A DNA stretch of 64,000 nucleotides from Actinomycetes bacterium. GTDB taxonomy: Bacteria > Actinomycetota > Thermoleophilia > RBG-16-64-13. The stretch lies in NCBI GenBank assembly GCA_024637035.1, contig JAGXFW010000033.1, forward strand, positions 18,791 through 82,790, given 5' to 3'. The notes beneath the pieces are model-generated. The model was not told the DNA's origin. It saw only the letters and a list, made by a program, of their open reading frames with translations, and searched no databases. A program made the translations under genes and the position numbers. Positions 1-64,000 of the stretch are shown in pieces; position 1 is the first letter of the stretch; each line of letters opens with the position of its first letter.

Positions 1-404
1 AGTTCGTCGAGAAGGCCCCGGCGGATACCGTGATCCTCACCTTGGCCTGCGGGAAGTTCCGCTTCTTCGACAAGGACCTTGGCGCCATCGACGGTGTGCC
101 GCGATTGGTAGACGTGGGTCAGTGCAACGACGCCTACTCGGCCATCCGTATCGCAGAGGCGCTGGCGGAGGCCACCGGCGTCGGCCTGAACGAACTCCCT
201 CTCTCACTCGTACTGTCGTGGTATGAGCAGAAGGCAGTGGCCATCCTCTTGACGCTCCTACACCTGGGCATGAAGAACATCCGGCTGGGCCCGACCATGC
301 CGACGTTCCTCACCCCGAACACGCTCGAGTTGCTCACCGAGCGGTTCGCGGTCATCCCCATTGCGACGCCGGAAGCCGATCTGGCGGCCATCCTGAACGC
401 TTAG
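1..404 (+). CDS. hcp: Hydroxylamine reductase / hybrid cluster protein, C-terminal part
   Basis: 5'-truncated by the window edge; the frame is open from base 3 and the visible part is 133 residues. It carries the C-terminal hallmarks of the hybrid cluster protein: [13 protein letters not shown] (a cysteine that binds the hybrid Fe-S-O cluster), [15 protein letters not shown] with the conserved Glu ligand, then the end block [18 protein letters not shown]. Family role: reduction of hydroxylamine and/or nitric oxide, a cytoplasmic nitrosative-stress defence in anaerobes. The N-terminal Fe-S cysteines lie outside the window, so the class (I, II or III) cannot be told. Confidence 0.95.
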
Positions 405-477
405 CGGATCGACTGGACAATCCTTGCTGTGACGATCGAGGGGCCGCGCGACGCGCGGTCCCTCGACGTTGATCCGG

Positions 478-1098
478 CTAGGCTTCGCTCTCCGTCGACC
501 CCTCACCTTCGGGCTCCCCACCTTCGGGCCCCTCGCTCTCGGGGCCGGCGATCTCCTCGACTCTGCGGCTCGCGTCCTGCAGCACCGCGCCGATCGCTCG
601 GATCTTCTCCGGATCGTCGGCGGTTCGCCACACCGAAGAGGCGATACCACCGAAGAGTCGGCGCAGGTCGTCGAGGAGCTCCAGCCCCTCACGGCTGGCC
701 TTCGGCCACGAGCGGCCCGGCATGTGGTGCCAATGACTCCGCACCTTGTCCCCGTTCTCTTTCAAATGCGCGAGACCATCGTCGGTGATCTCGTAGATGC
801 GCCGCCCATCGTCCTCGCGCCCGCGCACGAACCCCTGGTCTTCGAGCATCTGTAGGACCGGGTAGATCGAGCCCGGGCTGGGGCTGTACATGCCCCGGGA
901 CTGCTCCTCCATGGCCTTGATCACGTCGTAGCCGTGCCGCGGCCGCTCCCGCACCAAGTCGAGCACCAAGAACTTCAGCGCTCCCTTCCTTCCTCCCCCA
1001 CGGCCGTGGCCCCGATGGAAGCCGCCGCCGGCCATGCGGTGGCGCGCCACATGTGCTTTCCAGCCTTCGTGCCAATCTCCCGCCGGTTCTCTGTGCAT
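478..1098 (-). CDS. PadR-family transcriptional regulator
   Basis: 206 residues. After a Gly/His-rich N-terminus (about 1-38), residues 39-115 form a PadR winged helix: LKFLVLDLVRERPRHGYDVI, then SPSPGSIYPVLQMLEDQGFV (recognition helix and wing). The C-terminal half is a predicted helical dimerisation arm ending in a Glu/Gly-rich acidic tail. The ATG at 1098 has GGAG seven bases upstream. PadR proteins are usually small-molecule-responsive repressors, often of efflux or stress genes. The dyad-rich element just upstream (1133-1176) is the likely autoregulatory site. The effector is unknown, and the adjacent hcp is convergent, not an obvious target. Confidence 0.9.
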   Translation of the reverse strand: MHREPAGDWHEGWKAHVARHRMAGGGFHRGHGRGGGRKGALKFLVLDLVRERPRHGYDVIKAMEEQSRGMYSPSPGSIYPVLQMLEDQGFVRGREDDGRRIYEITDDGLAHLKENGDKVRSHWHHMPGRSWPKASREGLELLDDLRRLFGGIASSVWRTADDPEKIRAIGAVLQDASRRVEEIAGPESEGPEGGEPEGEGSTESEA

Positions 1099-1132
1099 CC
1101 GCCCGCTCCTTCGTCTCTCGTGGAATGGACTC

Positions 1133-1176
1133 TACGATACATGGCGATACATTGCGATATATCGCGTAGCATCGTA
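1133..1176. promoter_or_regulatory. Probable PadR operator
   Basis: AT-rich 44-bp island in GC-rich DNA. It contains the perfect palindrome CGATATATCG (1155-1164), a flanking TACGAT...ATCGTA pair (1133-1138 and 1171-1176), and the recurring word CGATACAT at about 10-bp intervals. It sits 35 bp upstream of the padR start, where a repressor would cover the promoter. Operator function is inferred from position and symmetry. Confidence 0.6.
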
Positions 1177-1305
1177 ACAGCAGGCCGAGTACGTGTCAAG
1201 CGCACGACACCCGGCGCTCCGCGGATTCGGCGGTGTGCTACCCGTCCAGATCGGCTCCGCTCCCTGTCGGGCGGAAGCCGCTCGTGGGAGACGCGCCGGT
1301 GGCCC

Positions 1306-1412
1306 GTAGGTGTCTCCCGGCTCGGTCTCGGAAAGACCTGGCACGGAGACTCTCCTACCGGTACTGTGTCGGGTGGCGCTTTGAAGCGCCGAGGTCCGGC
1401 CTCCTGTTGCGT
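1306..1412 (+). promoter_or_regulatory. Folded leader upstream of the DUF362 gene
   Basis: Three nested pairings form one long arm: GTAGG (1306-1310) with CCTAC (1354-1358), GTCTCC (1312-1317) with GGAGAC (1345-1350), and GGTCT (1324-1328) with AGACC (1334-1338). Two further hairpins follow: GGCGCTTTGAAGCGCC (1375-1390) and GAGG-TCCGG-CCTC. The SD of the next gene starts at 1449. I recognise no known riboswitch class. It could be a cis-regulatory RNA or a processed leader. The rest of the 1099-1457 interval shows no gene. Confidence 0.35.
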
Positions 1413-1457
1413 TCGAGGCGGCGAAGGACGGGCCGTCGAAACCCACCTGGAGGCTAC

Positions 1458-2660
1458 ATGAACGTCACGACCGACGAACCACGCCGAGTGCCATCGACCG
1501 TGGCGTTGGTCCGATGCGAGGAATACGACCCCTCCACCGTGCACGCCGCAGTCGGTCGCGGCCTCGACCTGCTCGGAGGAGCCGGTCGGTTCGCGGAAGC
1601 GGGCGAGCGCATCCTGCTCAAGCCGAACCTCCTCGTGGCCAGCGCCCCGGGCGAAGCGGTCACGACCCACCCCGAGGTGTTCCGAGCCGTGATTCGCCAC
1701 CTGGGCGAGACCGGCGCTGAGTTGAGCTACGGCGACTCACCGGCCTTCGGCGGCACCCGCATGGTGGCCCGCAGGGCCGGCATCGAGGCGGTGGCACAAG
1801 AACTGGGGGTACGGCAGGCGCAGTTCGGGCATCCGCAGACCGTCTCGTTCCCCTCCGGGGGCCTGATCAAGCAGTTCGATATCGCGCAGGCTGTCCTCGA
1901 CGCAGACGCCCTGGTATCGCTCCCCAAGCTCAAGACCCACGCCCTCACCCGCATGACCGGCGCCATCAAGAACCAGTTCGGGTGCATACCGGGGGTGCGC
2001 AAGGGCACCTTCCACGTGCGCATGCCCGACGCGGAACGCTTCGCCCAGATGCTGGTAGATCTCAACCGGCTCCTGCGACCCCGCCTCTTCGTCATGGACG
2101 CCATCGTGGCCATGGAGGGCAACGGACCGCGCGGCGGCGATCCTCGTCCGTTGGGGGCTCTGCTGTTATCCGCGGACCCCGTGGCGCTCGACACGTGCGC
2201 CTGCAGGATCATCGGCCTCGACCCACAGTTGGTGGACACCATCCGGTGGGGTGCACTCTGGGGACTCGGCGAGGCGGATGACATCGAGGTTCTTGGCGAT
2301 CCCCTGGAATCGTTCTACGAACCCGACTTCCGAGTCGATCGTAAGAAGGCCCCGAGCCCCACGCGCCCCGGCCTTAGGAGCAGGATCGCGCGCGACCGCC
2401 TCGTCCCACGACCGGTGATCGACCCGACCCTCTGCACAGCCTGCCACACGTGCGTCAAGATGTGCCCGGTCACCCCGAAGGCGTTGACTCCTCGCACCAA
2501 AGGCGGTCGCGGGGGGGCGGCTGAAGCCTCCCAGACCGAGATCAAGCCACCCACCTACGACTACGACGTCTGCATACGCTGCTACTGCTGCCAGGAGACC
2601 TGCCCCGAGCATGCCATCTTCGTGAAGACCCCGCTTCTCGGGCGCCTCATACATTCCTGA
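1458..2660 (+). CDS. DUF362 domain protein with C-terminal 2[4Fe-4S] ferredoxin domain
   Basis: 400 residues. The ATG at 1458 is preceded by GGAGG (1449-1453); the frame is open further upstream, but that DNA forms the folded leader. Residues 1-290 are a DUF362 domain (KPNLL, YGDSPAFGG, LPKLKTHALTRMTGAIKNQFG, and the MDAIVAMEGNGPRGG block). The C-terminus has two cluster motifs, CTACHTCVKMCPVTP and CIRCYCCQETCPEHAI. Such proteins are common in anaerobes as presumed electron carriers or metalloenzymes, but no reaction is established. The cytoplasmic location is inferred from the lack of a signal peptide or membrane segment. Confidence 0.9.
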   Translation: MNVTTDEPRRVPSTVALVRCEEYDPSTVHAAVGRGLDLLGGAGRFAEAGERILLKPNLLVASAPGEAVTTHPEVFRAVIRHLGETGAELSYGDSPAFGGTRMVARRAGIEAVAQELGVRQAQFGHPQTVSFPSGGLIKQFDIAQAVLDADALVSLPKLKTHALTRMTGAIKNQFGCIPGVRKGTFHVRMPDAERFAQMLVDLNRLLRPRLFVMDAIVAMEGNGPRGGDPRPLGALLLSADPVALDTCACRIIGLDPQLVDTIRWGALWGLGEADDIEVLGDPLESFYEPDFRVDRKKAPSPTRPGLRSRIARDRLVPRPVIDPTLCTACHTCVKMCPVTPKALTPRTKGGRGGAAEASQTEIKPPTYDYDVCIRCYCCQETCPEHAIFVKTPLLGRLIHS

Positions 2661-2765
2661 GACCGCTTCCCGCCGCGCGCTCGGGTCGTTGTATACTAAC
2701 GGCCCTGTGGAACACCACGCCGACACATCCTGGGCACGTCGAGTTCCATCACCGGGGAGACCACG

Positions 2766-3518
2766 ATGATCGGCGGGCGAAGCGCGGCCCCAGTCCTGGG
2801 AAGCGTGCGCTGGGTGCTCGGGGTGCTCATATTCTGGGAGGCACTCGTGGTCCTGGGCAGATCGGGCCCCACCAACTGGTGGGGCTGGCCCATCGGCCCA
2901 TTCGACCTACTCCACCTCGTGCTGGTGCTTCCCCTGTTCACACTTGCGTTCGGCCGACTCTTCCTCGCCGTCACCCAATCCAGCTATGGCTCGTTGAACA
3001 CCTACACTCTCACGGCGAGTCCCTTGGCATGGGTCTTCTGGACAGGGTTGGGCCTGGCCCTGGCAGGCCAGGGGGTCCATGCGGCCGGCCAACTCCTCAG
3101 TAGCGCCGTGCCCGAGGTCGTGAGCAGGGGAGAATACGGTGAGATGGTGAGGTTCTTCGACAACTCCCTGGGCCTCTGGCTGTTCGGGATGGGGTTCACT
3201 GCGATGTCGCTTGTGATCACCCTGCTGGGCCAGGGGTCCGCGCAGCGCGTCATCGGGCCGGAGCGCACGGTGATCATCGCCGGCTCGCTGCTGACCTACG
3301 GCTCCGGCATCCTGTTCTTCGGGGTGGAGCAGCGGCAGCTGGTCCCTGCCATCATCTGCGCGGCGCTGCTCGTGGCGCCGGGCCTGCGCTACTTCTCGCT
3401 GCGCGAGGTCGGCCACGATCCCCTGAGTCTGCTGGTGGTGCCGGGGGCAGGCGCGGCCGGCCTGATCTTGTTCGCGTGGGGTCTTCTGGTGGGTGGCCAA
3501 CCCACCTGGCCGTGGTAG
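2766..3518 (+). CDS. Polytopic membrane protein of unknown function
   Basis: 250 residues with about seven hydrophobic segments (roughly residues 12-30, 45-65, 85-108, 138-160, 170-190, 193-208, 220-242). The ATG at 2766 has GGGGAG nine bases upstream, and a TATACT -10 box lies at 2692-2697. No catalytic or binding motif is recognised. It stands alone between the DUF362 gene and tRNA-Ser, with its own promoter and no operon partner, so context gives no function. Confidence 0.75.
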   Translation: MIGGRSAAPVLGSVRWVLGVLIFWEALVVLGRSGPTNWWGWPIGPFDLLHLVLVLPLFTLAFGRLFLAVTQSSYGSLNTYTLTASPLAWVFWTGLGLALAGQGVHAAGQLLSSAVPEVVSRGEYGEMVRFFDNSLGLWLFGMGFTAMSLVITLLGQGSAQRVIGPERTVIIAGSLLTYGSGILFFGVEQRQLVPAIICAALLVAPGLRYFSLREVGHDPLSLLVVPGAGAAGLILFAWGLLVGGQPTWPW

Positions 3519-3524
3519 GTGTTC

Positions 3525-3533
3525 TGCTATAAT
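3525..3533 (+). promoter_or_regulatory. Extended -10 promoter for tRNA-Ser
   Basis: TGCTATAAT: a consensus -10 with the extended TG motif, 32 bp before the mature tRNA. No clear -35 was seen, as is common with extended -10 promoters. Confidence 0.6.
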
Positions 3534-3564
3534 CCGCTCTGCTCTCGAGCCGGGGTAACCACGT

Positions 3565-3655
3565 GGAGAGGTGTCCGAGCTGGCTGAAGGAGCACGACTG
3601 GAAATCGTGTAGGCGGGGGTAACCCGTCTCGAGGGTTCGAATCCCTCCCTCTCCG
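3565..3655 (+). tRNA. tRNA-Ser (anticodon GGA)
   Basis: Class II tRNA of 91 nt. The acceptor GGAGAGG pairs with CCTCTCC, and G73 is the discriminator base. The anticodon stem CACGA/TCGTG encloses the loop CTGGAAA with anticodon GGA. There is a long variable arm (GGCGGGGGTAACCCGTC) and a T-arm GAGGGTTCGAATCCCTC. CCA is not encoded. Decodes UCC/UCU. Confidence 0.97.
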
Positions 3656-3719
3656 CCTCGACCCCCTCATACCCCACTCATCGTGAGCCCCCCGATACGC
3701 GAGACCCTCCTCTTGCGAC

Positions 3720-3728
3720 TGCTATACT
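3720..3728 (+). promoter_or_regulatory. Extended -10 promoter for SRP RNA
   Basis: TGCTATACT, an extended -10 element that places transcription start near 3735, matching the expected 5' end of the SRP RNA. Confidence 0.55.
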
Positions 3729-3735
3729 TCGGCGT

Positions 3736-4002
3736 GACTGTGCTAGGTGGGGAGGTAGCGGTGCCCTGTACCCGCAATCCGCTATAGCGGGGCTGAATTC
3801 CCACCCGAGGAGCGGACCTGTAAGGTCATGCCGCCGTCAAGTGGTGTTGAGGATCAGGTCCCACGCAATGGGAATCCGTGAACCGGGTCAGGACCGGGAG
3901 GTAGCAGCCCTAAGCGGACCCTTCCATGTGCCGTGGGGCAACTTGATCTGAGCCGGCTGACGGAGGGCGCTTGGAGGCTTGTCTTCGACGGTGGGTGCAC
4001 GG
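3736..4002 (+). ncRNA. ffs: Signal recognition particle RNA, large bacterial (Alu-containing) type
   Basis: About 267 nt. The 5' end GTGCTAGGTGGGGAGGTAGC and the block CCCGCAATCCGCTATAGCGG are typical of the Alu domain of Gram-positive-type SRP RNA. The universally conserved S-domain tip is present as GTCAGGACCGGGAGGTAGCA, where Ffh binds (GGTAGCA in place of the commoner GGAAGCA). The 3' end GGTGCACGG pairs back with the 5' end. It acts with Ffh in co-translational membrane targeting. Placement before dnaX-ybaB-recR is a common arrangement. Confidence 0.93.
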
Positions 4003-4068
4003 TCGCTGTCTTCTCGCGGGTCTGATCGTCGGCGCGCGGGTCCGATCTTTGGGGGAGGCCACCGAGCG

Positions 4069-5805
4069 ATGTCCATAAGCCTCTACCGGAAGCACCGGCC
4101 GATTACGTTCGACGACGTGATCGGACAGGGCCATGTGACCCGTACGCTGGCCAACGCGATACAGCAGGACCGCGTGAGCCACGCCTATCTATTCACAGGG
4201 CCGCGCGGCACCGGCAAGACCTCTGCGGCCAAGATCCTGGCCATGGCCCTGAACTGCGAAGCGGGCAAGGATCGAGCCACCACCAAGCCCGACGGCACCT
4301 GCCCCCAGTGCACCGCCATCCGCAGGGGGAGCTCGCTCGATGTGCTCGAGATCGACGCCGCGTCGAACCGAGGCATCGACGAGATCCGCGACATCCGCGA
4401 TCGAGTGAGCTTCGCCCCAGTAGAGGGACGCATGAAGGTGTACATCGTGGACGAGGTCCACATGCTCACGCCGGAGGCGTTCAACGCGCTCCTCAAGATG
4501 CTGGAAGAGCCTCCCTCGCATGTGGTGTTCGTGCTTGCCACGACCGAGCCGCACAAAGTGCTGCCCACCATCATGTCGCGCTGCCAGCGTTTCGACTTCC
4601 GTCGCCCTTCCGCTCAGGAGATCGGGGCGGTTCTAGCCACGGTGGCCAATAAGGAGGGCATCGACGTCACCGAGAGCGCTATCTCGGTGATCGCCCGGGC
4701 CGCGGGCGGCAGTTTCCGCGACGCGGTGAGCACACTCGACCAGCTGGCCGCGTACTGTGAAGGGAAGATCTCTCTACAGGACGCGCTCGCTCTACTGGGT
4801 GTGGCTGAGCAGGACCTGCTCTTCGAACTCGTAGATGTTGTCGACGAACGCGACACCACGGCGGCCCTGCTCTTCGTTGAACGGCTGGCGCAATCGGGCA
4901 CCGATCTCAACCAGTTCCTGAAGGACATGCTCAGCCATCTGCGCGACCTTTACGTTGTGCGCCACACAGTGGAACCCCCCGACAGCATCGTCAGCAGCGA
5001 GGAACACCTCGGGCACCTGCGTAGCCAGGCGAACCGAGTGCCCATCGCCGAGATGGTGGCCTTCATCGACCTGGTGGGCGACGCCCAGCGGGCGATACGC
5101 CAAGGCGCCGATCCGCGTCTGGAGTTGGAACTCGCGTTGATCAAACTGACTCGACCAGACGCCGACACCACGATGCGCGGCATGCTGGCCCGCCTGGAGA
5201 GGTTGGAGGCGTCCAATGCGGCCCGCCACGGACCGGGCACCGCTAGCCCCCTGAACCCCGTGAACCCGGCGAACCCCGTGAACCCGGCGAACCCCGTGAA
5301 CCCGGCGACCACGTCACGCGCGACCGAAGAGACCGCGCCGAACGGGAAGCAGGCGGAATCCGCGGCAAGCCAGGGCGACGGCCGAGCGTCCGAGGACACC
5401 CCAGCGAAGCAGGGCCACACCATCAAGCCCACCGTGGAGAACATCACCCGCGCGTGGCCGGCCATCCTCGACGGTGTGAAGCAGCTCAGGCCGAGCCTCT
5501 ACGCAATACTGAGCGAGGCCAGACCGGAGTCGATCGAGAACGACGTGCTCATGCTCAAGTTCCCCGCTGGGGCGGATTTCCCGGCGAAACAGGCCACGAA
5601 GTCGGACAACGCGTTGTTCCTTTCAAACGTGCTTGCCGAGTCGACGGGCCGGCGCTTCACGGTGGCGTCCCGCTTGGCCGGCACGACCGATGCAGTCCCG
5701 GAAGCCGCGGAACCGCATGCTAAACTCCTGACCAAAGATGAGCTCGTCGATATCCTGAAGACGGAGTTCGACGCCCACCCCGTCGACGACGACACCACCC
5801 GCTGA
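4069..5805 (+). CDS. dnaX: DNA polymerase III subunit gamma/tau
   Basis: 578 residues. The ATG at 4069 follows GGGGGAGG; the protein opens SISLYRKHRPITFDDVIGQ as in other DnaX. AAA+ clamp-loader motifs: Walker A GPRGTGKTSAAK (about 45-56), a zinc module with CEAGKD...CPQC, Walker B YIVDEVHML, and sensor 1 ATTEPHK. Domain III follows to about residue 385, then a linker with a tandem NPVNPA repeat (about 392-412) and a C-terminal tau-like domain that would bind PolC/DnaE. It loads the sliding clamp and organises the replisome. No slippery AAAAAAG frameshift site was noticed, so one product is likely. Confidence 0.97.
   Translation: MSISLYRKHRPITFDDVIGQGHVTRTLANAIQQDRVSHAYLFTGPRGTGKTSAAKILAMALNCEAGKDRATTKPDGTCPQCTAIRRGSSLDVLEIDAASNRGIDEIRDIRDRVSFAPVEGRMKVYIVDEVHMLTPEAFNALLKMLEEPPSHVVFVLATTEPHKVLPTIMSRCQRFDFRRPSAQEIGAVLATVANKEGIDVTESAISVIARAAGGSFRDAVSTLDQLAAYCEGKISLQDALALLGVAEQDLLFELVDVVDERDTTAALLFVERLAQSGTDLNQFLKDMLSHLRDLYVVRHTVEPPDSIVSSEEHLGHLRSQANRVPIAEMVAFIDLVGDAQRAIRQGADPRLELELALIKLTRPDADTTMRGMLARLERLEASNAARHGPGTASPLNPVNPANPVNPANPVNPATTSRATEETAPNGKQAESAASQGDGRASEDTPAKQGHTIKPTVENITRAWPAILDGVKQLRPSLYAILSEARPESIENDVLMLKFPAGADFPAKQATKSDNALFLSNVLAESTGRRFTVASRLAGTTDAVPEAAEPHAKLLTKDELVDILKTEFDAHPVDDDTTR
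5244..5309 (+). repeat. 18-bp tandem repeat in the dnaX linker
   Basis: Three to four copies of the unit AACCCCGTGAACCCGGCG, encoding NPVNPA hexapeptides in the flexible linker between the clamp-loader core and the tau C-terminal domain. Frame is preserved for any copy number. Confidence 0.85.
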
Positions 5806-5827
5806 TACCGCGCGTGAGGAGACCCGT

Positions 5828-6148
5828 GTGAACGCGAACTATCAGAAGATGATGAAGCAGGTGCAGAAGATGCAGGCCGACATGGCCAAGGCGCAAGAAG
5901 ATCTGGCGAAGGAAGAGGTGGAAGCCTCTGCCGGAGGCGGCATGGTGACCGTTCGGGTGACGGGAGCGCTTGAACTCGTCTCGGTCAAGATCGATCCCGC
6001 TTCGCTCGATCCGGATGACGTCGAGATGTTGGAAGACATGGTCATCGCCGCCACGAACGAGGCTGTGCGGCAGGCGCAAGACCTGCAGGCGAAACGAATG
6101 GGCGGGCTCACCGCCGGCCTGAACATCCCGGGGCTGCCCTCCTTCTAG
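5828..6148 (+). CDS. ybaB: YbaB/EbfC nucleoid-associated protein
   Basis: 106 residues from a GTG at 5828 behind GAGGAG. It opens with a coiled, Met/Lys/Gln-rich helix (NYQKMMKQVQKMQADMAKAQ), followed by EASAGGGMVTVRVTGALELVSVKIDP and the conserved C-terminus AKRMGGLTAGLNIPGLPSF. The family forms DNA-binding dimers shaped like tweezers; it lies between dnaX and recR in many bacteria. A 22-bp gap after dnaX suggests one transcript. Confidence 0.95.
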   Translation: MNANYQKMMKQVQKMQADMAKAQEDLAKEEVEASAGGGMVTVRVTGALELVSVKIDPASLDPDDVEMLEDMVIAATNEAVRQAQDLQAKRMGGLTAGLNIPGLPSF

Positions 6149-6233
6149 AGGCGCCCTCGCCCAAGCACTCGAAGCGCCCGCCGCGAGGCTGGCGCCGCAC
6201 CGCATCGCGCCCACCAGGATCGAGGCACACACA

Positions 6234-6911
6234 CTGTACAGCCCACCCATCCAGAGACTGATCGACGAGTTCGCCAAGCTCCCGAGCATCGGGCCGAAGA
6301 CGGCGCAGCGACTCACGTTCTATCTCTTGCGCCTCACCCCGGAGGAAGCGCTCCCGCTGGCTCATGCGCTCATCGAAGCCAAAGAGACGATCGGCTTCTG
6401 TGAGCGCTGCTTCAACCTGACGGCGGAAACGCTCTGCGAGATCTGCCGCGACATGAGGCGCGATCCCTCGCTCGTGGTCGTGGTGGAGGAGCCGGCGGAC
6501 GTCCCGGTTCTCGAGCGGGCGCACCAGATCCGCGGCCTCTACCACGTGCTCGGCGGCGCTCTCTCTCCCATCGACGGCATCGGACCCGATCGACTTCGCA
6601 TATCTGAGTTGTTCCAGCGCATCAAGGACGAGGATATCCGCGAGTTGGTGGTGGCGACGAACCCCACCATGACGGGTGAGGCCACCGCCCTCTACATCGC
6701 GGAACAGCTACAGCCCCTGGTCGCAGCGGGCAAACTGCGGGTGACCCGGCCCGCGGCCGGACTCCCCATGGGCAGTGATCTTGAGTACGCCGACGAGGTG
6801 ACCCTCGGCCGAGCGCTGGCCGCGCGCACAGACGTGCTGGGCGGGTACTCCGCCCCGCCTCGTTCCAGCGAGACTCGGCACGCGGGGCTCCAGAACGACG
6901 GCCAGGACTGA
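6234..6911 (+). CDS. recR: Recombination mediator protein RecR
   Basis: 225 residues. The family N-terminus (M-Y-S-P-P-I-x-x-L-I...LPSIGPKTAQRLTF) is present, but the codon in the Met position is CTG (6234-6236). GAGG lies 8 bp upstream, and no ATG, GTG or TTG is in frame between the preceding gene and the helix-hairpin-helix; the first TTG (6327) would delete that domain. Then come the C4 zinc finger CERC...CEIC, the Toprim domain VVVVEEPADVPVLE, and a C-terminal tail longer than usual. It works with RecF/RecO to load RecA at gaps. Co-transcribed with dnaX and ybaB. Confidence 0.93.
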   Translation: MYSPPIQRLIDEFAKLPSIGPKTAQRLTFYLLRLTPEEALPLAHALIEAKETIGFCERCFNLTAETLCEICRDMRRDPSLVVVVEEPADVPVLERAHQIRGLYHVLGGALSPIDGIGPDRLRISELFQRIKDEDIRELVVATNPTMTGEATALYIAEQLQPLVAAGKLRVTRPAAGLPMGSDLEYADEVTLGRALAARTDVLGGYSAPPRSSETRHAGLQNDGQD

Positions 6912-6932
6912 CTGGACAGTCGACAAGTCCGC

Positions 6933-6962
6933 TTGCTCGAGGCCCCGCGACCATGCTAAAAT
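6933..6962 (+). promoter_or_regulatory. Strong sigma-70-type promoter downstream of recR
   Basis: -35 TTGCTC (6933-6938), 18-bp spacer, extended -10 TGCTAAAAT (6954-6962). It predicts transcription from about 6969 into the hairpin/terminator unit. Confidence 0.6.
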
Positions 6963-6968
6963 TGACGG

Positions 6969-7067
6969 TCTGACGGTCGGTACGAACGCGCGAGCCGACC
7001 GGCGGAGTCCCACGAGGAAACCGTAGGTCCGGGAACGGTCAAAAGGCGCCGGGGGCGGCGCCTTTTT
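6969..7067 (+). ncRNA. Candidate ~100-nt structured RNA (small RNA or riboswitch)
   Basis: A complete small transcription unit: promoter, then the hairpin CGGTCGG...CCGACCG (about 6975-7002), a spacer GGCGGAGTCCCACGAGGAAA, a second hairpin ACCGT...ACGGT (7020-7039), and a canonical intrinsic terminator. It ends about 95 bp before porC. The terminator suggests either an independent sRNA or an attenuating leader controlling the por operon. It matches no riboswitch consensus I know. Confidence 0.45.
7041..7067 (+). terminator. Intrinsic terminator
   Basis: The stem AGGCGCC (7044-7050) pairs with GGCGCCT (7057-7063) around a 6-nt loop and is followed by TTTTT. Confidence 0.9.
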
Positions 7068-7161
7068 CATACTGTATCCGCATCTATCCTAGGTGGCAGC
7101 CGCCGGTGGGTCCACACGCACAGAGCCGCACTCCCTGATGTTCCAAGCAAGGAGCGATGAC

Positions 7162-7734
7162 TTGAGCGCAACACTCACCGAGATCAGATGGCACGCGCGC
7201 GGAGGCCAAGGCGCCGTGACCGCCGCCAAGATGGTAGCCGAACTGGCGGTGGAACGCGGCAAACACTTCCAAGCCTTCCCAGAATATGGGCCCGAACGTT
7301 CGGGCGCACCGATCGTGGCGTTCACCCGCCTGAGCAGCGAACCGATCCAGATCTACTCTCCCATCGAACACCCGAACCTCGTTCTGGTGCTCGATGAGAC
7401 ACTCGTGGGCACGGTGGACGTGACCGACGGCGCCCCCGACGACGCCATCGTGATCGTGAACACCACCGAGTCACCGGAAGAGATCTCGGCCCACATGGAT
7501 TTCGGCTCGCGTCGGGTCATGTGTGTCGCCGCCACGAAGATCGCATTGGACACCATCGGCAAGGCCATCCCGAACACCCCCATGGTGGGAGCGATCGCGA
7601 AGGCCACAGGGCTGTTCACCCTCGACGAGATCGAAGAGCACCTGCGCGAGAGTTTCGGGAAGAAGTTCTCGGAGAAGGTAGTCGAGGGTAACGTCGAGGC
7701 GGTCAGGCGAGCGTACAAAGAGGTCCAAGGATGA
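7162..7734 (+). CDS. porC: 2-oxoacid (probably pyruvate):ferredoxin oxidoreductase, gamma subunit
   Basis: 190 residues from TTG 7162, chosen because AAGGAG lies seven bases upstream; an in-frame ATG at 7138 has no SD. The gamma-domain motif EIRWHARGGQGAVTAAK and FPEYGPERSGAPI are clear. In four-subunit enzymes gamma binds CoA. First gene of porCDAB, each gene overlapping or abutting the next. The complex decarboxylates a 2-oxoacid to acyl-CoA with reduction of ferredoxin, or runs in reverse for CO2 fixation. The substrate cannot be proved here, but the order C-D-A-B is the pyruvate type. Confidence 0.92.
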   Translation: MSATLTEIRWHARGGQGAVTAAKMVAELAVERGKHFQAFPEYGPERSGAPIVAFTRLSSEPIQIYSPIEHPNLVLVLDETLVGTVDVTDGAPDDAIVIVNTTESPEEISAHMDFGSRRVMCVAATKIALDTIGKAIPNTPMVGAIAKATGLFTLDEIEEHLRESFGKKFSEKVVEGNVEAVRRAYKEVQG

Positions 7735-8048
7735 GCTGGGATATCTCCGACATCAAGAACTGGGGTCCCGACAAGCACGAGAAGGGCGCCGTGATCCCCG
7801 AGGCCGGGAACGCAGTCGGCTATCGCACCGGCGGCTGGCGTACGAACCGCCCCGTTCGCGACGATGAGACCTGCACGCAGTGCCTGTTCTGCTACTTCTA
7901 CTGCCCTGACTCCTCGGTGATCGTGGAGGGGCAAGAGGTCGTCGATTTCGACCTCGACCATTGCAAGGGTTGCGCCCAGTGCGCCACCGAGTGCCCCGTG
8001 GATGCGATCACCATGCATCCCGAGGCCGAGTTCCGGAGGAAGTCCTGA
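7731..8048 (+). CDS. porD: 2-oxoacid:ferredoxin oxidoreductase, delta subunit (2[4Fe-4S])
   Basis: 105 residues; the ATG overlaps the porC stop (ATGA). Two CxxCxxCxxxCP motifs: CTQCLFCYFYCPDSS (about 48-58) and CKGCAQCATECPVDAI (about 79-90). It carries the two ferredoxin-type clusters that relay electrons from the beta subunit to external ferredoxin. Cytoplasmic. Confidence 0.95.
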   Translation: MSWDISDIKNWGPDKHEKGAVIPEAGNAVGYRTGGWRTNRPVRDDETCTQCLFCYFYCPDSSVIVEGQEVVDFDLDHCKGCAQCATECPVDAITMHPEAEFRRKS

Positions 8049-9244
8049 TGGCGACGACTGAGAAACTGATGGCGGTCACGGGCAACCAGGCGGTCGCCAT
8101 GGCCATGAAGCAGATCGACCCCGACGTGGTCGCCGCCTACCCGATCACCCCGCAGACCGACGTCGTGCAGTCGTATAGCCAGTACGTGGCAGACGGCGAG
8201 GTGCAGACCGAGTTCGTCACGGTGGAGTCGGAGCACTCCGCCATGAGCGCCTGTATCGGCTCCGCCGCCGCCGGCGCCCGCACCATGACGGCCACCAGTT
8301 CGGCGGGCTTCGCCCTCATGTGGGAAGTCGTCTACGTGGCGGCTTCGATGCGCCTGCCCATCGTAATGACTACGGTGAACCGGGCGCTGTCGGGCCCCAT
8401 CAACATCCACTGCGACCACTCCGATTCCATGGGCGGTCGCGACTCGGGGTGGATCCAGATCTACAACGAGGACGCACAGGAGGCCTACGACGCCACCGTG
8501 ATGTCCTTCCCCATCGCAGAGCACCCCGACGTGAGCCTGCCGCTCATGAACATGTACGACGGGTTCATCATCTCCGGGGCCATCGGCCCCTTGCGTCCTC
8601 TGTCCGACGCCGCGGTCAAGGACTTCATCGGTGAGAAGCCCGCCGTGCTGAACCTGTTGGACTCGGAGCACCCGGTCACCTTCGGCCCCTTCGACGGCCT
8701 GCACGGCTGGTACTTCGAGCACAAGATCGCGCAGAACCGGGCGATGGAAGCGGCGCTGCCCGTGATCCAGGAGACATACGACCGCTTCGCCGAAGTCACC
8801 GGACGCCAATACCAGCACCTCATGTGCTACGACATGGAAGACGCGGACGTGGCTATCGTGGTCATAGGCTCCGCGGCGGGCACGGCGCGCACGGTGATGG
8901 CGAAACTGAAGGCCGAAGGCCTGAAGGTGGGATTGGTGAAGATCCGCACCTTCCGCCCCTTCCCCACGGCCGAGATCGCCCGAGTGCTCTCGGGCGTGAA
9001 AGCGGTGGCTGTGCTCGATCGCGCCGATTCGTTCGGTGCCATGGGCGGACCCCTGTACTTGGAGATCCTCGCCGCCCTCTACCACGAAGGCGTGCACACC
9101 AAGACGGTCAACTGCATCTACGGTCTGGGCGGGCGTGATCTGTATCCCCAGAACATCGAAGACGTCTTCCGCATGCTGGCCGATGCAGCCGGCGGCGCCG
9201 ACCTCCCCCAGTCCCGTGTCTACCTCAACATGAAGGGGGAATAG
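8048..9244 (+). CDS. porA: 2-oxoacid:ferredoxin oxidoreductase, alpha subunit
   Basis: 398 residues; the ATG at 8048 shares a base with the porD stop TGA. Hallmarks: AAYPITPQTDVVQSYSQYVADG at the N-terminus, TVESEHSAMSA and ATSSAGFALMWEVVYVA, then the transketolase C-terminal region IVVIGSAAGTARTVMAKLKAEG and VKIRTFRPFP. The alpha subunit builds the substrate pocket opposite the TPP-binding beta subunit. The ordinary PorA length and TSS/SEH motifs favour pyruvate over 2-oxoglutarate (inference). Confidence 0.94.
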   Translation: MATTEKLMAVTGNQAVAMAMKQIDPDVVAAYPITPQTDVVQSYSQYVADGEVQTEFVTVESEHSAMSACIGSAAAGARTMTATSSAGFALMWEVVYVAASMRLPIVMTTVNRALSGPINIHCDHSDSMGGRDSGWIQIYNEDAQEAYDATVMSFPIAEHPDVSLPLMNMYDGFIISGAIGPLRPLSDAAVKDFIGEKPAVLNLLDSEHPVTFGPFDGLHGWYFEHKIAQNRAMEAALPVIQETYDRFAEVTGRQYQHLMCYDMEDADVAIVVIGSAAGTARTVMAKLKAEGLKVGLVKIRTFRPFPTAEIARVLSGVKAVAVLDRADSFGAMGGPLYLEILAALYHEGVHTKTVNCIYGLGGRDLYPQNIEDVFRMLADAAGGADLPQSRVYLNMKGE

Positions 9245-9245
9245 G

Positions 9246-10202
9246 ATGGCCACCAAGCTCTCCCCCAAGGAATACGTCAAGCGCGAAGAGCGCCTCACGG
9301 GCGGCCACCGCCTGTGCGCGGGCTGCGGCGCGGGTGTCGTCATGCGACAGGTGCTGATGGGCGCCAAGGACAACCCCGTGGTCATATCGAACGCCACCGG
9401 CTGTCTCGAGGTGTCCACCACCATCTACCCGTACACCGCGTGGAAAGACTCCTACATCCACAGCGCATTCGAGAACACGGCCGCCACCATCAGCGGTGTC
9501 GAGGCCGCGTACAACAGCCTCGTGCGGCAGGGGAAGGTGAAGTCCGACAAGCCGTACCGCTTCCTTTCGGTGGCAGGTGACGGCGGTTCCTACGACATCG
9601 GCCTGCAGGCCCTCTCCGGTGCGCTCGAGCGCGGGCACGACGTGGTGCTCCTCTGCTACGACAACGGCGCCTACATGAACACGGGCTTCCAGCGTTCGGC
9701 CTCCACGCCGCTCGGCGCCTGGACAACCACCAGCCCCGATGGCAAAGTGGTGCCCGGCAAGCAGCAGCAACGGAAGAACCTCACGGCGATCGCGGCGGCC
9801 CACGGAGTGCCCTATGTGGCGCAGGCTTCCCCTCACAACTTCCGCGACCTGATCGCCAAAGCCGAGACCGCTTTCGAGACTCCCGGGCCGGCCTTCCTGA
9901 ACGTGCTCTCGCCCTGCCCCCGCGGTTGGCGCTCCGCCGACCCTGACGGCATGAAGCTGGCGAAGATGATGGTGCAGTCGTGCTTCTGGCCCATGTATGA
10001 GGTGATCGACGGGAACTACAAGCTCTCGTTCGACCCCAAGGACCGCAAGATCCCCATCCGCGACTGGATGGAGCAACAGGGCCGTTTCAAGCACCTCTTC
10101 ACACCCGAGTTCGAGTACGTAATCGAGGAAGGCCAAGCTCACGTCGACCGTGAGTGGGAGCGCCTGAAGCAACTGGCGTCACTCCCACCCATCGCCGAGT
10201 AG
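9246..10202 (+). CDS. porB: 2-oxoacid:ferredoxin oxidoreductase, beta subunit (TPP-binding)
   Basis: 318 residues, one base after porA. It has cluster cysteines in HRLCAGCGAGV (about 23-28) and NATGCLEV, the TPP motif VAGDGGSYDIGLQAL...LLCYDNGAYMNTGFQ, and a later Cys (SPCPRGW) that completes the proximal [4Fe-4S] site. Thiamine diphosphate and the first cluster sit here. Last gene of the por operon; the downstream amidotransferase follows after 11 bp and may be co-transcribed. Confidence 0.95.
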   Translation: MATKLSPKEYVKREERLTGGHRLCAGCGAGVVMRQVLMGAKDNPVVISNATGCLEVSTTIYPYTAWKDSYIHSAFENTAATISGVEAAYNSLVRQGKVKSDKPYRFLSVAGDGGSYDIGLQALSGALERGHDVVLLCYDNGAYMNTGFQRSASTPLGAWTTTSPDGKVVPGKQQQRKNLTAIAAAHGVPYVAQASPHNFRDLIAKAETAFETPGPAFLNVLSPCPRGWRSADPDGMKLAKMMVQSCFWPMYEVIDGNYKLSFDPKDRKIPIRDWMEQQGRFKHLFTPEFEYVIEEGQAHVDREWERLKQLASLPPIAE

Positions 10203-10213
10203 GCAGAACTGCC

Positions 10214-11002
10214 ATGACCGCGTTCGAGGCCGCCGGCGACGACCGGCGGCCTCGCGTGGTCGTCTTGGAGCATCACGAGCGGGTCCGCCTGGGCGCGCTC
10301 GCGCCCGCACTGGAAGATCACTCGAGGTTGCGCGTGCTCCGGGGCTACCGGGACCCGGAGCAGGGCCACCTCGAGATCGAGGCGCTCATAGCTTCAGGGG
10401 AGTACGACGGGCTGATAGCACTCGGCTCACCCGACGGCGTCTACGATGCCGACCACCTTCCCTACCTGCACGACTCCCTCCGGATCATGGCCGACGCGCT
10501 GCGGCGCGGGGCGCCTGTGCTCGGCCTGTGTCTCGGCTCGCAGATGCTCGCCCATCTGGCGGGGGCTCGAGTGTTCCCCGGCTCCGAACGGGGGCTGGAG
10601 CCGGAGGTAGGGTACTTCCCCCTCCGGCTTACCGAGGCAGGAGCGGCGGATCCGGTCATGGCGATCTACGCGGACCCACCTCCGGTGCTCTTCTGGCACC
10701 GCGACACCCATGACCTTCCGCGCGACGCGGTGCGCCTGGCCGCCACCGATCTCTACGCCACTTCGGCGTTCCGGTTAGGCCGCTGGGCCTACGGTGTGCA
10801 ATTCCACCTCGAGACCACCGCGGATCTTCTGCCCGTCTGGGTGGCGCAGTCTCCTCTGCCCGCCGAGGCGGGCGTGAACACCGACGCGATCCTCGAAGAC
10901 GCGGCCCGCTTCGACGCGGTGGTCAGGGAGAGGGGAGCCAGGTTGGCTGAGCTCTTCACCGCCTGGGCCGCTGAGTACGCTCGAGAGCCCGACCGCCTAT
11001 GA
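10214..11002 (+). CDS. Class I glutamine amidotransferase (GMP synthase-like)
   Basis: 262 residues. Full triad: nucleophile Cys in LGLCLGSQMLA (about residue 107), His in GVQFHLETT (about 200) and the adjacent Glu (E202). WHRDTHDLP is typical of the stand-alone GuaA-like group. It hydrolyses glutamine to supply ammonia or acts on a gamma-glutamyl compound; the acceptor is unknown. A paralogue at 49192-49962 shares the same architecture but lacks the Cys. A CGACGGC/GCCGTCG hairpin (11009-11027) follows the gene as a possible terminator. Confidence 0.9.
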   Translation: MTAFEAAGDDRRPRVVVLEHHERVRLGALAPALEDHSRLRVLRGYRDPEQGHLEIEALIASGEYDGLIALGSPDGVYDADHLPYLHDSLRIMADALRRGAPVLGLCLGSQMLAHLAGARVFPGSERGLEPEVGYFPLRLTEAGAADPVMAIYADPPPVLFWHRDTHDLPRDAVRLAATDLYATSAFRLGRWAYGVQFHLETTADLLPVWVAQSPLPAEAGVNTDAILEDAARFDAVVRERGARLAELFTAWAAEYAREPDRL

Positions 11003-11082
11003 GGGGCTCCGACGGCCCGTAGCCGTCGGGAGAACCATGGGCGCCCCGACCGTCGGCAGAGGCGAGGTTCCCGGCGCGACGA

Positions 11083-12687
11083 TCAGGCGGTGGGCGTCTG
11101 CTCCCGGAGCACGACCACGCGGTTCCGCCCCTGATCTTTGGCTTGGGTGAGCGCACTGAGCGCGGCGTCGACCAGAGAGAGTGCCGTCACTCCGAACGGT
11201 GGATGGATGCTCACGCCCACGCTCACCGTCATTCGCTCCACCTGGTTCCTGAGCACGATGAAGGGGTACTCGTCCACCCGGGTCCGAATGCGTTCGGCCA
11301 CGACCAGCGCGGCCTCCTCGTTGGTCTCCGGAAGCAATAGAGCCAGCCGCCCGCCGCTGATGCGGGCAAGGCTGTCTGTCGACCGGATGAGCCCGCGAAC
11401 CAGCTGGGACACCTCGGCGATGATCTGATCGCCGGCCGCCGACCCGTGGGTCTCGTTCACGCGGCGCAGCTTATCCACGTCGACCATGACGCAGGCGGCC
11501 GGCCGTGAGTACCGGTTGCTCCTAGCAACTTCGTGCCGCACCATCGTCAGGAAGTGATCGTACGTGAACACCCCGGTGAGCGTGTCGCGGATCTCGGCCT
11601 CGCCGAGTTCCCGCACGTACATGGCGCGCCCGAAGGCCAGGCTGAACAGAGGATGGGCTCTGCGCAGCGACTCGGGGCTCGGTGGGTCGAGTTCGCCGGA
11701 CACGGCCAAGAGGACCCCCGCCCCGACACCCCTATGCTCGAGCGACATGGCCACGAAGCTCCGGGCGTCTGGGAAGGCGGGATCCTGACTGAAGGGCAAC
11801 CCCGTTTCCGAATAGAAGCCGCGGCGGAACGCTTCTTTGACGGGCACCGGGAGTGAAGCCTTGCGGTAGCGGGGTGCGCCACCTTCCCTGGCTTCCGGAT
11901 CGATCGCCTCACCGAGACACTCCCAGCGGAGCACCTCTAGATCGTTCTCCAGTTCCAGCCGGTGAAGCACGACCACCTCGTCTGCGGGCCAGGCCTCGCG
12001 AACCAGTCGAGTAGCCTCCGCCGCGAACTGTTCCACGCTCTCGGCACGACGGAGCGAGTCGGCGACCCGAGCCGCGAACGCGTCCGCCGCCGTGCGCTCG
12101 CCCAGTCGCGCGAGCAGATCATCGGTACGTTCTTGCTCCATCCTCAGATCGGTATCCATGACGCGAAGGGCGTTCCGCACCTCGACGACCGTGCGTCGGA
12201 GCCGCCCCAAGAGCTGGTCACCTTCAGGGCGCCACGGCAACTGGCCCAACAACTCGTGCTCCAGACGCTGGATCGGCCTTTCGATCCTCGACCGCACCAG
12301 ATGGTATTCGATCGGGAGGAGCACCAGCAGCCCCACGGCCAACACGGCGGCACTGAGGATGGCGAGCTCGGTCGAATCGGCATCGAACAGGAACACGGAC
12401 AGCACCAACACCAGCGCGGCCGACCCGAACACGACGAGAAAGGTGAACGGAGCCAATGCCGCCCAGAAGAAGTCCATCACCGAACCACGGCCGGCCGATC
12501 CACTCTCATCGAGTGCCTGCGCGATCTCAGCAGAGACCGCGGGCCGCACCTCCGACGTCACGGGCGGCGGCGACTCGCCGACACCTTGATCGGCGCCATC
12601 GAGAGTCGCCAGCGGCTCCGACGCAGACTGGTCTGGTTCGAGAATACCGCCCGCTTCGGGCCAGTCGTCGGGCGAGATGTCTTTCAC
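11083..12687 (-). CDS. Membrane GAF-like protein with degenerate GGDEF domain
   Basis: 534 residues from GTG 12687 (AGGGGAAGG upstream); the longer open frame would run into the divergent aspartate kinase. A Pro/Glu-rich N-terminus is followed by two membrane helices (about 74-98 and 105-122), a coiled region, a GAF-like domain (about 190-355) and a C-terminal GGDEF fold (about 365-530). The signature is RISGGRLALLLPET where active cyclases have R(Y/F)GG(D/E)EF, so the metal-binding and catalytic acids are missing. It likely acts as a sensor or nucleotide receptor, not a diguanylate cyclase. Confidence 0.85.
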   Translation of the reverse strand: MKDISPDDWPEAGGILEPDQSASEPLATLDGADQGVGESPPPVTSEVRPAVSAEIAQALDESGSAGRGSVMDFFWAALAPFTFLVVFGSAALVLVLSVFLFDADSTELAILSAAVLAVGLLVLLPIEYHLVRSRIERPIQRLEHELLGQLPWRPEGDQLLGRLRRTVVEVRNALRVMDTDLRMEQERTDDLLARLGERTAADAFAARVADSLRRAESVEQFAAEATRLVREAWPADEVVVLHRLELENDLEVLRWECLGEAIDPEAREGGAPRYRKASLPVPVKEAFRRGFYSETGLPFSQDPAFPDARSFVAMSLEHRGVGAGVLLAVSGELDPPSPESLRRAHPLFSLAFGRAMYVRELGEAEIRDTLTGVFTYDHFLTMVRHEVARSNRYSRPAACVMVDVDKLRRVNETHGSAAGDQIIAEVSQLVRGLIRSTDSLARISGGRLALLLPETNEEAALVVAERIRTRVDEYPFIVLRNQVERMTVSVGVSIHPPFGVTALSLVDAALSALTQAKDQGRNRVVVLREQTPTA

Positions 12688-12739
12688 AACCTTCCCCTGG
12701 TCGGGTAGAATCGGACTCCTTCGAACTGTATCGTCCCAG

Positions 12740-14113
12740 ATGACAAGAGAGTTGACCCCTTTGTCGACATCAAGTGAGGTCGCAGGCACGGAACACGAGG
12801 TTGGCCTCGACGCGACCGGCCAACCTGTGGCCGTACTCGAGACGCGACCGGACACCCCGAAGCGCACGTCGACCATAGTTATGAAGTTCGGCGGCACCTC
12901 CGTCGCCGACGCCGAGTGCATGAAACGGGTGGCTCGTCGTATCGTGGAGGCGCGGCGGGCGGGAAGCCCGGTTGTGGCGGTAGTCTCCGCGAGGGGAGAC
13001 ACCACCGACGACCTCATCCTCATGGCTCGAGAGATCTCGACCCAGCCCCCCGAGCGCGAGATGGACATGCTGCTCTCGGCGGGAGAACGCATATCGGCGG
13101 CGCTCGTCGCGATGGCCATCTCCGACATGGGCTTCCAGGCCATATCCCTCACGGGGTCTCAGGCGGGTATCGTCACCGACTCGGTGCACACCAGGGCGAA
13201 GATCCTCGATATCCGGCCCTTCCGGGTGCAGGAAGCACTCGACGCGGGGAAGATCGTCCTGGTGGCGGGATTCCAGGGGGTCTCTACGGTCACGCACGAC
13301 GTCACTACGCTTGGGCGCGGCGGGTCGGACACCACCGCGGTCGCCCTCGCGGCCGCCTTGGGGGCCCGCGTGTGCGAGATCTACACCGACGTGGACGGTG
13401 TGTACACCGCCGACCCACGCATGGTCCCATCGGCACGGAAGCTGAGCAAGGTCTCGTACGAAGAGATGCTCGAGATGGCGGCGAGCGGAGCCAAGGTACT
13501 CATGCTTCGGAGCGTGGAGTTCGCGCGCCGGTATGGGGTGGCGCTGCACGTGCGGTCGAGTTTCTCGAATGACGAAGGCACGTGGATCGTCCAGGAAGAG
13601 GAGCACATGGAACAAGCTATCGTCTCGGGCGTCACCTACGCGCTGGAGGACGCCAAGATCACGTTGCACCGCGTGCCCGACAGACCGGGAGTGGCGGCCC
13701 GCGTCTTCACAGCCATGGCGGCGGCGAACATCAATGTGGACATGATCATCCAGAACGTCAGCGAGGGCGGCACGACCGACATCTCGTTCACCGTGGACGA
13801 GGACGACATCTCCACGACCATCGCCCTGCTCGAGAGCATGAGGGAAGAGTGCGGCTTCGCCGCCCTCGAGGCCGATGCCGACATGGCCAAGGTGTCCATA
13901 GTGGGGGCGGGCATGAAGAGCCACCCGGGAGTCGCCGCGCGCATGTTCGAAGTGCTGGCCGAGAACCACATCAACATCGAGATGATCTCGACCAGTTCGA
14001 TCAAAGTGTCGTGCGTCGTGCGCAGCCAGCACACGGAACTCGCGGTGCAGAAGCTCCACGAAGCGTTCGGCCTCGGCGAAGGTTCCGTGAAGCAAGACGA
14101 GGTGTTCGGCTGA
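12740..14113 (+). CDS. lysC: Aspartate kinase (alpha-type, two ACT domains)
   Basis: 457 residues from ATG 12740; a TAGAAT -10 box at 12706-12711 and no SD suggest a short or absent leader. Downstream ATG 12881 falls inside the conserved IVMKFGGTSV strand, and the roughly 47 residues before it are extra relative to family members. Kinase motifs: KFGGTSVAD, LGRGGSDTTAVALAAAL, and CEIYTDVDGVYTADPR. Two ACT domains follow (about 315-385 and 395-455), where lysine/threonine feedback normally acts. First step of the aspartate family pathway; asd is at 41933-42961, not linked. Confidence 0.93.
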   Translation: MTRELTPLSTSSEVAGTEHEVGLDATGQPVAVLETRPDTPKRTSTIVMKFGGTSVADAECMKRVARRIVEARRAGSPVVAVVSARGDTTDDLILMAREISTQPPEREMDMLLSAGERISAALVAMAISDMGFQAISLTGSQAGIVTDSVHTRAKILDIRPFRVQEALDAGKIVLVAGFQGVSTVTHDVTTLGRGGSDTTAVALAAALGARVCEIYTDVDGVYTADPRMVPSARKLSKVSYEEMLEMAASGAKVLMLRSVEFARRYGVALHVRSSFSNDEGTWIVQEEEHMEQAIVSGVTYALEDAKITLHRVPDRPGVAARVFTAMAAANINVDMIIQNVSEGGTTDISFTVDEDDISTTIALLESMREECGFAALEADADMAKVSIVGAGMKSHPGVAARMFEVLAENHINIEMISTSSIKVSCVVRSQHTELAVQKLHEAFGLGEGSVKQDEVFG

Positions 14114-14210
14114 TCCGTCCGACCCGTCGCCGCCCGGATACGGGAGGCGGCGTCGCCGGCTGAACGCGACCGGTAGCTCTTGGTCACCCAAAAAGGGCCG
14201 CCCATAGATG

Positions 14211-14999
14211 CTAGTGGTGCGCGCAGCCGCCTTCCCCGTGAGCGTGACCCGTGTGACTCTCGCCCTCGGCGCCCGGGTGATCGTGATGGTGACCACAGGT
14301 GCTCTCCGACTTCGCGATCCCTCCGCTCAGGAACGCCTCCACTGCATTCGTCGCCGACCCGGACACACCGCAATAGAGGTCGAAACCCGCCCTGACGAGC
14401 GCCTGCTGCATCGGCGGGCCCATCCCACCAGCAAGGATCACATCCACGCCGCGGGAAGTGAGGAACCCGGCGAGCCCGCTGTGATCATGTTCGAGACCGG
14501 CGACTTCGTATACGGTGCTCTCCGTCACGGAACCATCTTCCGCTTCGGCGACGAGAAAGGCCTGGGTCCGGCCGAAATGGGCGTTCACCTGACCGTCGAG
14601 ATAGGGGACTGCGATGACCATCTTCTCTCCTTCTTTCCTTGTGATGTGGGTCGACTCATAGAGCGGTGCGCGCGTTGCTTCTTCCGTTGTCATGTCCGAG
14701 AGGCGCCGCCCAACCGCTACCGGGCCGCCCTCGATAACCAGCGCCTTGCCACCCACCAGGGCGTCGGCGACTGTGCGATGCGCCTCGGCGGCCAAACGGC
14801 TGACCGTCGACCGAGACACTCCGAGGTGCTGAGCCGCCTCATCCTGCGTCCGGCCTTCCAGATCGAGGAGCCGCAACACCTCGAGCCCGTCCAAGGTCAA
14901 CACGACCTGCTCCAGCCCGCGCGCCGGCACACCGGCGAGCTTGAACACACGCGGGTGAACGGGACCCTCCACGCACCTCCACTTACGGGGCCGAGCCAC
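14211..14999 (-). CDS. DUF134 DNA-binding domain fused to NifX/NifB-like (Fe-Mo cofactor) domain
   Basis: 262 residues from a GTG. Residues 1-95 are a DUF134 domain (MARPRKWRCVEG, then a sigma-like helix-turn-helix TQDEAAQHLGVSRSTVSRL). Residues about 125-235 are a dinitrogenase iron-molybdenum cofactor domain (VIAVPYLDGQVNAHFGRTQAFLV, VDVILAGGMGPPMQQAL). The tail is His/Cys-rich (CGHHHDHPG, GHAHGEGGCAHH), a probable metal-binding segment. No nitrogenase genes are near, so a metal- or Fe-S-responsive regulator is more likely than cofactor assembly. It probably represses itself through the palindrome at 15063-15076. Confidence 0.87.
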   Translation of the reverse strand: MARPRKWRCVEGPVHPRVFKLAGVPARGLEQVVLTLDGLEVLRLLDLEGRTQDEAAQHLGVSRSTVSRLAAEAHRTVADALVGGKALVIEGGPVAVGRRLSDMTTEEATRAPLYESTHITRKEGEKMVIAVPYLDGQVNAHFGRTQAFLVAEAEDGSVTESTVYEVAGLEHDHSGLAGFLTSRGVDVILAGGMGPPMQQALVRAGFDLYCGVSGSATNAVEAFLSGGIAKSESTCGHHHDHPGAEGESHTGHAHGEGGCAHH

Positions 15000-15062
15000 G
15001 ACGAACGTCCTTCGGCACGGTGGGTGATACGTAGGATCTGAGGTCGAACATCAGGGTCATTC

Positions 15063-15104
15063 TGCACATATGTGCATTATAGCCACTCGAAGAACGGCGC
15101 ACAA
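15063..15104 (-). promoter_or_regulatory. Promoter with overlapping perfect palindrome operator
   Basis: On the minus strand: -35 TTGTGC (15099-15104), 17-bp spacer, consensus -10 TATAAT (15076-15081), then the 14-bp perfect palindrome TGCACATATGTGCA (15063-15076) at the start site. This is classic repressor geometry; the DUF134 domain of the downstream gene is the obvious candidate to bind it. Confidence 0.75.
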
Positions 15105-15261
15105 CCGGGCATCACCGAGTGTAGGGCCCTGTCTTCTCCACAACCCCGTAGCCTGATCCTGTGACCCAACCCAGTTGACATTCGGAGCCGCAAGCGCTTA
15201 CCTGACCGGAGCGATTCGATGAAACCACCCATCGCCACTGGCCGGCGAGCCGAGGAGGATC

Positions 15262-16608
15262 ATGAGCACTGAAAGCGACGACCTCTACCGAGACCTGGAG
15301 CACTTGGTCTCCCACAGGACCACCAGGGCGGAACTCGCCGCGGGCATCCCTATCATCGAGCGAGGCCTGGGCTGCAAGGTCTGGGACACCACGGGCAAGG
15401 AGTACCTCGACCTGGTGGCCGGTGTGACTCGCCCGGTGGGTGTGGGCTACGGGCGGAAGGAGCTCGCCCAGGCCATGGCCGAGCAGGCGGAGAAGCTCTG
15501 CTACTTCACCCCCATGCAGTACTCGAACCCGCCCGCCATCGGTCTGGCGAAGAAGATCGCCTCCTTGCTTCCGGGCGACGTGAACGAGGTATTCTTCGCC
15601 AGCAGCGGGTCGGAGGCGGTCGAGTCGGCCCTCAAGCTGGCCAAACAGCACTACTACTTCAAGGGCGAGCAGAAGCGCTACAAGATCATCGCGCGTCGCG
15701 GCGCATATCACGGGCAGACCATGGGCGCGCTCAGCATCCTGGGGAGCGTGCACCCGATGCGGCAAGTGATGGAGCCGGCGGTGCCGGGTGCAGTGTTCGT
15801 CGACCCTCCCTACTGCTACCGCTGCCCCTGGAAGCAGAGCTACCCCGGCTGCGACCTGCTGTGCGCAGAGACCGTGAAGGACGCGATCGAGTTCGAGATG
15901 CCCGAGATGGTGGCCGCGGTGATCGGCGAGCCCCTCATGCAGGGCTTCGGTGCCTTGGCGATGCCGAAGGAATACTGGCACCGCGTGCGTGAGATCTGCG
16001 ACCACTACGACGTGCTGCTCATCGTCGACGAGGTGATCACCGGGTTCGGCCGCACCGGCACCATGTTCGCGAGCGAAGCGCTGGGCATCGTGCCCGACAT
16101 CATGACCATGGCGAAGCAGATCACCTCCGGCTACATCCCGCTGAGCGCGGCGGCGTGCCGTCCGAAGGTGACCGAGCCCATGCCCACGTTCCAGCACCTG
16201 CATACCTGGGGTAGCCACCCCGTCGCGTGCGCTGTGGGCTTGAAGAACATCGAGATCATCGAGAACGAAGGCCTCGTGGCGCGCTCGGCCGAGGTGGGCG
16301 CCTATTTCCTGGCCGCCCTCAAGGAACTCGAGACGCACCCCATCGTGGGCGAAGCCCGCGGCACCGGCCTCTGGTGCGCCCTCGACCTCACGCCCGACAA
16401 AGCGACCCGGGTCATGTTCGCGCCCGCCGAGCACCCCGGCCCGTCGCTGGTCAACAGGGCGCGCGAGAAAGGCCTGATCATCAAGATGATGGGCCCGGCC
16501 CTCGAATTCGCGCCGCCGCTGGTTATCTCGAAGGACGAGCTCGACTGGGCCGTGAAGGTGCTCGACGAGGTGCTCTCAGACGAAGAGAAAGCCCGCGGCT
16601 TGGCCTAG
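15262..16608 (+). CDS. Class III PLP-dependent aminotransferase
   Basis: 448 residues; GAGGAGG precedes the ATG. Fold-type I class III features: SSGSEAVESALKLAKQHY, RRGAYHGQTMGALSI, VIGEPLMQGFGALAMPKEYWHRVREIC, LIVDEVITGFGRTGTMFASE, and the PLP lysine in MTMAKQITSGYIPLSA (about residue 290). HTWGSHPVACAVGLKN marks the substrate-loop end. A Cys cluster CYRCPWKQSYPGC inside the domain is notable. The class covers omega-amino acid:pyruvate, taurine and ornithine-type enzymes; the substrate is unassigned. Monocistronic, ending at a strong hairpin. Confidence 0.9.
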   Translation: MSTESDDLYRDLEHLVSHRTTRAELAAGIPIIERGLGCKVWDTTGKEYLDLVAGVTRPVGVGYGRKELAQAMAEQAEKLCYFTPMQYSNPPAIGLAKKIASLLPGDVNEVFFASSGSEAVESALKLAKQHYYFKGEQKRYKIIARRGAYHGQTMGALSILGSVHPMRQVMEPAVPGAVFVDPPYCYRCPWKQSYPGCDLLCAETVKDAIEFEMPEMVAAVIGEPLMQGFGALAMPKEYWHRVREICDHYDVLLIVDEVITGFGRTGTMFASEALGIVPDIMTMAKQITSGYIPLSAAACRPKVTEPMPTFQHLHTWGSHPVACAVGLKNIEIIENEGLVARSAEVGAYFLAALKELETHPIVGEARGTGLWCALDLTPDKATRVMFAPAEHPGPSLVNRAREKGLIIKMMGPALEFAPPLVISKDELDWAVKVLDEVLSDEEKARGLA

Positions 16609-16614
16609 AAGAAA

Positions 16615-16653
16615 CGAGCTGCGGGGGACTGACTTCTCGCCCCCCGCAGCTCG
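16615..16653 (+). terminator. Hairpin terminator lacking a T-tract
   Basis: The 13-bp perfect stem CGAGCTGCGGGGG / CCCCCGCAGCTCG lies 6 bp after the aminotransferase stop. No U-run follows, as is frequent in high-GC Gram-positives. The 16654-16760 stretch holds nothing recognisable. Confidence 0.7.
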
Positions 16654-16760
16654 CCACCTCTACCACCTCGCACCCTCACTCCGCCCGGTGACCGCGCGTA
16701 ACCTACTGCGCGCCTGTCGGCGCGAACTGCTGCGCGCGACCCCCTCCGCGCAACGCGATC

Positions 16761-18344
16761 CTACCCGGCGCGATGCGCCATCGGCTGGGCGAACATGTAC
16801 ACGTTCACCGCCACGAGCACCACGATGAGCACGAGGTGCGGCACGAGCACGCGGAAGTCCGGCCGCTTCAGGCCGCGACCGGCGATGCGATAGGCCGCGT
16901 AGGCGGTCGCCAGCGCACCAGCGCCCAGCATCAGGTACTGGAGCACCTGGATGGTGGGCGTATTGAGCAGAGCGTCGCCGTATCCCCAGACCCCACCGAA
17001 AGCCTCTACGATCGACCGCGGCACGGCCAGGCCTTCGCCAAGCAGGTGGAACAGGTTGTGGCCCATGTGGGCCGCGAGGTCGAGTGGGATGATGGCGTAG
17101 CCGAAAAGCGTGAAGTCAGCCAGCACGTCGCGATCCGAGAAGCGCGACGAGACCTTGCTCACCGCGAGCATCGCCGCCAGCGGCGCCGCCATCGCCACCA
17201 CGAACAGCACCGTGAAATTGACGTTGAAGCTGGCGGAGCCGGTAAGCGATCCGGTCCAGGCCAGCAGGGGCTCCCACACGCTGAGCATGGTGAGATTCTG
17301 GATGATCACCACTCCCACCAGCACCATCGCCAGGAAGGCGACCTCCGGACGCGGCTTCTTCACATCCCAGAACTCGGAAGTAGGCTTGCGCAATTCGAGG
17401 CGGAGCGAACCGTGCGGACATGATTTGATGCAATTGCCGCACATGTTGCACTCGCGGTTGGTGTCCATGGTGCGGGGCACCTCGAACATGGGGCAGGCCG
17501 CCGCTCGTTCCGACCCCTTGGCACACCAGAGATCACGACACTTCGTGCGGCAGTTGTCGTGGTTGGCGCGCAGCGCCAGGGGCGAGGTCATCGAGTAGTT
17601 GCCCGACAGCCCGCCGAGGAAGCAAAGGTTCGAGCAGAAGGCACGACGCTCGAAGTAGAGGCTCATGACCACGACACCGACGAGCAGCGCCAGGAGCAGA
17701 TAGCCGGTGCCGCGGGGAGACCCGACGATCCCGAAGACGTGGTCGGCCCACGTGATCAGGATGAAGAGGAAGTCGATGATCCAGATGCCGTAACGCTTGA
17801 GCAGCTTTGGAACAGGGAGCGATATTCCGCTGATCTTCTGGACGAGGTCACCTACCACGGGGAACGGACACGCCGTGCACCAGAAGCGAGCGGCCAGGAA
17901 GAAGGTCAACGGCAGCAGCGGCCACCAGAGGATCCATACGATAGTGGACCCCACGTTGGCGTGCGGATCTACCGTGCCGAACAAGGTGGCCCACATGACC
18001 ACCGCGAAGACGGCGACGCCGGCCGCCTGGAAGACGCCGGGGTAGAACCTACTGCGGAAGATGGCGCCCACGAGAGGAATGTGCAGGAGGTTGGGTTCCG
18101 CGCCTGACGGAGGCAGGAAGGCCATCAATCCTGGCTGGAGGGACTGGTCGCCGGCCGGGGCCGTGTGGTGGATGATCGTAGGGCTCGTGACGGCGGCGTC
18201 CTCCTGGTCGCACAGCACGTGGTCGCACACCGCACAGCAATCTAACCCGGTTTCCTTGTCCAACCCAGGATCCGGGGCCAAGTCAAGCATCATGCCGGGT
18301 TCCGGGAACGGCTCCATCGACCCGTCGGGCGAACTGACGATCAT
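16761..18344 (-). CDS. NapH/NosR-type polytopic 4Fe-4S membrane protein
   Basis: 527 residues from ATG 18344, which overlaps the stop of the upstream gene (ATGA). The N-terminus has a Cys group CCAVCDHVLC. Several membrane helices follow, with Cys-Pro motifs FWCTACPFP and AFCSNLCFLGG, a Cys-rich loop (CRTKCRDLWC), and a ferredoxin motif CNMCGNCIKSCPHG (about 290-305). The C-terminal half has about six more helices with His residues (AAHMGHNLFHLLGEG). This layout resembles NapH/NosR/RdxA electron-transfer proteins; its redox partner is unknown. It pairs with a secreted YtkA-like protein. Confidence 0.85.
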   Translation of the reverse strand: MIVSSPDGSMEPFPEPGMMLDLAPDPGLDKETGLDCCAVCDHVLCDQEDAAVTSPTIIHHTAPAGDQSLQPGLMAFLPPSGAEPNLLHIPLVGAIFRSRFYPGVFQAAGVAVFAVVMWATLFGTVDPHANVGSTIVWILWWPLLPLTFFLAARFWCTACPFPVVGDLVQKISGISLPVPKLLKRYGIWIIDFLFILITWADHVFGIVGSPRGTGYLLLALLVGVVVMSLYFERRAFCSNLCFLGGLSGNYSMTSPLALRANHDNCRTKCRDLWCAKGSERAAACPMFEVPRTMDTNRECNMCGNCIKSCPHGSLRLELRKPTSEFWDVKKPRPEVAFLAMVLVGVVIIQNLTMLSVWEPLLAWTGSLTGSASFNVNFTVLFVVAMAAPLAAMLAVSKVSSRFSDRDVLADFTLFGYAIIPLDLAAHMGHNLFHLLGEGLAVPRSIVEAFGGVWGYGDALLNTPTIQVLQYLMLGAGALATAYAAYRIAGRGLKRPDFRVLVPHLVLIVVLVAVNVYMFAQPMAHRAG

Positions 18345-19090
18345 GACCGCGCTCCCGCGTCGACCAGGCGTCCGGACGTCATCGCCGACCGCAGGCGCCG
18401 CTTGAGCCACGTGGCATGGGCCCACGCGGCGAATACGAGCGCGAATGAGCCCCCGATAACCCACCAGTTGACAGTCCCGTCGGCAGCGCCGTGCCCTCCC
18501 CCATCGTGCCCTTCGTCACCCACGCCGACCGATGGCGAGAGAGCGGCCGTCCCCGCCGTTCCGTCTGTAACGGGTATTGTGGAGCCATCCGGTTTCGAGG
18601 AACCAGTCGGAGCAGGGGTGTCTCCGAGCGCTCCCGCTCCCGCGGCACCGGTGTTCGGCACTACCGACACCGTCAACGAGGCCTCGGTGGGAACACCGCC
18701 CTCGTCCGCGACGATCCACACGGTCCACATGCCTTCCGTCGGGAAGAGCGCGGACACTTCGTACTCCCCCGGAGCGACGCCGGGGACTGCTGCAACCTCG
18801 AAAGGCTCGGCATAAGCTTGAGATCCGCCGTCATGAAGAGAGTGCTCGTCGTGACTGCCGCCGATACCGGCGATCAAAGTGACGCGCGCACCGTCCACGC
18901 CGTGGTCGCCTCCTTCGAGCAGGCGGAGGATGAAGTGGTGCTCGACTCCGGCGACCGGAAGGCCGCCCAGCGGCTCGATCTCGATGCTTCGAAGTCCGTC
19001 GGCGGCCGCCGGGCCGGCCATGGAGACCGCGAAGATCGTCGCCAGGATCCACGCAAAGGTCGATCGCCAAAATGGGGATAGGGCGTGCAT
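18341..19090 (-). CDS. Secreted/anchored YtkA- or FixH-like protein
   Basis: 249 residues. The ATG at 19090 has GGAGGTGGC just upstream. A signal peptide (about 1-27, ending AGPAAA) precedes an immunoglobulin-like domain (about 30-140: VAGVEHHFILRLLEGGDHGVDGA ... PGEYEVSALFPTEGMWTVWIV) typical of YtkA/CopC-like folds. A Pro/Thr/Gly/His-rich linker and a C-terminal membrane helix (about 210-230) follow. It probably presents a beta-sandwich outside the membrane beside the Fe-S protein it is translationally coupled to. Metal binding is possible but unproven. Confidence 0.78.
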   Translation of the reverse strand: MHALSPFWRSTFAWILATIFAVSMAGPAAADGLRSIEIEPLGGLPVAGVEHHFILRLLEGGDHGVDGARVTLIAGIGGSHDEHSLHDGGSQAYAEPFEVAAVPGVAPGEYEVSALFPTEGMWTVWIVADEGGVPTEASLTVSVVPNTGAAGAGALGDTPAPTGSSKPDGSTIPVTDGTAGTAALSPSVGVGDEGHDGGGHGAADGTVNWWVIGGSFALVFAAWAHATWLKRRLRSAMTSGRLVDAGARS

Positions 19091-19272
19091 GCCACCTCCA
19101 AAGAGCCACAGGTGTTGCCAGGACCGCGGAGGCGGCAGGCCTCCTGCACGCAATGTACTACAGAGGCTAGTAGAAAGCGCCGGGACAGGCGCAAGCTTGA
19201 CCTGATCTTTACGATCGCTACTCGCGGCGACTTGGCGCTTCAAGGTTCTGCACACAACGCCTCGAGATCAAG

Positions 19273-19306
19273 GCTGGCGGGGCGCCCTGGGAGGCGCCCC
19301 GCCAGC
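19273..19306. terminator. Strong hairpin between convergent or tandem units
   Basis: The 14-bp stem GCTGGCGGGGCGCC / GGCGCCCCGCCAGC has a 6-nt loop. It lies about 100 bp downstream of the minus-strand gene 19405-19944 and upstream of 19090. The rest of the 19091-19404 interval shows no gene. Confidence 0.65.
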
Positions 19307-19404
19307 TTCATCACCACCTCGATCGGGCGGTGAGACTCTCGCTACCAAGCCACCGTGTGCATCATCGCACCGCATTGAACCGGCGACCGGTCCTCCGGGC
19401 TACG

Positions 19405-19944
19405 CTATGACGACTCGTGCAGCCGCCACATTCTCGCGCTCGTCTCAACGACGTCCACCGTGCTTTGCGGGCAGAGCCTGCCACTCCCATCGGCATACTC
19501 ATCGCGCAGACGCTGCTGCCTGAACCGCTCCATCCCGGACAGCTCTGAGTCATTCGAGCGAACACTTTGGTCGCTTGGGCCGGCCTCGATGTGCTGCTGG
19601 AGGGTCACTCGGGTCTGCGCCTGCATCTGCGTGGCGGCCTGAACGGCTGCTTGGGTCATGGGGGGCGTCTGCATCCGAATGGTGGTCTGCGTGGTCGTCT
19701 GCATGCCCGTGTGAGTGGTGGTACCGGTCTGAGACTGGACGGTCGTGTGGGTGGCGGTCATTGACTGCGCGCCGGACCACTGTTGCGTTGCGGTACCCCC
19801 GGATGACTCGTGGTCTCCAGTCGACCCCATGCCGCCCATCATCCCACCGCCGTTCGATCCGGCGACCGCGACACCGCCCAGAGCCAGCGACAACGCCACT
19901 GTCGCCGCTACCGTACCTATCGATCTCATCGTGTGATTTCGCAT
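19405..19944 (-). CDS. Secreted Thr/Gln/Met-rich low-complexity protein
   Basis: 179 residues from ATG 19944 (GGAGG upstream). Signal peptide about 1-28 (TVAATVALSLALGGVAVAG). The mature part begins Gly/Met-rich (GGGMMGGMG) and continues with repeats of MTxTxTTVQ and QTxTTTHTGMQTTTQTT type, ending in a charged segment with one Cys. No family is recognised. Met- and His-containing low-complexity exports can bind copper, but that is speculation. It lies next to the two-component operon and may be its target. Confidence 0.7.
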   Translation of the reverse strand: MRNHTMRSIGTVAATVALSLALGGVAVAGSNGGGMMGGMGSTGDHESSGGTATQQWSGAQSMTATHTTVQSQTGTTTHTGMQTTTQTTIRMQTPPMTQAAVQAATQMQAQTRVTLQQHIEAGPSDQSVRSNDSELSGMERFRQQRLRDEYADGSGRLCPQSTVDVVETSARMWRLHESS

Positions 19945-20147
19945 AATGCCGATCCTCCATACTCCTCGGGTGGCCACGGGGGCCACGCTGTTACGTCAAC
20001 TACAATCCAGCGTACGCGAGCGAGGTGAAGTGGGGGTAAGAAGGGCATGAGAATGCCCTTATGGCTGACGCGCGAACGCGGACGCCGGCAGAGGGCCCAG
20101 GGTTCGATCGAAGCGGACACCCCGACTAGGGCGCCCGGGGCGCCACC

Positions 20148-21659
20148 TCAGGCGGGCAGGGTCACCGTGAAACGAGATCCCGTCCCCAAGGCGCTCTCCA
20201 CTTCGACGTGGCCGTCGTGTGCCCGTACGAGGGCCACTACGATGGCGAGACCGAGGCCAAGGTGTTGGTCGATGGCCGCATCCTCCGCGCGGGCCGTGGC
20301 GGCCGAGGTCTCAGGCGGATCAGTCGGAGCACCGTGGCCACCCGACCCGCTGCTGCCAGTCGACGCCGCGCCAGATCTCTCCGGACCTCGGTAGAAGCGG
20401 TCGAATAGCCGCGCGCGGACGTCGGCCGTCATGCCGGAGCCCTCATCTCTCACCCAGAGCTCGGCTTGGCGAGGTGCGGTCGCCGAATCACGAACGACCG
20501 CCGTCGTTTGGCCGGGTCCCGCCCATCGCCCGCCGAGGGCGATCACATCACCTGAACCGGTATGGGCCACCGCATTGTGCATGAGGTTGAGGAACACTTG
20601 GATCAAACGGTCCTGGTCCACCCGCGCAGTCCCACCCGGGAGTTCGTCCAGCAGCCACACGCGGTCGCCCAGGTGGGGCCCTTGGTCTGCCAGCATCTTC
20701 AGCAAGGCGTCGAGGTCCACGGGCTCCTTGCGCAGGAAGTCGACACGGGTGGCCCGAGCCAAAGTCAACAGATCGCCGACCAGCCGGTTCATGCGGTCTA
20801 TCTCCTCCAGCACGAGACGATGCTCCCGCCTGACGGCTTCCGGATCGAACAAGTGCTCCCTGTCGAGCACCTGTAGGTGACCCTTGGCGATGGTGAGCGG
20901 GGTGCGAAGTTCGTGTGACACGTCCGTGATGAAGCTCTCCTGAGCCTCGAACGCCGTTTGCAGACGGTCCAGCATCGCGTCCATGGTCGCGGCCAACTCT
21001 CCGATCTCGTCATCGGAACCCGAGTAGCCGATGCGTCGGCTGAGATCCTCCCGAGAGATGGCCGACGCCGTGCGCGTGATGCGCCGCACGGGGTCGAGAG
21101 CCCGCCCTACCAGCACCCACGACCCGTACCCCACCGCCAGCGTGCCCGCGATAGCTCCGCCGGTCACCAGGATCAGCACCCGGCGAAGCGTCGAATGAAG
21201 GCCGCTCAAGGAAGCCCCCACCTCCACAGACGCGATGCGCGTGTCTTCCACGAGGACGGACGTGCCCGCCAGACGGTATGGACCCACGGGGGTGTCGACA
21301 GTGGTGAGTACGCGCTCACCGGTCGCGAGCAACCCGGCGGCCTCAGGTAGTCGCTCGAGGGCCACGCCTCCGACGCTGGCCACGACAGAGCCGTCCGTGG
21401 TCTGCAAGGCGAGGATCACACCGTTCCGCCTGAGGTTATCGGCGCCCTCGCCTTCGAGGTACGCCCTCGTGAGGACCACCAGCGCCTCCGAACCGTCGGC
21501 CGAAGAGACCGCACGACCGAAGAGACCAAGCTGCTGGGAAAGCTCGTCGTCGAGATCTGCCTGCAGCTGACGGGCTAGAAGCGTGTACGTCACGGCGACC
21601 CCGGCGACAGCGAGGAGCGCGACCCCGACAACGAACCACAGGGTCAGTCGGAGTCTCAC
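20148..21659 (-). CDS. Two-component sensor histidine kinase (HAMP-HisKA-HATPase)
   Basis: 503 residues from GTG 21659, overlapping the response-regulator stop (GTGA). TM1 about 5-27, extracytoplasmic sensor domain about 28-160, TM2 about 165-187, HAMP to about 240, HisKA with VSHELRTPLTIAKGHLQVL (phospho-His about 252), N box VFLNLMHNAVAHT, G1 DEGSGM, F box FDRFYRG, G2 GLGLAIV. A Gly/Ser/Ala-rich insertion separates F and G2. It phosphorylates the regulator encoded upstream. The ligand is unknown. Confidence 0.93.
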   Translation of the reverse strand: MRLRLTLWFVVGVALLAVAGVAVTYTLLARQLQADLDDELSQQLGLFGRAVSSADGSEALVVLTRAYLEGEGADNLRRNGVILALQTTDGSVVASVGGVALERLPEAAGLLATGERVLTTVDTPVGPYRLAGTSVLVEDTRIASVEVGASLSGLHSTLRRVLILVTGGAIAGTLAVGYGSWVLVGRALDPVRRITRTASAISREDLSRRIGYSGSDDEIGELAATMDAMLDRLQTAFEAQESFITDVSHELRTPLTIAKGHLQVLDREHLFDPEAVRREHRLVLEEIDRMNRLVGDLLTLARATRVDFLRKEPVDLDALLKMLADQGPHLGDRVWLLDELPGGTARVDQDRLIQVFLNLMHNAVAHTGSGDVIALGGRWAGPGQTTAVVRDSATAPRQAELWVRDEGSGMTADVRARLFDRFYRGPERSGAASTGSSGSGGHGAPTDPPETSAATARAEDAAIDQHLGLGLAIVVALVRAHDGHVEVESALGTGSRFTVTLPA

Positions 21660-22357
21660 AAGCCCGAGGCACTGTGCTCGCGAAGGCGGTATCCGCCGCC
21701 TCGTACGGTCTCGATGAGTGAGGTCGCCGCGACATCCGGCGTGGATCCCGTGTCTAGCTTGGATCGCAGATATCCCACATACACATCGACCACGTTGCTG
21801 CCCGGATCGAAGTCGTAGCCCCATACACCGTTCAGAATCTGAACGCGCGAAAGCACTTGGCCCTCGTGGCGCAGGAAGAACTCGAGCAGCGCGAATTCAC
21901 GGGAAGTAAGATCCACCTGTAGTTCGGCGCGTCGCGCCCGTCGCGACCGAAGATCGAGTTCAAGATCGCCGGATCTGAGTAGGAACGACTCGGGCTGCCG
22001 AGGCTGGCGCAGCCGGGCCCGGACGCGCGCGAGGAGTTCCTCGAAATCGAAGGGCTTGGGAAGATAGTCATCGGCGCCCAGTTCGAGGCCACGCACGCGA
22101 GAACTCACATCGCCGCGAGCCGTGAGCATGATCACAGGCGTGGCCTGGTCGACTGTGCGGATCTCGGCCAGAACGGTGAATCCGTCGATGTCGGGAAGAC
22201 CCACGTCGAGGAGCACGAGATCCGCGGCGCCTTCCAAGGTACGTCGAACCGCCTCAGCCCCAGTGCCGACTACCTCGGTGACGAATCCAGCCCCGTCGAG
22301 TCCCTTGGCGATGAAGGAGGCCACGCGGCTCTCGTCTTCCACCACCAGCACCCGCAT
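21656..22357 (-). CDS. OmpR-family response regulator
   Basis: 233 residues. Receiver: VVEDES acids, phospho-Asp in VLLDVGLPDIDG (about 51), LTARGD Thr, and Lys in DYLPKPF. The C-terminal winged helix about 130-228 has LTSREFALLEFFLRHEGQVLSR and the wing RGGGYRL. Its ATG directly follows the stop of the upstream gene. Probably binds the 11-bp-spaced repeat ahead of the operon. Confidence 0.95.
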   Translation of the reverse strand: MRVLVVEDESRVASFIAKGLDGAGFVTEVVGTGAEAVRRTLEGAADLVLLDVGLPDIDGFTVLAEIRTVDQATPVIMLTARGDVSSRVRGLELGADDYLPKPFDFEELLARVRARLRQPRQPESFLLRSGDLELDLRSRRARRAELQVDLTSREFALLEFFLRHEGQVLSRVQILNGVWGYDFDPGSNVVDVYVGYLRSKLDTGSTPDVAATSLIETVRGGGYRLREHSASGL

Positions 22358-22849
22358 TCAGTGACCTGCCATGCCCGATCCGCTGGAGCCACCGGAACCC
22401 GAGGAGTCGAGACCTCCACCGGTGGACGCGCCTCCCGACGGCACCATGACCGGGGAGTCCGCTCCCGAATGCGTTCGTGCGTGCTCGCGCACAGGGTCGG
22501 GCACCACCAGGCGGGTGGTGGTGGTGGTCGTGACGTCGCCCCCCGAATATCCCGCGGACGTCGTGGCGGATGGCGGCGGCGCGGACTGCGCCCCCTGATT
22601 GCCTGGATCCTCCGCGGAAGGCACCGCTGCCGCGTCCGGAGAAGGCACCAACGATCCGGTGGTTCTCGTGCCATCCGGATCGGAAGTGTTCCCCTGCGTC
22701 AGGGATTCGGACGCGCCAACGGTGATGAGCGGCAGCCGATCGGCCGCCGCTACCGGATTCGTCAGCTGCGACACCACCCACAGAGCCAGGCCCACGACCA
22801 CCAGTATAAGCGCCGCAGAACGAAGAACCGATATCGCGCGTGTCTTCAT
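22358..22849 (-). CDS. Membrane-anchored Ser/Thr/Pro-rich extracytoplasmic protein
   Basis: 163 residues from ATG 22849. One N-terminal membrane helix or uncleaved signal (about 8-31: LILVVVGLALWVVSQL), then a low-complexity exterior rich in Ser, Thr, Pro and Gly (TTTTTTR, GGLDSSGSGGSSGSG). It is the first gene of the operon and its stop abuts the response-regulator ATG. It may modulate the sensor kinase or be a wall-spanning spacer; no family is recognised. Confidence 0.65.
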   Translation of the reverse strand: MKTRAISVLRSAALILVVVGLALWVVSQLTNPVAAADRLPLITVGASESLTQGNTSDPDGTRTTGSLVPSPDAAAVPSAEDPGNQGAQSAPPPSATTSAGYSGGDVTTTTTTRLVVPDPVREHARTHSGADSPVMVPSGGASTGGGLDSSGSGGSSGSGMAGH

Positions 22850-22880
22850 GAGCCGAGTATCCCACCTTGGGCTAAGAAAG

Positions 22881-22898
22881 CGATGAGCAGCCGATGAG
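22881..22898. promoter_or_regulatory. Direct repeat, likely OmpR-type regulator site
   Basis: Two copies of CGATGAG at 22881-22887 and 22892-22898, exactly 11 bp apart, 32 bp upstream of the two-component operon. An 11-bp period is typical for tandem binding of OmpR-family regulators. Autoregulation is inferred. Confidence 0.5.
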
Positions 22899-22958
22899 AA
22901 CCTTCTTAGTACCGACAAAGAAGCGACACGGCGGCCGCGGGAGATCTCCGTGACCATC

Positions 22959-23366
22959 TCAGCCGATCTTCTCCCCAGCGTTCGGACCCGCGCCCATGTC
23001 CCACACAGAATCGACGAGGATGCGCACTACGTAGGTCACCGGGGGCAGACCCGCCTGCAGCTCCGCCATCTGAGCCGTGACCTTGTCGAACAGCTCGCCC
23101 GTCTGGATCATGTCGGCAACGCCCTTGAGCTGTACCGCCACCTTCTTGTCGGCGGAATAGACGCCCACGGCGACGCGGCTGTTGGACAGAAGGTTGTCAC
23201 GAGTCTTCTTCGAGAATAGATCGGCGAAGTACACGTGCTCGTCATCCAGGAGCGCGCCGCTGCCCTTGATTGCTACGTTCGGCCAACCGTCCGCTCCTAT
23301 GCTGGACACCCACACGTTGTGTCCGCCGCGAAGAAGTTCCTGTACGTTCTCGGGGATCTGTGCCAT
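22959..23366 (-). CDS. Pyridoxamine 5'-phosphate oxidase-fold flavin-binding protein
   Basis: 135 residues. It has the split-barrel pattern: MAQIPENVQELLRGGHNVWV, SIGADGWPNVAIKGSG, HVYFADLFSKKTRDNLLSNSRVAVGVYS, VQLKGVADMIQTGELF. These single-domain PPOX-like proteins bind FMN, haem or F420; the cofactor cannot be told here. SD GGAGTGGAG precedes the ATG. Tandem after the G3E GTPase gene (48 bp), so co-transcription is likely. Confidence 0.85.
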   Translation of the reverse strand: MAQIPENVQELLRGGHNVWVSSIGADGWPNVAIKGSGALLDDEHVYFADLFSKKTRDNLLSNSRVAVGVYSADKKVAVQLKGVADMIQTGELFDKVTAQMAELQAGLPPVTYVVRILVDSVWDMGAGPNAGEKIG

Positions 23367-23414
23367 CTTGCTCCACTCCTTTAGACGCGTTGTGCCGCCG
23401 GCTGAACTGCCCGT

Positions 23415-24440
23415 TCAGTGGGGCAGAACCCGTGCGATCTCGGCAATGTGCTCCGGGTGGGAGATGAACACGAGGCGATCGACAACCTCTTCCCGCGGAG
23501 AAGGCCCCGTGTAGGGCTCGATAGTCCATTTCCCATTAACCAGGCTGAACAACCATGGCTCACCCGCGAACTTCACGATTCCCTTGCCGCGCACCACACG
23601 CTCGGGGAGTTCGCCGAGCCAGGCGCGCAGATGGTCCTGTGACTCCCAGGATCCTTCGACGACCCACGAGAGGAGGCGGTCGGGTGGTGTGACCTGGGCG
23701 GTCTCGTCGGTGAGGAGGTCGTCGATGTAGGACTCGAGCTCCCGCTCGCTCATCGCGGCCGGCGGCACCTTGTCCGCCTCCTCGCCTTCCTCAGAGTCTG
23801 CGTCGAGGCCGGACGAGCCGTCGCTTTCGGCCAATTCCCGCAGCCCGCCCTCACGGAAGAGCCCTTCGAAGGACACGTCCGCGTACACAGCCTCGTAGAA
23901 GCGAGGCTCGGGGTTCAACTCGCGCACGATCTCCTTGATGCGCTCGACCGTCTCCGGCTCAACCAGATCGACCTTGTTGATGATGAACACGTCTGAGGCA
24001 GCCAGCTGCTTCTCGATCGCGAGGAACGATTCGTACGTGTCGAGGAAGTTGGCGGCATCGACCAGGCAGAACTTGTCGCGCAGTCGGAAGGCGTCGCCGA
24101 AGATGGGAAGCTTGAGGTCGCGGCCGAGGTCGCTGGGATTGGCCACCCCCGTGGTCTCGATCAGCATGATGTCGGGACGCACGGTATGAGCGATCTCGTG
24201 AAGCGCTTTGATGAAGTCGGTCTTCACGCAGGCGCAGAAGATGGAGCCCTTGCTGATCTCGATCATGTCGAGATCCTCGCCCTCGACGAGCGTGCCGTCG
24301 AGCCCCATCTCGCCGAACTCGTTCATGAGTATCAGGAATCGAAGGTCCTCCGGTACCACCTTCACCAGGCGGTTGAGGAACGTGGTCTTGCCCGAACCGA
24401 GGAACCCCGAGATCAGGTAGACATCGACCTCATGCGCCAT
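23415..24440 (-). CDS. G3E-family (CobW/HypB/UreG-like) GTPase metallochaperone
   Basis: 341 residues from ATG 24440 (GAGGAG 10 nt upstream; a GTG nine bases earlier is too close to that SD). Walker A SGFLGSGKTTFLNRL (about 9-20), FGEMGLDG switch, IFCACVKTDF in place of the metal-binding CxCC, Walker B IETTGVANP, and INKVDLVEP. An acidic insertion (DADSEEGEEADKV) splits the C-terminal half. Members deliver Zn, Co or Ni, or serve corrinoid proteins. It is translationally coupled to the small CxxC peptide immediately upstream. Confidence 0.88.
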   Translation of the reverse strand: MAHEVDVYLISGFLGSGKTTFLNRLVKVVPEDLRFLILMNEFGEMGLDGTLVEGEDLDMIEISKGSIFCACVKTDFIKALHEIAHTVRPDIMLIETTGVANPSDLGRDLKLPIFGDAFRLRDKFCLVDAANFLDTYESFLAIEKQLAASDVFIINKVDLVEPETVERIKEIVRELNPEPRFYEAVYADVSFEGLFREGGLRELAESDGSSGLDADSEEGEEADKVPPAAMSERELESYIDDLLTDETAQVTPPDRLLSWVVEGSWESQDHLRAWLGELPERVVRGKGIVKFAGEPWLFSLVNGKWTIEPYTGPSPREEVVDRLVFISHPEHIAEIARVLPH

Positions 24441-24543
24441 CGCCGTCACACTCCTCGGCGCGCCCTGACCCGCTCATCGCCCGAACATCGGCGATGAGGT
24501 CGATGCACGTCTTGCACGCTGAGCCCGGAACCAGTGCCAACAT
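24430..24543 (-). CDS. 37-residue CxxC peptide coupled to the G3E GTPase
   Basis: Small gene found by reading the leader of the GTPase: ATG 24543 with GGAGG seven bases upstream, 37 codons, then TGA overlapping the GTPase start region (11-bp overlap). The product begins MLALVPGSACKTCIDLI and ends AEECDGDGA; C-K-T-C looks like a metal or redox site. A -10 box TATGAT lies just upstream (minus strand, about 24575). The SD and tight coupling support translation; function is unknown. It may be a metal-binding partner or a leader peptide. Confidence 0.5.
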   Translation of the reverse strand: MLALVPGSACKTCIDLIADVRAMSGSGRAEECDGDGA

Positions 24544-24643
24544 CGTCCACCTCCCACGTGGGCTTCACTACCGATATCATAGCAAAGGTGTCGGGGGGTT
24601 CCGCACGCGCCTACACCGCCTCCCGTGAGGGTATGTTCTCGTC

Positions 24644-25045
24644 GTGGACGACAGCGGATACCGGACCCTGAGGCCCGGCCGGGTGGTCGTGGTGGAGTAC
24701 CGTCCCTCAGACGCCACGTCACGCGACCGCCCTCCGTCACGCGACCGCCCTCCGTCACGCGCCCAAGCTTCCGGCGCCCGGGGCGTACAACCGACCCTCT
24801 CCTGGGCCATCTATCTTGGCGAGCGCTTCGGAGACGACGGACCGCACGGTTGGTTCGGTCTGCCGGACGGCAGCGAGATCGACGACCGACAGGTGCTCTG
24901 GCACTTCATCCCTCTCGGACCTTCCGACCACCCCGAAGCCCAAGCATCCTTCCTGCGTCGTGTCCGCCTGCGCACGATCAGTCTGCGTATGGCTCATCCC
25001 CGCTGGTTCAAGACCTCGCAGAGGGGACCTAGACGGCACGAGTGA
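24644..25045 (+). CDS. Hypothetical protein with internal 18-bp repeats
   Basis: 133 residues from GTG 24644 (GAGGG about 14 bases upstream, weak). After RVVVVEYRP comes a repetitive insert SRDRPPSRDRPPSRAQ, then a Trp-rich segment WAIYLGERFGDDGPHGWFGL and VLWHFIPLGP. Basic, no membrane segment, no family recognised. The coherent C-terminal part and G/C third-position bias favour a real gene, but evidence is modest. Confidence 0.5.
   Translation: MDDSGYRTLRPGRVVVVEYRPSDATSRDRPPSRDRPPSRAQASGARGVQPTLSWAIYLGERFGDDGPHGWFGLPDGSEIDDRQVLWHFIPLGPSDHPEAQASFLRRVRLRTISLRMAHPRWFKTSQRGPRRHE
24718..24761 (+). repeat. 18-bp tandem repeat
   Basis: Two full copies and a partial third of GTCACGCGACCGCCCTCC, encoding SRDRPP hexapeptides in the hypothetical protein. 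Confidence 0.85.
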
Positions 25046-25153
25046 GGGTCAAGGGCGATTGTCCGGACCAACAATCGAGTGGTACTGTGAGAGCCTTGCA
25101 TCGCCGCACGGAGGCACGCGACGAATGAATGGAACGCCGAAAGGGAGCGCGCA

Positions 25154-25594
25154 GTGGGGGAACTGTGCTGGGAGATCGTAGGAGACGGCGGTCATGGTGA
25201 CCGTGGTTGCCGGTCGTGCCCCGCATACCTGACCGGCTCCGACTGTTGGGAAGTGAAAGGCACCCCCTGCTCGTGCAATCCGGCCATCTGCATCCTCATC
25301 GAATGCCCCGTCTACCTCGTGCATAAGGCTGAGATCGAGAGTCGCCTTGCCCACGAAGACCTCGAGACCATGCTGCGCGCAGTCGAGCGCGTCGCCTCGG
25401 GTCAGTGCTGGGAGATCGAGGAGTGCACCGAAGCGGTGAGGGGCACCTGCCCGGCTCACGCAGAAGGCGCCCATTGTTGGGAACTCTCCTCACCCTGCCC
25501 CTGCAGCGGCGAAGACGGGTTCAGCCGTTGTCTCGTCTGCCCTATCAGGGTCTTCCACCAGCGCAACGCTTCTTCGCCGATCCGCAGCAGCTGA
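25154..25594 (+). CDS. Cys-rich two-CW-domain-like protein
   Basis: 146 residues from GTG 25154 with AAGGGAG seven bases upstream. Two similar halves contain CWE motifs: CWEIV...CRSCPAYL...CWEVKGTPCSCNP...CILIECPVY, then CWEIEECT...CPAHAEGAHCWELSSPCPCSG...CLVCPIRVFHQ. In all 19 Cys, with the spacing seen in two-CW proteins of anaerobes, which likely bind Fe-S clusters or other metal. It directly precedes the candidate selenoprotein operon on the same strand but ends before that operon's own promoter. Confidence 0.75.
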   Translation: MGELCWEIVGDGGHGDRGCRSCPAYLTGSDCWEVKGTPCSCNPAICILIECPVYLVHKAEIESRLAHEDLETMLRAVERVASGQCWEIEECTEAVRGTCPAHAEGAHCWELSSPCPCSGEDGFSRCLVCPIRVFHQRNASSPIRSS

Positions 25595-25612
25595 ACCACG
25601 ATCGCCCGGGGT

Positions 25613-25670
25613 TGCGCACGCGGTATTCCTCGCGCATAATATATTCATGTATGTCGATACTTCCATACAT
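25613..25670 (+). promoter_or_regulatory. Promoter and operator of the ArsR operon
   Basis: -35 TTGCGC (25613-25618), 16-bp spacer, -10 CATAAT (25635-25640); predicted start falls at or next to the ATG at 25647, i.e. a leaderless mRNA. An inverted repeat ATGTATG (25647-25653) / CATACAT (25664-25670), 10-bp spacer, covers the start site, as expected for ArsR autorepression. Confidence 0.65.
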
Positions 25671-25985
25671 AGCACCCGGACCGACGACCCGTCGGAGGCA
25701 ATACACCTCGCGCGCCTCGGCCGGTTCTTCAAGGCTCTCAGCGAACCGACTCGGCTTCGGATAGCACTGGCACTCACCGAGGAATGTCGCCCCGTGAGTG
25801 ACGTGGTGGCGGCCACCGGTCTTCCTCAGCCCCTCGTCTCTCACCATCTTCGCATCCTGCACGAGGCGGGCATCGCCAAGCCCGATCGACAGGGCAACCA
25901 GGTGTACTACTGACTGCAACGCGCCGTGGTCCGGGAGGCCATCCGCGTAGCCGAGAAGGCCATCGAGTCGGGGACGGCGTCGTGA
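25647..25985 (+). CDS. ArsR-family repressor with in-frame TGA (candidate selenocysteine or nonsense)
   Basis: Read through the TGA at 25911-25913, the product is 112 residues; stopping there leaves 88. The winged helix is complete: RFFKALSEPTRLRIALALT, VSDVVAATGLPQPLVSHHLRIL, GNQVYY. The TGA is codon 89, immediately after VYY, and the frame continues LQRAVVREAIRVAEKAIESGTAS, a normal ArsR C-terminal dimerisation helix, ending at a TGA that overlaps the next GTG start. A hairpin with apical loop 19 nt past the TGA fits a bacterial SECIS. A CGA-to-TGA mutation is the alternative. No classical CVC metal site; a single Cys lies in EECRPV. Confidence 0.75.
25920..25947 (+). promoter_or_regulatory. 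Candidate SECIS element 1
   Basis: Hairpin: outer CGCG/CGCG, internal loop, inner TGGTC/GGCCA (T-A, G-C, G-C, T-G, C-G), apical loop CGGGA starting 19 nt after the TGA. Fits the bacterial SECIS distance window and has G in the first two loop positions. Confidence 0.4.
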
Positions 25986-27235
25986 GCGACGCACCGACGT
26001 CCGACGCGCCACTCCACGAAGACGCCTCGGGAGGGCCGGCGCAGGGGGGCGCGGAGCCCGCAAACACACAGTCCTGCATCATCTGCGACAGCACGCTCGA
26101 CTACCTGGATTCGGCGGCCGCGCTCACCTGCACCGTCTGCGGGAGTGAGGGTCGGGGGCACGTCGTCTGCCCGCGGGGACACTACGTGTGCGAAGGCTGT
26201 CACGGAGCGAGCTTCATGGAGCGTCTCCCTGGTCTGCTCGACGCGGCCACCTCGTCCTCCCCGTTCGCGATCGCGGAGGACCTCATCGCCGAGACCGACC
26301 TCCCCATGCTCGGGTGCGAACACGCGCACGTGGCGGCGGGTGCCTTGATGCGGGCCCTGGAGAACGCCGGTGTGGCAGGAGTCACCGCCGCCCACAGGGC
26401 TGAAGTGCTGGAGAGGACGGCCCGCCAGGCGGTGAGCGCGTACTGCGGATTGAGTGGCGTGTGCGGGGTCGTGCCTGCCCTGGGAGCCTGCTACAGCGTG
26501 CTCGTGGGCGGTCAGTGCGGCAAAGGCCCGCAGACCAAGGCGGCCATGACCCTTGTCTCCCGCCTCGCGGCGGCCACGGCCGCCGAGGCACACCCGGGCT
26601 GCTGCAAAGCCTATGTGCGAGTCGGCCTCCGCGAAGCCACAGCCTTCCTGCAAGAGGAGTTGGACATCACCTTCGACGCGGCCGCGCCCGTGATCTGCGC
26701 CGACACGGAACGCCACCCCCACGGGTGCCGAGGCGCGGAGTGCGCCTGGCACCCCGACCACGAGGAGACGCACATGAACGAACCCGATACGGCCGTGCCC
26801 ACGGCCGGCGCGGCGTCGACTCTCGGCGGGACGGGCGGCACCGGACCCGCCGCAAAGGCGCGCTACGACGAGTTCTTCGAGCTCGCCTACGCCGACGGCG
26901 TCCTCGATCGCAAGACGAAGATCCTGGTGGCATTGGGGGCTTCACTGGCATCCGGCTGTGCTCCCTGAACTCAGTATTGCCTCTCGGTCGGGAGGCGACT
27001 CGGGGTGACGGACGAGGAGGTCGACGAGGTGCTCCACGCCGCGATGACCGTTGGAGCCACGCGCATGCAGGTGATGCTCTCGCAGGAGGTCGCGCAGCTC
27101 GCTCCGGCGGAGGGAACACCTTCCACGCCTTCTCCCGCCGCGACGGAAGACCCGCGCCCGAGCGTCGCGGCCGACCGAGCAGGGTCGCCCGGGTTCGCCG
27201 CCGCCGAGGTGGTCGAACAGGCGGGTGGTGGCTGA
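25982..27235 (+). CDS. DUF5714 - carboxymuconolactone decarboxylase (AhpD-like) fusion, candidate selenoprotein (CxxU)
   Basis: 417 residues read through TGA 26966-26968 (residue 329). GTG start overlaps the arsR stop (GTGA). Residues about 30-235 form a DUF5714 domain with many Cys (CIICDS, CTVCGS, CPRGHYVCEGCHG, HPGCCKAYV). The C-terminal CMD/AhpD-like domain reads AKARYDEFFELAYADGVLDRKTKILVALGASLASGCAP-U-TQYC, then VTDEEVDEVLHAAMTVGATRMQVMLSQEV. The TGA lies where AhpD-like proteins have the second Cys of CxxC, and a perfect SECIS-like hairpin follows. Conventional termination would delete half of the catalytic domain. Likely a thiol/selenol peroxidase-type redox protein. Confidence 0.82.
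26979..26996 (+). promoter_or_regulatory. Candidate SECIS element 2
   Basis: GCCTCTC-GGTC-GGGAGGC: 7-bp stem (one G-U pair) with GGUC loop. It starts 10 nt after the TGA and the loop 18 nt after. The loop matches the GGUCU apex recognised by SelB in E. coli fdhF mRNA. Confidence 0.75.
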
Positions 27236-27252
27236 ACAGGTTGAGAACCCGA

Positions 27253-27271
27253 CGACGCCGGTTCGGCGTCG
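27253..27271 (+). other. Perfect 8-bp hairpin in intergenic gap
   Basis: CGACGCCG-GTT-CGGCGTCG between the DUF5714-CMD gene and the thioredoxin-like gene. No T-tract. Could stabilise or partially terminate the mRNA. Confidence 0.5.
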
Positions 27272-27387
27272 CAGACGGTCTCGGATACCACGGCTACCAC
27301 GGATCGCCCGCCGCAGCCGGCATCTGGTTCCACGTGAAAGTAGAAGAGCGGCCCGTGGCGGCCGCCGCACAAGAGGAAAGGGGATCC

Positions 27388-27696
27388 ATGGACCAAGCAG
27401 ACCAAGAAAGCCCGCACATCGACCTGATCTCCAAGGGTCCCTCGTGAGTGCTCTGCAATCTCGCCGTGAGCGCGATGGAAGACATACAGGAGGAGAGCCC
27501 AGGCCTGTTCACGTTCTCGGTGGTTGATGCGTCCACCCGAGAGGGCGTGAAGTGCCTGCAAGAACTGCGACCGGAGGCCGGGCGTCAGATTCCCGTGCCC
27601 GGCGTGATGATGAACGGAGCGATCATTTTCGACCGAATCCCCGACATGGAAGAGTTCGGGGAATGGCTCGAAGGGCAGACGACGCCCGGGGCCTGA
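27388..27696 (+). CDS. Thioredoxin-like protein, candidate selenoprotein (UxxC)
   Basis: 102 residues read through TGA 27445-27447 (residue 20). ATG 27388 follows GGAAAGGGG. The sequence is IDLISKGPS-U-VLCNLAVSAMEDI, placing the TGA at the first Cys of a thioredoxin CxxC, then FTFSVVDASTREGVKCLQEL, the cis-Pro loop IPVPGVMMNG, and IIFDRIPDMEEFGEWLEG. This is a full single-domain thioredoxin/glutaredoxin fold. Conventional termination would leave only 19 residues. A hairpin with loop 18 nt after the TGA is present. Likely electron donor to, or partner of, the upstream CxxU protein. Confidence 0.82.
27458..27476 (+). promoter_or_regulatory. Candidate SECIS element 3
   Basis: ATCTCGC-CGTGA-GCGCGAT: six pairs with one mismatch; loop CGUGA starts 18 nt after the TGA, the same distance as element 2. 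Confidence 0.55.
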
Positions 27697-27707
27697 CTCC
27701 CCGTAGC

Positions 27708-27867
27708 AGGCTGTTGAAGAATGGACGCTTCGCCGCCAGGGCGCGATGGGCGCGTGCGAGACAAGGAGGCAGGAAGCGCTCGTAGCAGCGCTACGTGCGC
27801 GACCGAGGACGCCGCATCGCGCCGTCCAGTGCATTCTGGCGGCCAAGGCTTCGATCTTCAACAGCCT
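27708..27867. repeat. 160-bp imperfect palindromic element (MITE/REP-like)
   Basis: Terminal inverted repeats AGGCTGTTGAAGA (27708-27720) and TCTTCAACAGCCT (27855-27867), with internal arms that also pair (GCGCTCGTAG / CTACGTGCGC around the centre at about 27787). The GGCTGTTGAA terminus resembles dispersed intergenic repeats of other anaerobes. It may act as terminator for the operon before it. No gene is seen in 27697-28011. Confidence 0.75.
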
Positions 27868-28011
27868 TCCTAGGCCGGGCTCGACGCCGCCCCCCACGGC
27901 AGGGCCCGGCCGCCCCGCCTCTTCGCTCCTCCTCTTCGCCCCGCCTCTTCACCCTTCCACGCCCGAGCCCGCGCTCTCCACCACGGCCCGCGGCGGAGTA
28001 TGCTTGCCGGC

Positions 28012-29016
28012 ATGATCTCAGATCACGAGAGCGGACCCGGGGACGGGCATACGATGACCAGCGTCGCCTCACCCGCCCGGAACCCGACCGCCCCCGCCTC
28101 GACGCGCGCGTTTCTCGGCCCCCTCGCTCTGCTTGGCGCCTCAGCCTTGTGGGGCGGCATGTATCCCGTGATGAAGCACGCTCTCCTCGAGACCCAGCCG
28201 TTCACCCTCATCGCGCTCGAGTACTTGGTGTCGATGCTGGTCCTCTTCCCCATCGCGGCACCGCGGCTGCTCCGAACGCCCCCCCGCATCCTGTTGAAGG
28301 CGGTGGGCATGGGACTCCTGTGGTTCGCGAGTGTGAGCCTGGTGTTCGTCGGCCTTCGCGAGACGAGCCCTGGTCTCTCCGCCTTCATCGTCATCCAGAC
28401 CGCGGTGGTGACCCCGATCCTGGTGGGCCTCTCCGGCGGCGGCTGGTTCGACCGCCGGCTCGGAGGAGCCATCGCCCTCGTTCTGGGAGGCATGGCAGTG
28501 ATCTTCCTGCTGGGCCAGGAGGTCGTCTATGCCCCGGCGACGGCTTTGATCGCGCTGGCCGTCGTGCTTCTCGCCGTGCACATGATGGTGCTTGGAAAGC
28601 TCACGCACCAGGCGCCCGCGTCCGTCCTGGTGTGGGTGCAAGTGGCGGTCACCTGCATCGGGGCCGCCGCCATCAGCTTCTTCGCCGAGCAATGGCCCGA
28701 GATCCCTTCTGGACTCGGCACCTGGACACGGGTCGCGATGCTGTACGGAGGTCTCGGTTCGAGCCTGATCGCCGTGCTACTCCAGACCCTGGGTCAACGT
28801 ATGACGCCCGTCACGCACGTGGGTATCTTCCTGAGCCTGGAATCGGTGTTCGCTGTTCTGCTTTCGATCGCCCTTGGGGTGGAGTCGATCGGGGCACGGA
28901 CGGCCGGCGGGTTCGCGCTGGTGTTCGCTGGCACCGTGCTCGCGCAGACCGGTCTCCGGCGGAAGTCGGCGCCGGCCGAGATCACGGAGCCCGTCGAGTT
29001 GCAAGCGCCGCTCTGA
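28012..29016 (+). CDS. EamA/DMT-family transporter
   Basis: 334 residues from ATG 28012 (GGAG 13 bases upstream; ATG 28000 and 28054 are alternatives). Ten predicted membrane helices in two homologous halves; each opens with the family pattern, e.g. LLGASALWGGMYPVMKHAL in the first and AVLLQTLGQRMTPVTHVGIFLSLESVFAVLLS in the second. DMT exporters move amino acids, nucleosides or other metabolites; substrate unknown. Single gene. Confidence 0.88.
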   Translation: MISDHESGPGDGHTMTSVASPARNPTAPASTRAFLGPLALLGASALWGGMYPVMKHALLETQPFTLIALEYLVSMLVLFPIAAPRLLRTPPRILLKAVGMGLLWFASVSLVFVGLRETSPGLSAFIVIQTAVVTPILVGLSGGGWFDRRLGGAIALVLGGMAVIFLLGQEVVYAPATALIALAVVLLAVHMMVLGKLTHQAPASVLVWVQVAVTCIGAAAISFFAEQWPEIPSGLGTWTRVAMLYGGLGSSLIAVLLQTLGQRMTPVTHVGIFLSLESVFAVLLSIALGVESIGARTAGGFALVFAGTVLAQTGLRRKSAPAEITEPVELQAPL

Positions 29017-29050
29017 TCATCGGCCGCTCCGAAGATCCGATCGCTCAGGG

Positions 29051-29770
29051 TCAGACCTCCAAGTTGCGCAGGTCCACTCGCTTGATGAGGGCACGAGGGG
29101 AGGCGGTAAGCGCCGCCATCACAGCGTGCACCACGTCCTCAGGCGCCAGCTTCTCCCGTCCCGCGAAATCGGGATGATCGGTCATAGAGGTCTCGACCAT
29201 GCCCGGGAGGACGTCGGTGACCTTGATACCCCGGTGGCGCACCTCCTCGCGCAGGGTGTCGGAGAAGCCCATGACACCGTGCTTCGCTGCCGTGTACGCG
29301 CCCGCGCCGACCCATGCGTGTTCTCCCGCGCCCGACACGATCTGCACGATGTGCCCGCGCACACCACCCGCGGTAGGCGGCTGGCGCAGCATGACACGCA
29401 CCGCCTCACGAGAACACAGGAACACCCCAGTGAGGTTCACGCCCAGTGCGGCCTCCCAGTCGGCGAGTGCGGTCTCCTCGATCGCACCGCGCACGAGCGT
29501 GCCCGCGGAATTGACGACTATGTCGACGCGACCATGGGTGGCGACCGCAGTTGAGAAGAGCCGAGCGACGGCCACTTCATCGGTGACATCGGTGGGGACA
29601 GGCAGGGCGGGCGGAAGACCCGGGATGAGGCACGCCTCGGCCAGTTCCTCGGCCCCTCGGGCGGCGCCGACGACCGAGGCGCCCTCCATGAGGAAGGCGC
29701 GTATGAGCGCGGCGCCGATACCTCGGCTCGCCCCGGTGACCACCGCCGTCTTGCCCTCTAGGGAACCCAT
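29051..29770 (-). CDS. Short-chain dehydrogenase/reductase
   Basis: 239 residues. Cofactor motif TGASRGIGAAL (about 13-23), NSAG (about 88), catalytic Ser in VSGAGEH and YxxxK in YTAAKHG, then LPGMVETSM. Classical NAD(P)-dependent SDR. It lies 65 bp after the last bza gene on the same strand and could be co-transcribed, though no SDR step is known in benzimidazole synthesis. Substrate unassigned. Confidence 0.92.
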   Translation of the reverse strand: MGSLEGKTAVVTGASRGIGAALIRAFLMEGASVVGAARGAEELAEACLIPGLPPALPVPTDVTDEVAVARLFSTAVATHGRVDIVVNSAGTLVRGAIEETALADWEAALGVNLTGVFLCSREAVRVMLRQPPTAGGVRGHIVQIVSGAGEHAWVGAGAYTAAKHGVMGFSDTLREEVRHRGIKVTDVLPGMVETSMTDHPDFAGREKLAPEDVVHAVMAALTASPRALIKRVDLRNLEV

Positions 29771-29835
29771 GTGTGGCGATGTACCCGTGGGCGCCGGGTT
29801 CCAGGCACGTCGGGCGCGGGAAGCGGAGGCGCCGA

Positions 29836-31416
29836 CTACATCACGGACGCCTGCGTGTACCTGACGACCGACCCACGCACGTCGTCCACCACCGCTTGAG
29901 CGACGGACAACGCGGGGGCGATGCTGCGGTCCTCGAGCCCGTCCAACAGGTCCCGGAAGACGGCCACGAGACTCGCGTTCAAGTCGCCGAGTGCGGACCG
30001 GCGCGGGACCGAGACGCCGGACCCGGGCGGGTGTGGAGCGGGATCACCAAGCCACACCTCCTGCGGCAAGCCGGCGAAGACGTTGCGGCACGCCTCGGCC
30101 ATCGTCTCCGCGAGGAATCCCACCTCGGGGTGCCGGTAGGGAATGGTGCCCTCGTAGGGGTTGTGGGGTGACACGACCAGCCGGCCCTCCGCCTTAGCGG
30201 AGCTGAAGGCTGGCGTGCCGGCGAGCATGATCTGCTGGTGGTAAAGCACGTTTGCGGTGAGGCTGAGACGGTCGAGCAACCCCTCTTCCTCGAGGAACGC
30301 CAGGTTCACCCGCACGTCGGCGAGCGAACTGTCGGGCTCGAACATGATGAAACCCACGTTCGGCTCGATGCCGTGCGAACGGAGGATGTGGAGCGCGCGC
30401 CGGTTCTGTTCGACTGTCGTGTGCTTGTTCAGCCGGGCCAGCGTGGCGTCGGACCCGCTCTCGAGGCCGATGAGGATCTCGTCGAAGCCGGCCTTCACCA
30501 AGGCCTCCACCACCTCGTCGTCGATATCGTTCACCCGGCCCTCGATGCCGAAGCGCACCTCGAGGCGCTCTTCGATCAGCCGGGCCAATCGGAGCACGCG
30601 CGCCCTCCCCCGACCCCTAGGCCCGAAGAAACTCGGATCGACGAAGTAGAAGCGACGCTTGTGCGGGTGCTCCTCGAGCACTGAGGTCATCTCTGCCACC
30701 ACGCTCTCGGGCGAACGTGGTCGCCAGTGCGAGCCTCCGCCGTAGAACGGGTTGATAGTGCAGAAGGTGCACGACCCGTAGCAGCCCCGACTCGCCGCCA
30801 CGTTGACCTCACGCAGCGAGAGCATCTCGGGTGTGCGGACGGGCGGGGAAAGGGAGTCCAGGTCGTCGACCAACGGCCGCGGAGGCGCGGCGACCACTCG
30901 CCCTCCGATCCTGGCCGCCGTGCCGGCGACGCCGGCCAACGCCTCCGCCGGCGAACCCCCGCGCCGGCCCCGGCCCCGCCCGACCAGCGCGGCCACGGCC
31001 TCCACCACAGTCACCTCGGGCTCCCCCACGACGACGCCGGCGACACCGGGAAAGCTCGTGAGCAGGTGGTGATAGGCGAAGGTGGGATAGAACCCGTACA
31101 ACAACGAGGGCACGCCTCCCGCGGCGGCGGAGACCTTGTCGAGGAGTTCACGGACGTGTGCTCCGTCGGTCCAGTCGTATACCAGGTGCAGCCCGATGAG
31201 GTCGGGTGCATGCGCGGCCACGCGGGCGGCGATCTCGTCCGTTGCGAGACGGCCGAGATTGCCCTCGACCACGAGTACGTCGTGACCGGCTGCCTGTAGC
31301 GCGGCTGCCGCGTACCCGGTCATCAGACTGCTGGAGAGCGGAGTGTTGGCCACATCGTTCATGTGCACCCAGCTCGACCGGCGTGGGTGTTCGATCAGGG
31401 CGATCCGGGCACTCAA
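29836..31416 (-). CDS. bzaE: B12-binding radical SAM methyltransferase, BzaE-like
   Basis: 526 residues from TTG 31416 (AGGAGG seven bases upstream), overlapping the previous stop (TTGA). N-terminal cobalamin-binding domain about 1-165, radical SAM domain with cluster motif RGCYGSCTFC (about 212-219), VGFIMFEPDSS, and a C-terminal domain of its own. Last gene of the bza set in the order cobT-bzaC-bzaD-bzaE described for anaerobic DMB synthesis. Expected role: the final C-methylation of 5-methoxy-6-methylbenzimidazole to DMB. The D/E assignment rests on order, not on diagnostic residues. Confidence 0.78.
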   Translation of the reverse strand: MSARIALIEHPRRSSWVHMNDVANTPLSSSLMTGYAAAALQAAGHDVLVVEGNLGRLATDEIAARVAAHAPDLIGLHLVYDWTDGAHVRELLDKVSAAAGGVPSLLYGFYPTFAYHHLLTSFPGVAGVVVGEPEVTVVEAVAALVGRGRGRRGGSPAEALAGVAGTAARIGGRVVAAPPRPLVDDLDSLSPPVRTPEMLSLREVNVAASRGCYGSCTFCTINPFYGGGSHWRPRSPESVVAEMTSVLEEHPHKRRFYFVDPSFFGPRGRGRARVLRLARLIEERLEVRFGIEGRVNDIDDEVVEALVKAGFDEILIGLESGSDATLARLNKHTTVEQNRRALHILRSHGIEPNVGFIMFEPDSSLADVRVNLAFLEEEGLLDRLSLTANVLYHQQIMLAGTPAFSSAKAEGRLVVSPHNPYEGTIPYRHPEVGFLAETMAEACRNVFAGLPQEVWLGDPAPHPPGSGVSVPRRSALGDLNASLVAVFRDLLDGLEDRSIAPALSVAQAVVDDVRGSVVRYTQASVM

Positions 31417-32924
31417 CAGGAAGCCTCCTCGGTGGGATAACGGGCGCCGGTGCGGCGACTCGCATGCAGATGGTGCCTCTCTTCCAGCTCGTAGCGCAGA
31501 TGCTGGTAGGGCGCGGGGTCGTGATAGGTAGGGAACAACAGGTGGTCCTCGGGTTCGAGTGTTCCGGACGCGACGAGCTCCTCGGCAAGAGGTGTGCCCG
31601 GGTAGACCCGTAGGTTGTTGAACACGATGGCCCCGAGGTTCTCGCGGGGATTATGTATGTCGTGCAGGCGGTCGACCAGTTCGTGCGCACCGGCCACCAC
31701 CTCCGAGTCGGTGCCGGGCACGTTCGCCATGAAGTGGTACACAGAGAGCGCCTCGGTGCCGGCCGCCGCCCGGGCCGCGCCGAGCACGTCGCCGAGCGTG
31801 AGGCCCTTTCGCAGCCGAGCCAGGGTGCGATCGCAGGTGCCGTCACCCGAGAACTGGAAGGCGGCGCACCCCGCCTTCACCGCAAGCTTCGCGTCGGCCG
31901 GAGTCAGGACGTCTTCGCGGAAGAAACCGGTCCACCGCACGGGCAGACCCCGATCCACCAAACGTCCGCAGACCTCGCGGAAGTGCCCAGCTGGGTAGTT
32001 CAACACCGGGTCGTTGAAGTGCACCCACTCGGCTCCGGTCTCGCGATGAAGCGCTTCCACCTCGGCCACGATCGTCTCCGGACTCCGGTAGCGCAGGCGG
32101 CGCCCTTGAAGAGCGGGATACACGCAGTACGAACAGCCAAGAGGACAGCCCCGTTTGGTCTCGACCCCTGCCGCCGGCGCGTAGCTGGTGCGTCCCGCAT
32201 AGGAAGCGGCGAGCTCCGGGAGCCAGGTGCGCACCGCGTCGAGCGCGACCTCGGGAAGCCACGGCCGGGCCGGACCCTCGATCAGGCGGGTGCCGCGGTC
32301 GACGGCGGAGTCCGCAGCGTCGGCGATGGAGCCCGAGGCGTCGGCGATGGGGCCGGTGTGGGCGGCGCAATCGGCGGAGCCCGTAACATCGGTGGGCCGG
32401 GCCTCGCGCACCCGGACGATCGTGCCCGGCGTCCCCGCGAGATGAGCCACATCCGCTCGGAGATGCTTTGCCGCCCCGGATGGCCGCGCGCTCCGCTCGA
32501 GCCCGGCGAGGACCTCAGGGAAGGTCGCCTCCCCCTCCAAGAACACACCCACGTCGACCGCGGGATACCGTTCCATGATGGCCCGCGGGAACATGGAGAA
32601 GCCCGCGCCTCCCACCACCAGCGGGACGGACGGGAGCCCCCTCCGTACGACTTCGAGCAGTGCGCCGAAGGCCGGAAGGAAGGAGTGGCGGCGGTTGGCC
32701 AGGGGATCGATGTTGCGAAGCCCGATCCCCACGACCTGCGGGTCCGATCGCCCCAGCGCCGCCGCAAGCGCCGGGAAGGGGTCGGTCGCCAGGTTGAGGT
32801 CGACCAGCTCCACGTCGTGGCCGTGGGCGCGGGCAGCGGCGGCCACCGCCGCCAACCCGAGGGGAGCCACGATCTCGGCGTGGGGGCCTTCCACCGACGG
32901 TGCCTGTATGAGTAGAACGCGCAC
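31413..32924 (-). CDS. bzaD: B12-binding radical SAM methyltransferase, BzaD-like
   Basis: 503 residues from GTG 32924, three bases after the bzaC stop. B12-binding domain about 1-150 (MRVLLIQAPSVEG...VVGIGLRN...VVGGAGFSMFP), a low-complexity Ala/Asp/Gly linker (about 180-220) absent from most relatives, and radical SAM motif KRGCPLGCSYCVYP (about 254-264). Expected to C-methylate 5-methoxybenzimidazole. Assigned by operon position; could be exchanged with the next gene. Confidence 0.78.
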   Translation of the reverse strand: MRVLLIQAPSVEGPHAEIVAPLGLAAVAAAARAHGHDVELVDLNLATDPFPALAAALGRSDPQVVGIGLRNIDPLANRRHSFLPAFGALLEVVRRGLPSVPLVVGGAGFSMFPRAIMERYPAVDVGVFLEGEATFPEVLAGLERSARPSGAAKHLRADVAHLAGTPGTIVRVREARPTDVTGSADCAAHTGPIADASGSIADAADSAVDRGTRLIEGPARPWLPEVALDAVRTWLPELAASYAGRTSYAPAAGVETKRGCPLGCSYCVYPALQGRRLRYRSPETIVAEVEALHRETGAEWVHFNDPVLNYPAGHFREVCGRLVDRGLPVRWTGFFREDVLTPADAKLAVKAGCAAFQFSGDGTCDRTLARLRKGLTLGDVLGAARAAAGTEALSVYHFMANVPGTDSEVVAGAHELVDRLHDIHNPRENLGAIVFNNLRVYPGTPLAEELVASGTLEPEDHLLFPTYHDPAPYQHLRYELEERHHLHASRRTGARYPTEEASC

Positions 32925-32927
32925 GGC

Positions 32928-34550
32928 TTACCCGACCAACAGCAGCCCGACGTACGTCGCCGGGGAGTCGCGGTCGGGGACGGGTTCGAGGCGCCACCCT
33001 ACGGCAGCGGCGGTGGCGTAGACATCCATGCCGCTGGCCTCCATGGAAGGCCGCGCCTCGGCGGGGTGGCGGCAGTGGTCGGGCTCGCAGTCAGAGCACA
33101 GACGACACGGTCCCGCCACGAACGCGAGGGCCCTTGGGGCGCCGCCGAGAAAGGCGGCACGCTCCAAGGTCAACATCCGACGGTGGAACTCAGCGGTCGG
33201 AGGCTCACCTTCCACGAGCAAGGCCTGGGTGTAAGAGGCGAGCACCGTCCGCGTCTCATCCGCCTGGGGGGAACGGGGTGGGCACTGGCCGCCCGAGCCG
33301 TAGCCCCCGCAGCCGAACCTGCACTTCACCTCCACCCACGGGGCGGTGACCACGTGGGCGGGCGAGATGGCGGCGGTCCTGCGGAAACCGAGGTCGCGCG
33401 CGGCCCCGTCCAACATCTCGAGGCGGTCTACACGGAGTGCCGACAGAACCTCGGGCGTACGGGCTGCCGCCATGAGCACGGTGTCCTCTTCGCCGGGCGT
33501 GTCGCCCGCTCCCAAGGGGATGGGGCCGGCGACCACCAAACCCTGCGACTCCAACCGATCCCGCACCCACTGCCACGGATACGTGCGCCCCTGGTAGGTG
33601 TTGATCATCATGTGCAGGTCGAAGAAGGCGCTCTTGACGGGACCGCGCCCCGCTCCGTCGGTGAAGAAGTCGTGCACCAGGAGGAGGCCTGTATCCGATA
33701 TGGCGCCCGCGGCCCGGTCGAGCAGGGGACCGGAGTCCTGATGCGAGTAGGCGTGCACCACGTTCGAAGCCACGACCAGACCCCAACCAGCCCCGCCTTC
33801 GGGCGGGGTCGGGATCGCCTGGTCCAAGAGGTTGCAGGCGGCGAAGCTCAGCCGCCCTGTGAGCGGAGGCCCGGCGACGACTCGCTCGCTCGATTCCTCC
33901 CGCGCAAGCTCCACCACCTCAGGCATGTCCAGCACCACGCCCCGCCACCCCGGGTTGCGTCGAAGAAGCTCGGCGGCGATCGCCCCCGCTCCCCCGCCCA
34001 GGTCGACGAGATGCCCAGGGGCCAAGACGGTCGTGTCGAGCCGATCGGCAATGAGACGAGCTTTGTGGCGGGCTACATCATCCATGGCACGCAGGTAGTC
34101 GCGAACCCGGGCGCGGTAGGCTGCCTCGTCGTCGTGCGCCGACTGCTCGAGCGGAGAGCCGCCTCGACGCACGGCTTCTCCGAGCCGGGACCACGTGCCG
34201 GCGAGCCGGCGCCTGTATCTGAGAGAGTCGCCCAGATAGCCCGGGGAGCCGCGAAGCAGGTGTCGGCGAGAGACCGTGGCACAGGCCACCAGCACGTCCC
34301 CGGTATCCGCCCGCTCGTGGAGGGTCAGCAGGCCCAAGCTCGCGAGGGCCCGCACGAACCGGCTGCAACCCTCGCGGTCCGCGTCGCACCGCCGGGCAAG
34401 TTCGTCCACCGTGAGCGCATCTTCCCCCAGGGCTTCGAACACACCGAGTTCGAGCGCGGCGAACAAGGCCTCCGAGAGCCAGGCCGCGGTTGCGAGGTCC
34501 TCGATATCTTGCGGGGTCGCGATGCCGCCCTCTTTGGGCCAGAAGCTCAT
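32928..34550 (-). CDS. bzaC: Benzimidazole O-methyltransferase (BzaC-like) fused to DUF2284
   Basis: 540 residues; the ATG overlaps the cobT stop (ATGA). Residues 1-100 are an O-methyltransferase dimerisation helix-turn-helix, about 100-340 a SAM-binding Methyltransf_2 domain (HLVDLGGGAGAIAAELL, VVLDMPEVVELA, VVASNVVHAYS, LLVHDFF). Residues about 385-540 are a DUF2284 domain: VEVKCRFGCGGYGSGGQCPPRSP and GPCRLCSDCEPDHCRHP, a putative Fe-S or metal module. BzaC O-methylates 5-hydroxybenzimidazole. The fused metal domain is unusual and roughly adds half again to the expected length. Confidence 0.8.
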   Translation of the reverse strand: MSFWPKEGGIATPQDIEDLATAAWLSEALFAALELGVFEALGEDALTVDELARRCDADREGCSRFVRALASLGLLTLHERADTGDVLVACATVSRRHLLRGSPGYLGDSLRYRRRLAGTWSRLGEAVRRGGSPLEQSAHDDEAAYRARVRDYLRAMDDVARHKARLIADRLDTTVLAPGHLVDLGGGAGAIAAELLRRNPGWRGVVLDMPEVVELAREESSERVVAGPPLTGRLSFAACNLLDQAIPTPPEGGAGWGLVVASNVVHAYSHQDSGPLLDRAAGAISDTGLLLVHDFFTDGAGRGPVKSAFFDLHMMINTYQGRTYPWQWVRDRLESQGLVVAGPIPLGAGDTPGEEDTVLMAAARTPEVLSALRVDRLEMLDGAARDLGFRRTAAISPAHVVTAPWVEVKCRFGCGGYGSGGQCPPRSPQADETRTVLASYTQALLVEGEPPTAEFHRRMLTLERAAFLGGAPRALAFVAGPCRLCSDCEPDHCRHPAEARPSMEASGMDVYATAAAVGWRLEPVPDRDSPATYVGLLLVG

Positions 34551-35755
34551 GCGGTCACTCCCGCTGCGCCGCCCGCTCCGGCCGCTCCGCCCGCTCCGGC
34601 CGCGGTCGACTCTGCGACCCCTGCCTCGGCGAACGTGGCCATCGTGCCTATGAGGGCCGCAGCGCCATCCACCAGAGGCATGGCCAGTGCTGCGCCCGTA
34701 CCTTCTCCCAGCCGCAGATCGAGATCGAGGAGCGGTTCGACGCCCAGGTACTCCAACATGACTCGATGACCCGGCTCGAGCGACCGATGCGCCGCGATCA
34801 GGTACTCACGAGCAGCGGGCGCCAAGGCACAGGCGACCAAAGCCCCCGCGGTAGAGATGAAGCCGTCCACCAGCACCGGTATTCCGGCGGCCGCCGCACC
34901 CAGGATGATGCCCGCGATGCCGGCTATCTCAAGCCCGCCCACGGCCGCCAGTGCGCCGAGCGGGTCGGATGGGTCGGGGCAGTTGAGAGCCAGCGCCTCC
35001 TCCACGACGTGCCGCTTCCGCTCGAGGGCGGGATCGTCGATACCCGTGCCGCGGCCGGTGACCTCGGAGGGCACGCGGCCGGTGAACACGCAGGCGAGCG
35101 CACTCGAAGGGGTGGTATTGCCTATGCCCATGTCGCCCGTGGCCACCAGGTCCAGACCCTCTGCGACCAGGCCCTCCACCACGTCGATGCCCGCCTCGAT
35201 GGCGGCCGTCGCCTGCTCGCGGGTCATGGCGGGCCCTGAAGTCAGGTCGTCGGTGCCGAGGCGGACTTTGCGATGCAGGACGGCGCCGGAAGCGAGCGCC
35301 TCGGCGAGACTCGCGACCGGCCGCAGGCCGATGACCTCAGCCAGATCAGCGGCCACGCCCACGTCGGTGACCACGACCCGCGCTCCCGCGGCACCGGCGA
35401 GCGCATTGATCGCGGCCCTGCCCCGCGCGAAGTTCGCCACCATCTGGGTTGTGACCTCAGCTGGGAACGCGCTTACCCCACGGCGCACGACTCCGTGGTC
35501 ACCGGCCATGACCACCACGGCCTTTCGTGGGAATGCCGGCGTCAGGCTCCGTTGGATACCCGCGAGGCGAACAGACAACGCCAACACCCTGCCCAGGCTC
35601 CCCGCGGGGATCGCCAGCTGGGCTGCGCGATCCGTGGCGGCGTCCACGGCTATGGGGTCGACCGGCATGATGGCGGCCAGCGTTCGCGCGAGAAGGCCCG
35701 GGCGGCCCAGCCAGAGCGTGTATTCGGCTGTGGGTGTGTGATCTCCCTGGTTCAT
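34547..35755 (-). CDS. cobT: Nicotinate-nucleotide:dimethylbenzimidazole phosphoribosyltransferase
   Basis: 402 residues from ATG 35755 behind GAGAGGGACG. Family motifs: IPAGSLGRVLALSVRLAGIQ, VVMAGDHGVVRRGVSAFP, VATGDMGIGNTTPSSAL, LVDGFISTAGALVA, and RLGEGTGAALAM with the catalytic Glu. The last 20 residues are Ala/Gly-only low complexity. It activates the benzimidazole with NaMN to alpha-ribazole phosphate, the step after DMB synthesis. Confidence 0.96.
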   Translation of the reverse strand: MNQGDHTPTAEYTLWLGRPGLLARTLAAIMPVDPIAVDAATDRAAQLAIPAGSLGRVLALSVRLAGIQRSLTPAFPRKAVVVMAGDHGVVRRGVSAFPAEVTTQMVANFARGRAAINALAGAAGARVVVTDVGVAADLAEVIGLRPVASLAEALASGAVLHRKVRLGTDDLTSGPAMTREQATAAIEAGIDVVEGLVAEGLDLVATGDMGIGNTTPSSALACVFTGRVPSEVTGRGTGIDDPALERKRHVVEEALALNCPDPSDPLGALAAVGGLEIAGIAGIILGAAAAGIPVLVDGFISTAGALVACALAPAAREYLIAAHRSLEPGHRVMLEYLGVEPLLDLDLRLGEGTGAALAMPLVDGAAALIGTMATFAEAGVAESTAAGAGGAAGAGGAAGVTA

Positions 35756-35801
35756 CGTCCCTCTCTTCCGCGGCACGCAGAAACCTGCACACGCCGCTTG
35801 C

Positions 35802-36704
35802 TCATCGTGTCCGACCCTGCTCCAGCAGTGCGCGCACTTCGACCGCCGCCCGGCGAAGTGCACCGCCGGAGAGATCGTCGTTCCCGGCGCCGCGGAACCT
35901 GCGGGCGGGGGTCACATCCACGCTCCCCATGATGCCGGCGGGGCGCCCGCCGAGCACCGCCACCCGGTCGGCGAGCTGCACGGCTTCGTCTACGTCGTGG
36001 GTGACGAGGACCCACGTGGCCGGGTGCGTGTCCATGACCCGCGCCATCCACTCTCGAAGATCGGAGCGGGTGATCGCGTCCAGACTGCCGAACGGTTCGT
36101 CCAGCAGGATGAGACCGCGCCCCAAGGCGAGGGTCCGTGCCAGTGCGACCCGTTGGCGCATGCCTCCCGAAAGCTGGTGGGGATACAGGTGAAGCGAGTC
36201 CTCGAGACCGAACTCGTGGAGGAGAGCGAGCGCCCGTTCGCGCGCGGCGTCCAGTGCCGCACCACGTCCTCCGCGGAACGACCAGCGCTCACCGCCCCGT
36301 ATCGCCGACTCGGCTGCGAAGGAAGCGTTGGCCAGAACGGTCTTCCAGGGCAAGAGCAGATCGTTCTGGAACATGTAGGCGGCGCGGCCCCCCATAGTCG
36401 GGGTGACGTCGACCTGTCCGCTGACCGGCTCGAGGAGCCCGGCGAGCGCATGGAGAAGAGTGCTCTTGCCGCAACCGCTCGCCCCGACCACCGCCAGACA
36501 CTCACCCGGCGTCAGGTGCAGGTCGATGTGCTCCAGCACCGAAGTGAAGCCCCTATCTGTGGGATAGCCCAGGCTGACGTCGCGGAGCCGCACCTCCACG
36601 CCACCGATCGCGCCCGCGGAACCCGTACCTTCGGAACGCGCCGCGCCGGCGCCCTCCAAGGGCGCCGGCGCCGGAGCGACAGCCATGTCGGCATGCGGCA
36701 TCAC
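35802..36704 (-). CDS. ABC transporter ATPase, nitrate/sulfonate/taurine (or thiamine-precursor) type
   Basis: 300 residues from GTG 36704 (ATG at 36701 and 36686 also possible; no SD). Walker A VVGASGCGKSTLLHAL (about 74-82), Q-loop MFQNDLLLPWKTV, signature LSGGMRQRVALAR, Walker B LILLDEPFGSLD, H-loop THDVDEAVQLADRV. An Ala/Pro-rich N-terminal 35 residues precede the domain. Energises the permease encoded two genes upstream in the bza operon. Confidence 0.9.
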   Translation of the reverse strand: MMPHADMAVAPAPAPLEGAGAARSEGTGSAGAIGGVEVRLRDVSLGYPTDRGFTSVLEHIDLHLTPGECLAVVGASGCGKSTLLHALAGLLEPVSGQVDVTPTMGGRAAYMFQNDLLLPWKTVLANASFAAESAIRGGERWSFRGGRGAALDAARERALALLHEFGLEDSLHLYPHQLSGGMRQRVALARTLALGRGLILLDEPFGSLDAITRSDLREWMARVMDTHPATWVLVTHDVDEAVQLADRVAVLGGRPAGIMGSVDVTPARRFRGAGNDDLSGGALRRAAVEVRALLEQGRTR

Positions 36705-36724
36705 GTGAATACTGCGACTACCTG

Positions 36725-37930
36725 CTACTGCGGGAGGTAGTCGTTGGTGAGTGCGGATGCCACGTCCAGAGGCGCCGCGAGTAGTCCGGCCTCTATCATC
36801 CAGTCATGCAGTACCTGCCAAGCCGCCTCATCCTGAGCGCCGGCAGAGCCGCCGCCCGGGGCGAGAGCCAACGAGGGGATCGTGGCCTCCCATTGGGCGA
36901 GGAGCGTGGCCCGATCGAACTCCGGATGGGCCGCTACGTAGATATCGACTGCTTCTTCGGGATGCGTGGCCGCGTACTCGAGCCCGACGAGCGTGGCGGC
37001 CAGGAAGGCGCGCACCGTGTTCGGGTTCCGAGCGGCGAAATCATCACTTGTGATCACGTTCATGAAGGCGTAGTCGGGTGAGCCCCAGTCGCGGAAGTCG
37101 AGGTAGCCGATCTCAGAGTCGGATGCCGCATCCGCCTCCACCAACTCTCCGAACGCGGTGAAGGCCACCGCGTCATACGTGCCGGCGAGAAGAGGTGCGA
37201 CCAGGTCGAAGCCTGGGTCCACCAGGGTGACCGCGGCTGGATCCACGTCGCCCGCCTTGAGCATCGCGTCATACGAGGCCCGCACCGAGGGGATCATGGG
37301 CACGGCGACCGTCTTGCCCACTAGGTCGGCGGGGGTGGTCGCGGTGAGACCCGGAGCGAGCGCCAAACCGAGCGGGGCATGGCTCATCAGGGCCGCCACC
37401 GATACCACCGGGGCGCCTTCGCCTCGCGCCATGAGCACATCGGGAGCGTAGTACAGGCCGAACTGGCTCTTGCCTGTGGAGACGAACTTCACCACGTCGG
37501 TAGGGCCGCTGGGGATGGATTGGGTCACGGTAAGCCCGGCATCGCCGTAGAAGCCCTTGGCTTGAGCTACGTCGATAGGGATGTCGAGCACCCAGGGCAC
37601 CCAGTCCATGATCAGGTCGATCTCGGCCACTTCCGGCGCCGGTGACTCCTCGGCGGCAGACGCGACGGTGATGCTGGTGACCGCGGTGGTCTCGGACGCG
37701 GGCGCCGTGGTCACGCTCTCCGTGGAGCCGGCGCAGCCCGCGAGGAAACCGAGCACCAGCACCGCCGTCGAGACCAGCGCTGCGAGAGAACCGACCGAGC
37801 GATGGCGGCCGTCGCCGGTGGAGGCGCCGGCATGAGCGGCGCGGATGACGCAACCAGCATGCGCGGCCTGGGGGGCGCAACCAGCATGCGCGGCCTGGGG
37901 GGCGCCGTTCTTCAAGACAGATTCATTCAT
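36725..37930 (-). CDS. NMT1/THI5-like substrate-binding lipoprotein
   Basis: 401 residues from ATG 37930 (AAGGAG 11 bases upstream). An Ala/His/Cys repeat segment (NGAPQAAHAGCAPQAAHAGC) comes before the hydrophobic stretch and lipobox LGFLAGC (about 70), so the true signal may start later. Mature part: LIMDWVPWVLDIPIDVAQAKGFY, GLTVTQSIPSGPTDVVKFVSTGKSQFGLYYAPDVL, typical of binding proteins for HMP-type pyrimidines, riboflavin-like rings or sulfonates. In this operon a benzimidazole or its precursor is a reasonable ligand (inference). Confidence 0.85.
   Translation of the reverse strand: MNESVLKNGAPQAAHAGCAPQAAHAGCVIRAAHAGASTGDGRHRSVGSLAALVSTAVLVLGFLAGCAGSTESVTTAPASETTAVTSITVASAAEESPAPEVAEIDLIMDWVPWVLDIPIDVAQAKGFYGDAGLTVTQSIPSGPTDVVKFVSTGKSQFGLYYAPDVLMARGEGAPVVSVAALMSHAPLGLALAPGLTATTPADLVGKTVAVPMIPSVRASYDAMLKAGDVDPAAVTLVDPGFDLVAPLLAGTYDAVAFTAFGELVEADAASDSEIGYLDFRDWGSPDYAFMNVITSDDFAARNPNTVRAFLAATLVGLEYAATHPEEAVDIYVAAHPEFDRATLLAQWEATIPSLALAPGGGSAGAQDEAAWQVLHDWMIEAGLLAAPLDVASALTNDYLPQ
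37856..37910 (-). repeat. 27-bp tandem repeat at the binding-protein N-terminus
   Basis: Two near-perfect copies of a unit containing GCAACCAGCATGCGCGGCCT, plus a diverged third, encoding AxxAAHAGC peptides ahead of the lipoprotein signal. Confidence 0.7.
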
Positions 37931-37932
37931 AT

Positions 37933-38745
37933 TCAGATCGTCTCCTTCGATGTCGTCCGGCCGAGGACGGCCGGTTGTCTCCACCATCCGATACGTCGTT
38001 CGAGTAGCCCGGTGGCGCCGTACGCGCCCAGGCCCAGAAGCGAGATCACCAGCACCGCGGCGAACGCCTGGGCGGTAGCCAGGCGGGCGTTGGCACTCAG
38101 CACCAGGTAGCCCAAGCCCCGATCGGTGCCCGTCCACTCCGCGACCACGGCTCCCACCAGGCTGAGCGTGACGCCGGCGCGGGCACCAGCCGCGAGGAAC
38201 GGCCCCGCGCCGGGCAACCGCACGCGCCAGAAGACGTCCCACCGCGAGGCGCCCACGGAATCGAGCAGGAGGATCAGGCGCGGGTCGGCGGACCGCAGCC
38301 CCTCCAGGGATGTGACCGCCATCGGGAAGAAGGCGATCAGCGCGCAGATCACCACCCTCGGCGTAGAGCCGTAGCCGAACCACAGCACCAGCAAGGGGGC
38401 AAGCGCGATCACGGGGATCGTCTGCGAGGCCACGACCACCGGTGTCAGCATGCGATCGAGGATGCGAGAGTGCACGGCGGCGGCCGCGAACAGCAGGGCG
38501 GCCGCCGCCGCGACCACCAGTCCGGCGCCAGCCTCGCCCAGAGTCACCAGCGCGTGCCGGGCGAACAGGCCCGGCGAGCCCAAAAGCGACGCGAGGACCA
38601 TCGAGGGGGCCGGAAAAATGAACGTCGCGACCCCCGTCGCCCGCACCACGATCTCCACGATCGCAGTCAGCGACAGGATGATCCCAGTCGTTGCGGCGGC
38701 GTTTCGGAGAAGTGACGAACGGGTCGGATGGTTCGCACGGGTCAT
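37933..38745 (-). CDS. ABC transporter permease (TauC/ThiX-like)
   Basis: 270 residues from ATG 38745, 5 bp after the bzaF stop. Six membrane helices; the EAA loop is present (VTSLEGLRSADPRLILLLDSVGASRWDVFWRVRLPGAGPFL). FPAPSMVLASLL near the N-terminus is typical of the nitrate/taurine/HMP permease family. One base pair triplet separates it from the binding-protein gene. Confidence 0.9.
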   Translation of the reverse strand: MTRANHPTRSSLLRNAAATTGIILSLTAIVEIVVRATGVATFIFPAPSMVLASLLGSPGLFARHALVTLGEAGAGLVVAAAAALLFAAAAVHSRILDRMLTPVVVASQTIPVIALAPLLVLWFGYGSTPRVVICALIAFFPMAVTSLEGLRSADPRLILLLDSVGASRWDVFWRVRLPGAGPFLAAGARAGVTLSLVGAVVAEWTGTDRGLGYLVLSANARLATAQAFAAVLVISLLGLGAYGATGLLERRIGWWRQPAVLGRTTSKETI

Positions 38746-38750
38746 GCGCG

Positions 38751-40058
38751 TCAGACCTTCTCCGCCGAAAGCGAGTCGCGGAAGAGAGCATCGGCGTTCT
38801 TGGCCGCGCAGAAGTCGCCGCACATCGTGCAGGTGGACTCGTCCGCGGGGGTGCGGCTCGCGCGAATCGCGCGGGCCGTGTCGCCGAAGAGGGCCAGGTC
38901 GAACTCCTTGTCCCACTTCATGTCGCGCCGAGCCTTGCCCATCTCCAGGTCGCGGGCGCGGCCGCGCTTCCCGAGCTTGACGATGTCGCCCATATGCACG
39001 GCGAGCCGGGCCACGCGCACGCCCTCGCGCACGTCCTGCTCGTTGGGCAGAGCCAGGTGCTCGGCCGGCGTGATGTAGCAGATGAGGTCGGCTCCGAAGC
39101 GCGAGGACGAAGCCGCACCCACGGCCGCCGTGACGTGATCGTAGCCGGCGCCGATGTCGCAGGGCAATGGGCCGAGCACGTAGTAGGGGGCGTCGCCAGA
39201 CATGCGCTTCTGGAGCTGGATGTTGCCTTCGATCTCGTCGAGCGGCACGTGGCCGGGTCCTTCGACCATCATCTGGCAGCCCATGTTGCGCCCGAGCTCG
39301 GCGAGCTCGCAGTTCGTGACCAGCTCGGCCACCTGGGCCCGGTCGGAGGAGTCGTGGATCGCCCCCGCCCGGATGCCGTTCCCCAGACTCAGCACCACGT
39401 CGTAGCGGCGCAGGATGTCGACCACACGGTCGAACTGCTCGTAGAGCGGGTTGTCCCGGCCGTTGGCCAGCATCCAGGAGACCAGGAATGTGCCGCCCTT
39501 GGACACCAGGCCACCGTAGCGGTAGCCCTGTTTGCGCAGCCGCTCCACGGTGTAGAGGTTGATGCCACAGTGCACCGCCATGAAGCTCATGCCGTCGGCG
39601 CACTGGCGCTCGATGATCTCGAAGAGTAGCTCAGGGTCGAGCTTGTCGGGGTCGTGATAGCGGCGGGTGGCCTCGCAGAAGGCCTGGTAGAGGGGCACGT
39701 TGCCCACCGGGAGCTCTGTGGCACCGAGAACCTGTCGTCGGATGTCGTCGAGGTCGCCGCCCACGGAGAGCTCCATGAGCGTGTCGGCGCCCTCCTCCTC
39801 AGCGGCTCTGGCCTTGCGGATCTCGGCCTCCACGTCGACGATGTCGCTGGACGTGCCGATGCTGGCGTTGACCTTGGTGCGGAGACCCTGACCGATCCCC
39901 ACCACCCGGGAATCGCGCCTTACGTTCTTCGGGATGACGATGGTGCCCTGAGCCACCCGATCCCGTACGACTTCGGGCTCAAGCCCTTCGTCGCGGCCCA
40001 CGACGGCCATCTCCGCGGTGATCTCGCCGGCCCTCGCTCGTTCGATCTGTGTTGCCAT
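38751..40058 (-). CDS. bzaF: 5-hydroxybenzimidazole synthase (BzaF; ThiC paralogue)
   Basis: 435 residues from ATG 40058 (AAAGGGG upstream). ThiC-fold radical SAM enzyme: KVNASIGTSSD, MELSVGGDLDDIR, FMAVHCGINLYTVERL, SLGNGIRAGAIHDSSD, MVEGPGHVPLDEIEGN, and the C-terminal cluster motif CTMCGDFCAAKN (C-x2-C-x3-C, one shorter than E. coli ThiC). It would convert aminoimidazole ribotide to 5-hydroxybenzimidazole. BzaF is favoured over ThiC by the cobalamin riboswitch and the cobT-bzaCDE genes that follow; a phosphomethylpyrimidine synthase with an HMP transporter is the alternative. Confidence 0.8.
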   Translation of the reverse strand: MATQIERARAGEITAEMAVVGRDEGLEPEVVRDRVAQGTIVIPKNVRRDSRVVGIGQGLRTKVNASIGTSSDIVDVEAEIRKARAAEEEGADTLMELSVGGDLDDIRRQVLGATELPVGNVPLYQAFCEATRRYHDPDKLDPELLFEIIERQCADGMSFMAVHCGINLYTVERLRKQGYRYGGLVSKGGTFLVSWMLANGRDNPLYEQFDRVVDILRRYDVVLSLGNGIRAGAIHDSSDRAQVAELVTNCELAELGRNMGCQMMVEGPGHVPLDEIEGNIQLQKRMSGDAPYYVLGPLPCDIGAGYDHVTAAVGAASSSRFGADLICYITPAEHLALPNEQDVREGVRVARLAVHMGDIVKLGKRGRARDLEMGKARRDMKWDKEFDLALFGDTARAIRASRTPADESTCTMCGDFCAAKNADALFRDSLSAEKV

Positions 40059-40093
40059 GTCGTGCCCCTTTCGACGGTCGAACCGTTTCGGGG

Positions 40094-40127
40094 GCAAAAG
40101 AAAAAGCCCCCAGCCTGTTAAGGCTGG
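40094..40127 (-). terminator. Riboswitch-controlled intrinsic terminator
   Basis: Minus strand CCAGCC-TTAACA-GGCTGG followed by GGGCTTTTTCTTTT. An upstream arm CTGGAGA...TCTCCAG (40125-40151) overlaps the first CCAG and can act as antiterminator. It lies between the aptamer and the bzaF SD. Confidence 0.8.
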
Positions 40128-40179
40128 AGACTTTGCCATCATCTCCAGGCAGGGCTCCCTCTACTCGGGGAGCCTACCA

Positions 40180-40400
40180 GCTGCTCAGGCAGGTCTTCTG
40201 ACTCTCGGATCGTCGCTCCCCCGCGCCTTCCCATCCTCCTTGCCTCCACTCCCCCCAACTCGGGGAGCGGCGGTGGAAGGACAGTGGCACCTGCGGGCTC
40301 ACTCCCCGATCACAGCGGCGGGACCGTCCGGGTATCGCACCCGGTTCCCTCTTAGCCGCACCCGGTCGCTCCGACTTCGGAGCCACCTCGCGCGGGACCT
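40180..40400 (-). promoter_or_regulatory. Cobalamin riboswitch
   Basis: On the minus strand the conserved blocks appear in order: GGGAACCGGGTGCGATACCC, GGTCCCGCCGCTGTGAT, the B12-box core TGCCACTG, and the closing GAGTCAGAAGACCTGCCTG. Boundaries are approximate. It controls the bza-cobT-transporter operon through the downstream terminator, so high B12 should switch the operon off. Confidence 0.95.
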
Positions 40401-40431
40401 GGCAACCATGCTACGAATGCTACGGTCGCTA

Positions 40432-40461
40432 CTTTTAGCACAGGATGCCGGTAGGGGTCAA
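40432..40461 (-). promoter_or_regulatory. Promoter of the bza operon
   Basis: Minus strand -35 TTGACC (40456-40461), 18-bp spacer, -10 TAAAAG (40432-40437), just upstream of the aptamer. Confidence 0.6.
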
Positions 40462-40579
40462 CCCCACGAGATCGACAGCCTCCTTCGTCATCCTTCGCCG
40501 AATGGACGGCCAAGACGAAGCCCCGTTGCCCGGAGACGGCCCACGCGTCGCCTGCATATTGCCCCAAGTATTTACTACA

Positions 40580-41869
40580 ATGGTGCCCATGCGTGACCTC
40601 GAACTCATGACTGAGCTGGTGGACCTGCTCAGCGACGCTCCCGACTTCGTGACGGCCGCGACTGCCCTCGCGCAGTGGGCCCGCGACTCCACCGGATGTG
40701 AGAGTACGTTCGTGCGCATGCAGCAAACCGGAGTCGGCTCACGCACGTGGTTGCCGATCGTGGCCGCCTCCGGCTCCCGGCATGCCTACCTCCGAGACGA
40801 GGCGATCGTGGACGACCTCGAATGCGCATGCGGACGCGTGGCTACCGGGGATGTCGATATCGCGCAGCCCTACCATACGGAAGAGGGTTCGTTCTTCTGG
40901 GGGCGTCTTGGGAGCATCGCCCGCGAATGTCCCGGCACCTCCCCTGCGCCACGAGGCCGTTGCATCACGGAAGGCTTCGAGTCGATCGCCATCGTCCCCC
41001 TTCTCGGGCCAAAAGGCACGATCGGCTGCATCCACCTCGCCGACTCCCGGCCCGACCTGTTCGAACCGATGCAAGAGCTCCTGGAAGCCGCCGGGCGGGT
41101 CTCGGGCAAGATGCTGCTCGGCCATCGGGTCCAGGACGCGGAGCGCGCGGCGCTCGAGTCGATCAGCGAAGCGCTGATGCCGATCGATCCGCCGGTCGTG
41201 AGCGGGCTGGAACTCGGGGTGTGCTCAGCTCAAGCCGAAGAACTCGTCAGCGTGGGCGGTGATTTCTACGATGTCTTCACACTGCCCGACGATAAGATCG
41301 CGCTGGTGGCGGGCGACTACTCGGGCAAGGGCATCGATGCCGTGGGGACGGCCGCGAGGATCCGCCACGGCCTTGCCACTCTGGCCTCATCGGCCCACGA
41401 CCCCGCCTTCTTCCTCACCCAGGCCAACGACCTGCTGACTCCTCTGCTCGCGCAGGAGGAGCGCTTCGCCTCCGCTGTGTGCTGCACCATAGACCTGCGC
41501 GCCGGGGCGGTCCGCGTGGGACTTGCCGGGCACCCCGCACCTCTACGACTCAGGCCCTCGGAGGCGCTGGAACTCGATGCGCCGCACAACCTGCCACTAG
41601 GCGCGGCACAGGGCACTCGCTACGAGGACGCTTCGTTCACCTTCGGGGAGTCAGACCTTCTGCTCCTCTACACGGATGGCGTGACGGAGTGCCGCACCGA
41701 TGGCACGCTGTTCGGCGTGGAGGGGGTGATCAGGGTCGTGAGCGAACTCGGGACCTCGTCCCTGTCGGACGTTGCGTGCTCCGTGATCGCTGCATGCGCG
41801 GCGCACCACGACCCCCTGCTGCCCGAAGATGACCGCTTGGTGCTCGTCGCGCGCCTCCCTCTCAGCTGA
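40580..41869 (+). CDS. GAF - SpoIIE (PP2C-type) serine phosphatase
   Basis: 429 residues from ATG 40580 (ATG 40589 equally possible); TACAAT overlaps the start, hinting at a leaderless or short leader. Residues about 20-180 form a GAF-like sensor with several Cys (CACGRVATG, CPGTSPAPRGRCITEG). About 200-429 is a SpoIIE/RsbU phosphatase: VGGDFYDVF, VAGDYSGKGIDAVGTAARIRHGL, LLLYTDGVTECR, EDDRLVLVA. Such proteins dephosphorylate anti-anti-sigma factors in partner-switching stress control. No partner genes are adjacent. Confidence 0.88.
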   Translation: MVPMRDLELMTELVDLLSDAPDFVTAATALAQWARDSTGCESTFVRMQQTGVGSRTWLPIVAASGSRHAYLRDEAIVDDLECACGRVATGDVDIAQPYHTEEGSFFWGRLGSIARECPGTSPAPRGRCITEGFESIAIVPLLGPKGTIGCIHLADSRPDLFEPMQELLEAAGRVSGKMLLGHRVQDAERAALESISEALMPIDPPVVSGLELGVCSAQAEELVSVGGDFYDVFTLPDDKIALVAGDYSGKGIDAVGTAARIRHGLATLASSAHDPAFFLTQANDLLTPLLAQEERFASAVCCTIDLRAGAVRVGLAGHPAPLRLRPSEALELDAPHNLPLGAAQGTRYEDASFTFGESDLLLLYTDGVTECRTDGTLFGVEGVIRVVSELGTSSLSDVACSVIAACAAHHDPLLPEDDRLVLVARLPLS

Positions 41870-41932
41870 AGCCATCCCCAAGGGGAGGGTGGTAGAATCC
41901 AGACGACCGTTCTGGGTAGCCGAGGAGGGCAC

Positions 41933-42957
<1,025 letters not shown>

Positions 42958-42961
<4 letters not shown>

Positions 42962-45900
42962 GAATCCAGCGCTTCGCGGACGATCTTGGCGAGGTCGTCG
43001 GCACCGAAGGGCTTCTGGAGGAACCACGTCATCTGCCCCACGCGGTCCGGTGACTCGTCGCCGCCCCCCGCGTATCCAGACACGAACACCACCTTCAGGT
43101 CCGGGCGTCGCTGAAAGAGCAACTCGGCGAGTCGCGTCCCCGTCATGCGGGGCATGGCGACGTCCGTGACGACGAGGTCGATACGCTCGCCTTCCTCGTC
43201 GACGATGGCCAGTGCGGCCTCGGCGTCGATCGCCTCGAGGACGGTGTAGCCGACGCCCGTCAACGTGCGCGCCGCGAGGCGCAGCACCGGGAGTTCATCG
43301 TCGACCACCAGCACCGTCTCGCGGCCCCGCGGCATGCGCCGCTCCCTGACGCCCGAGCGGACCCCGTCGGACGGGAGACCTTCGTACAACGGCAGAAGCA
43401 CTTCGAACTCCGAGCCCTCGCCGGGAATGCTGCGCGCGCTCACGCTGCCGCCCGCGCCTTCGACTATGCCGTACACCGTCGCGAGGCCCAATCCCGTGCC
43501 CCGACCCGTGCCCTTGGTGGTGAAGAAGGGCTCGAACGCCCGACTGGCCACCGCTTCATCCATGCCCGTGCCCGTGTCGCGCACCGAGAGCCTCACGTAC
43601 CCCGCAGGCCTCGCCGCCGCGTCGGCGGCGAACGACTCGCTCGAGGCGACCTTGCTCACGCTGATGTAGAGCACGCCCCCGTCAGGCATCGCGTCCGACG
43701 CGTTCACGGCAAGGTTCATGAGCACCTGCTCCACCTGACTCGGGTCCGCAAGGACCACCAGGGGAGCCGGCACCAACTCCGTCACCAGTTCGACGTGAGG
43801 CCCGACCATGCGCCGCAGGAGGGTCGACATGCCCGACACGGCTACCACCATGTCCACGGGGCGCGACCTCACCACCTCCTTCCTCGAGAAGGCGAGGAGT
43901 CTGCGCGTGAGATCGGCCGCGCGCTCGGCCGCATTCTGGATCTCGACGATGTCAAGATGGACAGGATCGTCGGGGGAGATCTCGGCGGCGACGAGGTCCG
44001 CATACCCCGAGATACTCGTGAGCAGGTTGTTGAAGTCGTGGGCCACCCCTCCGGCGAGACGGCCGACCGCCTCCATCTTCTGACTCTGCAGGAGCTGACC
44101 TTCGAGCGCCAACTCGCGGGTGATGTCGCGCTTCACCGCCACGAAATTGACGATGTGCCCCTCGGCGTCGCGAACAGGGGAGATCGACGCCTCTTCTTCG
44201 TAAGCCTGGCCGTCGGAGCGGCGGTTCGTGAAGCGGCCGGTCCAGACCCGGCCCGCCAGGATGGTGGCCCAGAGCTCCTGGTAGAACTCGATCTCTTCCT
44301 GCCCGGCGGAGAGCATGCGGGGGTTCCGCCCGATCGCCTCGTTCCTCGAGTAGCCGGTGACGCGCTCGAACGCCGGGTTCACGTAGACGATGGTCGCGGC
44401 GGTGTCGGTGATGATAACGACCTCGTCCATCTGCTCCACCGCGGAGAGCAGGAACGCCCGTTCTTCTTCCTGACGCTTTCGGGCCGTTACATCGCGCGCC
44501 ACGCCGTCGAGAGCAACAGGGACCCCCGCCGCGTCGCGCCTGAGCGCGAAACTCAGCTCGGCCCAGACCAGCCGGCCCGAGGGAGTGTTCAGGCGGATCT
44601 CGATGGCTTGAGCCTCCGAGAGGTTGCGCCCGACCGCCGCCTCGATCGGCGCGTCATCACCGGGGTGGAGCATCGAGAACATCAAGCCCGGGTCGGCGTA
44701 GAACTCTTCGGGCGAGGCCTCGAGGATACCGCTCACTGCGGGGCTCAGATACGAGAACCCTCGGGGTTCGACCAGGCTGAAGCTGAAGATGACGTCGGGC
44801 GAGTTCTCAGCCAGCAGACGGAAGCGACGTTCGCTCAGCTCCAAAGCTTCTCGGGTACGGACGCTGTCGGTGACGTCGCGTACGATGCCCAGCCAGAGGC
44901 TCGTGCCGTCCCAATGGATGGGTGTGTAGTGGGTCTCTACCTCTCGGACCTCACCGTCGGCGAGTCTGCTGCGGAAGCGGCGCCCGATATCCGGCCCCTC
45001 CCATCCCCCTTCGACCTGTTCGCGCCACGCGTCTTCCGGCAGATCGTTCAGCCGGCTCACCGGCATACCGCGGAACTCCTCCCGGGAGTATCCGTATGCG
45101 GCGCATGCCGCCTCATTAACATCGACAACGCGCGCGGTCACGGGGTCCACGAGGCCCATCACGGCCTTGCTCGTATTGAACAGTTCCGCCAGAGGTTCGG
45201 TGGAGCCGGCGAGCCCAGCGGGAAGGGCGCCGGTGGGATCACTGAGCGCGGAGTCGGCGGTGGCCGCGGAGTCGACGACGGCCACGGAGTCGCCGGTGGC
45301 CGACGAGCCGGCCACGGAGTCGGCGGCGGTCGCGGGGTCGCCGGTGGCCGACGAGCCGGCCCACTCATCGTCTAGAACCCGAACGACCGAATGGAAGTCC
45401 TCGAAGTGATGGTAGGGCACACCCTCTCGATCGAGGTGCTCGGCCAAGGTGCGGCGGGCGAAGACGATATCGGCCGCCCGCGCGGGACACCGGTCGGAGT
45501 AGCCGTCGCCTATGTACACGAGCGGCCCTGGGAACGGGGTGTGGGCGGCGATGGTGTCGCGCTTGCAGTGCCCGCACTCCTCTATGCAGTCGGCCGAAGA
45601 CGGGGGGAACCAGAACGTGGTGCCTTGTGTGGTGAAGAGCGCATCGCCGGCGTGCACGTGAAGGTAGGCCAACCCGGCCCGGGCAAGGACCGCGTCGATC
45701 AGCACGCGGAATCCCGCACTCACGATCACGAGTTCGTGGCCCGCTTCGGCCACCCACCGCACGAACTCTTCGAACCCGGCGCGGAGTTCGGCCGTTCCGA
45801 GCACGTACTCGACCGCGTCGCGCTCGCTCACCCGCAGGTTGCGGAACTCATCGATCATGGCTTGATCGAGAGTGAGAGTGCCCGCCTTCAGTCCCGCCTC

Positions 45901-46014
45901 GGCGGTCTCCCAGACGCCCGGGGCGAAGTGCTTCACAAGCAGGTCGAGGGTGTCCTCCCCCGTGACCGTGCCGTCGAAGTCACATGCGATGAAGTACTTC
46001 ACGCCGTCCGTCAT
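42958..46014 (-). CDS. HAD-family phosphatase fused to PAS hybrid histidine kinase
   Basis: 1018 residues in one uninterrupted frame from ATG 46014 (leaderless-looking, TTATACT 10 bases upstream). Residues 1-215: PSP/MtnX-like HAD phosphatase with DFDGTVTGEDT, VSAGFRVLIDAV and GDGYSDRCPA. An Ala/Ser/Asp-rich repeat linker (about 225-280), three PAS domains (about 285-640), HisKA VAHDFNNLLTSISGYADL, HATPase (NLAVNASDAMPDGG, DTGTGM, GTGLGLATVYG), and a receiver domain (VVDDELPVLR, LVVTDVAMPR, LQKPFG). The phosphatase-kinase fusion is not an arrangement I know. Confidence 0.9.
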
Positions 46015-46271
46015 GGTCGCGGAAGTATAACAGCGGCATACAGCGTCTTCGTGCCGCCGGGTGTCGTGGGGCGCCGCGCCGACGGTCCGGACACCTGCTG
46101 CGACGTCATGCTCCACCTTGCGGCGCATGTTCGGCAGTCTGCAGCATCCCTAACATTCCGGGGAACGCGGGACTCGGGCAGGGCGCGCCGGCGCCGGGAC
46201 CGCCGGCAGCATCCGGCGGCCCCGCGACTCCCTGGTCTGCGACAACGACGGCAAGGAGGCGGGTGGTCCGC

Positions 46272-48605
46272 ATGGCCGATGTCCGTGGCGAAGTGTACTC
46301 TCGCTTGAGGAGGTTCTTGAGATTGAGCGACAAGGCGCTGTTCGACATGTTCCCGGGCGAGGCGTACGAGCAGGTGAGCGCCGACCTCGTGCTGCCCTCA
46401 CGGCCGGGTCGAACCGCGCCGGTGCCCACGGGCGAACTCCACCCCCATCTCGAAGAGGCCCTGGGGGCGATGGGTATCCGAGAACTCTGGACCCACCAAC
46501 GCTCATGCTGGGACGAGGCACGCGCGGGGGGCAACTTGATCGTCACGACGGGCACCGCGTCGGGCAAGAGTCTGTGCTTCAACCTGCCGGTGCTCGACCA
46601 TCTGCATCGCGAGCCGGCGGCGCGGGCGCTCTATCTCTACCCCACCAAGGCACTGGCTCAAGACCAGTTCCGCCGACTGCGCCCCCTGGCCGGCGGGCGC
46701 ATCGAGTTGGCCGTATACGACGGCGACACCCCCGCCGAGGCCCGCCGTCTTGCGCGCAAGCGCGCGAGGCTCCTGCTCACCAATCCCGACATGATCAGCA
46801 TGGCGATGCTCCCCCACCACGAGCGCTGGGGAGACTTCTTCTTCAACCTGGCCTACGTGGTGATCGACGAGGCTCACACGTATCGGGGTGTCTTCGGCAG
46901 CCACGTCGCGAACGTGCTTCGCCGCCTCCGCCGAACCGCCGCCTTCTACGGAGCCGAGCCCCGCTTCATCATGGCCTCGGCCACCATCGGCAACGCTCCC
47001 GAGCATGCGGAGCGGCTCACCGGTCTGCCCGTCACGCCTATCGACGACGACGGCTCGCCGCTCGGCCGACGCAAGATACTCCTCTGGAACCCGCCCCTGG
47101 CCGACGAGCGCCTTAACCTGCGCCGTAGCAGCACCATGGAGGCGGCGGAGCTACTGGCAGAACTCGTACGCAACGGGGTGCGCACCATCTGCTTCACGAA
47201 GTCGCGCAAGGCGGCCGAGCTCGTCAACCAGTACGCGGCGGACAAGCTCTCGGAACATGATCGACACCTGGCCGAGCGCCTCTCTCCCTATCGCGCCGGC
47301 TACACGCCCGAGCAGCGCCGAGGCATCGAGAAGCGTCTCTTCGAAGGTGACCTGCTGGGGGTGGTCAGCACCAACGCCCTCGAGCTGGGCATCGACGTAG
47401 GCGCGCTCGACGCGGTGATCACCGTGGGCTACCCGGGCACCATCGCCAGCCTGTGGCAACAATGGGGTCGAGCCGGGCGCGGCAAGGGTGAGAGCTTGGC
47501 CATCATGGTGGCCGGCAACGACGCTCTCGAGCAGTACTTCGTGCGCAACCCCAAGGAGCTCTTGAGTCGACCGGTCGAGGCGGCCACCATCGACTACGCC
47601 AACCCGTTCATCCATGGCCGGCACCTGGTCGCCGCCGCCTACGAGTCACCGCTGGTCGCGGAAGATGAGGAGTTCTTCGGCTCCGGGCTCGCGGAGGCGG
47701 CGGAGCGAGAGGTGCGGAACGGCGGCCTGCGCTCCGGCTTCGACAACTGGCTGGTGAGCGGCGACGGGTACCCGGCGGGCGAGATCAGCCTGCGCTCCTC
47801 GTCGCCCGATCAATTCACCATCGTCGATGGTGAGACCGGTGACATCATCGGCTCGCAGGAGGCGGAGACCGCCTTCATGTTCCTGCATCCGGGCGCGGTC
47901 TACCTCCATATGGGCGACACGTACTTGGTCGAGCACCTCGACATCGAGGGACGTGTGGCGGCGGTTCGGCGCTTCTTCGACTCGTACTACACCCACCCGC
48001 GCAAGGAGGCGTCCACCGAGATCCTGGCAGACTCGCTGGCCGCGCCGTTCGGCCCCCTGACCATGCACCTGGGCACCCTGGCGGTGAGCACCCGAGTGGT
48101 CGCGTTCCAGAGAAAGCGGCGCGGCGGCGACGAGGTGTTGGGCGCCGAAGAGCTCGACCTTCCCACCCAGCACTTCGTCACAGAAGGCGTCTGGTTCACG
48201 TTCCCCTTGGAGATGGTCACCGACGAGAGCCGTCTGCCCCGTCTGCCCGGAGGCCTACACGCCGTCGAGCACGCGCTGATCGCGCTCCTCCCCCTCCTGG
48301 CCATGTGCGACCGCTGGGACATCGGCGGCCTCTCGACCCCCCTCCATCCTCAGACCGAACTGCCCACCATCTTCGTGTACGACGGTCATCCGGGGGGCGT
48401 GGGCATAGCTCGCCAGGGCTTCGACCGGGTCGAGCAGTGGTTCCGCGACACCATCGCCCTCATCCGCGATTGCGGCTGTACGGAAGGGTGTCCGTCGTGC
48501 GTGCAATCGCCGAAGTGCGGCAACTGGAACGAACCGCTCGACAAGGAGCTCGCCATCGAGCTCTTGGGCGCCACGCTCGGCACCCGGCAGAGCACGACCG
48601 AGTGA
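46272..48605 (+). CDS. DEAD/DEAH-box helicase with C-terminal Cys cluster (MrfA/YprA-like)
   Basis: 777 residues from ATG 46272 (AGGAGG 12 bases upstream; GTG 46263 is closer to the SD). Motif I TTGTASGKSLCF, Ia YPTKALAQDQ, II VIDEAHTYRG, III SATIGN, IV-V TICFTKSRKAAE and VSTNALELGIDVG, VI QQWGRAGRGKG. The DUF1998/MZB C-terminus has CGCTEGCPSCVQSPKCGN, the zinc cysteines. The family repairs DNA crosslinks (MrfA). Monocistronic or with the 159-residue gene after it (22 bp). Confidence 0.92.
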   Translation: MADVRGEVYSRLRRFLRLSDKALFDMFPGEAYEQVSADLVLPSRPGRTAPVPTGELHPHLEEALGAMGIRELWTHQRSCWDEARAGGNLIVTTGTASGKSLCFNLPVLDHLHREPAARALYLYPTKALAQDQFRRLRPLAGGRIELAVYDGDTPAEARRLARKRARLLLTNPDMISMAMLPHHERWGDFFFNLAYVVIDEAHTYRGVFGSHVANVLRRLRRTAAFYGAEPRFIMASATIGNAPEHAERLTGLPVTPIDDDGSPLGRRKILLWNPPLADERLNLRRSSTMEAAELLAELVRNGVRTICFTKSRKAAELVNQYAADKLSEHDRHLAERLSPYRAGYTPEQRRGIEKRLFEGDLLGVVSTNALELGIDVGALDAVITVGYPGTIASLWQQWGRAGRGKGESLAIMVAGNDALEQYFVRNPKELLSRPVEAATIDYANPFIHGRHLVAAAYESPLVAEDEEFFGSGLAEAAEREVRNGGLRSGFDNWLVSGDGYPAGEISLRSSSPDQFTIVDGETGDIIGSQEAETAFMFLHPGAVYLHMGDTYLVEHLDIEGRVAAVRRFFDSYYTHPRKEASTEILADSLAAPFGPLTMHLGTLAVSTRVVAFQRKRRGGDEVLGAEELDLPTQHFVTEGVWFTFPLEMVTDESRLPRLPGGLHAVEHALIALLPLLAMCDRWDIGGLSTPLHPQTELPTIFVYDGHPGGVGIARQGFDRVEQWFRDTIALIRDCGCTEGCPSCVQSPKCGNWNEPLDKELAIELLGATLGTRQSTTE

Positions 48606-48627
48606 CCGCGATGGTATCCTCCATCAC

Positions 48628-49107
48628 ATGACAGACCTCTACATCAGCGTGATCGGAGCGGGCCGCTCCTCGGCGGAGCAGTACTCGAGCGCCGAAGAGA
48701 TCGGACGGTTGGTCGCCGACATGGGCGCCGTGCTGGTATGCGGCGGCCTCGGTGGGGTGATGGCCGCCGCCGCGGCCGGCGCCAAGGCGGCCGGCGGGCG
48801 CACGGTCGGCATCCTCCCCGGCCACGATCGCTCCGCCGCCGACCCCCACCTCGACATCGTGATCACCACCGGCATCGGGCACGCCCGCAACCTCGCGGTC
48901 GTGAGCAGCGGCGACGCGGTGATCGCCGTGGGTGGCGAGTACGGCACGCTCTCGGAGATGGGCCTCGCCGCCAAGCTGGGCCGGCCCGTCGTGGTGCTCG
49001 ACGGTTGGCGCGTGTCGCGGGACGAGGGCAGTGAGGGCATCTGGTACGCGTCGTCACCGCAGGAAGCGATCGCCTTGGTGCGCCAGGCGTTGCACATCCG
49101 ACCTTAG
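48628..49107 (+). CDS. LOG-like / TIGR00725 family protein
   Basis: 159 residues. Rossmann-like fold with ISVIGAGRSSAEQYSSAEEIGRLVA, LVCGGLGGVMAAAAAGAKAAGG, TVGILPGHD and AVGGEYGTLSEMGLAAKLG; the GGxGTLSE motif is shared with cytokinin-activating LOG phosphoribohydrolases (lysine decarboxylase-like). The enzymatic activity of this subgroup is not established. Follows the helicase gene. Confidence 0.88.
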   Translation: MTDLYISVIGAGRSSAEQYSSAEEIGRLVADMGAVLVCGGLGGVMAAAAAGAKAAGGRTVGILPGHDRSAADPHLDIVITTGIGHARNLAVVSSGDAVIAVGGEYGTLSEMGLAAKLGRPVVVLDGWRVSRDEGSEGIWYASSPQEAIALVRQALHIRP

Positions 49108-49191
49108 GGGCGTAGCACGGACGCCTCGGGGATGGCACCACAGCGAACCGCCTGAGCCCGACGGCGGTGGTGGCCCCGTGACAGCCGCCTC

Positions 49192-49962
49192 CTAGCGGGG
49201 CGCTCGCTGCTTCGCCCACTCCAGGAAGAGCTCGCCCAACCGCCGGGCCTTGTCTTCGATGACATCGTCGAGCATCCACGCCTGCGCCACGACCGAGGCG
49301 GGATCGATGCCCTGGGCGATCAGCTCCGGTTCGTCTTCGACGACCCATCGCTCCACCATCTCGGCCGTCGCCTCCAGGTGGAACTGCAGACCGTACGCCC
49401 ACCGGCCCCAGCGGAAGGCCGCTACCTGGTAGAGCGAGGTCGATGCCAGGTGCTCGGCGTCGTCGGGCACGTCGTGGGTGTCGCGGTGCCAGAAGAGCTG
49501 AGGGTCGTTCACTCCGAATATGCGCATCACGGGGTCGGAGCCACCAGCCCGGGTGAGGTAGAGCGATACGAACCCCATCTCCTGGGGGATGCCCCGCTTG
49601 ATGCCGCTGAACACGGGCGCGCCCAAGGCCTCCGCCAGCACCTGCGAGCCCAGACCGATCCCGAGGATGGGCACGTCGCGCCGTACGGCGTCGGCGATCA
49701 CCCGCAGAGATACGTCGAGGCAGGGGAACCGTTCGCGCTCGTAGAGACCCATGGTGCCGCCGAGAGCGATGAGTCCATCGTAGCCGGTGCCCGCCACAGA
49801 TTCCTCCAAGATGGCGCACGCGGCCGCCTCGTCGGGGCCGCCCTCGCACACCCGGTACACCGAGAGCTCCGCGCCTTCGCGGAGCACGGCCTCAAGCGCT
49901 CCGAGCGGTGCGCGCTCAGAATGTTGCAGGACCACCACTCGAGGCCGAGTGGGTTGGTCCAT
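49192..49962 (-). CDS. Class I glutamine amidotransferase-like protein lacking the catalytic Cys
   Basis: 256 residues from ATG 49962 (ATG 49995 possible). Close paralogue of the 10214-11002 gene: shared VVVL(Q/E)HxERxxLGAL, FWHRDTHD(V/L)P, GxQFHLE. In the nucleophile elbow this copy reads ILGIGLGSQVLA where the other has VLGLCLGSQMLA, so Cys is Gly (GGT). His and Glu of the triad remain. Glutaminase activity should be lost; it could be a regulatory or binding paralogue. Unlinked to any synthetase. Confidence 0.85.
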   Translation of the reverse strand: MDQPTRPRVVVLQHSERAPLGALEAVLREGAELSVYRVCEGGPDEAAACAILEESVAGTGYDGLIALGGTMGLYERERFPCLDVSLRVIADAVRRDVPILGIGLGSQVLAEALGAPVFSGIKRGIPQEMGFVSLYLTRAGGSDPVMRIFGVNDPQLFWHRDTHDVPDDAEHLASTSLYQVAAFRWGRWAYGLQFHLEATAEMVERWVVEDEPELIAQGIDPASVVAQAWMLDDVIEDKARRLGELFLEWAKQRAPR

Positions 49963-50138
49963 GGCGGCGGGATCCTCGGGGAGGAGTCGGTCCATGGTCG
50001 CCAGAGTAAATCAGGCTGGCGGGCCCACGTCAAAGAAGGGAAGGCGCGAGAATGCGTTGTTCGGGAGTCAGGCACGGGCGCGCCGCACACGTCGACGGCT
50101 CCAACGAGCCGTTCGAGCGACACTGCTAGTATGGCCAT

Positions 50139-51068
50139 ATGAACGATGCCCTCCCACCCGAGGCGCTGATCGAGGCCCAGGGCCTGTTCAAGTGCTACGG
50201 CGATCTCGTCGCCGTGAACGACGTGCAGTTTCACGTGCGACCCCAGGATTTCCTGGGCTTCCTGGGCCCCAACGGGGCGGGCAAGACCACCTTGATGAAG
50301 ATGGTCTACTGCCTCGCCGAGCCCACGGCGGGGAGCTTGACGGTCTTCGGAACGGATGTCCTCGCCGATGCGCGAAGCATCAAGAGGCGTCTCGGAGTAG
50401 TCCCCCAAGAGAACAACCTCGATCCAGACCTGTCGGTGTGGAACAACCTGATGATCTATGCGCGCTACTTCGGATTGCGCGGACCAGAGATCCCAGAGCG
50501 CGCCCGCGAGCTCCTCGAGTTCATGGAGCTCTGGGAGAAACGCGACACGGTCATCATGCATCTCTCGGGGGGCATGAAGCGACGTCTGGTGATCGCCCGC
50601 GCGCTGCTGAACGAGCCCGACGTGGTGATACTCGACGAGCCCACCACCGGCCTCGACCCCCAGGTGCGCCACCTGATCTGGGACCGTCTGCTGGAGTTGC
50701 GCGAGAAGGGCATCACGTTCCTGCTCACCACCCACTACATGGAAGAGGCCGAGAAGCTCTGCGACCGGCTCTACATCATGGACCGCGGCCGTATGATCAC
50801 GGACGGCCGTCCCTTCGAACTCGTACGCGAGCATGTGGGTGAGTTCGTGTTGGAGATCGTGGCGGACTCGCGCCTCGAGCGCGAGATCATCGCGGACCGG
50901 CCGGATCTCGAAGGACAGCGCAGCGGACAACGCCTGTACCTCTACGGCGTTTCCAGCGAATCGCTCGCCCCGCTCGTGGCCCGCTACCCCGACCGCGACA
51001 GCCGGCTACGCCCGGCCTCGATCGAAGACGTGTTCTTGAAGCTCACCGGACGGGAGATCCGGGAATGA
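50139..51068 (+). CDS. ABC-2 exporter ATPase (NodI-like)
   Basis: 309 residues. Walker A FLGPNGAGKTTLMKM (about 47-56), Q-loop VVPQENNLDPDLSV, signature LSGGMKRRLVIAR, Walker B VVILDEPTTGLDPQ, H-loop TTHYMEEAEKLCD. A C-terminal accessory region ends SIEDVFLKLTGREIRE. A TAGTAT -10 element at about 50127-50132 lies just upstream and no SD is evident, so the mRNA may be nearly leaderless. Works with the overlapping permease gene; substrate (drug, lipid or polysaccharide) unknown. Confidence 0.93.
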   Translation: MNDALPPEALIEAQGLFKCYGDLVAVNDVQFHVRPQDFLGFLGPNGAGKTTLMKMVYCLAEPTAGSLTVFGTDVLADARSIKRRLGVVPQENNLDPDLSVWNNLMIYARYFGLRGPEIPERARELLEFMELWEKRDTVIMHLSGGMKRRLVIARALLNEPDVVILDEPTTGLDPQVRHLIWDRLLELREKGITFLLTTHYMEEAEKLCDRLYIMDRGRMITDGRPFELVREHVGEFVLEIVADSRLEREIIADRPDLEGQRSGQRLYLYGVSSESLAPLVARYPDRDSRLRPASIEDVFLKLTGREIRE

Positions 51069-51991
51069 CAGATCCTGGAACCCAACACCCCGACAGCCCA
51101 AGGGGCCTCGCTGGTCCGCACGTCGCGGGCACCGAGACAGCATCGGCCGCTCCGCCTTCCCTCGCCGAAGGCTGCCCCAGCCCGGCGCGGGGACCGGACG
51201 GCACACGGGCCCGGCCAAGACGGGGCATAGCCGCCGTCGGCCCACGCTTCCTCCAGGTGTGGTACCGCAACGCCTTCGTCTTCGTGAAGCTCTGGAAGAC
51301 GAACCTGTTCCCGCCGCTCATCGAGCCCTACCTCTACCTGCTCGCCCTCGGCCTTGGGGTAGGGTTCTACGTGAGCGAGATCGACGGCGTAGACTACCTC
51401 ACCTTCGTAGCCCCGGGCATCATCGTCACCTCCGCCATCCTCCAGGCCACCTTCGAGTGCACGTACGGCTCGTACTTCCGCATGTCGTTCCAAAGCACGT
51501 TCGACGCCATCATCTCCACGCCGGTGAACCCGGAGGAGGTGAGCATGGGCGAGATCTGCTGGGGCGCGTCGCGCGCGGCGCTGGCCTCCGGCGCGATCAT
51601 GGTGAGTCTGGCGGCCTTCGGCCGCCTGGAGCTGATCTGGGCCCCCGTGATCCTGGCCCTGCAGTTCCTGGTGGGCATGCAGTTCGGAGCACTCTCGCTT
51701 CTGATCACGAGCAAGGTGCGCCAGACCGAATACTTCAACTTCTTCCTGAGCGGCATCATCTTCCCCGCCCAGATGCTCACCGGCGCCTTCTTCCCCCTCT
51801 CGCGCATCCCCGAAGTGCTTCAGCCGATCGCCTGGGCGGTGCCACTCACCTCTGCCATCGACCTCACCCGGGGCATCATGCTCGACCGACTCGGGCTTCA
51901 CTCCCTGCTGGAACTGGCGTACCTGATCGTGGCGACCGTGGTGTTCATGGAGTTGGCCTTGCGCAACATGCGGCGGCGACTCATCGGCTGA
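51065..51991 (+). CDS. ABC-2 transporter permease (NodJ-like)
   Basis: 308 residues; ATGA overlap with the ATPase stop. About 70 disordered residues precede six membrane helices (GIAAVGPRFLQVWYRNAFVFVKLWKTNLFPPLIEPYLYLLALG..., then ... EYFNFFLSGIIFPAQMLTGAFFPLSRIPEVLQPIAWAVPLT). The ABC-2 permease pattern matches the NodJ/DRA family. Forms the membrane half of the exporter with the preceding protein. Confidence 0.92.
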   Translation: MTDPGTQHPDSPRGLAGPHVAGTETASAAPPSLAEGCPSPARGPDGTRARPRRGIAAVGPRFLQVWYRNAFVFVKLWKTNLFPPLIEPYLYLLALGLGVGFYVSEIDGVDYLTFVAPGIIVTSAILQATFECTYGSYFRMSFQSTFDAIISTPVNPEEVSMGEICWGASRAALASGAIMVSLAAFGRLELIWAPVILALQFLVGMQFGALSLLITSKVRQTEYFNFFLSGIIFPAQMLTGAFFPLSRIPEVLQPIAWAVPLTSAIDLTRGIMLDRLGLHSLLELAYLIVATVVFMELALRNMRRRLIG

Positions 51992-52039
51992 CCCGGGCCG
52001 CCCGCGCCGCCGCGCCACCAAGGTCTATACTCAGGCACC

Positions 52040-53119
52040 ATGGACGGCCCACCCATGAGCAACCCGCCCAGCGCCACGGCTACCCAGGCACCCGCCGGCT
52101 CGGCCGGCTCGGCCGCCGCCTCCGCATCCGCCGCCTCCGCCGCCATTGCCGCCTCGGCCGTTGTCCCTGAGGCCGCCGCGCCGGCCACCTCGGCCGCCGC
52201 TATCATCTGCTCCGACCTGCGCAAGAACTATCGCGACACGGTGGCACTGGCCGGTGTCGACCTGCGCGTGGAGCGCGGCGCCGTGTTCGGCTTCCTGGGC
52301 CCGAACGGAGCAGGCAAGTCGACGTTGGTGAAGATACTCACCGGCCTCGTGCACCCGAGCGGCGGCCAGGGCGAGGTGCTCGGCGGCAAGCCGGGGTCCC
52401 GCGCGGTGCACCGCCGGCTCGGCTATCTGCCCGAGCAGTTCCGCTTCCCGCAGTGGCTCACCGGCAGAGAACTGCTGAGCCTCCACGGCCGCCTGATGGG
52501 CATCGAAGCGGAGGCCGCACGGCTCCTCGACCTGGTGGGGTTGGGCGTCGCGGGCGACCGCAAGATCGGCGAGTACTCCAAAGGCATGCAGCAGCGGCTC
52601 GGTCTGGCGCAGGCCCTTGTGGGCGACCCCGAACTGGTGTTCCTGGACGAACCCACCAGCGCGCTCGACCCCATCGGGCGAAGGGACGTGCGCGACATCC
52701 TCACGCACCTGCGGGACCGCGGCATGACCGTGTTCCTGAACAGCCACCTGCTCACCGAGGTGGAACGTGTATGCGACCGACTGGCCGTGATAGACAAGGG
52801 ATCGGTGATCGCGCAAGGCGCCACCGAAGACCTCCTCCAAAGCCCTGGTCTGAGCGTGCGGGTGGGGGAACTGCCCCAGGGCTCCTTCGAGGACTTCGCC
52901 GCGCGATCTTGGTCCGAGGTCGCTCCCCCAACGTACGCCGACGGCGTGATCACGCTGCCGGGAGTCGCAGCCGACGAAGTGCCCGCAGTGGTGCACAGGA
53001 TGGTCGAAGCGGGGCTCCCCGTGTACGAGGTCACCTTCGCCCGCCAGTCGCTGGAAGAAGCCTTCGTGCAACTCATACGAGAGCACCATCCGGGCAGCGA
53101 TGGGAGGGCGGGCGCATGA
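52040..53119 (+). CDS. ABC transporter ATPase with Ala-rich N-terminal extension
   Basis: 359 residues. TATACT (52026-52031) lies eight bases upstream of the ATG, so the mRNA is probably leaderless. Residues 10-55 are almost wholly Ala/Ser (possible disordered or coiled segment). Then Walker A FLGPNGAGKSTLVKI, Q-loop YLPEQFRFPQWLTG, signature EYSKGMQQRLGLAQAL, Walker B LVFLDEPTSALDP, H-loop NSHLLTEVERVCD. Partner of the next permease gene. Confidence 0.92.
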   Translation: MDGPPMSNPPSATATQAPAGSAGSAAASASAASAAIAASAVVPEAAAPATSAAAIICSDLRKNYRDTVALAGVDLRVERGAVFGFLGPNGAGKSTLVKILTGLVHPSGGQGEVLGGKPGSRAVHRRLGYLPEQFRFPQWLTGRELLSLHGRLMGIEAEAARLLDLVGLGVAGDRKIGEYSKGMQQRLGLAQALVGDPELVFLDEPTSALDPIGRRDVRDILTHLRDRGMTVFLNSHLLTEVERVCDRLAVIDKGSVIAQGATEDLLQSPGLSVRVGELPQGSFEDFAARSWSEVAPPTYADGVITLPGVAADEVPAVVHRMVEAGLPVYEVTFARQSLEEAFVQLIREHHPGSDGRAGA

Positions 53120-54042
53120 ACCCCGGAGGACGCCTCGATGATCTGCGCGCCCGAACCGACCAGATGCTCCTCCTGGCCGGACTCACCTGGAAGGAGGGTG
53201 TCCGCCGGCGAACGATCCTCATGGGCTTCCTGCTGACCGTCGCGTTCGTCGCGCTCTACGGCGTCGGCACGTACTACGCGTTCCGCCAATTCGACGCGCA
53301 ACCCGACAGCGCGTCCATGGGCGGGGTCGGAGCTCTGGGCATGACACTCGACCCCGACTTCTACCGCGACATGGCCGCATATCAGATGCTGAGCTTCGGC
53401 CTTTTCGTCAGCAGCTTCCTCGCCGCGATGCTTGTGGTGTTCCTCGGGGCGGGCATGATCTCGGGAGACGCCGAGAACGGCACGCTCCAGACCATCGTCA
53501 CGCGACCGGTGGACCGTGTCCAGGTGCTGCTGGGCCGGTTCCTGGGATACGCGAGCGTCCTTGTGGTCTACACGATCCTACTGAGCGGGAGTCTGCTGCT
53601 ACTCACTCGGGTCTTCTCCGGATACGCCCCGCCTCACCCGGTGCAGGCCCTCCTCTTGCTGCTCATGCAGGGCTTGATCGTGCTCGGGATCGTGGCGCTC
53701 GCCACGTCGACTCTTCCTCAGATCGCCACGGGCATCACGGGGTTGATGCTGTTCGGCGTGGCCTTCATCGGGGGCATCGTCGAGCAGATCGGTATGTTCC
53801 TTCGCAACGACACCGCTGCCGCGATAGGCGACGCGGTACACTACCTGGCTCCCACCGACTCCTTCTTCCGCATGGCACTGGGGCGGCTCACACCGGGCAG
53901 CATGGCGGTGATGGGGGAGTTCCTCACTGGTCCGTTCGGAGCACCCAAGGGGGTGGAGGTCGGCGCACTGCTCTACGGCCTGCTCTACCTCGGAGCCTGC
54001 CTCGTCGGGGCCGCCGTGCTCTTCCGCCGCCGTGACCTATAG
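53116..54042 (+). CDS. ABC-2 type permease
   Basis: 308 residues from ATG 53116, overlapping the ATPase stop. Six hydrophobic segments (about 35-52, 110-132, 160-185, 195-215, 222-242, 285-303), with GAGMISGDAENGTLQTIVTRPVDRVQVLLGRFLGY typical of the ABC-2 membrane family. Substrate unknown. Confidence 0.9.
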   Translation: MNPGGRLDDLRARTDQMLLLAGLTWKEGVRRRTILMGFLLTVAFVALYGVGTYYAFRQFDAQPDSASMGGVGALGMTLDPDFYRDMAAYQMLSFGLFVSSFLAAMLVVFLGAGMISGDAENGTLQTIVTRPVDRVQVLLGRFLGYASVLVVYTILLSGSLLLLTRVFSGYAPPHPVQALLLLLMQGLIVLGIVALATSTLPQIATGITGLMLFGVAFIGGIVEQIGMFLRNDTAAAIGDAVHYLAPTDSFFRMALGRLTPGSMAVMGEFLTGPFGAPKGVEVGALLYGLLYLGACLVGAAVLFRRRDL

Positions 54043-54126
54043 CGGCGCGTGACCCGAACCATGGCGTGCGGCTAAACCCCGCGCTCCCCACTTCCGATAC
54101 GTACAGGAGCAACTCGAAGGAGCCTC

Positions 54127-54978
54127 GTGGGACCGGACCGGAGCGCACCACCAGAAGACCGACTCCCATCTGGGCGGGATGGGACCGTCTCCCCTGTTGG
54201 GGGTGAGACTGCCCCCCCTATGGTCACGGGCAAGGACGTGGCCATGGGCTGGATCTTCTTCTACATGCTCGCGTTCGGCGCATTCGTCGGTCTCACCTTC
54301 CCCTGGGCCGTCGCCGACATGTTCGCCTGGAAACCCGGGCAGGAGTACCTCTTCCGACTGGCCTGCGTGGCGTCGGGGATGAGCGTGGGAGGATTCGCCT
54401 ACGGGGTGGCGCGCCTCACGCTCTACCGAGCGAACCGCCACCTGAAGCACCTGGCCGTCTTCGACGCACTCACCGGGCTGGCCAACCAACGGCATTTCTA
54501 CCAACTCATGCGGGCGGAGATCAGCCGGGCGTCACGTCACGGGGCCACCACCAGTCTGATCATCTGTGACCTCGACCACTTCAAGCACATCAACGATGCC
54601 CATGGACATCTCGTGGGCAATGCGGTGTTGGCCGAGGTGGGGCGCACGATCCTGGAGAGCATCCGTGCCTACGACGCGGGCTGTCGCATCGGGGGCGAGG
54701 AGTTCGCGGTGATCCTGCCCGATACCGATCTATCTGGCGCGTGGGTGGTTGCCGAGCGTATTCGCACCTCGGTGTCGATCATCACCAAGCGGGAGTTGCC
54801 GCCCGTGACGATCACTGTGGGTATATCCGTGTTCCCCGAAGACGCCGCCACCCTGCAGGAGCTGGTGCGGAAAGCCGACGACGCCATGTACGCCGCCAAG
54901 GACGCAGGGAGGAACACCACCATGGCGTGGCGCGACTCACCCCACCGAGCGGCTGAACGGGCACAAGGACTACCGTAA
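54127..54978 (+). CDS. Membrane diguanylate cyclase (GGDEF)
   Basis: 283 residues from GTG 54127 (GAAGGAG four bases upstream). Two membrane helices (about 38-60 and 75-98). GGDEF domain about 112-275 with DALTGLANQRHFYQ, CDLDHFKHINDAHGHLVGN, and an intact signature RIGGEEFAVILPDT. Expected to make c-di-GMP, unlike the degenerate homologue at 11083-12687. No I-site RxxD pattern was found in the expected position. Confidence 0.92.
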   Translation: MGPDRSAPPEDRLPSGRDGTVSPVGGETAPPMVTGKDVAMGWIFFYMLAFGAFVGLTFPWAVADMFAWKPGQEYLFRLACVASGMSVGGFAYGVARLTLYRANRHLKHLAVFDALTGLANQRHFYQLMRAEISRASRHGATTSLIICDLDHFKHINDAHGHLVGNAVLAEVGRTILESIRAYDAGCRIGGEEFAVILPDTDLSGAWVVAERIRTSVSIITKRELPPVTITVGISVFPEDAATLQELVRKADDAMYAAKDAGRNTTMAWRDSPHRAAERAQGLP

Positions 54979-55033
54979 CCAAGACGGAGCCACGTCGTTC
55001 AAGGATAAGAGAACGAGCGAAAGGCATCCATCG

Positions 55034-55459
55034 ATGAGCGAACACTCACACATCGCGATCGTACCGGACGAGCCCCGGGGGTGGTCGGAGATCGAGTATG
55101 CCACCCAGAAGGCCGTCTCGCGGCTCGGCAATCTCGCCACCCATGTGGATCAGCTCGCCTCCAAGTTCCCCTTGAACAGTTCGCCGGGACTCCGCTCCCA
55201 GATGCGGCGCGCGGCGCTCGACGCGCTGACCAACGTGGCCTGCGGGCTGGAAGCAACCTCCGCGGATGACTACCGTCAACTCATGCTTCGAAGCCTCCGT
55301 GCTCTCAATGAACTCGATACCTTCGCCCGACTCGGATCCAAGTCGAACGCGGTCACGCCCTCCGAGGTGAGCCACCTGGTCCTCCTGGTGCAACAAGCCG
55401 ACCACGCCATCCGCCTGGGTCTGAAGGAGTGCCCGCCGCTCCTCCGCGGCGTCGCCTGA
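55034..55459 (+). CDS. Four-helix-bundle protein (S23/IVP-like)
   Basis: 141 residues. Family core KFPLNSSPGLRSQMRRAALDALTNVACGLEA followed by YRQLMLRSLRALNELDTFARLG, matching the S23 ribosomal intervening-sequence-type four-helix bundle proteins. These small proteins are widespread and their function is unknown; they are also found outside rRNA genes, as here. Confidence 0.85.
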   Translation: MSEHSHIAIVPDEPRGWSEIEYATQKAVSRLGNLATHVDQLASKFPLNSSPGLRSQMRRAALDALTNVACGLEATSADDYRQLMLRSLRALNELDTFARLGSKSNAVTPSEVSHLVLLVQQADHAIRLGLKECPPLLRGVA

Positions 55460-55476
55460 TAGCAGGACCCCGTGGA

Positions 55477-55531
55477 CGCCTCAGCCGGCTGTGCCGTCGT
55501 CCCGACCGCGACGCCCCAGCCGGCTGAGGCG
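55477..55531. terminator. 15-bp inverted repeat hairpin
   Basis: CGCCTCAGCCGGCTG (55477-55491) and CAGCCGGCTGAGGCG (55517-55531), perfect complement, 25-nt loop. Lies directly after the four-helix-bundle gene and has no T-tract. Confidence 0.6.
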
Positions 55532-55624
55532 TAGTACCCCGCATGACGCTGAACCCCCGGCGCGCGGTACGGTGAGGCACGCGCCGCGCCGCGCCGCCTG
55601 CACCCCCTCTGGTACACTCTGCGC

Positions 55625-56611
55625 ATGGCGAACCGACCACCTAGGGATCCCTCCACAGCCGAAGTACTGGAGCAATTCCGGCGCAAGAAGGCACTCCGTA
55701 GCCGTCTCAAGATCGCCCTGTTGATCATCGGGCTCGTGTTCTTCTTGGCCGCCGCGGCGGCGGCGGCGGTGGTGTCGCTGCGAGAACCCTCTCGCACGGG
55801 GTCGTCTACACCGCCGGGAACGTCGCTCGTCGCGGCCGGCGCGACCACTACTACGGCATCGTTGCCCTCGCCGAGCACCCACACCTTGCCTCCGCGTCCC
55901 TCGACGGTGGAGACCACCGATACGACTTCCTTGACGACCACACCGACGACCACCCCCACCACGGCCGCCCCAAGCAGCGGCTGGGTCGTGGTGATCGACC
56001 CTGGTCATCAGCGACGGGGCAACTACGCGGAAGAGCCGATCGGTCCCGGCTCGGCTACCACCAAGGCGAAGGTCTCATCGGGCACTGCAGGCGTATCCAC
56101 GGGAACCCCCGAGAGTGAGTTGGTGCTCGCCGTGGGGCTCATGCTTCGCGACGCGCTGCAGGCCAAGGGCGTGACGGTGATCATGACCCGCACCACCCAA
56201 GACGTGGACCTCTCGAACGTCGAACGCACCCAGATCGCGAATCAGGCGAAGGCCGGCCTGTACATACGGGTGCACGCCGACGGTTCCGAGAACAGCGCGG
56301 CGCGGGGCATCCACGTGCTGTATCCCGCCGTCACCCGCGGCTGGACCGACGACATCGCCGCGCCTTCCAAGAGGGCGGCTCAGTTGGCACAGTCGGCCCT
56401 CGTCGCCGCCACCGGCGCCCAAGACCGGAACATCGACGCCCGCGACGACATGACGGGCTTCAACTGGTCGGACGTGCCCGTCATCATCCCCGAGATCGGC
56501 TTCATGTCGAATCCAGATGAAGACCGATTGCTGGCCACCACCTCATACCGACAGAAGATCGCGAACGCTCTCGCCGAGGCCGCGGTCCAATTCCTCAAGG
56601 AGCAAGGATGA
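55625..56611 (+). CDS. N-acetylmuramoyl-L-alanine amidase (Amidase_3)
   Basis: 328 residues. N-terminal membrane helix about 30-48, then a Thr/Pro/Ser linker (about 50-118). Zinc amidase domain about 120-326: VVVIDPGHQ (zinc His), ESELVLAVGLMLRDAL (zinc Glu), YIRVHADGS (third zinc His), and PEIGFMSNPDEDRLL (catalytic Glu). Anchored outside the membrane; cleaves peptidoglycan cross-bridge stems. The next gene starts within its stop (ATGA). Confidence 0.93.
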   Translation: MANRPPRDPSTAEVLEQFRRKKALRSRLKIALLIIGLVFFLAAAAAAAVVSLREPSRTGSSTPPGTSLVAAGATTTTASLPSPSTHTLPPRPSTVETTDTTSLTTTPTTTPTTAAPSSGWVVVIDPGHQRRGNYAEEPIGPGSATTKAKVSSGTAGVSTGTPESELVLAVGLMLRDALQAKGVTVIMTRTTQDVDLSNVERTQIANQAKAGLYIRVHADGSENSAARGIHVLYPAVTRGWTDDIAAPSKRAAQLAQSALVAATGAQDRNIDARDDMTGFNWSDVPVIIPEIGFMSNPDEDRLLATTSYRQKIANALAEAAVQFLKEQG

Positions 56612-57903
56612 GTCGTCTTACGGTTATCGGAGCCGGGTACGTAGGCCTCGTGACGGCGGCGTGCATGGCCGAGATCGGCCACGACGTCGTCGGCATGGAT
56701 GTGGATGTGGAACGGGTCCGACTCCTCAACGAGGGTCACGTGCCCATCTACGAACCTGGTCTCGCCGAGTTGATCGAGAAGAACCGCGAGCGTCTCACCT
56801 TCACCTCCGACCCGATCGCAGCCTACCGCGAAGGCGAGTTCATCTACGTGTGCGTAGACACCCCTCCCACGTACTCAGGCGACGCCGACCTCTCGCGAGT
56901 CTGGCAGGTGATCGCCAATCTCCCGCCGGAAGACGGGCATCGCGTGCTGGTGACCAAGTCCACGGTCCCGGTGGGCACTGGGGCGGCGATCCAGGCTGAG
57001 CTCGCCCGGCGGGGTTACGAGCACGTGGCCTACGCCTCGAACCCCGAGTTCCTTCGAGAGGGCACGGCCATCCAAGACTTCCTGACCCCCGATAGGGTGG
57101 TCGTGGGATCCGACGCGCCCGGTATCGCCGAACGGGCGGCGGCGCTGTACGATCCACTCGGAGTCACCGTGCTCACCACCGACGTCGCGTCCGCGGAGAT
57201 GATCAAGTACGCCTCGAACGCCTTCTTGGCCACCAAGATCAGCTTCATCAATGAGATCGCCAATGTCTGCGAGGTCACCGGCGCCGACGTGAGGACCGTG
57301 GCGCACGGTATGGGCCTCGATCGCAGGATCGGCCCCCACTTCCTGCAGGCCGGCATCGGCTACGGGGGGAGCTGCTTCCCGAAAGATGTCTCGGCACTCA
57401 AGCAACTGGCCGGCAATTCCGGGTACCATTTCCAGCTACTCACCGCGGTCCTCGAAGTGAACGAACTGCAGAAACGTCGCGTCGTGGGCAAGCTCAAACG
57501 GCACCTCGGAGATTCGCTCCGCGGTCTGCGGGTCGCCCTACTCGGGCTCTCCTTCAAGCCGAACACCGATGACATCCGCGAAGCTTCTTCCATCGTGCTC
57601 GCCAGTCGCCTTCTGGCCGAGGGCGTCGATGTTGTGGCCTTCGATCCGGTGGCGGTCGAGAACACGAAGGCCGTGCTTCCTACTATCGGGTACGCGGACT
57701 CGGCGATGGAAGCACTCGAGGGAGCCGACGCCTGCGTCCTCGTGACAGAATGGCCCGAGTTCGTGCACCTCGACTGGGCGCGCGCCAAGGAGACCATGCG
57801 GCGTCCGGTGATCATCGACGGTCGGAATGCTCTAGACGGGAAGACTCTTTTGGGTTTAGGCTTCACGTACGAAGGTGTGGGGGTTCCTATCACCGCCGCC
57901 TGA
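56608..57903 (+). CDS. ugd: UDP-glucose 6-dehydrogenase
   Basis: 431 residues, overlapping the amidase stop. NAD motif IGAGYVGLVTAACMAEIGHDVVGMDVD, NPEFLREGTA, and active-site Cys in GIGYGGSCFPKDVSALK (about 262), with SFKPNTDDIREASS downstream. Oxidises UDP-glucose to UDP-glucuronate for surface polysaccharide. Coupling to a wall amidase suggests an envelope operon. Confidence 0.96.
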   Translation: MSRLTVIGAGYVGLVTAACMAEIGHDVVGMDVDVERVRLLNEGHVPIYEPGLAELIEKNRERLTFTSDPIAAYREGEFIYVCVDTPPTYSGDADLSRVWQVIANLPPEDGHRVLVTKSTVPVGTGAAIQAELARRGYEHVAYASNPEFLREGTAIQDFLTPDRVVVGSDAPGIAERAAALYDPLGVTVLTTDVASAEMIKYASNAFLATKISFINEIANVCEVTGADVRTVAHGMGLDRRIGPHFLQAGIGYGGSCFPKDVSALKQLAGNSGYHFQLLTAVLEVNELQKRRVVGKLKRHLGDSLRGLRVALLGLSFKPNTDDIREASSIVLASRLLAEGVDVVAFDPVAVENTKAVLPTIGYADSAMEALEGADACVLVTEWPEFVHLDWARAKETMRRPVIIDGRNALDGKTLLGLGFTYEGVGVPITAA

Positions 57904-57936
57904 CGCTCAGGCAGGCGGATGCAGAGGGAGGTGGCG

Positions 57937-59001
57937 ATGTTCTGCCCAGAGTGCGGCAAGGGCCTCGAAGAGGGCAAGAGCTTCTGTAAGTACTGTGGGG
58001 CGAACGTGGCGGCGGCGCTGGCCGCGAACCAAGCGCCGCCCCCCGCTCCGCCACCTGCGCCGCCGACTCCTCCCACTGCGCCCCCACCTCCCGCCCAGTC
58101 GGCGCCGCCGCCGTTTGCGCCGCCTCCTTCCGCCCAGGCTCCGCCGCCGTTCCAACCGCCCTACCAGCAGCCGCCCGCGGCGTCTCCGCCCCCGTTCCAG
58201 CAGCAGCCGCCTTCCACGCCGCCGCCGTTTGCGGCGGCGCAGCCGCCCCCATTCCAGCCGCCACCGCAGTTCCAGCCCCAATTCCAGCCCCCAGTGCAGC
58301 CCAAGGCTCCCCGCGCGCCATCGGGAGGCGAACCGCGGCCTCGCTGGGTCATGCCGTTCCTCTTGACCATGGCCGCAGTGGTCGTGCTCTCTCTCATCGG
58401 CTTGGTGGTGGTCATGGTGACCGCAGGGGGAGGCTCCTCAAAGCGTGACGATCCCCCGTCGTCGGTCACCTCCACCGTGGCCATCACGACCGACGACACC
58501 ACCGTGACGTCGTCGCCCAACACGGATGACGGCAGCTCGACCACAGCTACGGTGCCGGGCTACGACCCGGGGAACACGGTCACCACAGCCGGCGGACAGC
58601 AGACCGCGGTCGCCGACTACGTTGCCGCCCTCGACGACCTCGAGGCCACGCTCACCTTCGCCGACGGACAGATGCCCGGCCTGGCGGATCAGATCAACAA
58701 CACCGCCCCAGCCGTGCCCACCGGCGTCAGCCGAGATCTCCAAAGACTGCACGACGATGTCTCGGAGGCGCTCGACAGTCTCGCGCTCATCGATCCACCG
58801 GAGCAGTACCGGGCCGCCGACGACCTGGTATTCGAGGCCTCCAACGAGATGCTGTACCGCATCGAACAGACCCTGGACGGCATAGACGCCATGTGGGCGC
58901 AGAACAAGGTATCCGCTGCAAAACCCTACTTCGACGCCGGGCGCGAGGCCCGCGACGCCTTCCGCAGCCTGTTCAAAGAGTACAAGGCGGCTCGACCCTA
59001 G
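57937..59001 (+). CDS. Zinc-ribbon membrane protein with Pro-rich linker
   Basis: 354 residues from ATG 57937 (GGGAGG upstream; an ATG at 57919 lacks an SD). N-terminal zinc ribbon MFCPECGKGLEEGKSFCKYCGAN (CxxC...CxxC). Pro/Ala/Gln low complexity about 30-130. One membrane helix about 145-167, then Thr/Ser linker and a helical extracytoplasmic domain (about 215-354) without a recognised family. Topology resembles other zinc-ribbon/TM proteins of Gram-positives; function unknown. Convergent with the next gene. Confidence 0.8.
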   Translation: MFCPECGKGLEEGKSFCKYCGANVAAALAANQAPPPAPPPAPPTPPTAPPPPAQSAPPPFAPPPSAQAPPPFQPPYQQPPAASPPPFQQQPPSTPPPFAAAQPPPFQPPPQFQPQFQPPVQPKAPRAPSGGEPRPRWVMPFLLTMAAVVVLSLIGLVVVMVTAGGGSSKRDDPPSSVTSTVAITTDDTTVTSSPNTDDGSSTTATVPGYDPGNTVTTAGGQQTAVADYVAALDDLEATLTFADGQMPGLADQINNTAPAVPTGVSRDLQRLHDDVSEALDSLALIDPPEQYRAADDLVFEASNEMLYRIEQTLDGIDAMWAQNKVSAAKPYFDAGREARDAFRSLFKEYKAARP

Positions 59002-59067
59002 GAGGCCGCGGCCCACAAGAGCGCGGCGCCAGGCCGGACTGCCGCGGAGGATCACCGCCCGGCTGCC

Positions 59068-60426
59068 TCATTCCCCCGGGAGCAGGGCGGTCGGCGGCAG
59101 GCCGAAGGCGATCTTGAGGCGGAGGATCCGGGTGACCGCCTCGTCGATGCGGGCAGACGGCAGAGACCCCATCTCCACGGCCATCGTGAGCGCCTCGAGC
59201 GCATCACGCTGTTCCTGCGGGGAGTGAGCCACCAGCACCATGTCGACTCCCGCCCGCACCGCCGCCACGGCGGCGCTCCCCGCTCCGACGGATCCAGACA
59301 TCTCCATGTCGTCGGTCAGCACGACTCCCGTGAATCCCAGGTCGTGGCGCAGTAGTCGCACCACCTCAGGCGATATCGACGAGGGCACCTCGGACCCGAG
59401 AGCGGGCGCGACCACGTGCGAGAGCATCACCACGGGGACGCCGGCCCGCACGGCTTCGCGGAAGGGCCGCAGGTGCACCGCCTCGAACTCCCCGAGCCCC
59501 GTCTCCGACCGAACCCCACCCGAGTGCGAGTCACCCGGGGCACTCCCATGGCCGGGGAAGTGCTTCACCACGGACACGAGCCCCACGGCCTCCTGCCCTT
59601 CGATGACCGCCGAGACAAAAGCACCCACCACGTCTGGATCTCCCGAGTACGTACGTCGATAGAGGAACGAGTTCGGCTCCGCCACCACATCCGCCACCGG
59701 GGCGAGGTTGGTGTTGATACCCAGGCCGAGGAGCGCCCTCCCGGATTCGGTCGCGAGCGTGCGAGCTTCAAGGGGTGACGCGGACTCGCCCAGCGTCCTG
59801 GCCGCCGGCACCTCGGGCACGCCGTCGCGGACGCGACGCACCGGTCCCCCCTCCTGGTCGACGGCCACGAGCAGGGGGACGCGCGAACCACCGCGACGCG
59901 CCGCCTGCTGCAGGCCCGACGTCAACGCCGCCAACTCCGAAGCCGACCCGATGTTCCAGTCGAAGAGGATCACACCTCCCACCGGACCCTCCTCCAGTAG
60001 AGCGCGGAGTCCGGCCGACAGTTCCGGGCCGGGGAATCCGACGAGCAGCAGCTGGGCCGATTTCTCGCGGGCGCTCATCGACGACACCAATCCGGGCACG
60101 GGATCGAGGCGGTCGGATCGATCGAGCTGCCTGGCCATGGCCGGCGACCTGTCCCGGGGAGGGACCGTCAGCCCGATCCGTCCATCGTCGTCCGACCAAG
60201 GCCCGCACCCGCTCAGAGTCACGCCCACCATCAGCACGGCGGCCCCCACGATCAGGCCGGCCCCCACGATCAGGCCGGCCCCCACGATCCTCGCGGCCCC
60301 CACGATCAGGCCGGCCCCCACGATCCTCGCGGCCCCCACGATCCTCGCGGCGGCCCAAGTCCTCGCCCCGGGCGAACTCCTCTTGCGGATGGCATCCAGT
60401 CCGATCACCCCGATCTCACTCCTCAT
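59068..60426 (-). CDS. nagZ: Beta-N-acetylhexosaminidase (GH3, NagZ-like) lipoprotein
   Basis: 452 residues. A signal built of a repeated hydrophobic hexapeptide (about 26-62) ends in lipobox VTLSGC (about 68-73). Catalytic domain: VDQEGGPVRRV, LNLAPVADV-like block TNLAPVADVVAEPNS, KHFPGHGSAPGDSHSGG with the His/Asp dyad, LTDDMEMSG with the nucleophile Asp. Extracytoplasmic; trims N-acetylglucosamine from muropeptides or glycans. The signal-peptide repeat is described separately. Confidence 0.92.
   Translation of the reverse strand: MRSEIGVIGLDAIRKRSSPGARTWAAARIVGAARIVGAGLIVGAARIVGAGLIVGAGLIVGAAVLMVGVTLSGCGPWSDDDGRIGLTVPPRDRSPAMARQLDRSDRLDPVPGLVSSMSAREKSAQLLLVGFPGPELSAGLRALLEEGPVGGVILFDWNIGSASELAALTSGLQQAARRGGSRVPLLVAVDQEGGPVRRVRDGVPEVPAARTLGESASPLEARTLATESGRALLGLGINTNLAPVADVVAEPNSFLYRRTYSGDPDVVGAFVSAVIEGQEAVGLVSVVKHFPGHGSAPGDSHSGGVRSETGLGEFEAVHLRPFREAVRAGVPVVMLSHVVAPALGSEVPSSISPEVVRLLRHDLGFTGVVLTDDMEMSGSVGAGSAAVAAVRAGVDMVLVAHSPQEQRDALEALTMAVEMGSLPSARIDEAVTRILRLKIAFGLPPTALLPGE
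60241..60348 (-). repeat. 18-bp minisatellite in the hexosaminidase signal region
   Basis: Six head-to-tail 18-bp units beginning GGCCCCCACGATC and ending either AGGCC or CTCGC. They encode the hexapeptide (R/L)IVGA(A/G) on the minus strand. Gain or loss of units would shift the hydrophobic length by six residues without changing frame. Confidence 0.92.
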
Positions 60427-60535
60427 ACGGTCACGAGCATACCGTAGCTGCTATATTCTGCCGGCGCAGCTTCTCGCGCCCACCAACGTCTGCGGGCACG
60501 GTCCTCTGCCGTGCGCCTGAGAGGCGGAGCCCCAC

Positions 60536-61900
60536 GTGGCACCCAGCACACCCTTCGATCGATCGAGATCTGGACTGAGCCGCCGGCCCCGCATCGCGTG
60601 GGCCACCGCGTGGCTGGCCGTCTTTCTTGCCGGCATGCTCCTGCTGGCGGCGTGGCCGGAACTCGACTTGCTGTGGCGCCTCAACGCGGTAGGCTCGAAG
60701 CTCGACCGACATCTCGTCACCGGCGACCAGGAACCCCTGGTGGAGGCGGAGAGACTCCTGGGCCTGGACGTGGTCTCCACCGCTGCACGACCCTGGTTCG
60801 GTCCGCCGGCGGGCGGATCCATCGCCGACCGGGCTTCCTACTGGCGGCTGTACGGATCGGTCGCCGCACTCACGCCTTCCGAGGATGCGTTCCGCCTGCT
60901 GTCAGCCGCAGAACGGCGTGGGAGCCTCGATCGAACGGGAAGGCTGTGGTTGGGGGAAGTCGCCGCGGCCACCGGTCACTGGGAAGAGGCCGAGCGTTCG
61001 TATGCCACCACCGACGCCGCCAACCTACTCTTGGCGCGAGCCGAGGAGGCCTACACCGCCGGCGACGAGACGACGGCCGCCCACTGGTACGAGACTGCCG
61101 CAGCGAGCACCCTGGCGAACCCAGTCGACCGGCCGGTCGGCTCACCCGACCACGACGACGAGTTCCTCTCGAGAGCGAACGGGCGGGCGACCTTGCTTCT
61201 GCGGATCGGCCGGGGACTGTTGAACGTGGGCCTTCCTGCGCGGGCTCTGCCCGTGCTCGAACGTGCCGAGTCCGAGATGCAGGCCTCGACCATCGGCGTG
61301 CACGAAGAGCAGTCGATCAGGTTCACACTGGCTCGTGCGCTCCTCCTCACCTCGTCTCCGGATGCCGCCGACAAGCTTTCGCGGCGACAACGGGCACTCC
61401 TTCTGGTCGATCGCGCTATCGAGGTGCGCGAGTCGGGTTGGTCACGCTACGAGGAGGCGCAGATCCGGCTCCTACTGGGCGATCGTCGCGAGGCGGTGCA
61501 GGCCTTGCGGAGCTCGATTCGTCTCGATCGCCGCGCGCCCGAGCCGTATCTGGCTCTCGGCGCGATCCTGGAGCAGGACGGCCTCCCCTCACTCGCCCGC
61601 GACCTCTACGGCACCGCGGCCGAAGTGCTGCGGGGGAACCCGGCGATCGAATCGGCCTGGGCACGCACCAGCTACCACACCATGACCCCCCTCGAGGCGC
61701 TTCCCCGCCTACAGCACGCCGCGGGCACCATCACCCGCGACCCCTACCTCTTCGCGGCGCTGGGTGACTGCCTGGCTGAACTCGGCGACGTCGAAGGCGC
61801 CCGTACCGCCTACCGTGAAGGGCTGCGGCGGGCGCCGGGGAGCGCACTGCTCATCAGCCACCTGCGGGGATTGACCCGGCCCAGTGGGGAGACCCCGTGA
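60536..61900 (+). CDS. TPR-like membrane-anchored protein
   Basis: 454 residues from GTG 60536 (GGAG six bases upstream; extended -10 TGCTATATT at about 60448-60456). TM helix about 22-42. The rest is alpha-helical repeats: GRLWLGEVAAATGHWEEAERSYATTDAANLLLARAEEAYTAGD, RRAPEPYLALGAILEQDGLPSLARDLYGTAAEVL, GDCLAELGDVEGARTAYREGLRRAPGS. Such TPR proteins scaffold envelope or glycan machinery; its stop overlaps the ligase gene, so the two likely work together. Confidence 0.82.
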   Translation: MAPSTPFDRSRSGLSRRPRIAWATAWLAVFLAGMLLLAAWPELDLLWRLNAVGSKLDRHLVTGDQEPLVEAERLLGLDVVSTAARPWFGPPAGGSIADRASYWRLYGSVAALTPSEDAFRLLSAAERRGSLDRTGRLWLGEVAAATGHWEEAERSYATTDAANLLLARAEEAYTAGDETTAAHWYETAAASTLANPVDRPVGSPDHDDEFLSRANGRATLLLRIGRGLLNVGLPARALPVLERAESEMQASTIGVHEEQSIRFTLARALLLTSSPDAADKLSRRQRALLLVDRAIEVRESGWSRYEEAQIRLLLGDRREAVQALRSSIRLDRRAPEPYLALGAILEQDGLPSLARDLYGTAAEVLRGNPAIESAWARTSYHTMTPLEALPRLQHAAGTITRDPYLFAALGDCLAELGDVEGARTAYREGLRRAPGSALLISHLRGLTRPSGETP

Positions 61901-63063
61901 GGTTACGCCCGCAGCCCCCGGAAAAAGTCCGCGTATTGCTCTTGGTGCAGTGGGGCGGAGCCCTCCTCGCGCTCGGAGGAGCCCTTTCATGGCTGGCCGC
62001 CCCAGACAGGGTCGCAAGCCTACCCTGGTACGGGCAACTGCTCCTGGGTTCCTTCGTGGTCCTCGGTCTCTCGACGGCTTCGAGTGAGAACCGGCGTCGC
62101 GAGCCGCTCCACCGGCTCCGGGCGCGCGCGACGGCTGACGTCCTATCGGGAGCGGCGCTCTCCCTCGGGTTCGTTCTGGCGATCATGCTGCCGTTGCTCA
62201 CCGATTGGCGGGCCGACAAGGTGCCGTGGCTGTCACCGGTCTACTCGGCCATCCCTTCCTTGGTGCCGCACGCGCCCGCATGGGTGGGAGTCGGCATCTC
62301 TCCGAATCAGACGGGTGGCATCCTGGCCACCTTCGCCGCATTCTCGATAGCGTCTCTACTGCATGGCGACAGAGCCGTTGCCGCTCCATCATGGCTTTCA
62401 TACATCCGAGCTCTGGGGCCGACGGCGGCGCTCGGGGCGATCGCCACCGCCGGAGTGGTCCTCTCAGGGTCACGGGCAGCCCTGGCCTCTCTGCTTGTGG
62501 CCACCTTCTTCGCCATGGTGCTGCGCACTCGGCGCTGGCTGTGGGCGGCGCTCGGCCTCCTCGTGGCTGGACTCGCAGTGGCCGCCGCGCGCCCGAGCAC
62601 CTTCAGCGCCCTCCTTGACCTGCTGCTACGCGAAGAGCCACTCGAGACCAAGTTGCTGGCCCGTGCGGACATCTGGCTGTCCGCGCTCCAGGGCGTCACC
62701 GACCACGCCTTCACCGGCATCGGCCTCGGCACGCTGAACGATGTGCTCCCCATACGCTACCCGTACGAGACCGTGGGGTTGTCGTACACAGTCTCCCAGG
62801 CGCACAACATGCTCTTGGACACCGCCCTCACACTCGGCGTCCCGGCCGCGTCAGGGTTCGCCCTGCTCTCCGCTGGGCTGCTCGCGATGGCAGCAGCCGG
62901 CCTCGGTCGGAGGAGAAGGGGCAATCGGGCGATAGTCGTTGGAGCCGGCGCAGCCTTCGTCGCCTGCCTCGTCTTCGGCCTCACCGATGCGCTGAGTCTC
63001 TCGACTGCTTCGAGTCTCCTCATCTGGCTGTGGGCCGCGATGATATTGGTCCTAAGGGATTAG
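61897..63063 (+). CDS. O-antigen ligase / Wzy-type membrane protein
   Basis: 388 residues from GTG 61897 (GTGA overlap). About ten membrane helices. Wzy_C/RfaL features: SGSRAALASLLVATFFAMVL, LLARADIWLSALQGVTDHAFTGIGLGTLNDVLP, and HNMLLDTALTLGVPAA with the conserved His. The family polymerises or ligates surface glycans. Specificity unknown. With ugd and the TPR partner it suggests an envelope polysaccharide locus. Confidence 0.88.
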   Translation: MRLRPQPPEKVRVLLLVQWGGALLALGGALSWLAAPDRVASLPWYGQLLLGSFVVLGLSTASSENRRREPLHRLRARATADVLSGAALSLGFVLAIMLPLLTDWRADKVPWLSPVYSAIPSLVPHAPAWVGVGISPNQTGGILATFAAFSIASLLHGDRAVAAPSWLSYIRALGPTAALGAIATAGVVLSGSRAALASLLVATFFAMVLRTRRWLWAALGLLVAGLAVAAARPSTFSALLDLLLREEPLETKLLARADIWLSALQGVTDHAFTGIGLGTLNDVLPIRYPYETVGLSYTVSQAHNMLLDTALTLGVPAASGFALLSAGLLAMAAAGLGRRRRGNRAIVVGAGAAFVACLVFGLTDALSLSTASSLLIWLWAAMILVLRD

Positions 63064-63180
63064 TTCGTTGATTCGGATGTTCTTCAGTTTGCTGTTCGTC
63101 TGACGTGGAAGTATCATACAAGTAGTGTGAAGCACCGTTAGAACGCAGCATGCAAAGAGTACTGGAAAGGCGGAGCGACG

Positions 63181-63423
63181 ATGCCAAGAAGCAAGGGCTT
63201 CTCTCTGGTTCCCAAACAAGTGCCCACGAGACAACGCGTCAGCTTCTACAAGGAGATCATTGAAGAGTTCGTGAAGAGCGGCGAGCAAAGCGTGACGATC
63301 GAGGGGACCGACCGCAAGCCGCTCACCCTGGTCCAAGGCCTACGCAAGGCGCTTGAAGCAGAGGGACGCTCCGATGTTCGCGTGGTCCAACGTGCCGGCG
63401 ACACATACCTGCTGAAAGACTGA
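63181..63423 (+). CDS. Conserved-looking small basic protein, unknown
   Basis: 80 residues: PRSKGFSLVPKQVPTRQR, KEIIEEFVKSGEQSVTI, RKPLTLVQGLRKALEAEG, DVRVVQRAGDTYLLKD. Compact alpha/beta composition without Cys or membrane segments. GGAAAGGCGGAGC precedes the ATG. Stands alone before a strong hairpin. No family recognised. Confidence 0.7.
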   Translation: MPRSKGFSLVPKQVPTRQRVSFYKEIIEEFVKSGEQSVTIEGTDRKPLTLVQGLRKALEAEGRSDVRVVQRAGDTYLLKD

Positions 63424-63474
63424 CAGAAGTATCGCGGCCCCCAGCCTGCGGCTGCGGGCCGGCTATGAAGAAGA

Positions 63475-63503
63475 GAAGAGGGCGCCCGAGGGGCGCCCTC
63501 TTC
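63475..63503. terminator. Bidirectional hairpin terminator
   Basis: GAAGAGGGCGCCC / GGGCGCCCTCTTC, 13-bp perfect stem with GAG loop, between convergent genes. Weak T content. Confidence 0.8.
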
Positions 63504-63510
63504 GCGTAGT

Positions 63511-64000
63511 TCACTTCCTCTTGACCAATTCCTCCAAGTGCTCCTCCATGCGGAACAGCACGATCACCACTTCCAGCCACAGCCTGGCCAAGATCAGATA
63601 TACCACTGCCATGATCGGTGCGACGATCAGGAGCATCAGCAGGCCATAGCCGAAGCCATTGGAGAACCCGGCTATCACGAACGCCAGGATGCCGAGTGCG
63701 ATCAGAGCCAGAGTCAGGATGTAGATGAATTTGATGATCTTCGGGGTCACGAAACTCGTGAACGAGAAGTCGAACAGGCTTGAGAAGAATCCCGTTCCGG
63801 AGCGGCGCGTCGGTGCGGGGCCGCCGAAGGCCGGCCCGCCTCCACCGTACGGCGGCCCTCCCGGCCCACTGGGTCCGCCAGGTCCACCCGGTCCGGCCGG
63901 AATACCGGGCGGGGGGTAGGAGGGCGCATTCGTCGGGGGCGGCGTGGGCTGCGGCGGCGCGGCCGGGGGAGCGGCCGGCGGGGCGTTGTAGGCGGCAGGC
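63511..64000 (-). CDS. DUF4282 membrane protein, N-terminus beyond window
   Basis: Visible part about 162 residues; the frame is open to base 64000, so the start lies outside. The order (N to C): Pro/Ala/Gly low complexity (APPAAPPQPTPPP, GPGGPGGPSGP), then SSLFDFSFTSFVTPKIIKFIY, two membrane helices, and LARLWLEVVIVLFRMEEHLEELVKRK, which is the DUF4282 core. Function unknown. Confidence 0.85.
   Translation of the reverse strand, partial: PAAYNAPPAAPPAAPPQPTPPPTNAPSYPPPGIPAGPGGPGGPSGPGGPPYGGGGPAFGGPAPTRRSGTGFFSSLFDFSFTSFVTPKIIKFIYILTLALIALGILAFVIAGFSNGFGYGLLMLLIVAPIMAVVYLILARLWLEVVIVLFRMEEHLEELVKRK

Follow-up and report, generated by a model that had tools for sequence, protein, structure and literature searches.

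A predicted selenocysteine-containing ArsR-type repressor at the head of a proposed three-gene selenoprotein operon

Introduction

What is encoded by three adjacent genes when each of them carries an in-frame TGA codon? The question is raised by a locus in the window, i.e. the whole stretch of 64,000 nucleotides analysed here, where an arsR gene, a gene for a DUF5714-AhpD/CMD protein (gene 2) and a thioredoxin-like gene (trx) follow one another. The initial annotation proposed a selenoprotein operon under its own ArsR repressor, and direct reading of the sequence and its frames confirms the in-frame TGA in each of the three neighbours. A review of 2026 counts 119 families or subfamilies of prokaryotic selenoproteins, most of the uncharacterised ones being taken as redox proteins (PMC13188914). 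ArsR is absent from the text of that review, and 'regulatory' appears in the name of only one table entry, a putative FmdB-type protein (PMC13188914).

The locus and its UGA codons

In what follows W is the locus in the window, and G001, G012, G010, G014, G005, G042, G524 and G004 are further genomes.

25612..25642, forward strand: putative promoter-like elements TTGCGC (25612-25617) and TAATAT (25637-25642), found by eye
25647..25985, forward strand: arsR, ArsR/SmtB winged-helix protein, 112 aa with predicted Sec89, Cys47 conserved (profile matches and AF2 model)
25911..25913, forward strand: UGA, predicted Sec89 of ArsR (TGA in W, G001, G012, G010, G014, G005, G042 and G524)
25926..25942, forward strand: bSECIS-like hairpin of arsR, loop CGGGA at 25932-25936 (hairpin scoring, covariation)
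25982..25985, forward strand: GTGA, overlap of arsR stop and gene 2 start (RTGA in W, G001, G012, G010 and G014)
25982..27343, forward strand: gene 2, DUF5714-AhpD/CMD protein, 453 aa, predicted Sec329, 418, 421 and 452 (Pfam/NCBIfam profiles)
26966..26968, forward strand: UGA, predicted Sec329 (CAPU = CxxU, AhpD domain; TGA in W, G001, G012, G010, G014 and G524)
26977..26998, forward strand: bSECIS-like hairpin of Sec329, loop GGTC at 26986-26989 (weak in G524)
27388..27696, forward strand: trx, thioredoxin-like protein, 102 aa with predicted Sec20 (UVLC; profile and orthologues)
27445..27447, forward strand: UGA, predicted Sec20 (UxxC; TGA in W and five other trx loci)
27461..27475, forward strand: bSECIS-like hairpin of Sec20, loop CGTGAGC at 27465-27471 (best column of 98)

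The hairpin loops start 19, 18 and 18 nt past the three TGAs, and the TGA sites give CxxU in gene 2 (GCAPU) and UxxC in trx (UVLC), all as first described. The GTGA overlap between arsR and gene 2 likewise exists only if the TGA at 25911 is read through. Such an RTGA overlap is found in five of the six family loci with an arsR gene, and in G005 gene 2 begins just downstream. The TAATAT element ends 4 nt upstream of the arsR ATG, and the arsR transcript may be leaderless; TTGC and an A+T-richer stretch upstream of the ATG recur across the family loci. We searched near the start for an operator palindrome of at least 8 pairs with at most one mismatch, and none was found in the loci with the trio; only G524 gave one. 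The ten flanking ORFs scanned in G012, G010 and G005 differ in kind (ABC transporters, dynamin-like proteins, a methyltransferase, dehydrogenases), and flanking genes were dropped as a clue to function.

Selenocysteine machinery in the genome

The initial annotation had named the absence of tRNA-Sec and selB from the genome as the result that would speak against it, and both are present. The tRNA-Sec lies on contig C26 (72.6 bits; called by ARAGORN as tRNA-SeC with anticodon tca) together with selA and selB, and selD lies on contig C7, so that tRNA-Sec, SelA, SelB and SelD, by which a selenoprotein-making bacterium is recognised, are all encoded. The selD gene has its own in-frame TGA (GSGUACK) followed by a hairpin at offset 20, and is an internal positive control. 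A tRNA-Sec above the cut-off was detected in 23 of 28 chosen relative genomes, many of them without the trio; none above the cut-off was found in G012 (78% complete), though the trio is present there. The observed TGAs, taken alone, would fit a sequencing error, a nonsense mutation or a changed TGA code, an explanation that we consider practically negligible. Error and pseudogene are ruled out by the same TGA codons in separate genomes of several genera, and a code change by the complete machinery and by TGA being the usual stop: in the window it closes 17 of 28 long ORFs that are rich in GC3.

Conservation of the UGA codons and hairpins

All three TGAs lie at orthologous codons in G001, G012, G010 and G014. 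The arsR and trx TGAs are kept in G005, whose gene 2 has no CMD domain, and an ArsR with the predicted Sec also occurs further afield, in G042 from a different family within the class and in G524 from the same phylum. The arsR loci of W, G001, G012, G010, G014 and G005 were found through gene 2. G042 and G524 were chosen from the ArsR search since a TGA was listed there, and the rows G551, G541 and G668 were left out; G685 and G613, two further TGA-bearing rows, have no Sec at the Sec89 codon among the domains read.

We scored every column for a hairpin at offset 15-19 that the loci have in common, and ranked the Sec columns among all columns by the mean. The arsR Sec column ranks 1 of 104 with six loci and 1 of 97 with eight, column 90 tying with it because the two share the hairpin. 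The Sec329 column of gene 2 ranks 2 of 371 (5 loci) and the Sec20 column of trx 1 of 98 (6 loci). These ranks and the TGAs at orthologous codons agree with the early view that the trio of TGAs is beyond chance. The exceptions among the bSECIS-type hairpins are an offset of 15 at the site in G012 that corresponds to the UK-stop end of gene 2, and a weak stem (score 5.5) after the CMD TGA of G524; the DUF2284 gene of G042 has a TGA without a good hairpin. In the arsR hairpin 95.8% of 48 cells are paired over eight loci, with double changes in two of six pairs. Three of five covariation measures were reached by only 3 of 500 shuffles, and the remaining two were no better than shuffles (300/500 and 482/500). 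Sec insertion at these codons is predicted, and the prediction is well supported.

The ArsR protein and its predicted Cys-Sec pair

The protein belongs to the ArsR/SmtB winged-helix family, with Pfam HTH_5 at 47.4 bits (cut-off 22) and NCBIfam HTH_metalloreg at 77.2 bits (cut-off 55). Its AF2 model has a pLDDT of 87.6, and the fold matches are led by CzrA and CadC, with SmtB among them. ArsR metal sites have the motifs CxC in alpha3 and Asp/His in alpha5. The known site is not found in this ArsR: Cys47 is the protein's only Cys, and the stretch past Sec89 (LQRAVVREAIRVAEKAIESGTAS) is free of His, Cys and Asp. The alpha-site metal sensors were therefore ruled out as a model, their ligands being missing. 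In the predicted secondary structure (bridge 48-49, strand 85-90) Cys47 lies just before strand S1 and Sec89 in strand S3, and from this arrangement the two residues would be close in space.

Database relatives bear on the codon itself. The initial annotation had suggested looking for TGA or Cys at the same codons in homologues, and both were found: TGA in the relatives described above, and Cys (YYCL; P0164-P0171) in 8 of the 13 ArsR relatives that are not truncated, the other five having neither. The remaining 59 of the 72 entries stop exactly before the TGA codon. The Cys47-Sec89 spacing is 42 residues in all eight Sec loci, Cys being upstream, and the Cys-Cys spacing is also 42 in eight of nine Cys-type proteins (P0171 differs). 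Among 33 ArsR domains from the best 30 loci of a search across the phylum, the five with Sec all have Cys47, while the 28 others, serving as control, have neither Cys47 nor Sec. Three of 380 plasmid records matching the Cys-type ArsR were examined, one having the Cys pair and two lacking both cysteines.

The arsR TGA could instead be a true stop, with a working 88-aa ArsR that lacks alpha5 and with gene 2 and trx as the only selenoproteins. The 59 entries ending at that codon would fit this, as would the codon-position differences after U89 (6, 2, 3 for W/G001; 9, 5, 7 for G010/G014), which have no third-position bias, possibly because the hairpin also constrains this stretch. We consider a true stop very unlikely. 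Eight full-length relatives have Cys at the codon, it is followed by a hairpin with covariation in eight loci, and the frame past it is conserved up to the RTGA overlap with gene 2 in five loci. A protein ending at residue 88 would also be without the C-terminal helix (residues 93-110 in the model), which we take to be the dimer helix of the ArsR family, and with it would lose the dimer interface.

Gene 2 and its predicted Sec-rich tail

Gene 2 starts with GTG at 25982 and matches Pfam DUF5714 (117.4 bits) and CMD (50.7 bits). Foldseek on its model yielded no fold for DUF5714: there is no match with E at or below 0.001 (best E 8.4e-3), and the best rows are CMD/AhpD proteins, both among the best 50 of 132 matches. 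Of 104 database relatives 41 have the CMD-domain motif YD.FF, and every one of these stops at GC.P. CxxC is general in AhpD and in thioredoxin; no full-length Cys relative of gene 2 or trx was found among the database matches.

Gene 2 was at first ended at 27235, but it may well run further: beyond Sec329 the frame has TGAs at 27233, 27242 and 27335, and then a TAG at 27341-27343.

27233..27235, forward strand: UGA, predicted Sec418 (GGGU; TGA in all 7 loci compared)
27242..27244, forward strand: UGA, possible Sec421 (UxxU with 27233; TGA in W, G001, G012 and G005)
27253..27271, forward strand: hairpin CGACGCCG-GTT-CGGCGTCG, loop about 24 nt past the TGA at 27233
27335..27343, forward strand: TGA AAG TAG, predicted Sec452-Lys-stop end of gene 2 (frame comparison)
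27348..27365, forward strand: hairpin GCGGCC-CGTGGC-GGCCGC past the stop, predicted SECIS of Sec452 (locus comparison)

Since the frame continues through three more TGAs, up to six Sec are predicted in the operon; the early count of one Sec per gene holds in that at least one is predicted in each gene, and would fall short for gene 2, where up to three more are predicted. The position of Sec421 has other residues in G010, G014 and G004. If the frame ended at 27233, gene 2 would have one Sec (Sec329) and the operon three. This shorter reading is unlikely, though it has points in its favour: the downstream differences between G010 and G014 (7, 6, 4 over the three codon positions) do not look like those of coding sequence, and the hairpin at 27253 lies at a distance unlike the others, outside their 15-19 nt register (rank 257 of 371 there). 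This hairpin is kept in W, G001, G012, G010, G014 and G005 and imperfect in G004; it was ruled out as a terminator, as no T-run is seen after it by eye. What argues against an end at 27233 is that TGA AAG is followed by a stop in four genomes with three different stop codons (TAG in W and G001, TGA in G010, TAA in G014), G012 reading TGA AGT AGC TGA. The Sec452 hairpin is kept at offset 15-16 in W, G001, G010, G014 and G012 despite differing stem sequences. In addition, W and G001 differ in length by an in-frame 9 nt, and a distant relative ends in DCUTP-stop.

None of the NCBIfam selenoprotein models reaches its cut-off with the proteins of the window. Its DUF5714 half (residues 20-264) resembles MbdU (NF045648, metal-binding double selenoprotein; 282.6 bits, cut-off 600). 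MbdU runs on into DUF2284, a layout taken from P0100 (Pfam DUF5714 and DUF2284; 551.8 bits over 42-405 of 468), whereas gene 2 runs on into AhpD/CMD with CxxU and a Sec-rich tail. With DUF5714 fused to AhpD/CMD, gene 2 is the known selenoprotein MbdU with its second domain exchanged. Its AhpD CxxU domain resembles those of NF041537 (arsenite methyltransferase/AhpD selenoprotein; 101.9 bits, cut-off 510) and MduS (NF045649; 73.1 bits, cut-off 380), but, going by their names, these have a methyltransferase as N-terminal half, and that of gene 2 is DUF5714.

The thioredoxin-like protein and related systems

The trx orthologues in five loci are 66-89% identical. Among 48 database relatives, 39 begin directly after the TGA and nine at a later Met. 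A sequence search against the PDB gave one weak thioredoxin (E 0.36). The nearest NCBIfam model, the HUIPC-motif thioredoxin-like NF047660, is similar in size and has UxxC, but the motif in trx is GPSUVLC and the score is below the cut-off (46.6 bits against 105). Described relatives exist for parts of the trio (MbdU, the AhpD CxxU fusions, the HUIPC-type thioredoxin), which qualifies the early statement that no description of the trio was known.

The Tso three-selenoprotein operon is also a run of selenoprotein genes according to a review, and has an ArsR-type model, TsoR (NF045707), which gives this ArsR 56.4 bits, below its cut-off of 115. TsoA, TsoB and TsoC are not among the matches of the operon proteins, and the neighbouring genes were scanned in part. 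BigR and SqrR combine the ArsR fold with two redox thiols, their cysteines being in helices alpha2 and alpha5. Both are among the fold neighbours of this ArsR (BigR model 40.2 bits of 155), which differs from them in the place of its pair, ahead of strand S1 and within S3, and in having Sec as one of the two partners.

Proposed mechanism

Our analysis suggests a three-gene operon whose UGAs are read as Sec, with an ArsR-type repressor that likely senses through the Cys47-Sec89 pair. We give this reading a probability of roughly 0.8, because the UGAs and hairpins are conserved, Cys replaces Sec in other ArsR proteins and the Sec machinery is complete. The selenoprotein operon proposed at the outset is thus the best reading, and that this ArsR represses it is drawn only from its position and family.

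The signal, the operator and the enzyme activity we infer as follows. When reduced and free of ligand, the ArsR dimer would sit on the DNA close to its own start codon and keep expression of the operon low. The wing, at whose base Sec89 lies in S3, would be distorted once Cys47 and Sec89 were oxidised to a selenylsulfide or had bound a thiol-seeking metalloid or electrophile between them, and the DNA would be released. The product of gene 2 would then combine metal or metalloid handling with a CxxU centre of peroxidase-like or reductase type and a C-terminal arm rich in selenols. The UxxC thioredoxin-like partner would keep this product reduced. Since the start of gene 2 lies within the arsR stop, it would be reached only by ribosomes that insert Sec89, and the selenium supply would therefore likely gate the operon as well.

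The pair might instead sense oxidants such as peroxide or reactive chlorine, gene 2 and trx forming a selenol peroxidase system not concerned with metalloids. We hold this to be a serious possibility, at somewhat less than an even chance. The CxxU of AhpD and the UxxC of Trx are motifs of redox type, and a Cys-type ArsR relative in Ideonella dechloratans lies on a chlorate-reduction transposon beside the chlorate reductase genes. According to one paper, chlorite dismutase gives rise to hypochlorite as a by-product, and the transposon arsR, apparently the same gene, is one of three more genes possibly relevant to chlorate respiration (PMC7349173). This setting points to oxidants over metalloids. 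The half-relatives of gene 2 and the neighbours in G042 and G524, i.e. methyltransferase, DUF2284 and URO-D proteins, suit a metal or metalloid better: after the Sec-ArsR, G042 has a small ORF and then genes for a methyltransferase resembling MduS (245 bits) and for a DUF2284 protein, and the genes that follow it in G524 encode a URO-D and a DUF5714-CMD protein.

Significance

We found no description of a Sec-bearing ArsR gene switch in the literature searched, the closest paper, Haft and Tolstoy 2025, aside. We tentatively speculate, without counting it as the likelier outcome, that there is a family of Sec-ArsR proteins acting as Cys-Sec sensors and selenium gates, each steering Sec-rich metal or metalloid enzymes, with six Sec in this operon, four of them in gene 2. 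As a selenium gate, the proposal is that without Sec there would be neither a dimer helix nor coupled translation of the next gene. Such a family is easily overlooked, because the 59 database records that end at the UGA are mostly ArsR fragments of about 70-90 aa. Natural Cys-type ArsR proteins exist, so that Cys and Sec sensors can be compared. If a repressor does sense through Sec, selenocysteine chemistry would reach gene control, and the conserved overlap of arsR and gene 2, if read as proposed, would couple expression to the selenium supply.

Operon layout and conservation

The three genes lie on contig C18 of a genome of 3.57 Mb in 34 contigs, and were placed by direct reading of the DNA as follows.

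25647-25985: arsR, in-frame TGA at 25911
from GTG at 25982: gene 2 (DUF5714 and AhpD/CMD domains), in-frame TGA at 26966
27388-27696: trx, in-frame TGA at 27445

One in-frame TGA in each of three adjacent genes, the GTGA overlap of arsR and gene 2, the CxxU and UxxC motifs and the positions of the hairpins after the three TGAs all appear in the DNA as the initial annotation had described them. The overlap, in the form RTGA, is found in the window and in the relatives G001, G012, G010 and G014, and 72-120 nt of arsR readthrough are needed in these genomes to reach it from the UGA.

We searched for gene 2 in 61 genomes, i.e. our own (G000) and its relatives, and 15 matched. One internal TGA is present in G000, G001, G012, G010 and G014, G005 and G004 match without a TGA, G044 and G002 have a distant DUF5714 gene with a TGA, and the other matches are at E 6.7e-8 or weaker, in the CMD part only. 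A class-wide search of 399 genomes gave nine matches at E 1e-20. All three genes are consecutive with TGAs at the same codons in G001, G012, G010 and G014, while in G005 arsR and trx carry the TGA and gene 2 has no CMD domain. A phylum search of 396 genomes with the ArsR alignment gave matches in 209, mainly ordinary ArsRs, and two further TGA-bearing ArsRs of this kind, in G042 and G524; the latter also encodes a DUF5714-CMD protein with the same TGA at 38.5% identity. The trio claimed in the initial annotation is judged real and conserved.

Several other features were observed in the window. A Cys-rich ORF of 146 aa with repeated CWE..CP motifs (25154-25594, + strand) lies immediately 5' of arsR; it has no match in Pfam or NCBIfam, and is found at 91% identity in G001 and at 56% in G012, ~3.6 kb off. 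Between trx and an EamA gene (27708-27867) is a 12-nt inverted repeat, AGGCTGTTGAAG (27708) and CTTCAACAGCCT (27856), which resembles a small mobile repeat; both arms are absent from the two G001 stretches L019 and L037. A CobW-type GTPase (23415-24449, - strand, 135.6 bits) near the operon is open under the standard code; selenoproteins related to CobW exist, according to PMC13188914. Elsewhere are a cobalamin riboswitch (40171-40416, - strand), a large SRP RNA (3738-4002, + strand) and a tRNA (3565-3655, + strand).

Selenocysteine machinery

The genes for selenocysteine insertion, whose presence elsewhere in the genome had been proposed as a check, were all found: contig C26 carries selA (549 bits), selB (320 bits) and tRNA-Sec (72.6 bits, cut-off 47; also called tRNA-SeC by ARAGORN), and contig C7 carries selD (402 bits). 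The selD gene (C7:14250-15176, L078) has one in-frame TGA, GSG-U-ACK, followed by a strong 7-bp hairpin at offset 20, and SelD is itself a predicted selenoprotein. Since a table of PMC13188914 counts selenophosphate synthetase among the selenoprotein families verified by experiment, this genome very likely reads UGA as Sec. TGA also serves as its usual stop, terminating 17 of the window's 28 long GC3-rich ORFs.

bSECIS-like hairpins

Hairpins were scored by one rule throughout (offset 15-19, with G as the first or second nucleotide of the loop). The Sec codon ranks first for arsR (1/104 columns with six loci, 1/97 with eight) and for trx (1/98, six loci), and second for gene 2 (2/371, five loci), where the first rank falls in the tail hairpin. 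The loops are similar among sites (CGGGA, CGTGA, GGTC, CGTGAGC and the like), the CMD site of G524 being a weak case. Across eight arsR sequences 95.8% of cells are paired, with double changes in 2 of 6 pairs; in 500 shuffles, three of five covariation measures were reached 3 times, and the remaining two 300 and 482 times.

Cys47 and predicted Sec89 in ArsR

Among 72 database proteins aligned at the ArsR Sec codon, eight have Cys (YYCL); Cys or TGA at the same codons in homologues had been suggested as a check. Five have neither, and 59 stop just before it, these being protein records whose codon is seen only for those from the loci compared here. The ECRPV Cys is present in all 59 truncated and all eight Cys-bearing proteins. 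It lies 42 residues from Sec in 8/8 Sec loci and 42 from Cys in 8/9 Cys proteins, the ninth of the set being the Ideonella protein P0225 and the exception P0171. As a control, the top 30 loci of the phylum search gave 33 ArsR domains: all five with Sec have Cys47, and 28 lack both residues, one being gapped where the Cys would lie. In an AF2 model (pLDDT 87.6) Sec89 falls within strand 85-90, and Cys47 comes immediately before bridge 48-49, which would pair beside that strand as in a winged helix. The known ArsR metal ligands are absent from this ArsR.

A Cys-type relative (ECRPV...YYCL, 42 apart) adjoins chlorate reductase genes on the Ideonella dechloratans plasmid NZ_CP088082.1 (L080:6971-7357). 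It is apparently the ArsR-family gene which PMC7349173 describes as the only regulator on the chlorate-reduction transposon and as less likely for oxygen-dependent regulation, most members being metal sensors. Because of its Cys pair, it may sense redox state.

The tail of gene 2

Gene 2 may be longer than initially annotated. Its frame runs past GGG-TGA (27233) to TG-TGA (27242) and then ST-TGA-AAG-TAG at 27335-27343. After TGA-AAG comes TAG in the window and G001, TGA in G010 and TAA in G014; G012 has TGA-AGT-AGC-TGA. The hairpin 3' of this UK-stop end has its loop at offset 15-16, with stem sequences that differ between loci. G005, where the CMD domain is missing, has GGG-TGA-ST-TGA without the UK-stop end, and the G524 relative has a different tail ending DCU-TP-stop. 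The window and G001 tails differ by 9 nt in frame and by 6, 4 and 11 changes at the three codon positions, mostly third, while G010 and G014 differ by 7, 6 and 4, without third-position bias. The extra Sec predicted in this tail are likely, and gene 2 would then have four; only a small subset of selenoprotein families has 2-3 Sec, according to PMC13188914. In G004 the DUF5714 gene (L042:6939-7850) ends GHG-TGA-SC, in alignment with the GGG-TGA site; its hairpin is imperfect, and the stretch fetched around it yielded neither an arsR nor a trx of this type.

Relation to known families

Gene 2 matches the NCBIfam selenoprotein model MbdU over residues 20-264 (282.6 bits, below the cut-off of 600), the ArsM-AhpD selenoprotein, in its AhpD part, over 293-367 (101.9 bits) and MduS over 294-377 (73.1 bits); its scan gave no NCBIfam model at cut-off for the DUF5714-AhpD combination. 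We take MbdU as a DUF5714-DUF2284 fusion because P0100, which has these two Pfam domains, matches it at 551.8 bits over 42-405. DUF5714 or methyltransferase heads thus appear joined to DUF2284 or AhpD tails. The closest family to Trx is HUIPC (46.6 bits, below the cut-off of 105). Downstream of the Sec-ArsR of G042 come a small ORF, an MduS-like methyltransferase and then a DUF2284 protein, whose gene has a TGA without a good hairpin; in G524 a URO-D protein (223.5 bits) and the DUF5714-CMD protein follow.

Proposed function and novelty

The conserved UGA, hairpins, Cys/Sec exchange, Cys47 and gene overlap are all seen in the sequences. ArsR would repress its own operon, with Cys47–Sec89 as its switch and a metal/metalloid or an oxidant as its signal, and Trx would act as reductase. 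Selenium supply could gate the operon through arsR/gene 2 translational coupling.

Among the matches listed in the open literature, as far as their accessible text goes, neither a Sec-containing ArsR nor DUF5714-AhpD is described. Exact phrases naming Sec-containing regulators are absent from the open literature searched, and ArsR, regulator, DUF5714, transcription factor and Thermoleophil have 0 occurrences in the text of PMC12013277. The novelty of the fusion and of Sec-ArsR is provisional. The selenoprotein set is probably larger than the initial annotation reported. What is known of it is the metal/AhpD type of selenoprotein operon; what would be new, provisionally, is Sec in the ArsR repressor of the operon and a DUF5714-AhpD protein with a predicted multi-Sec tail.
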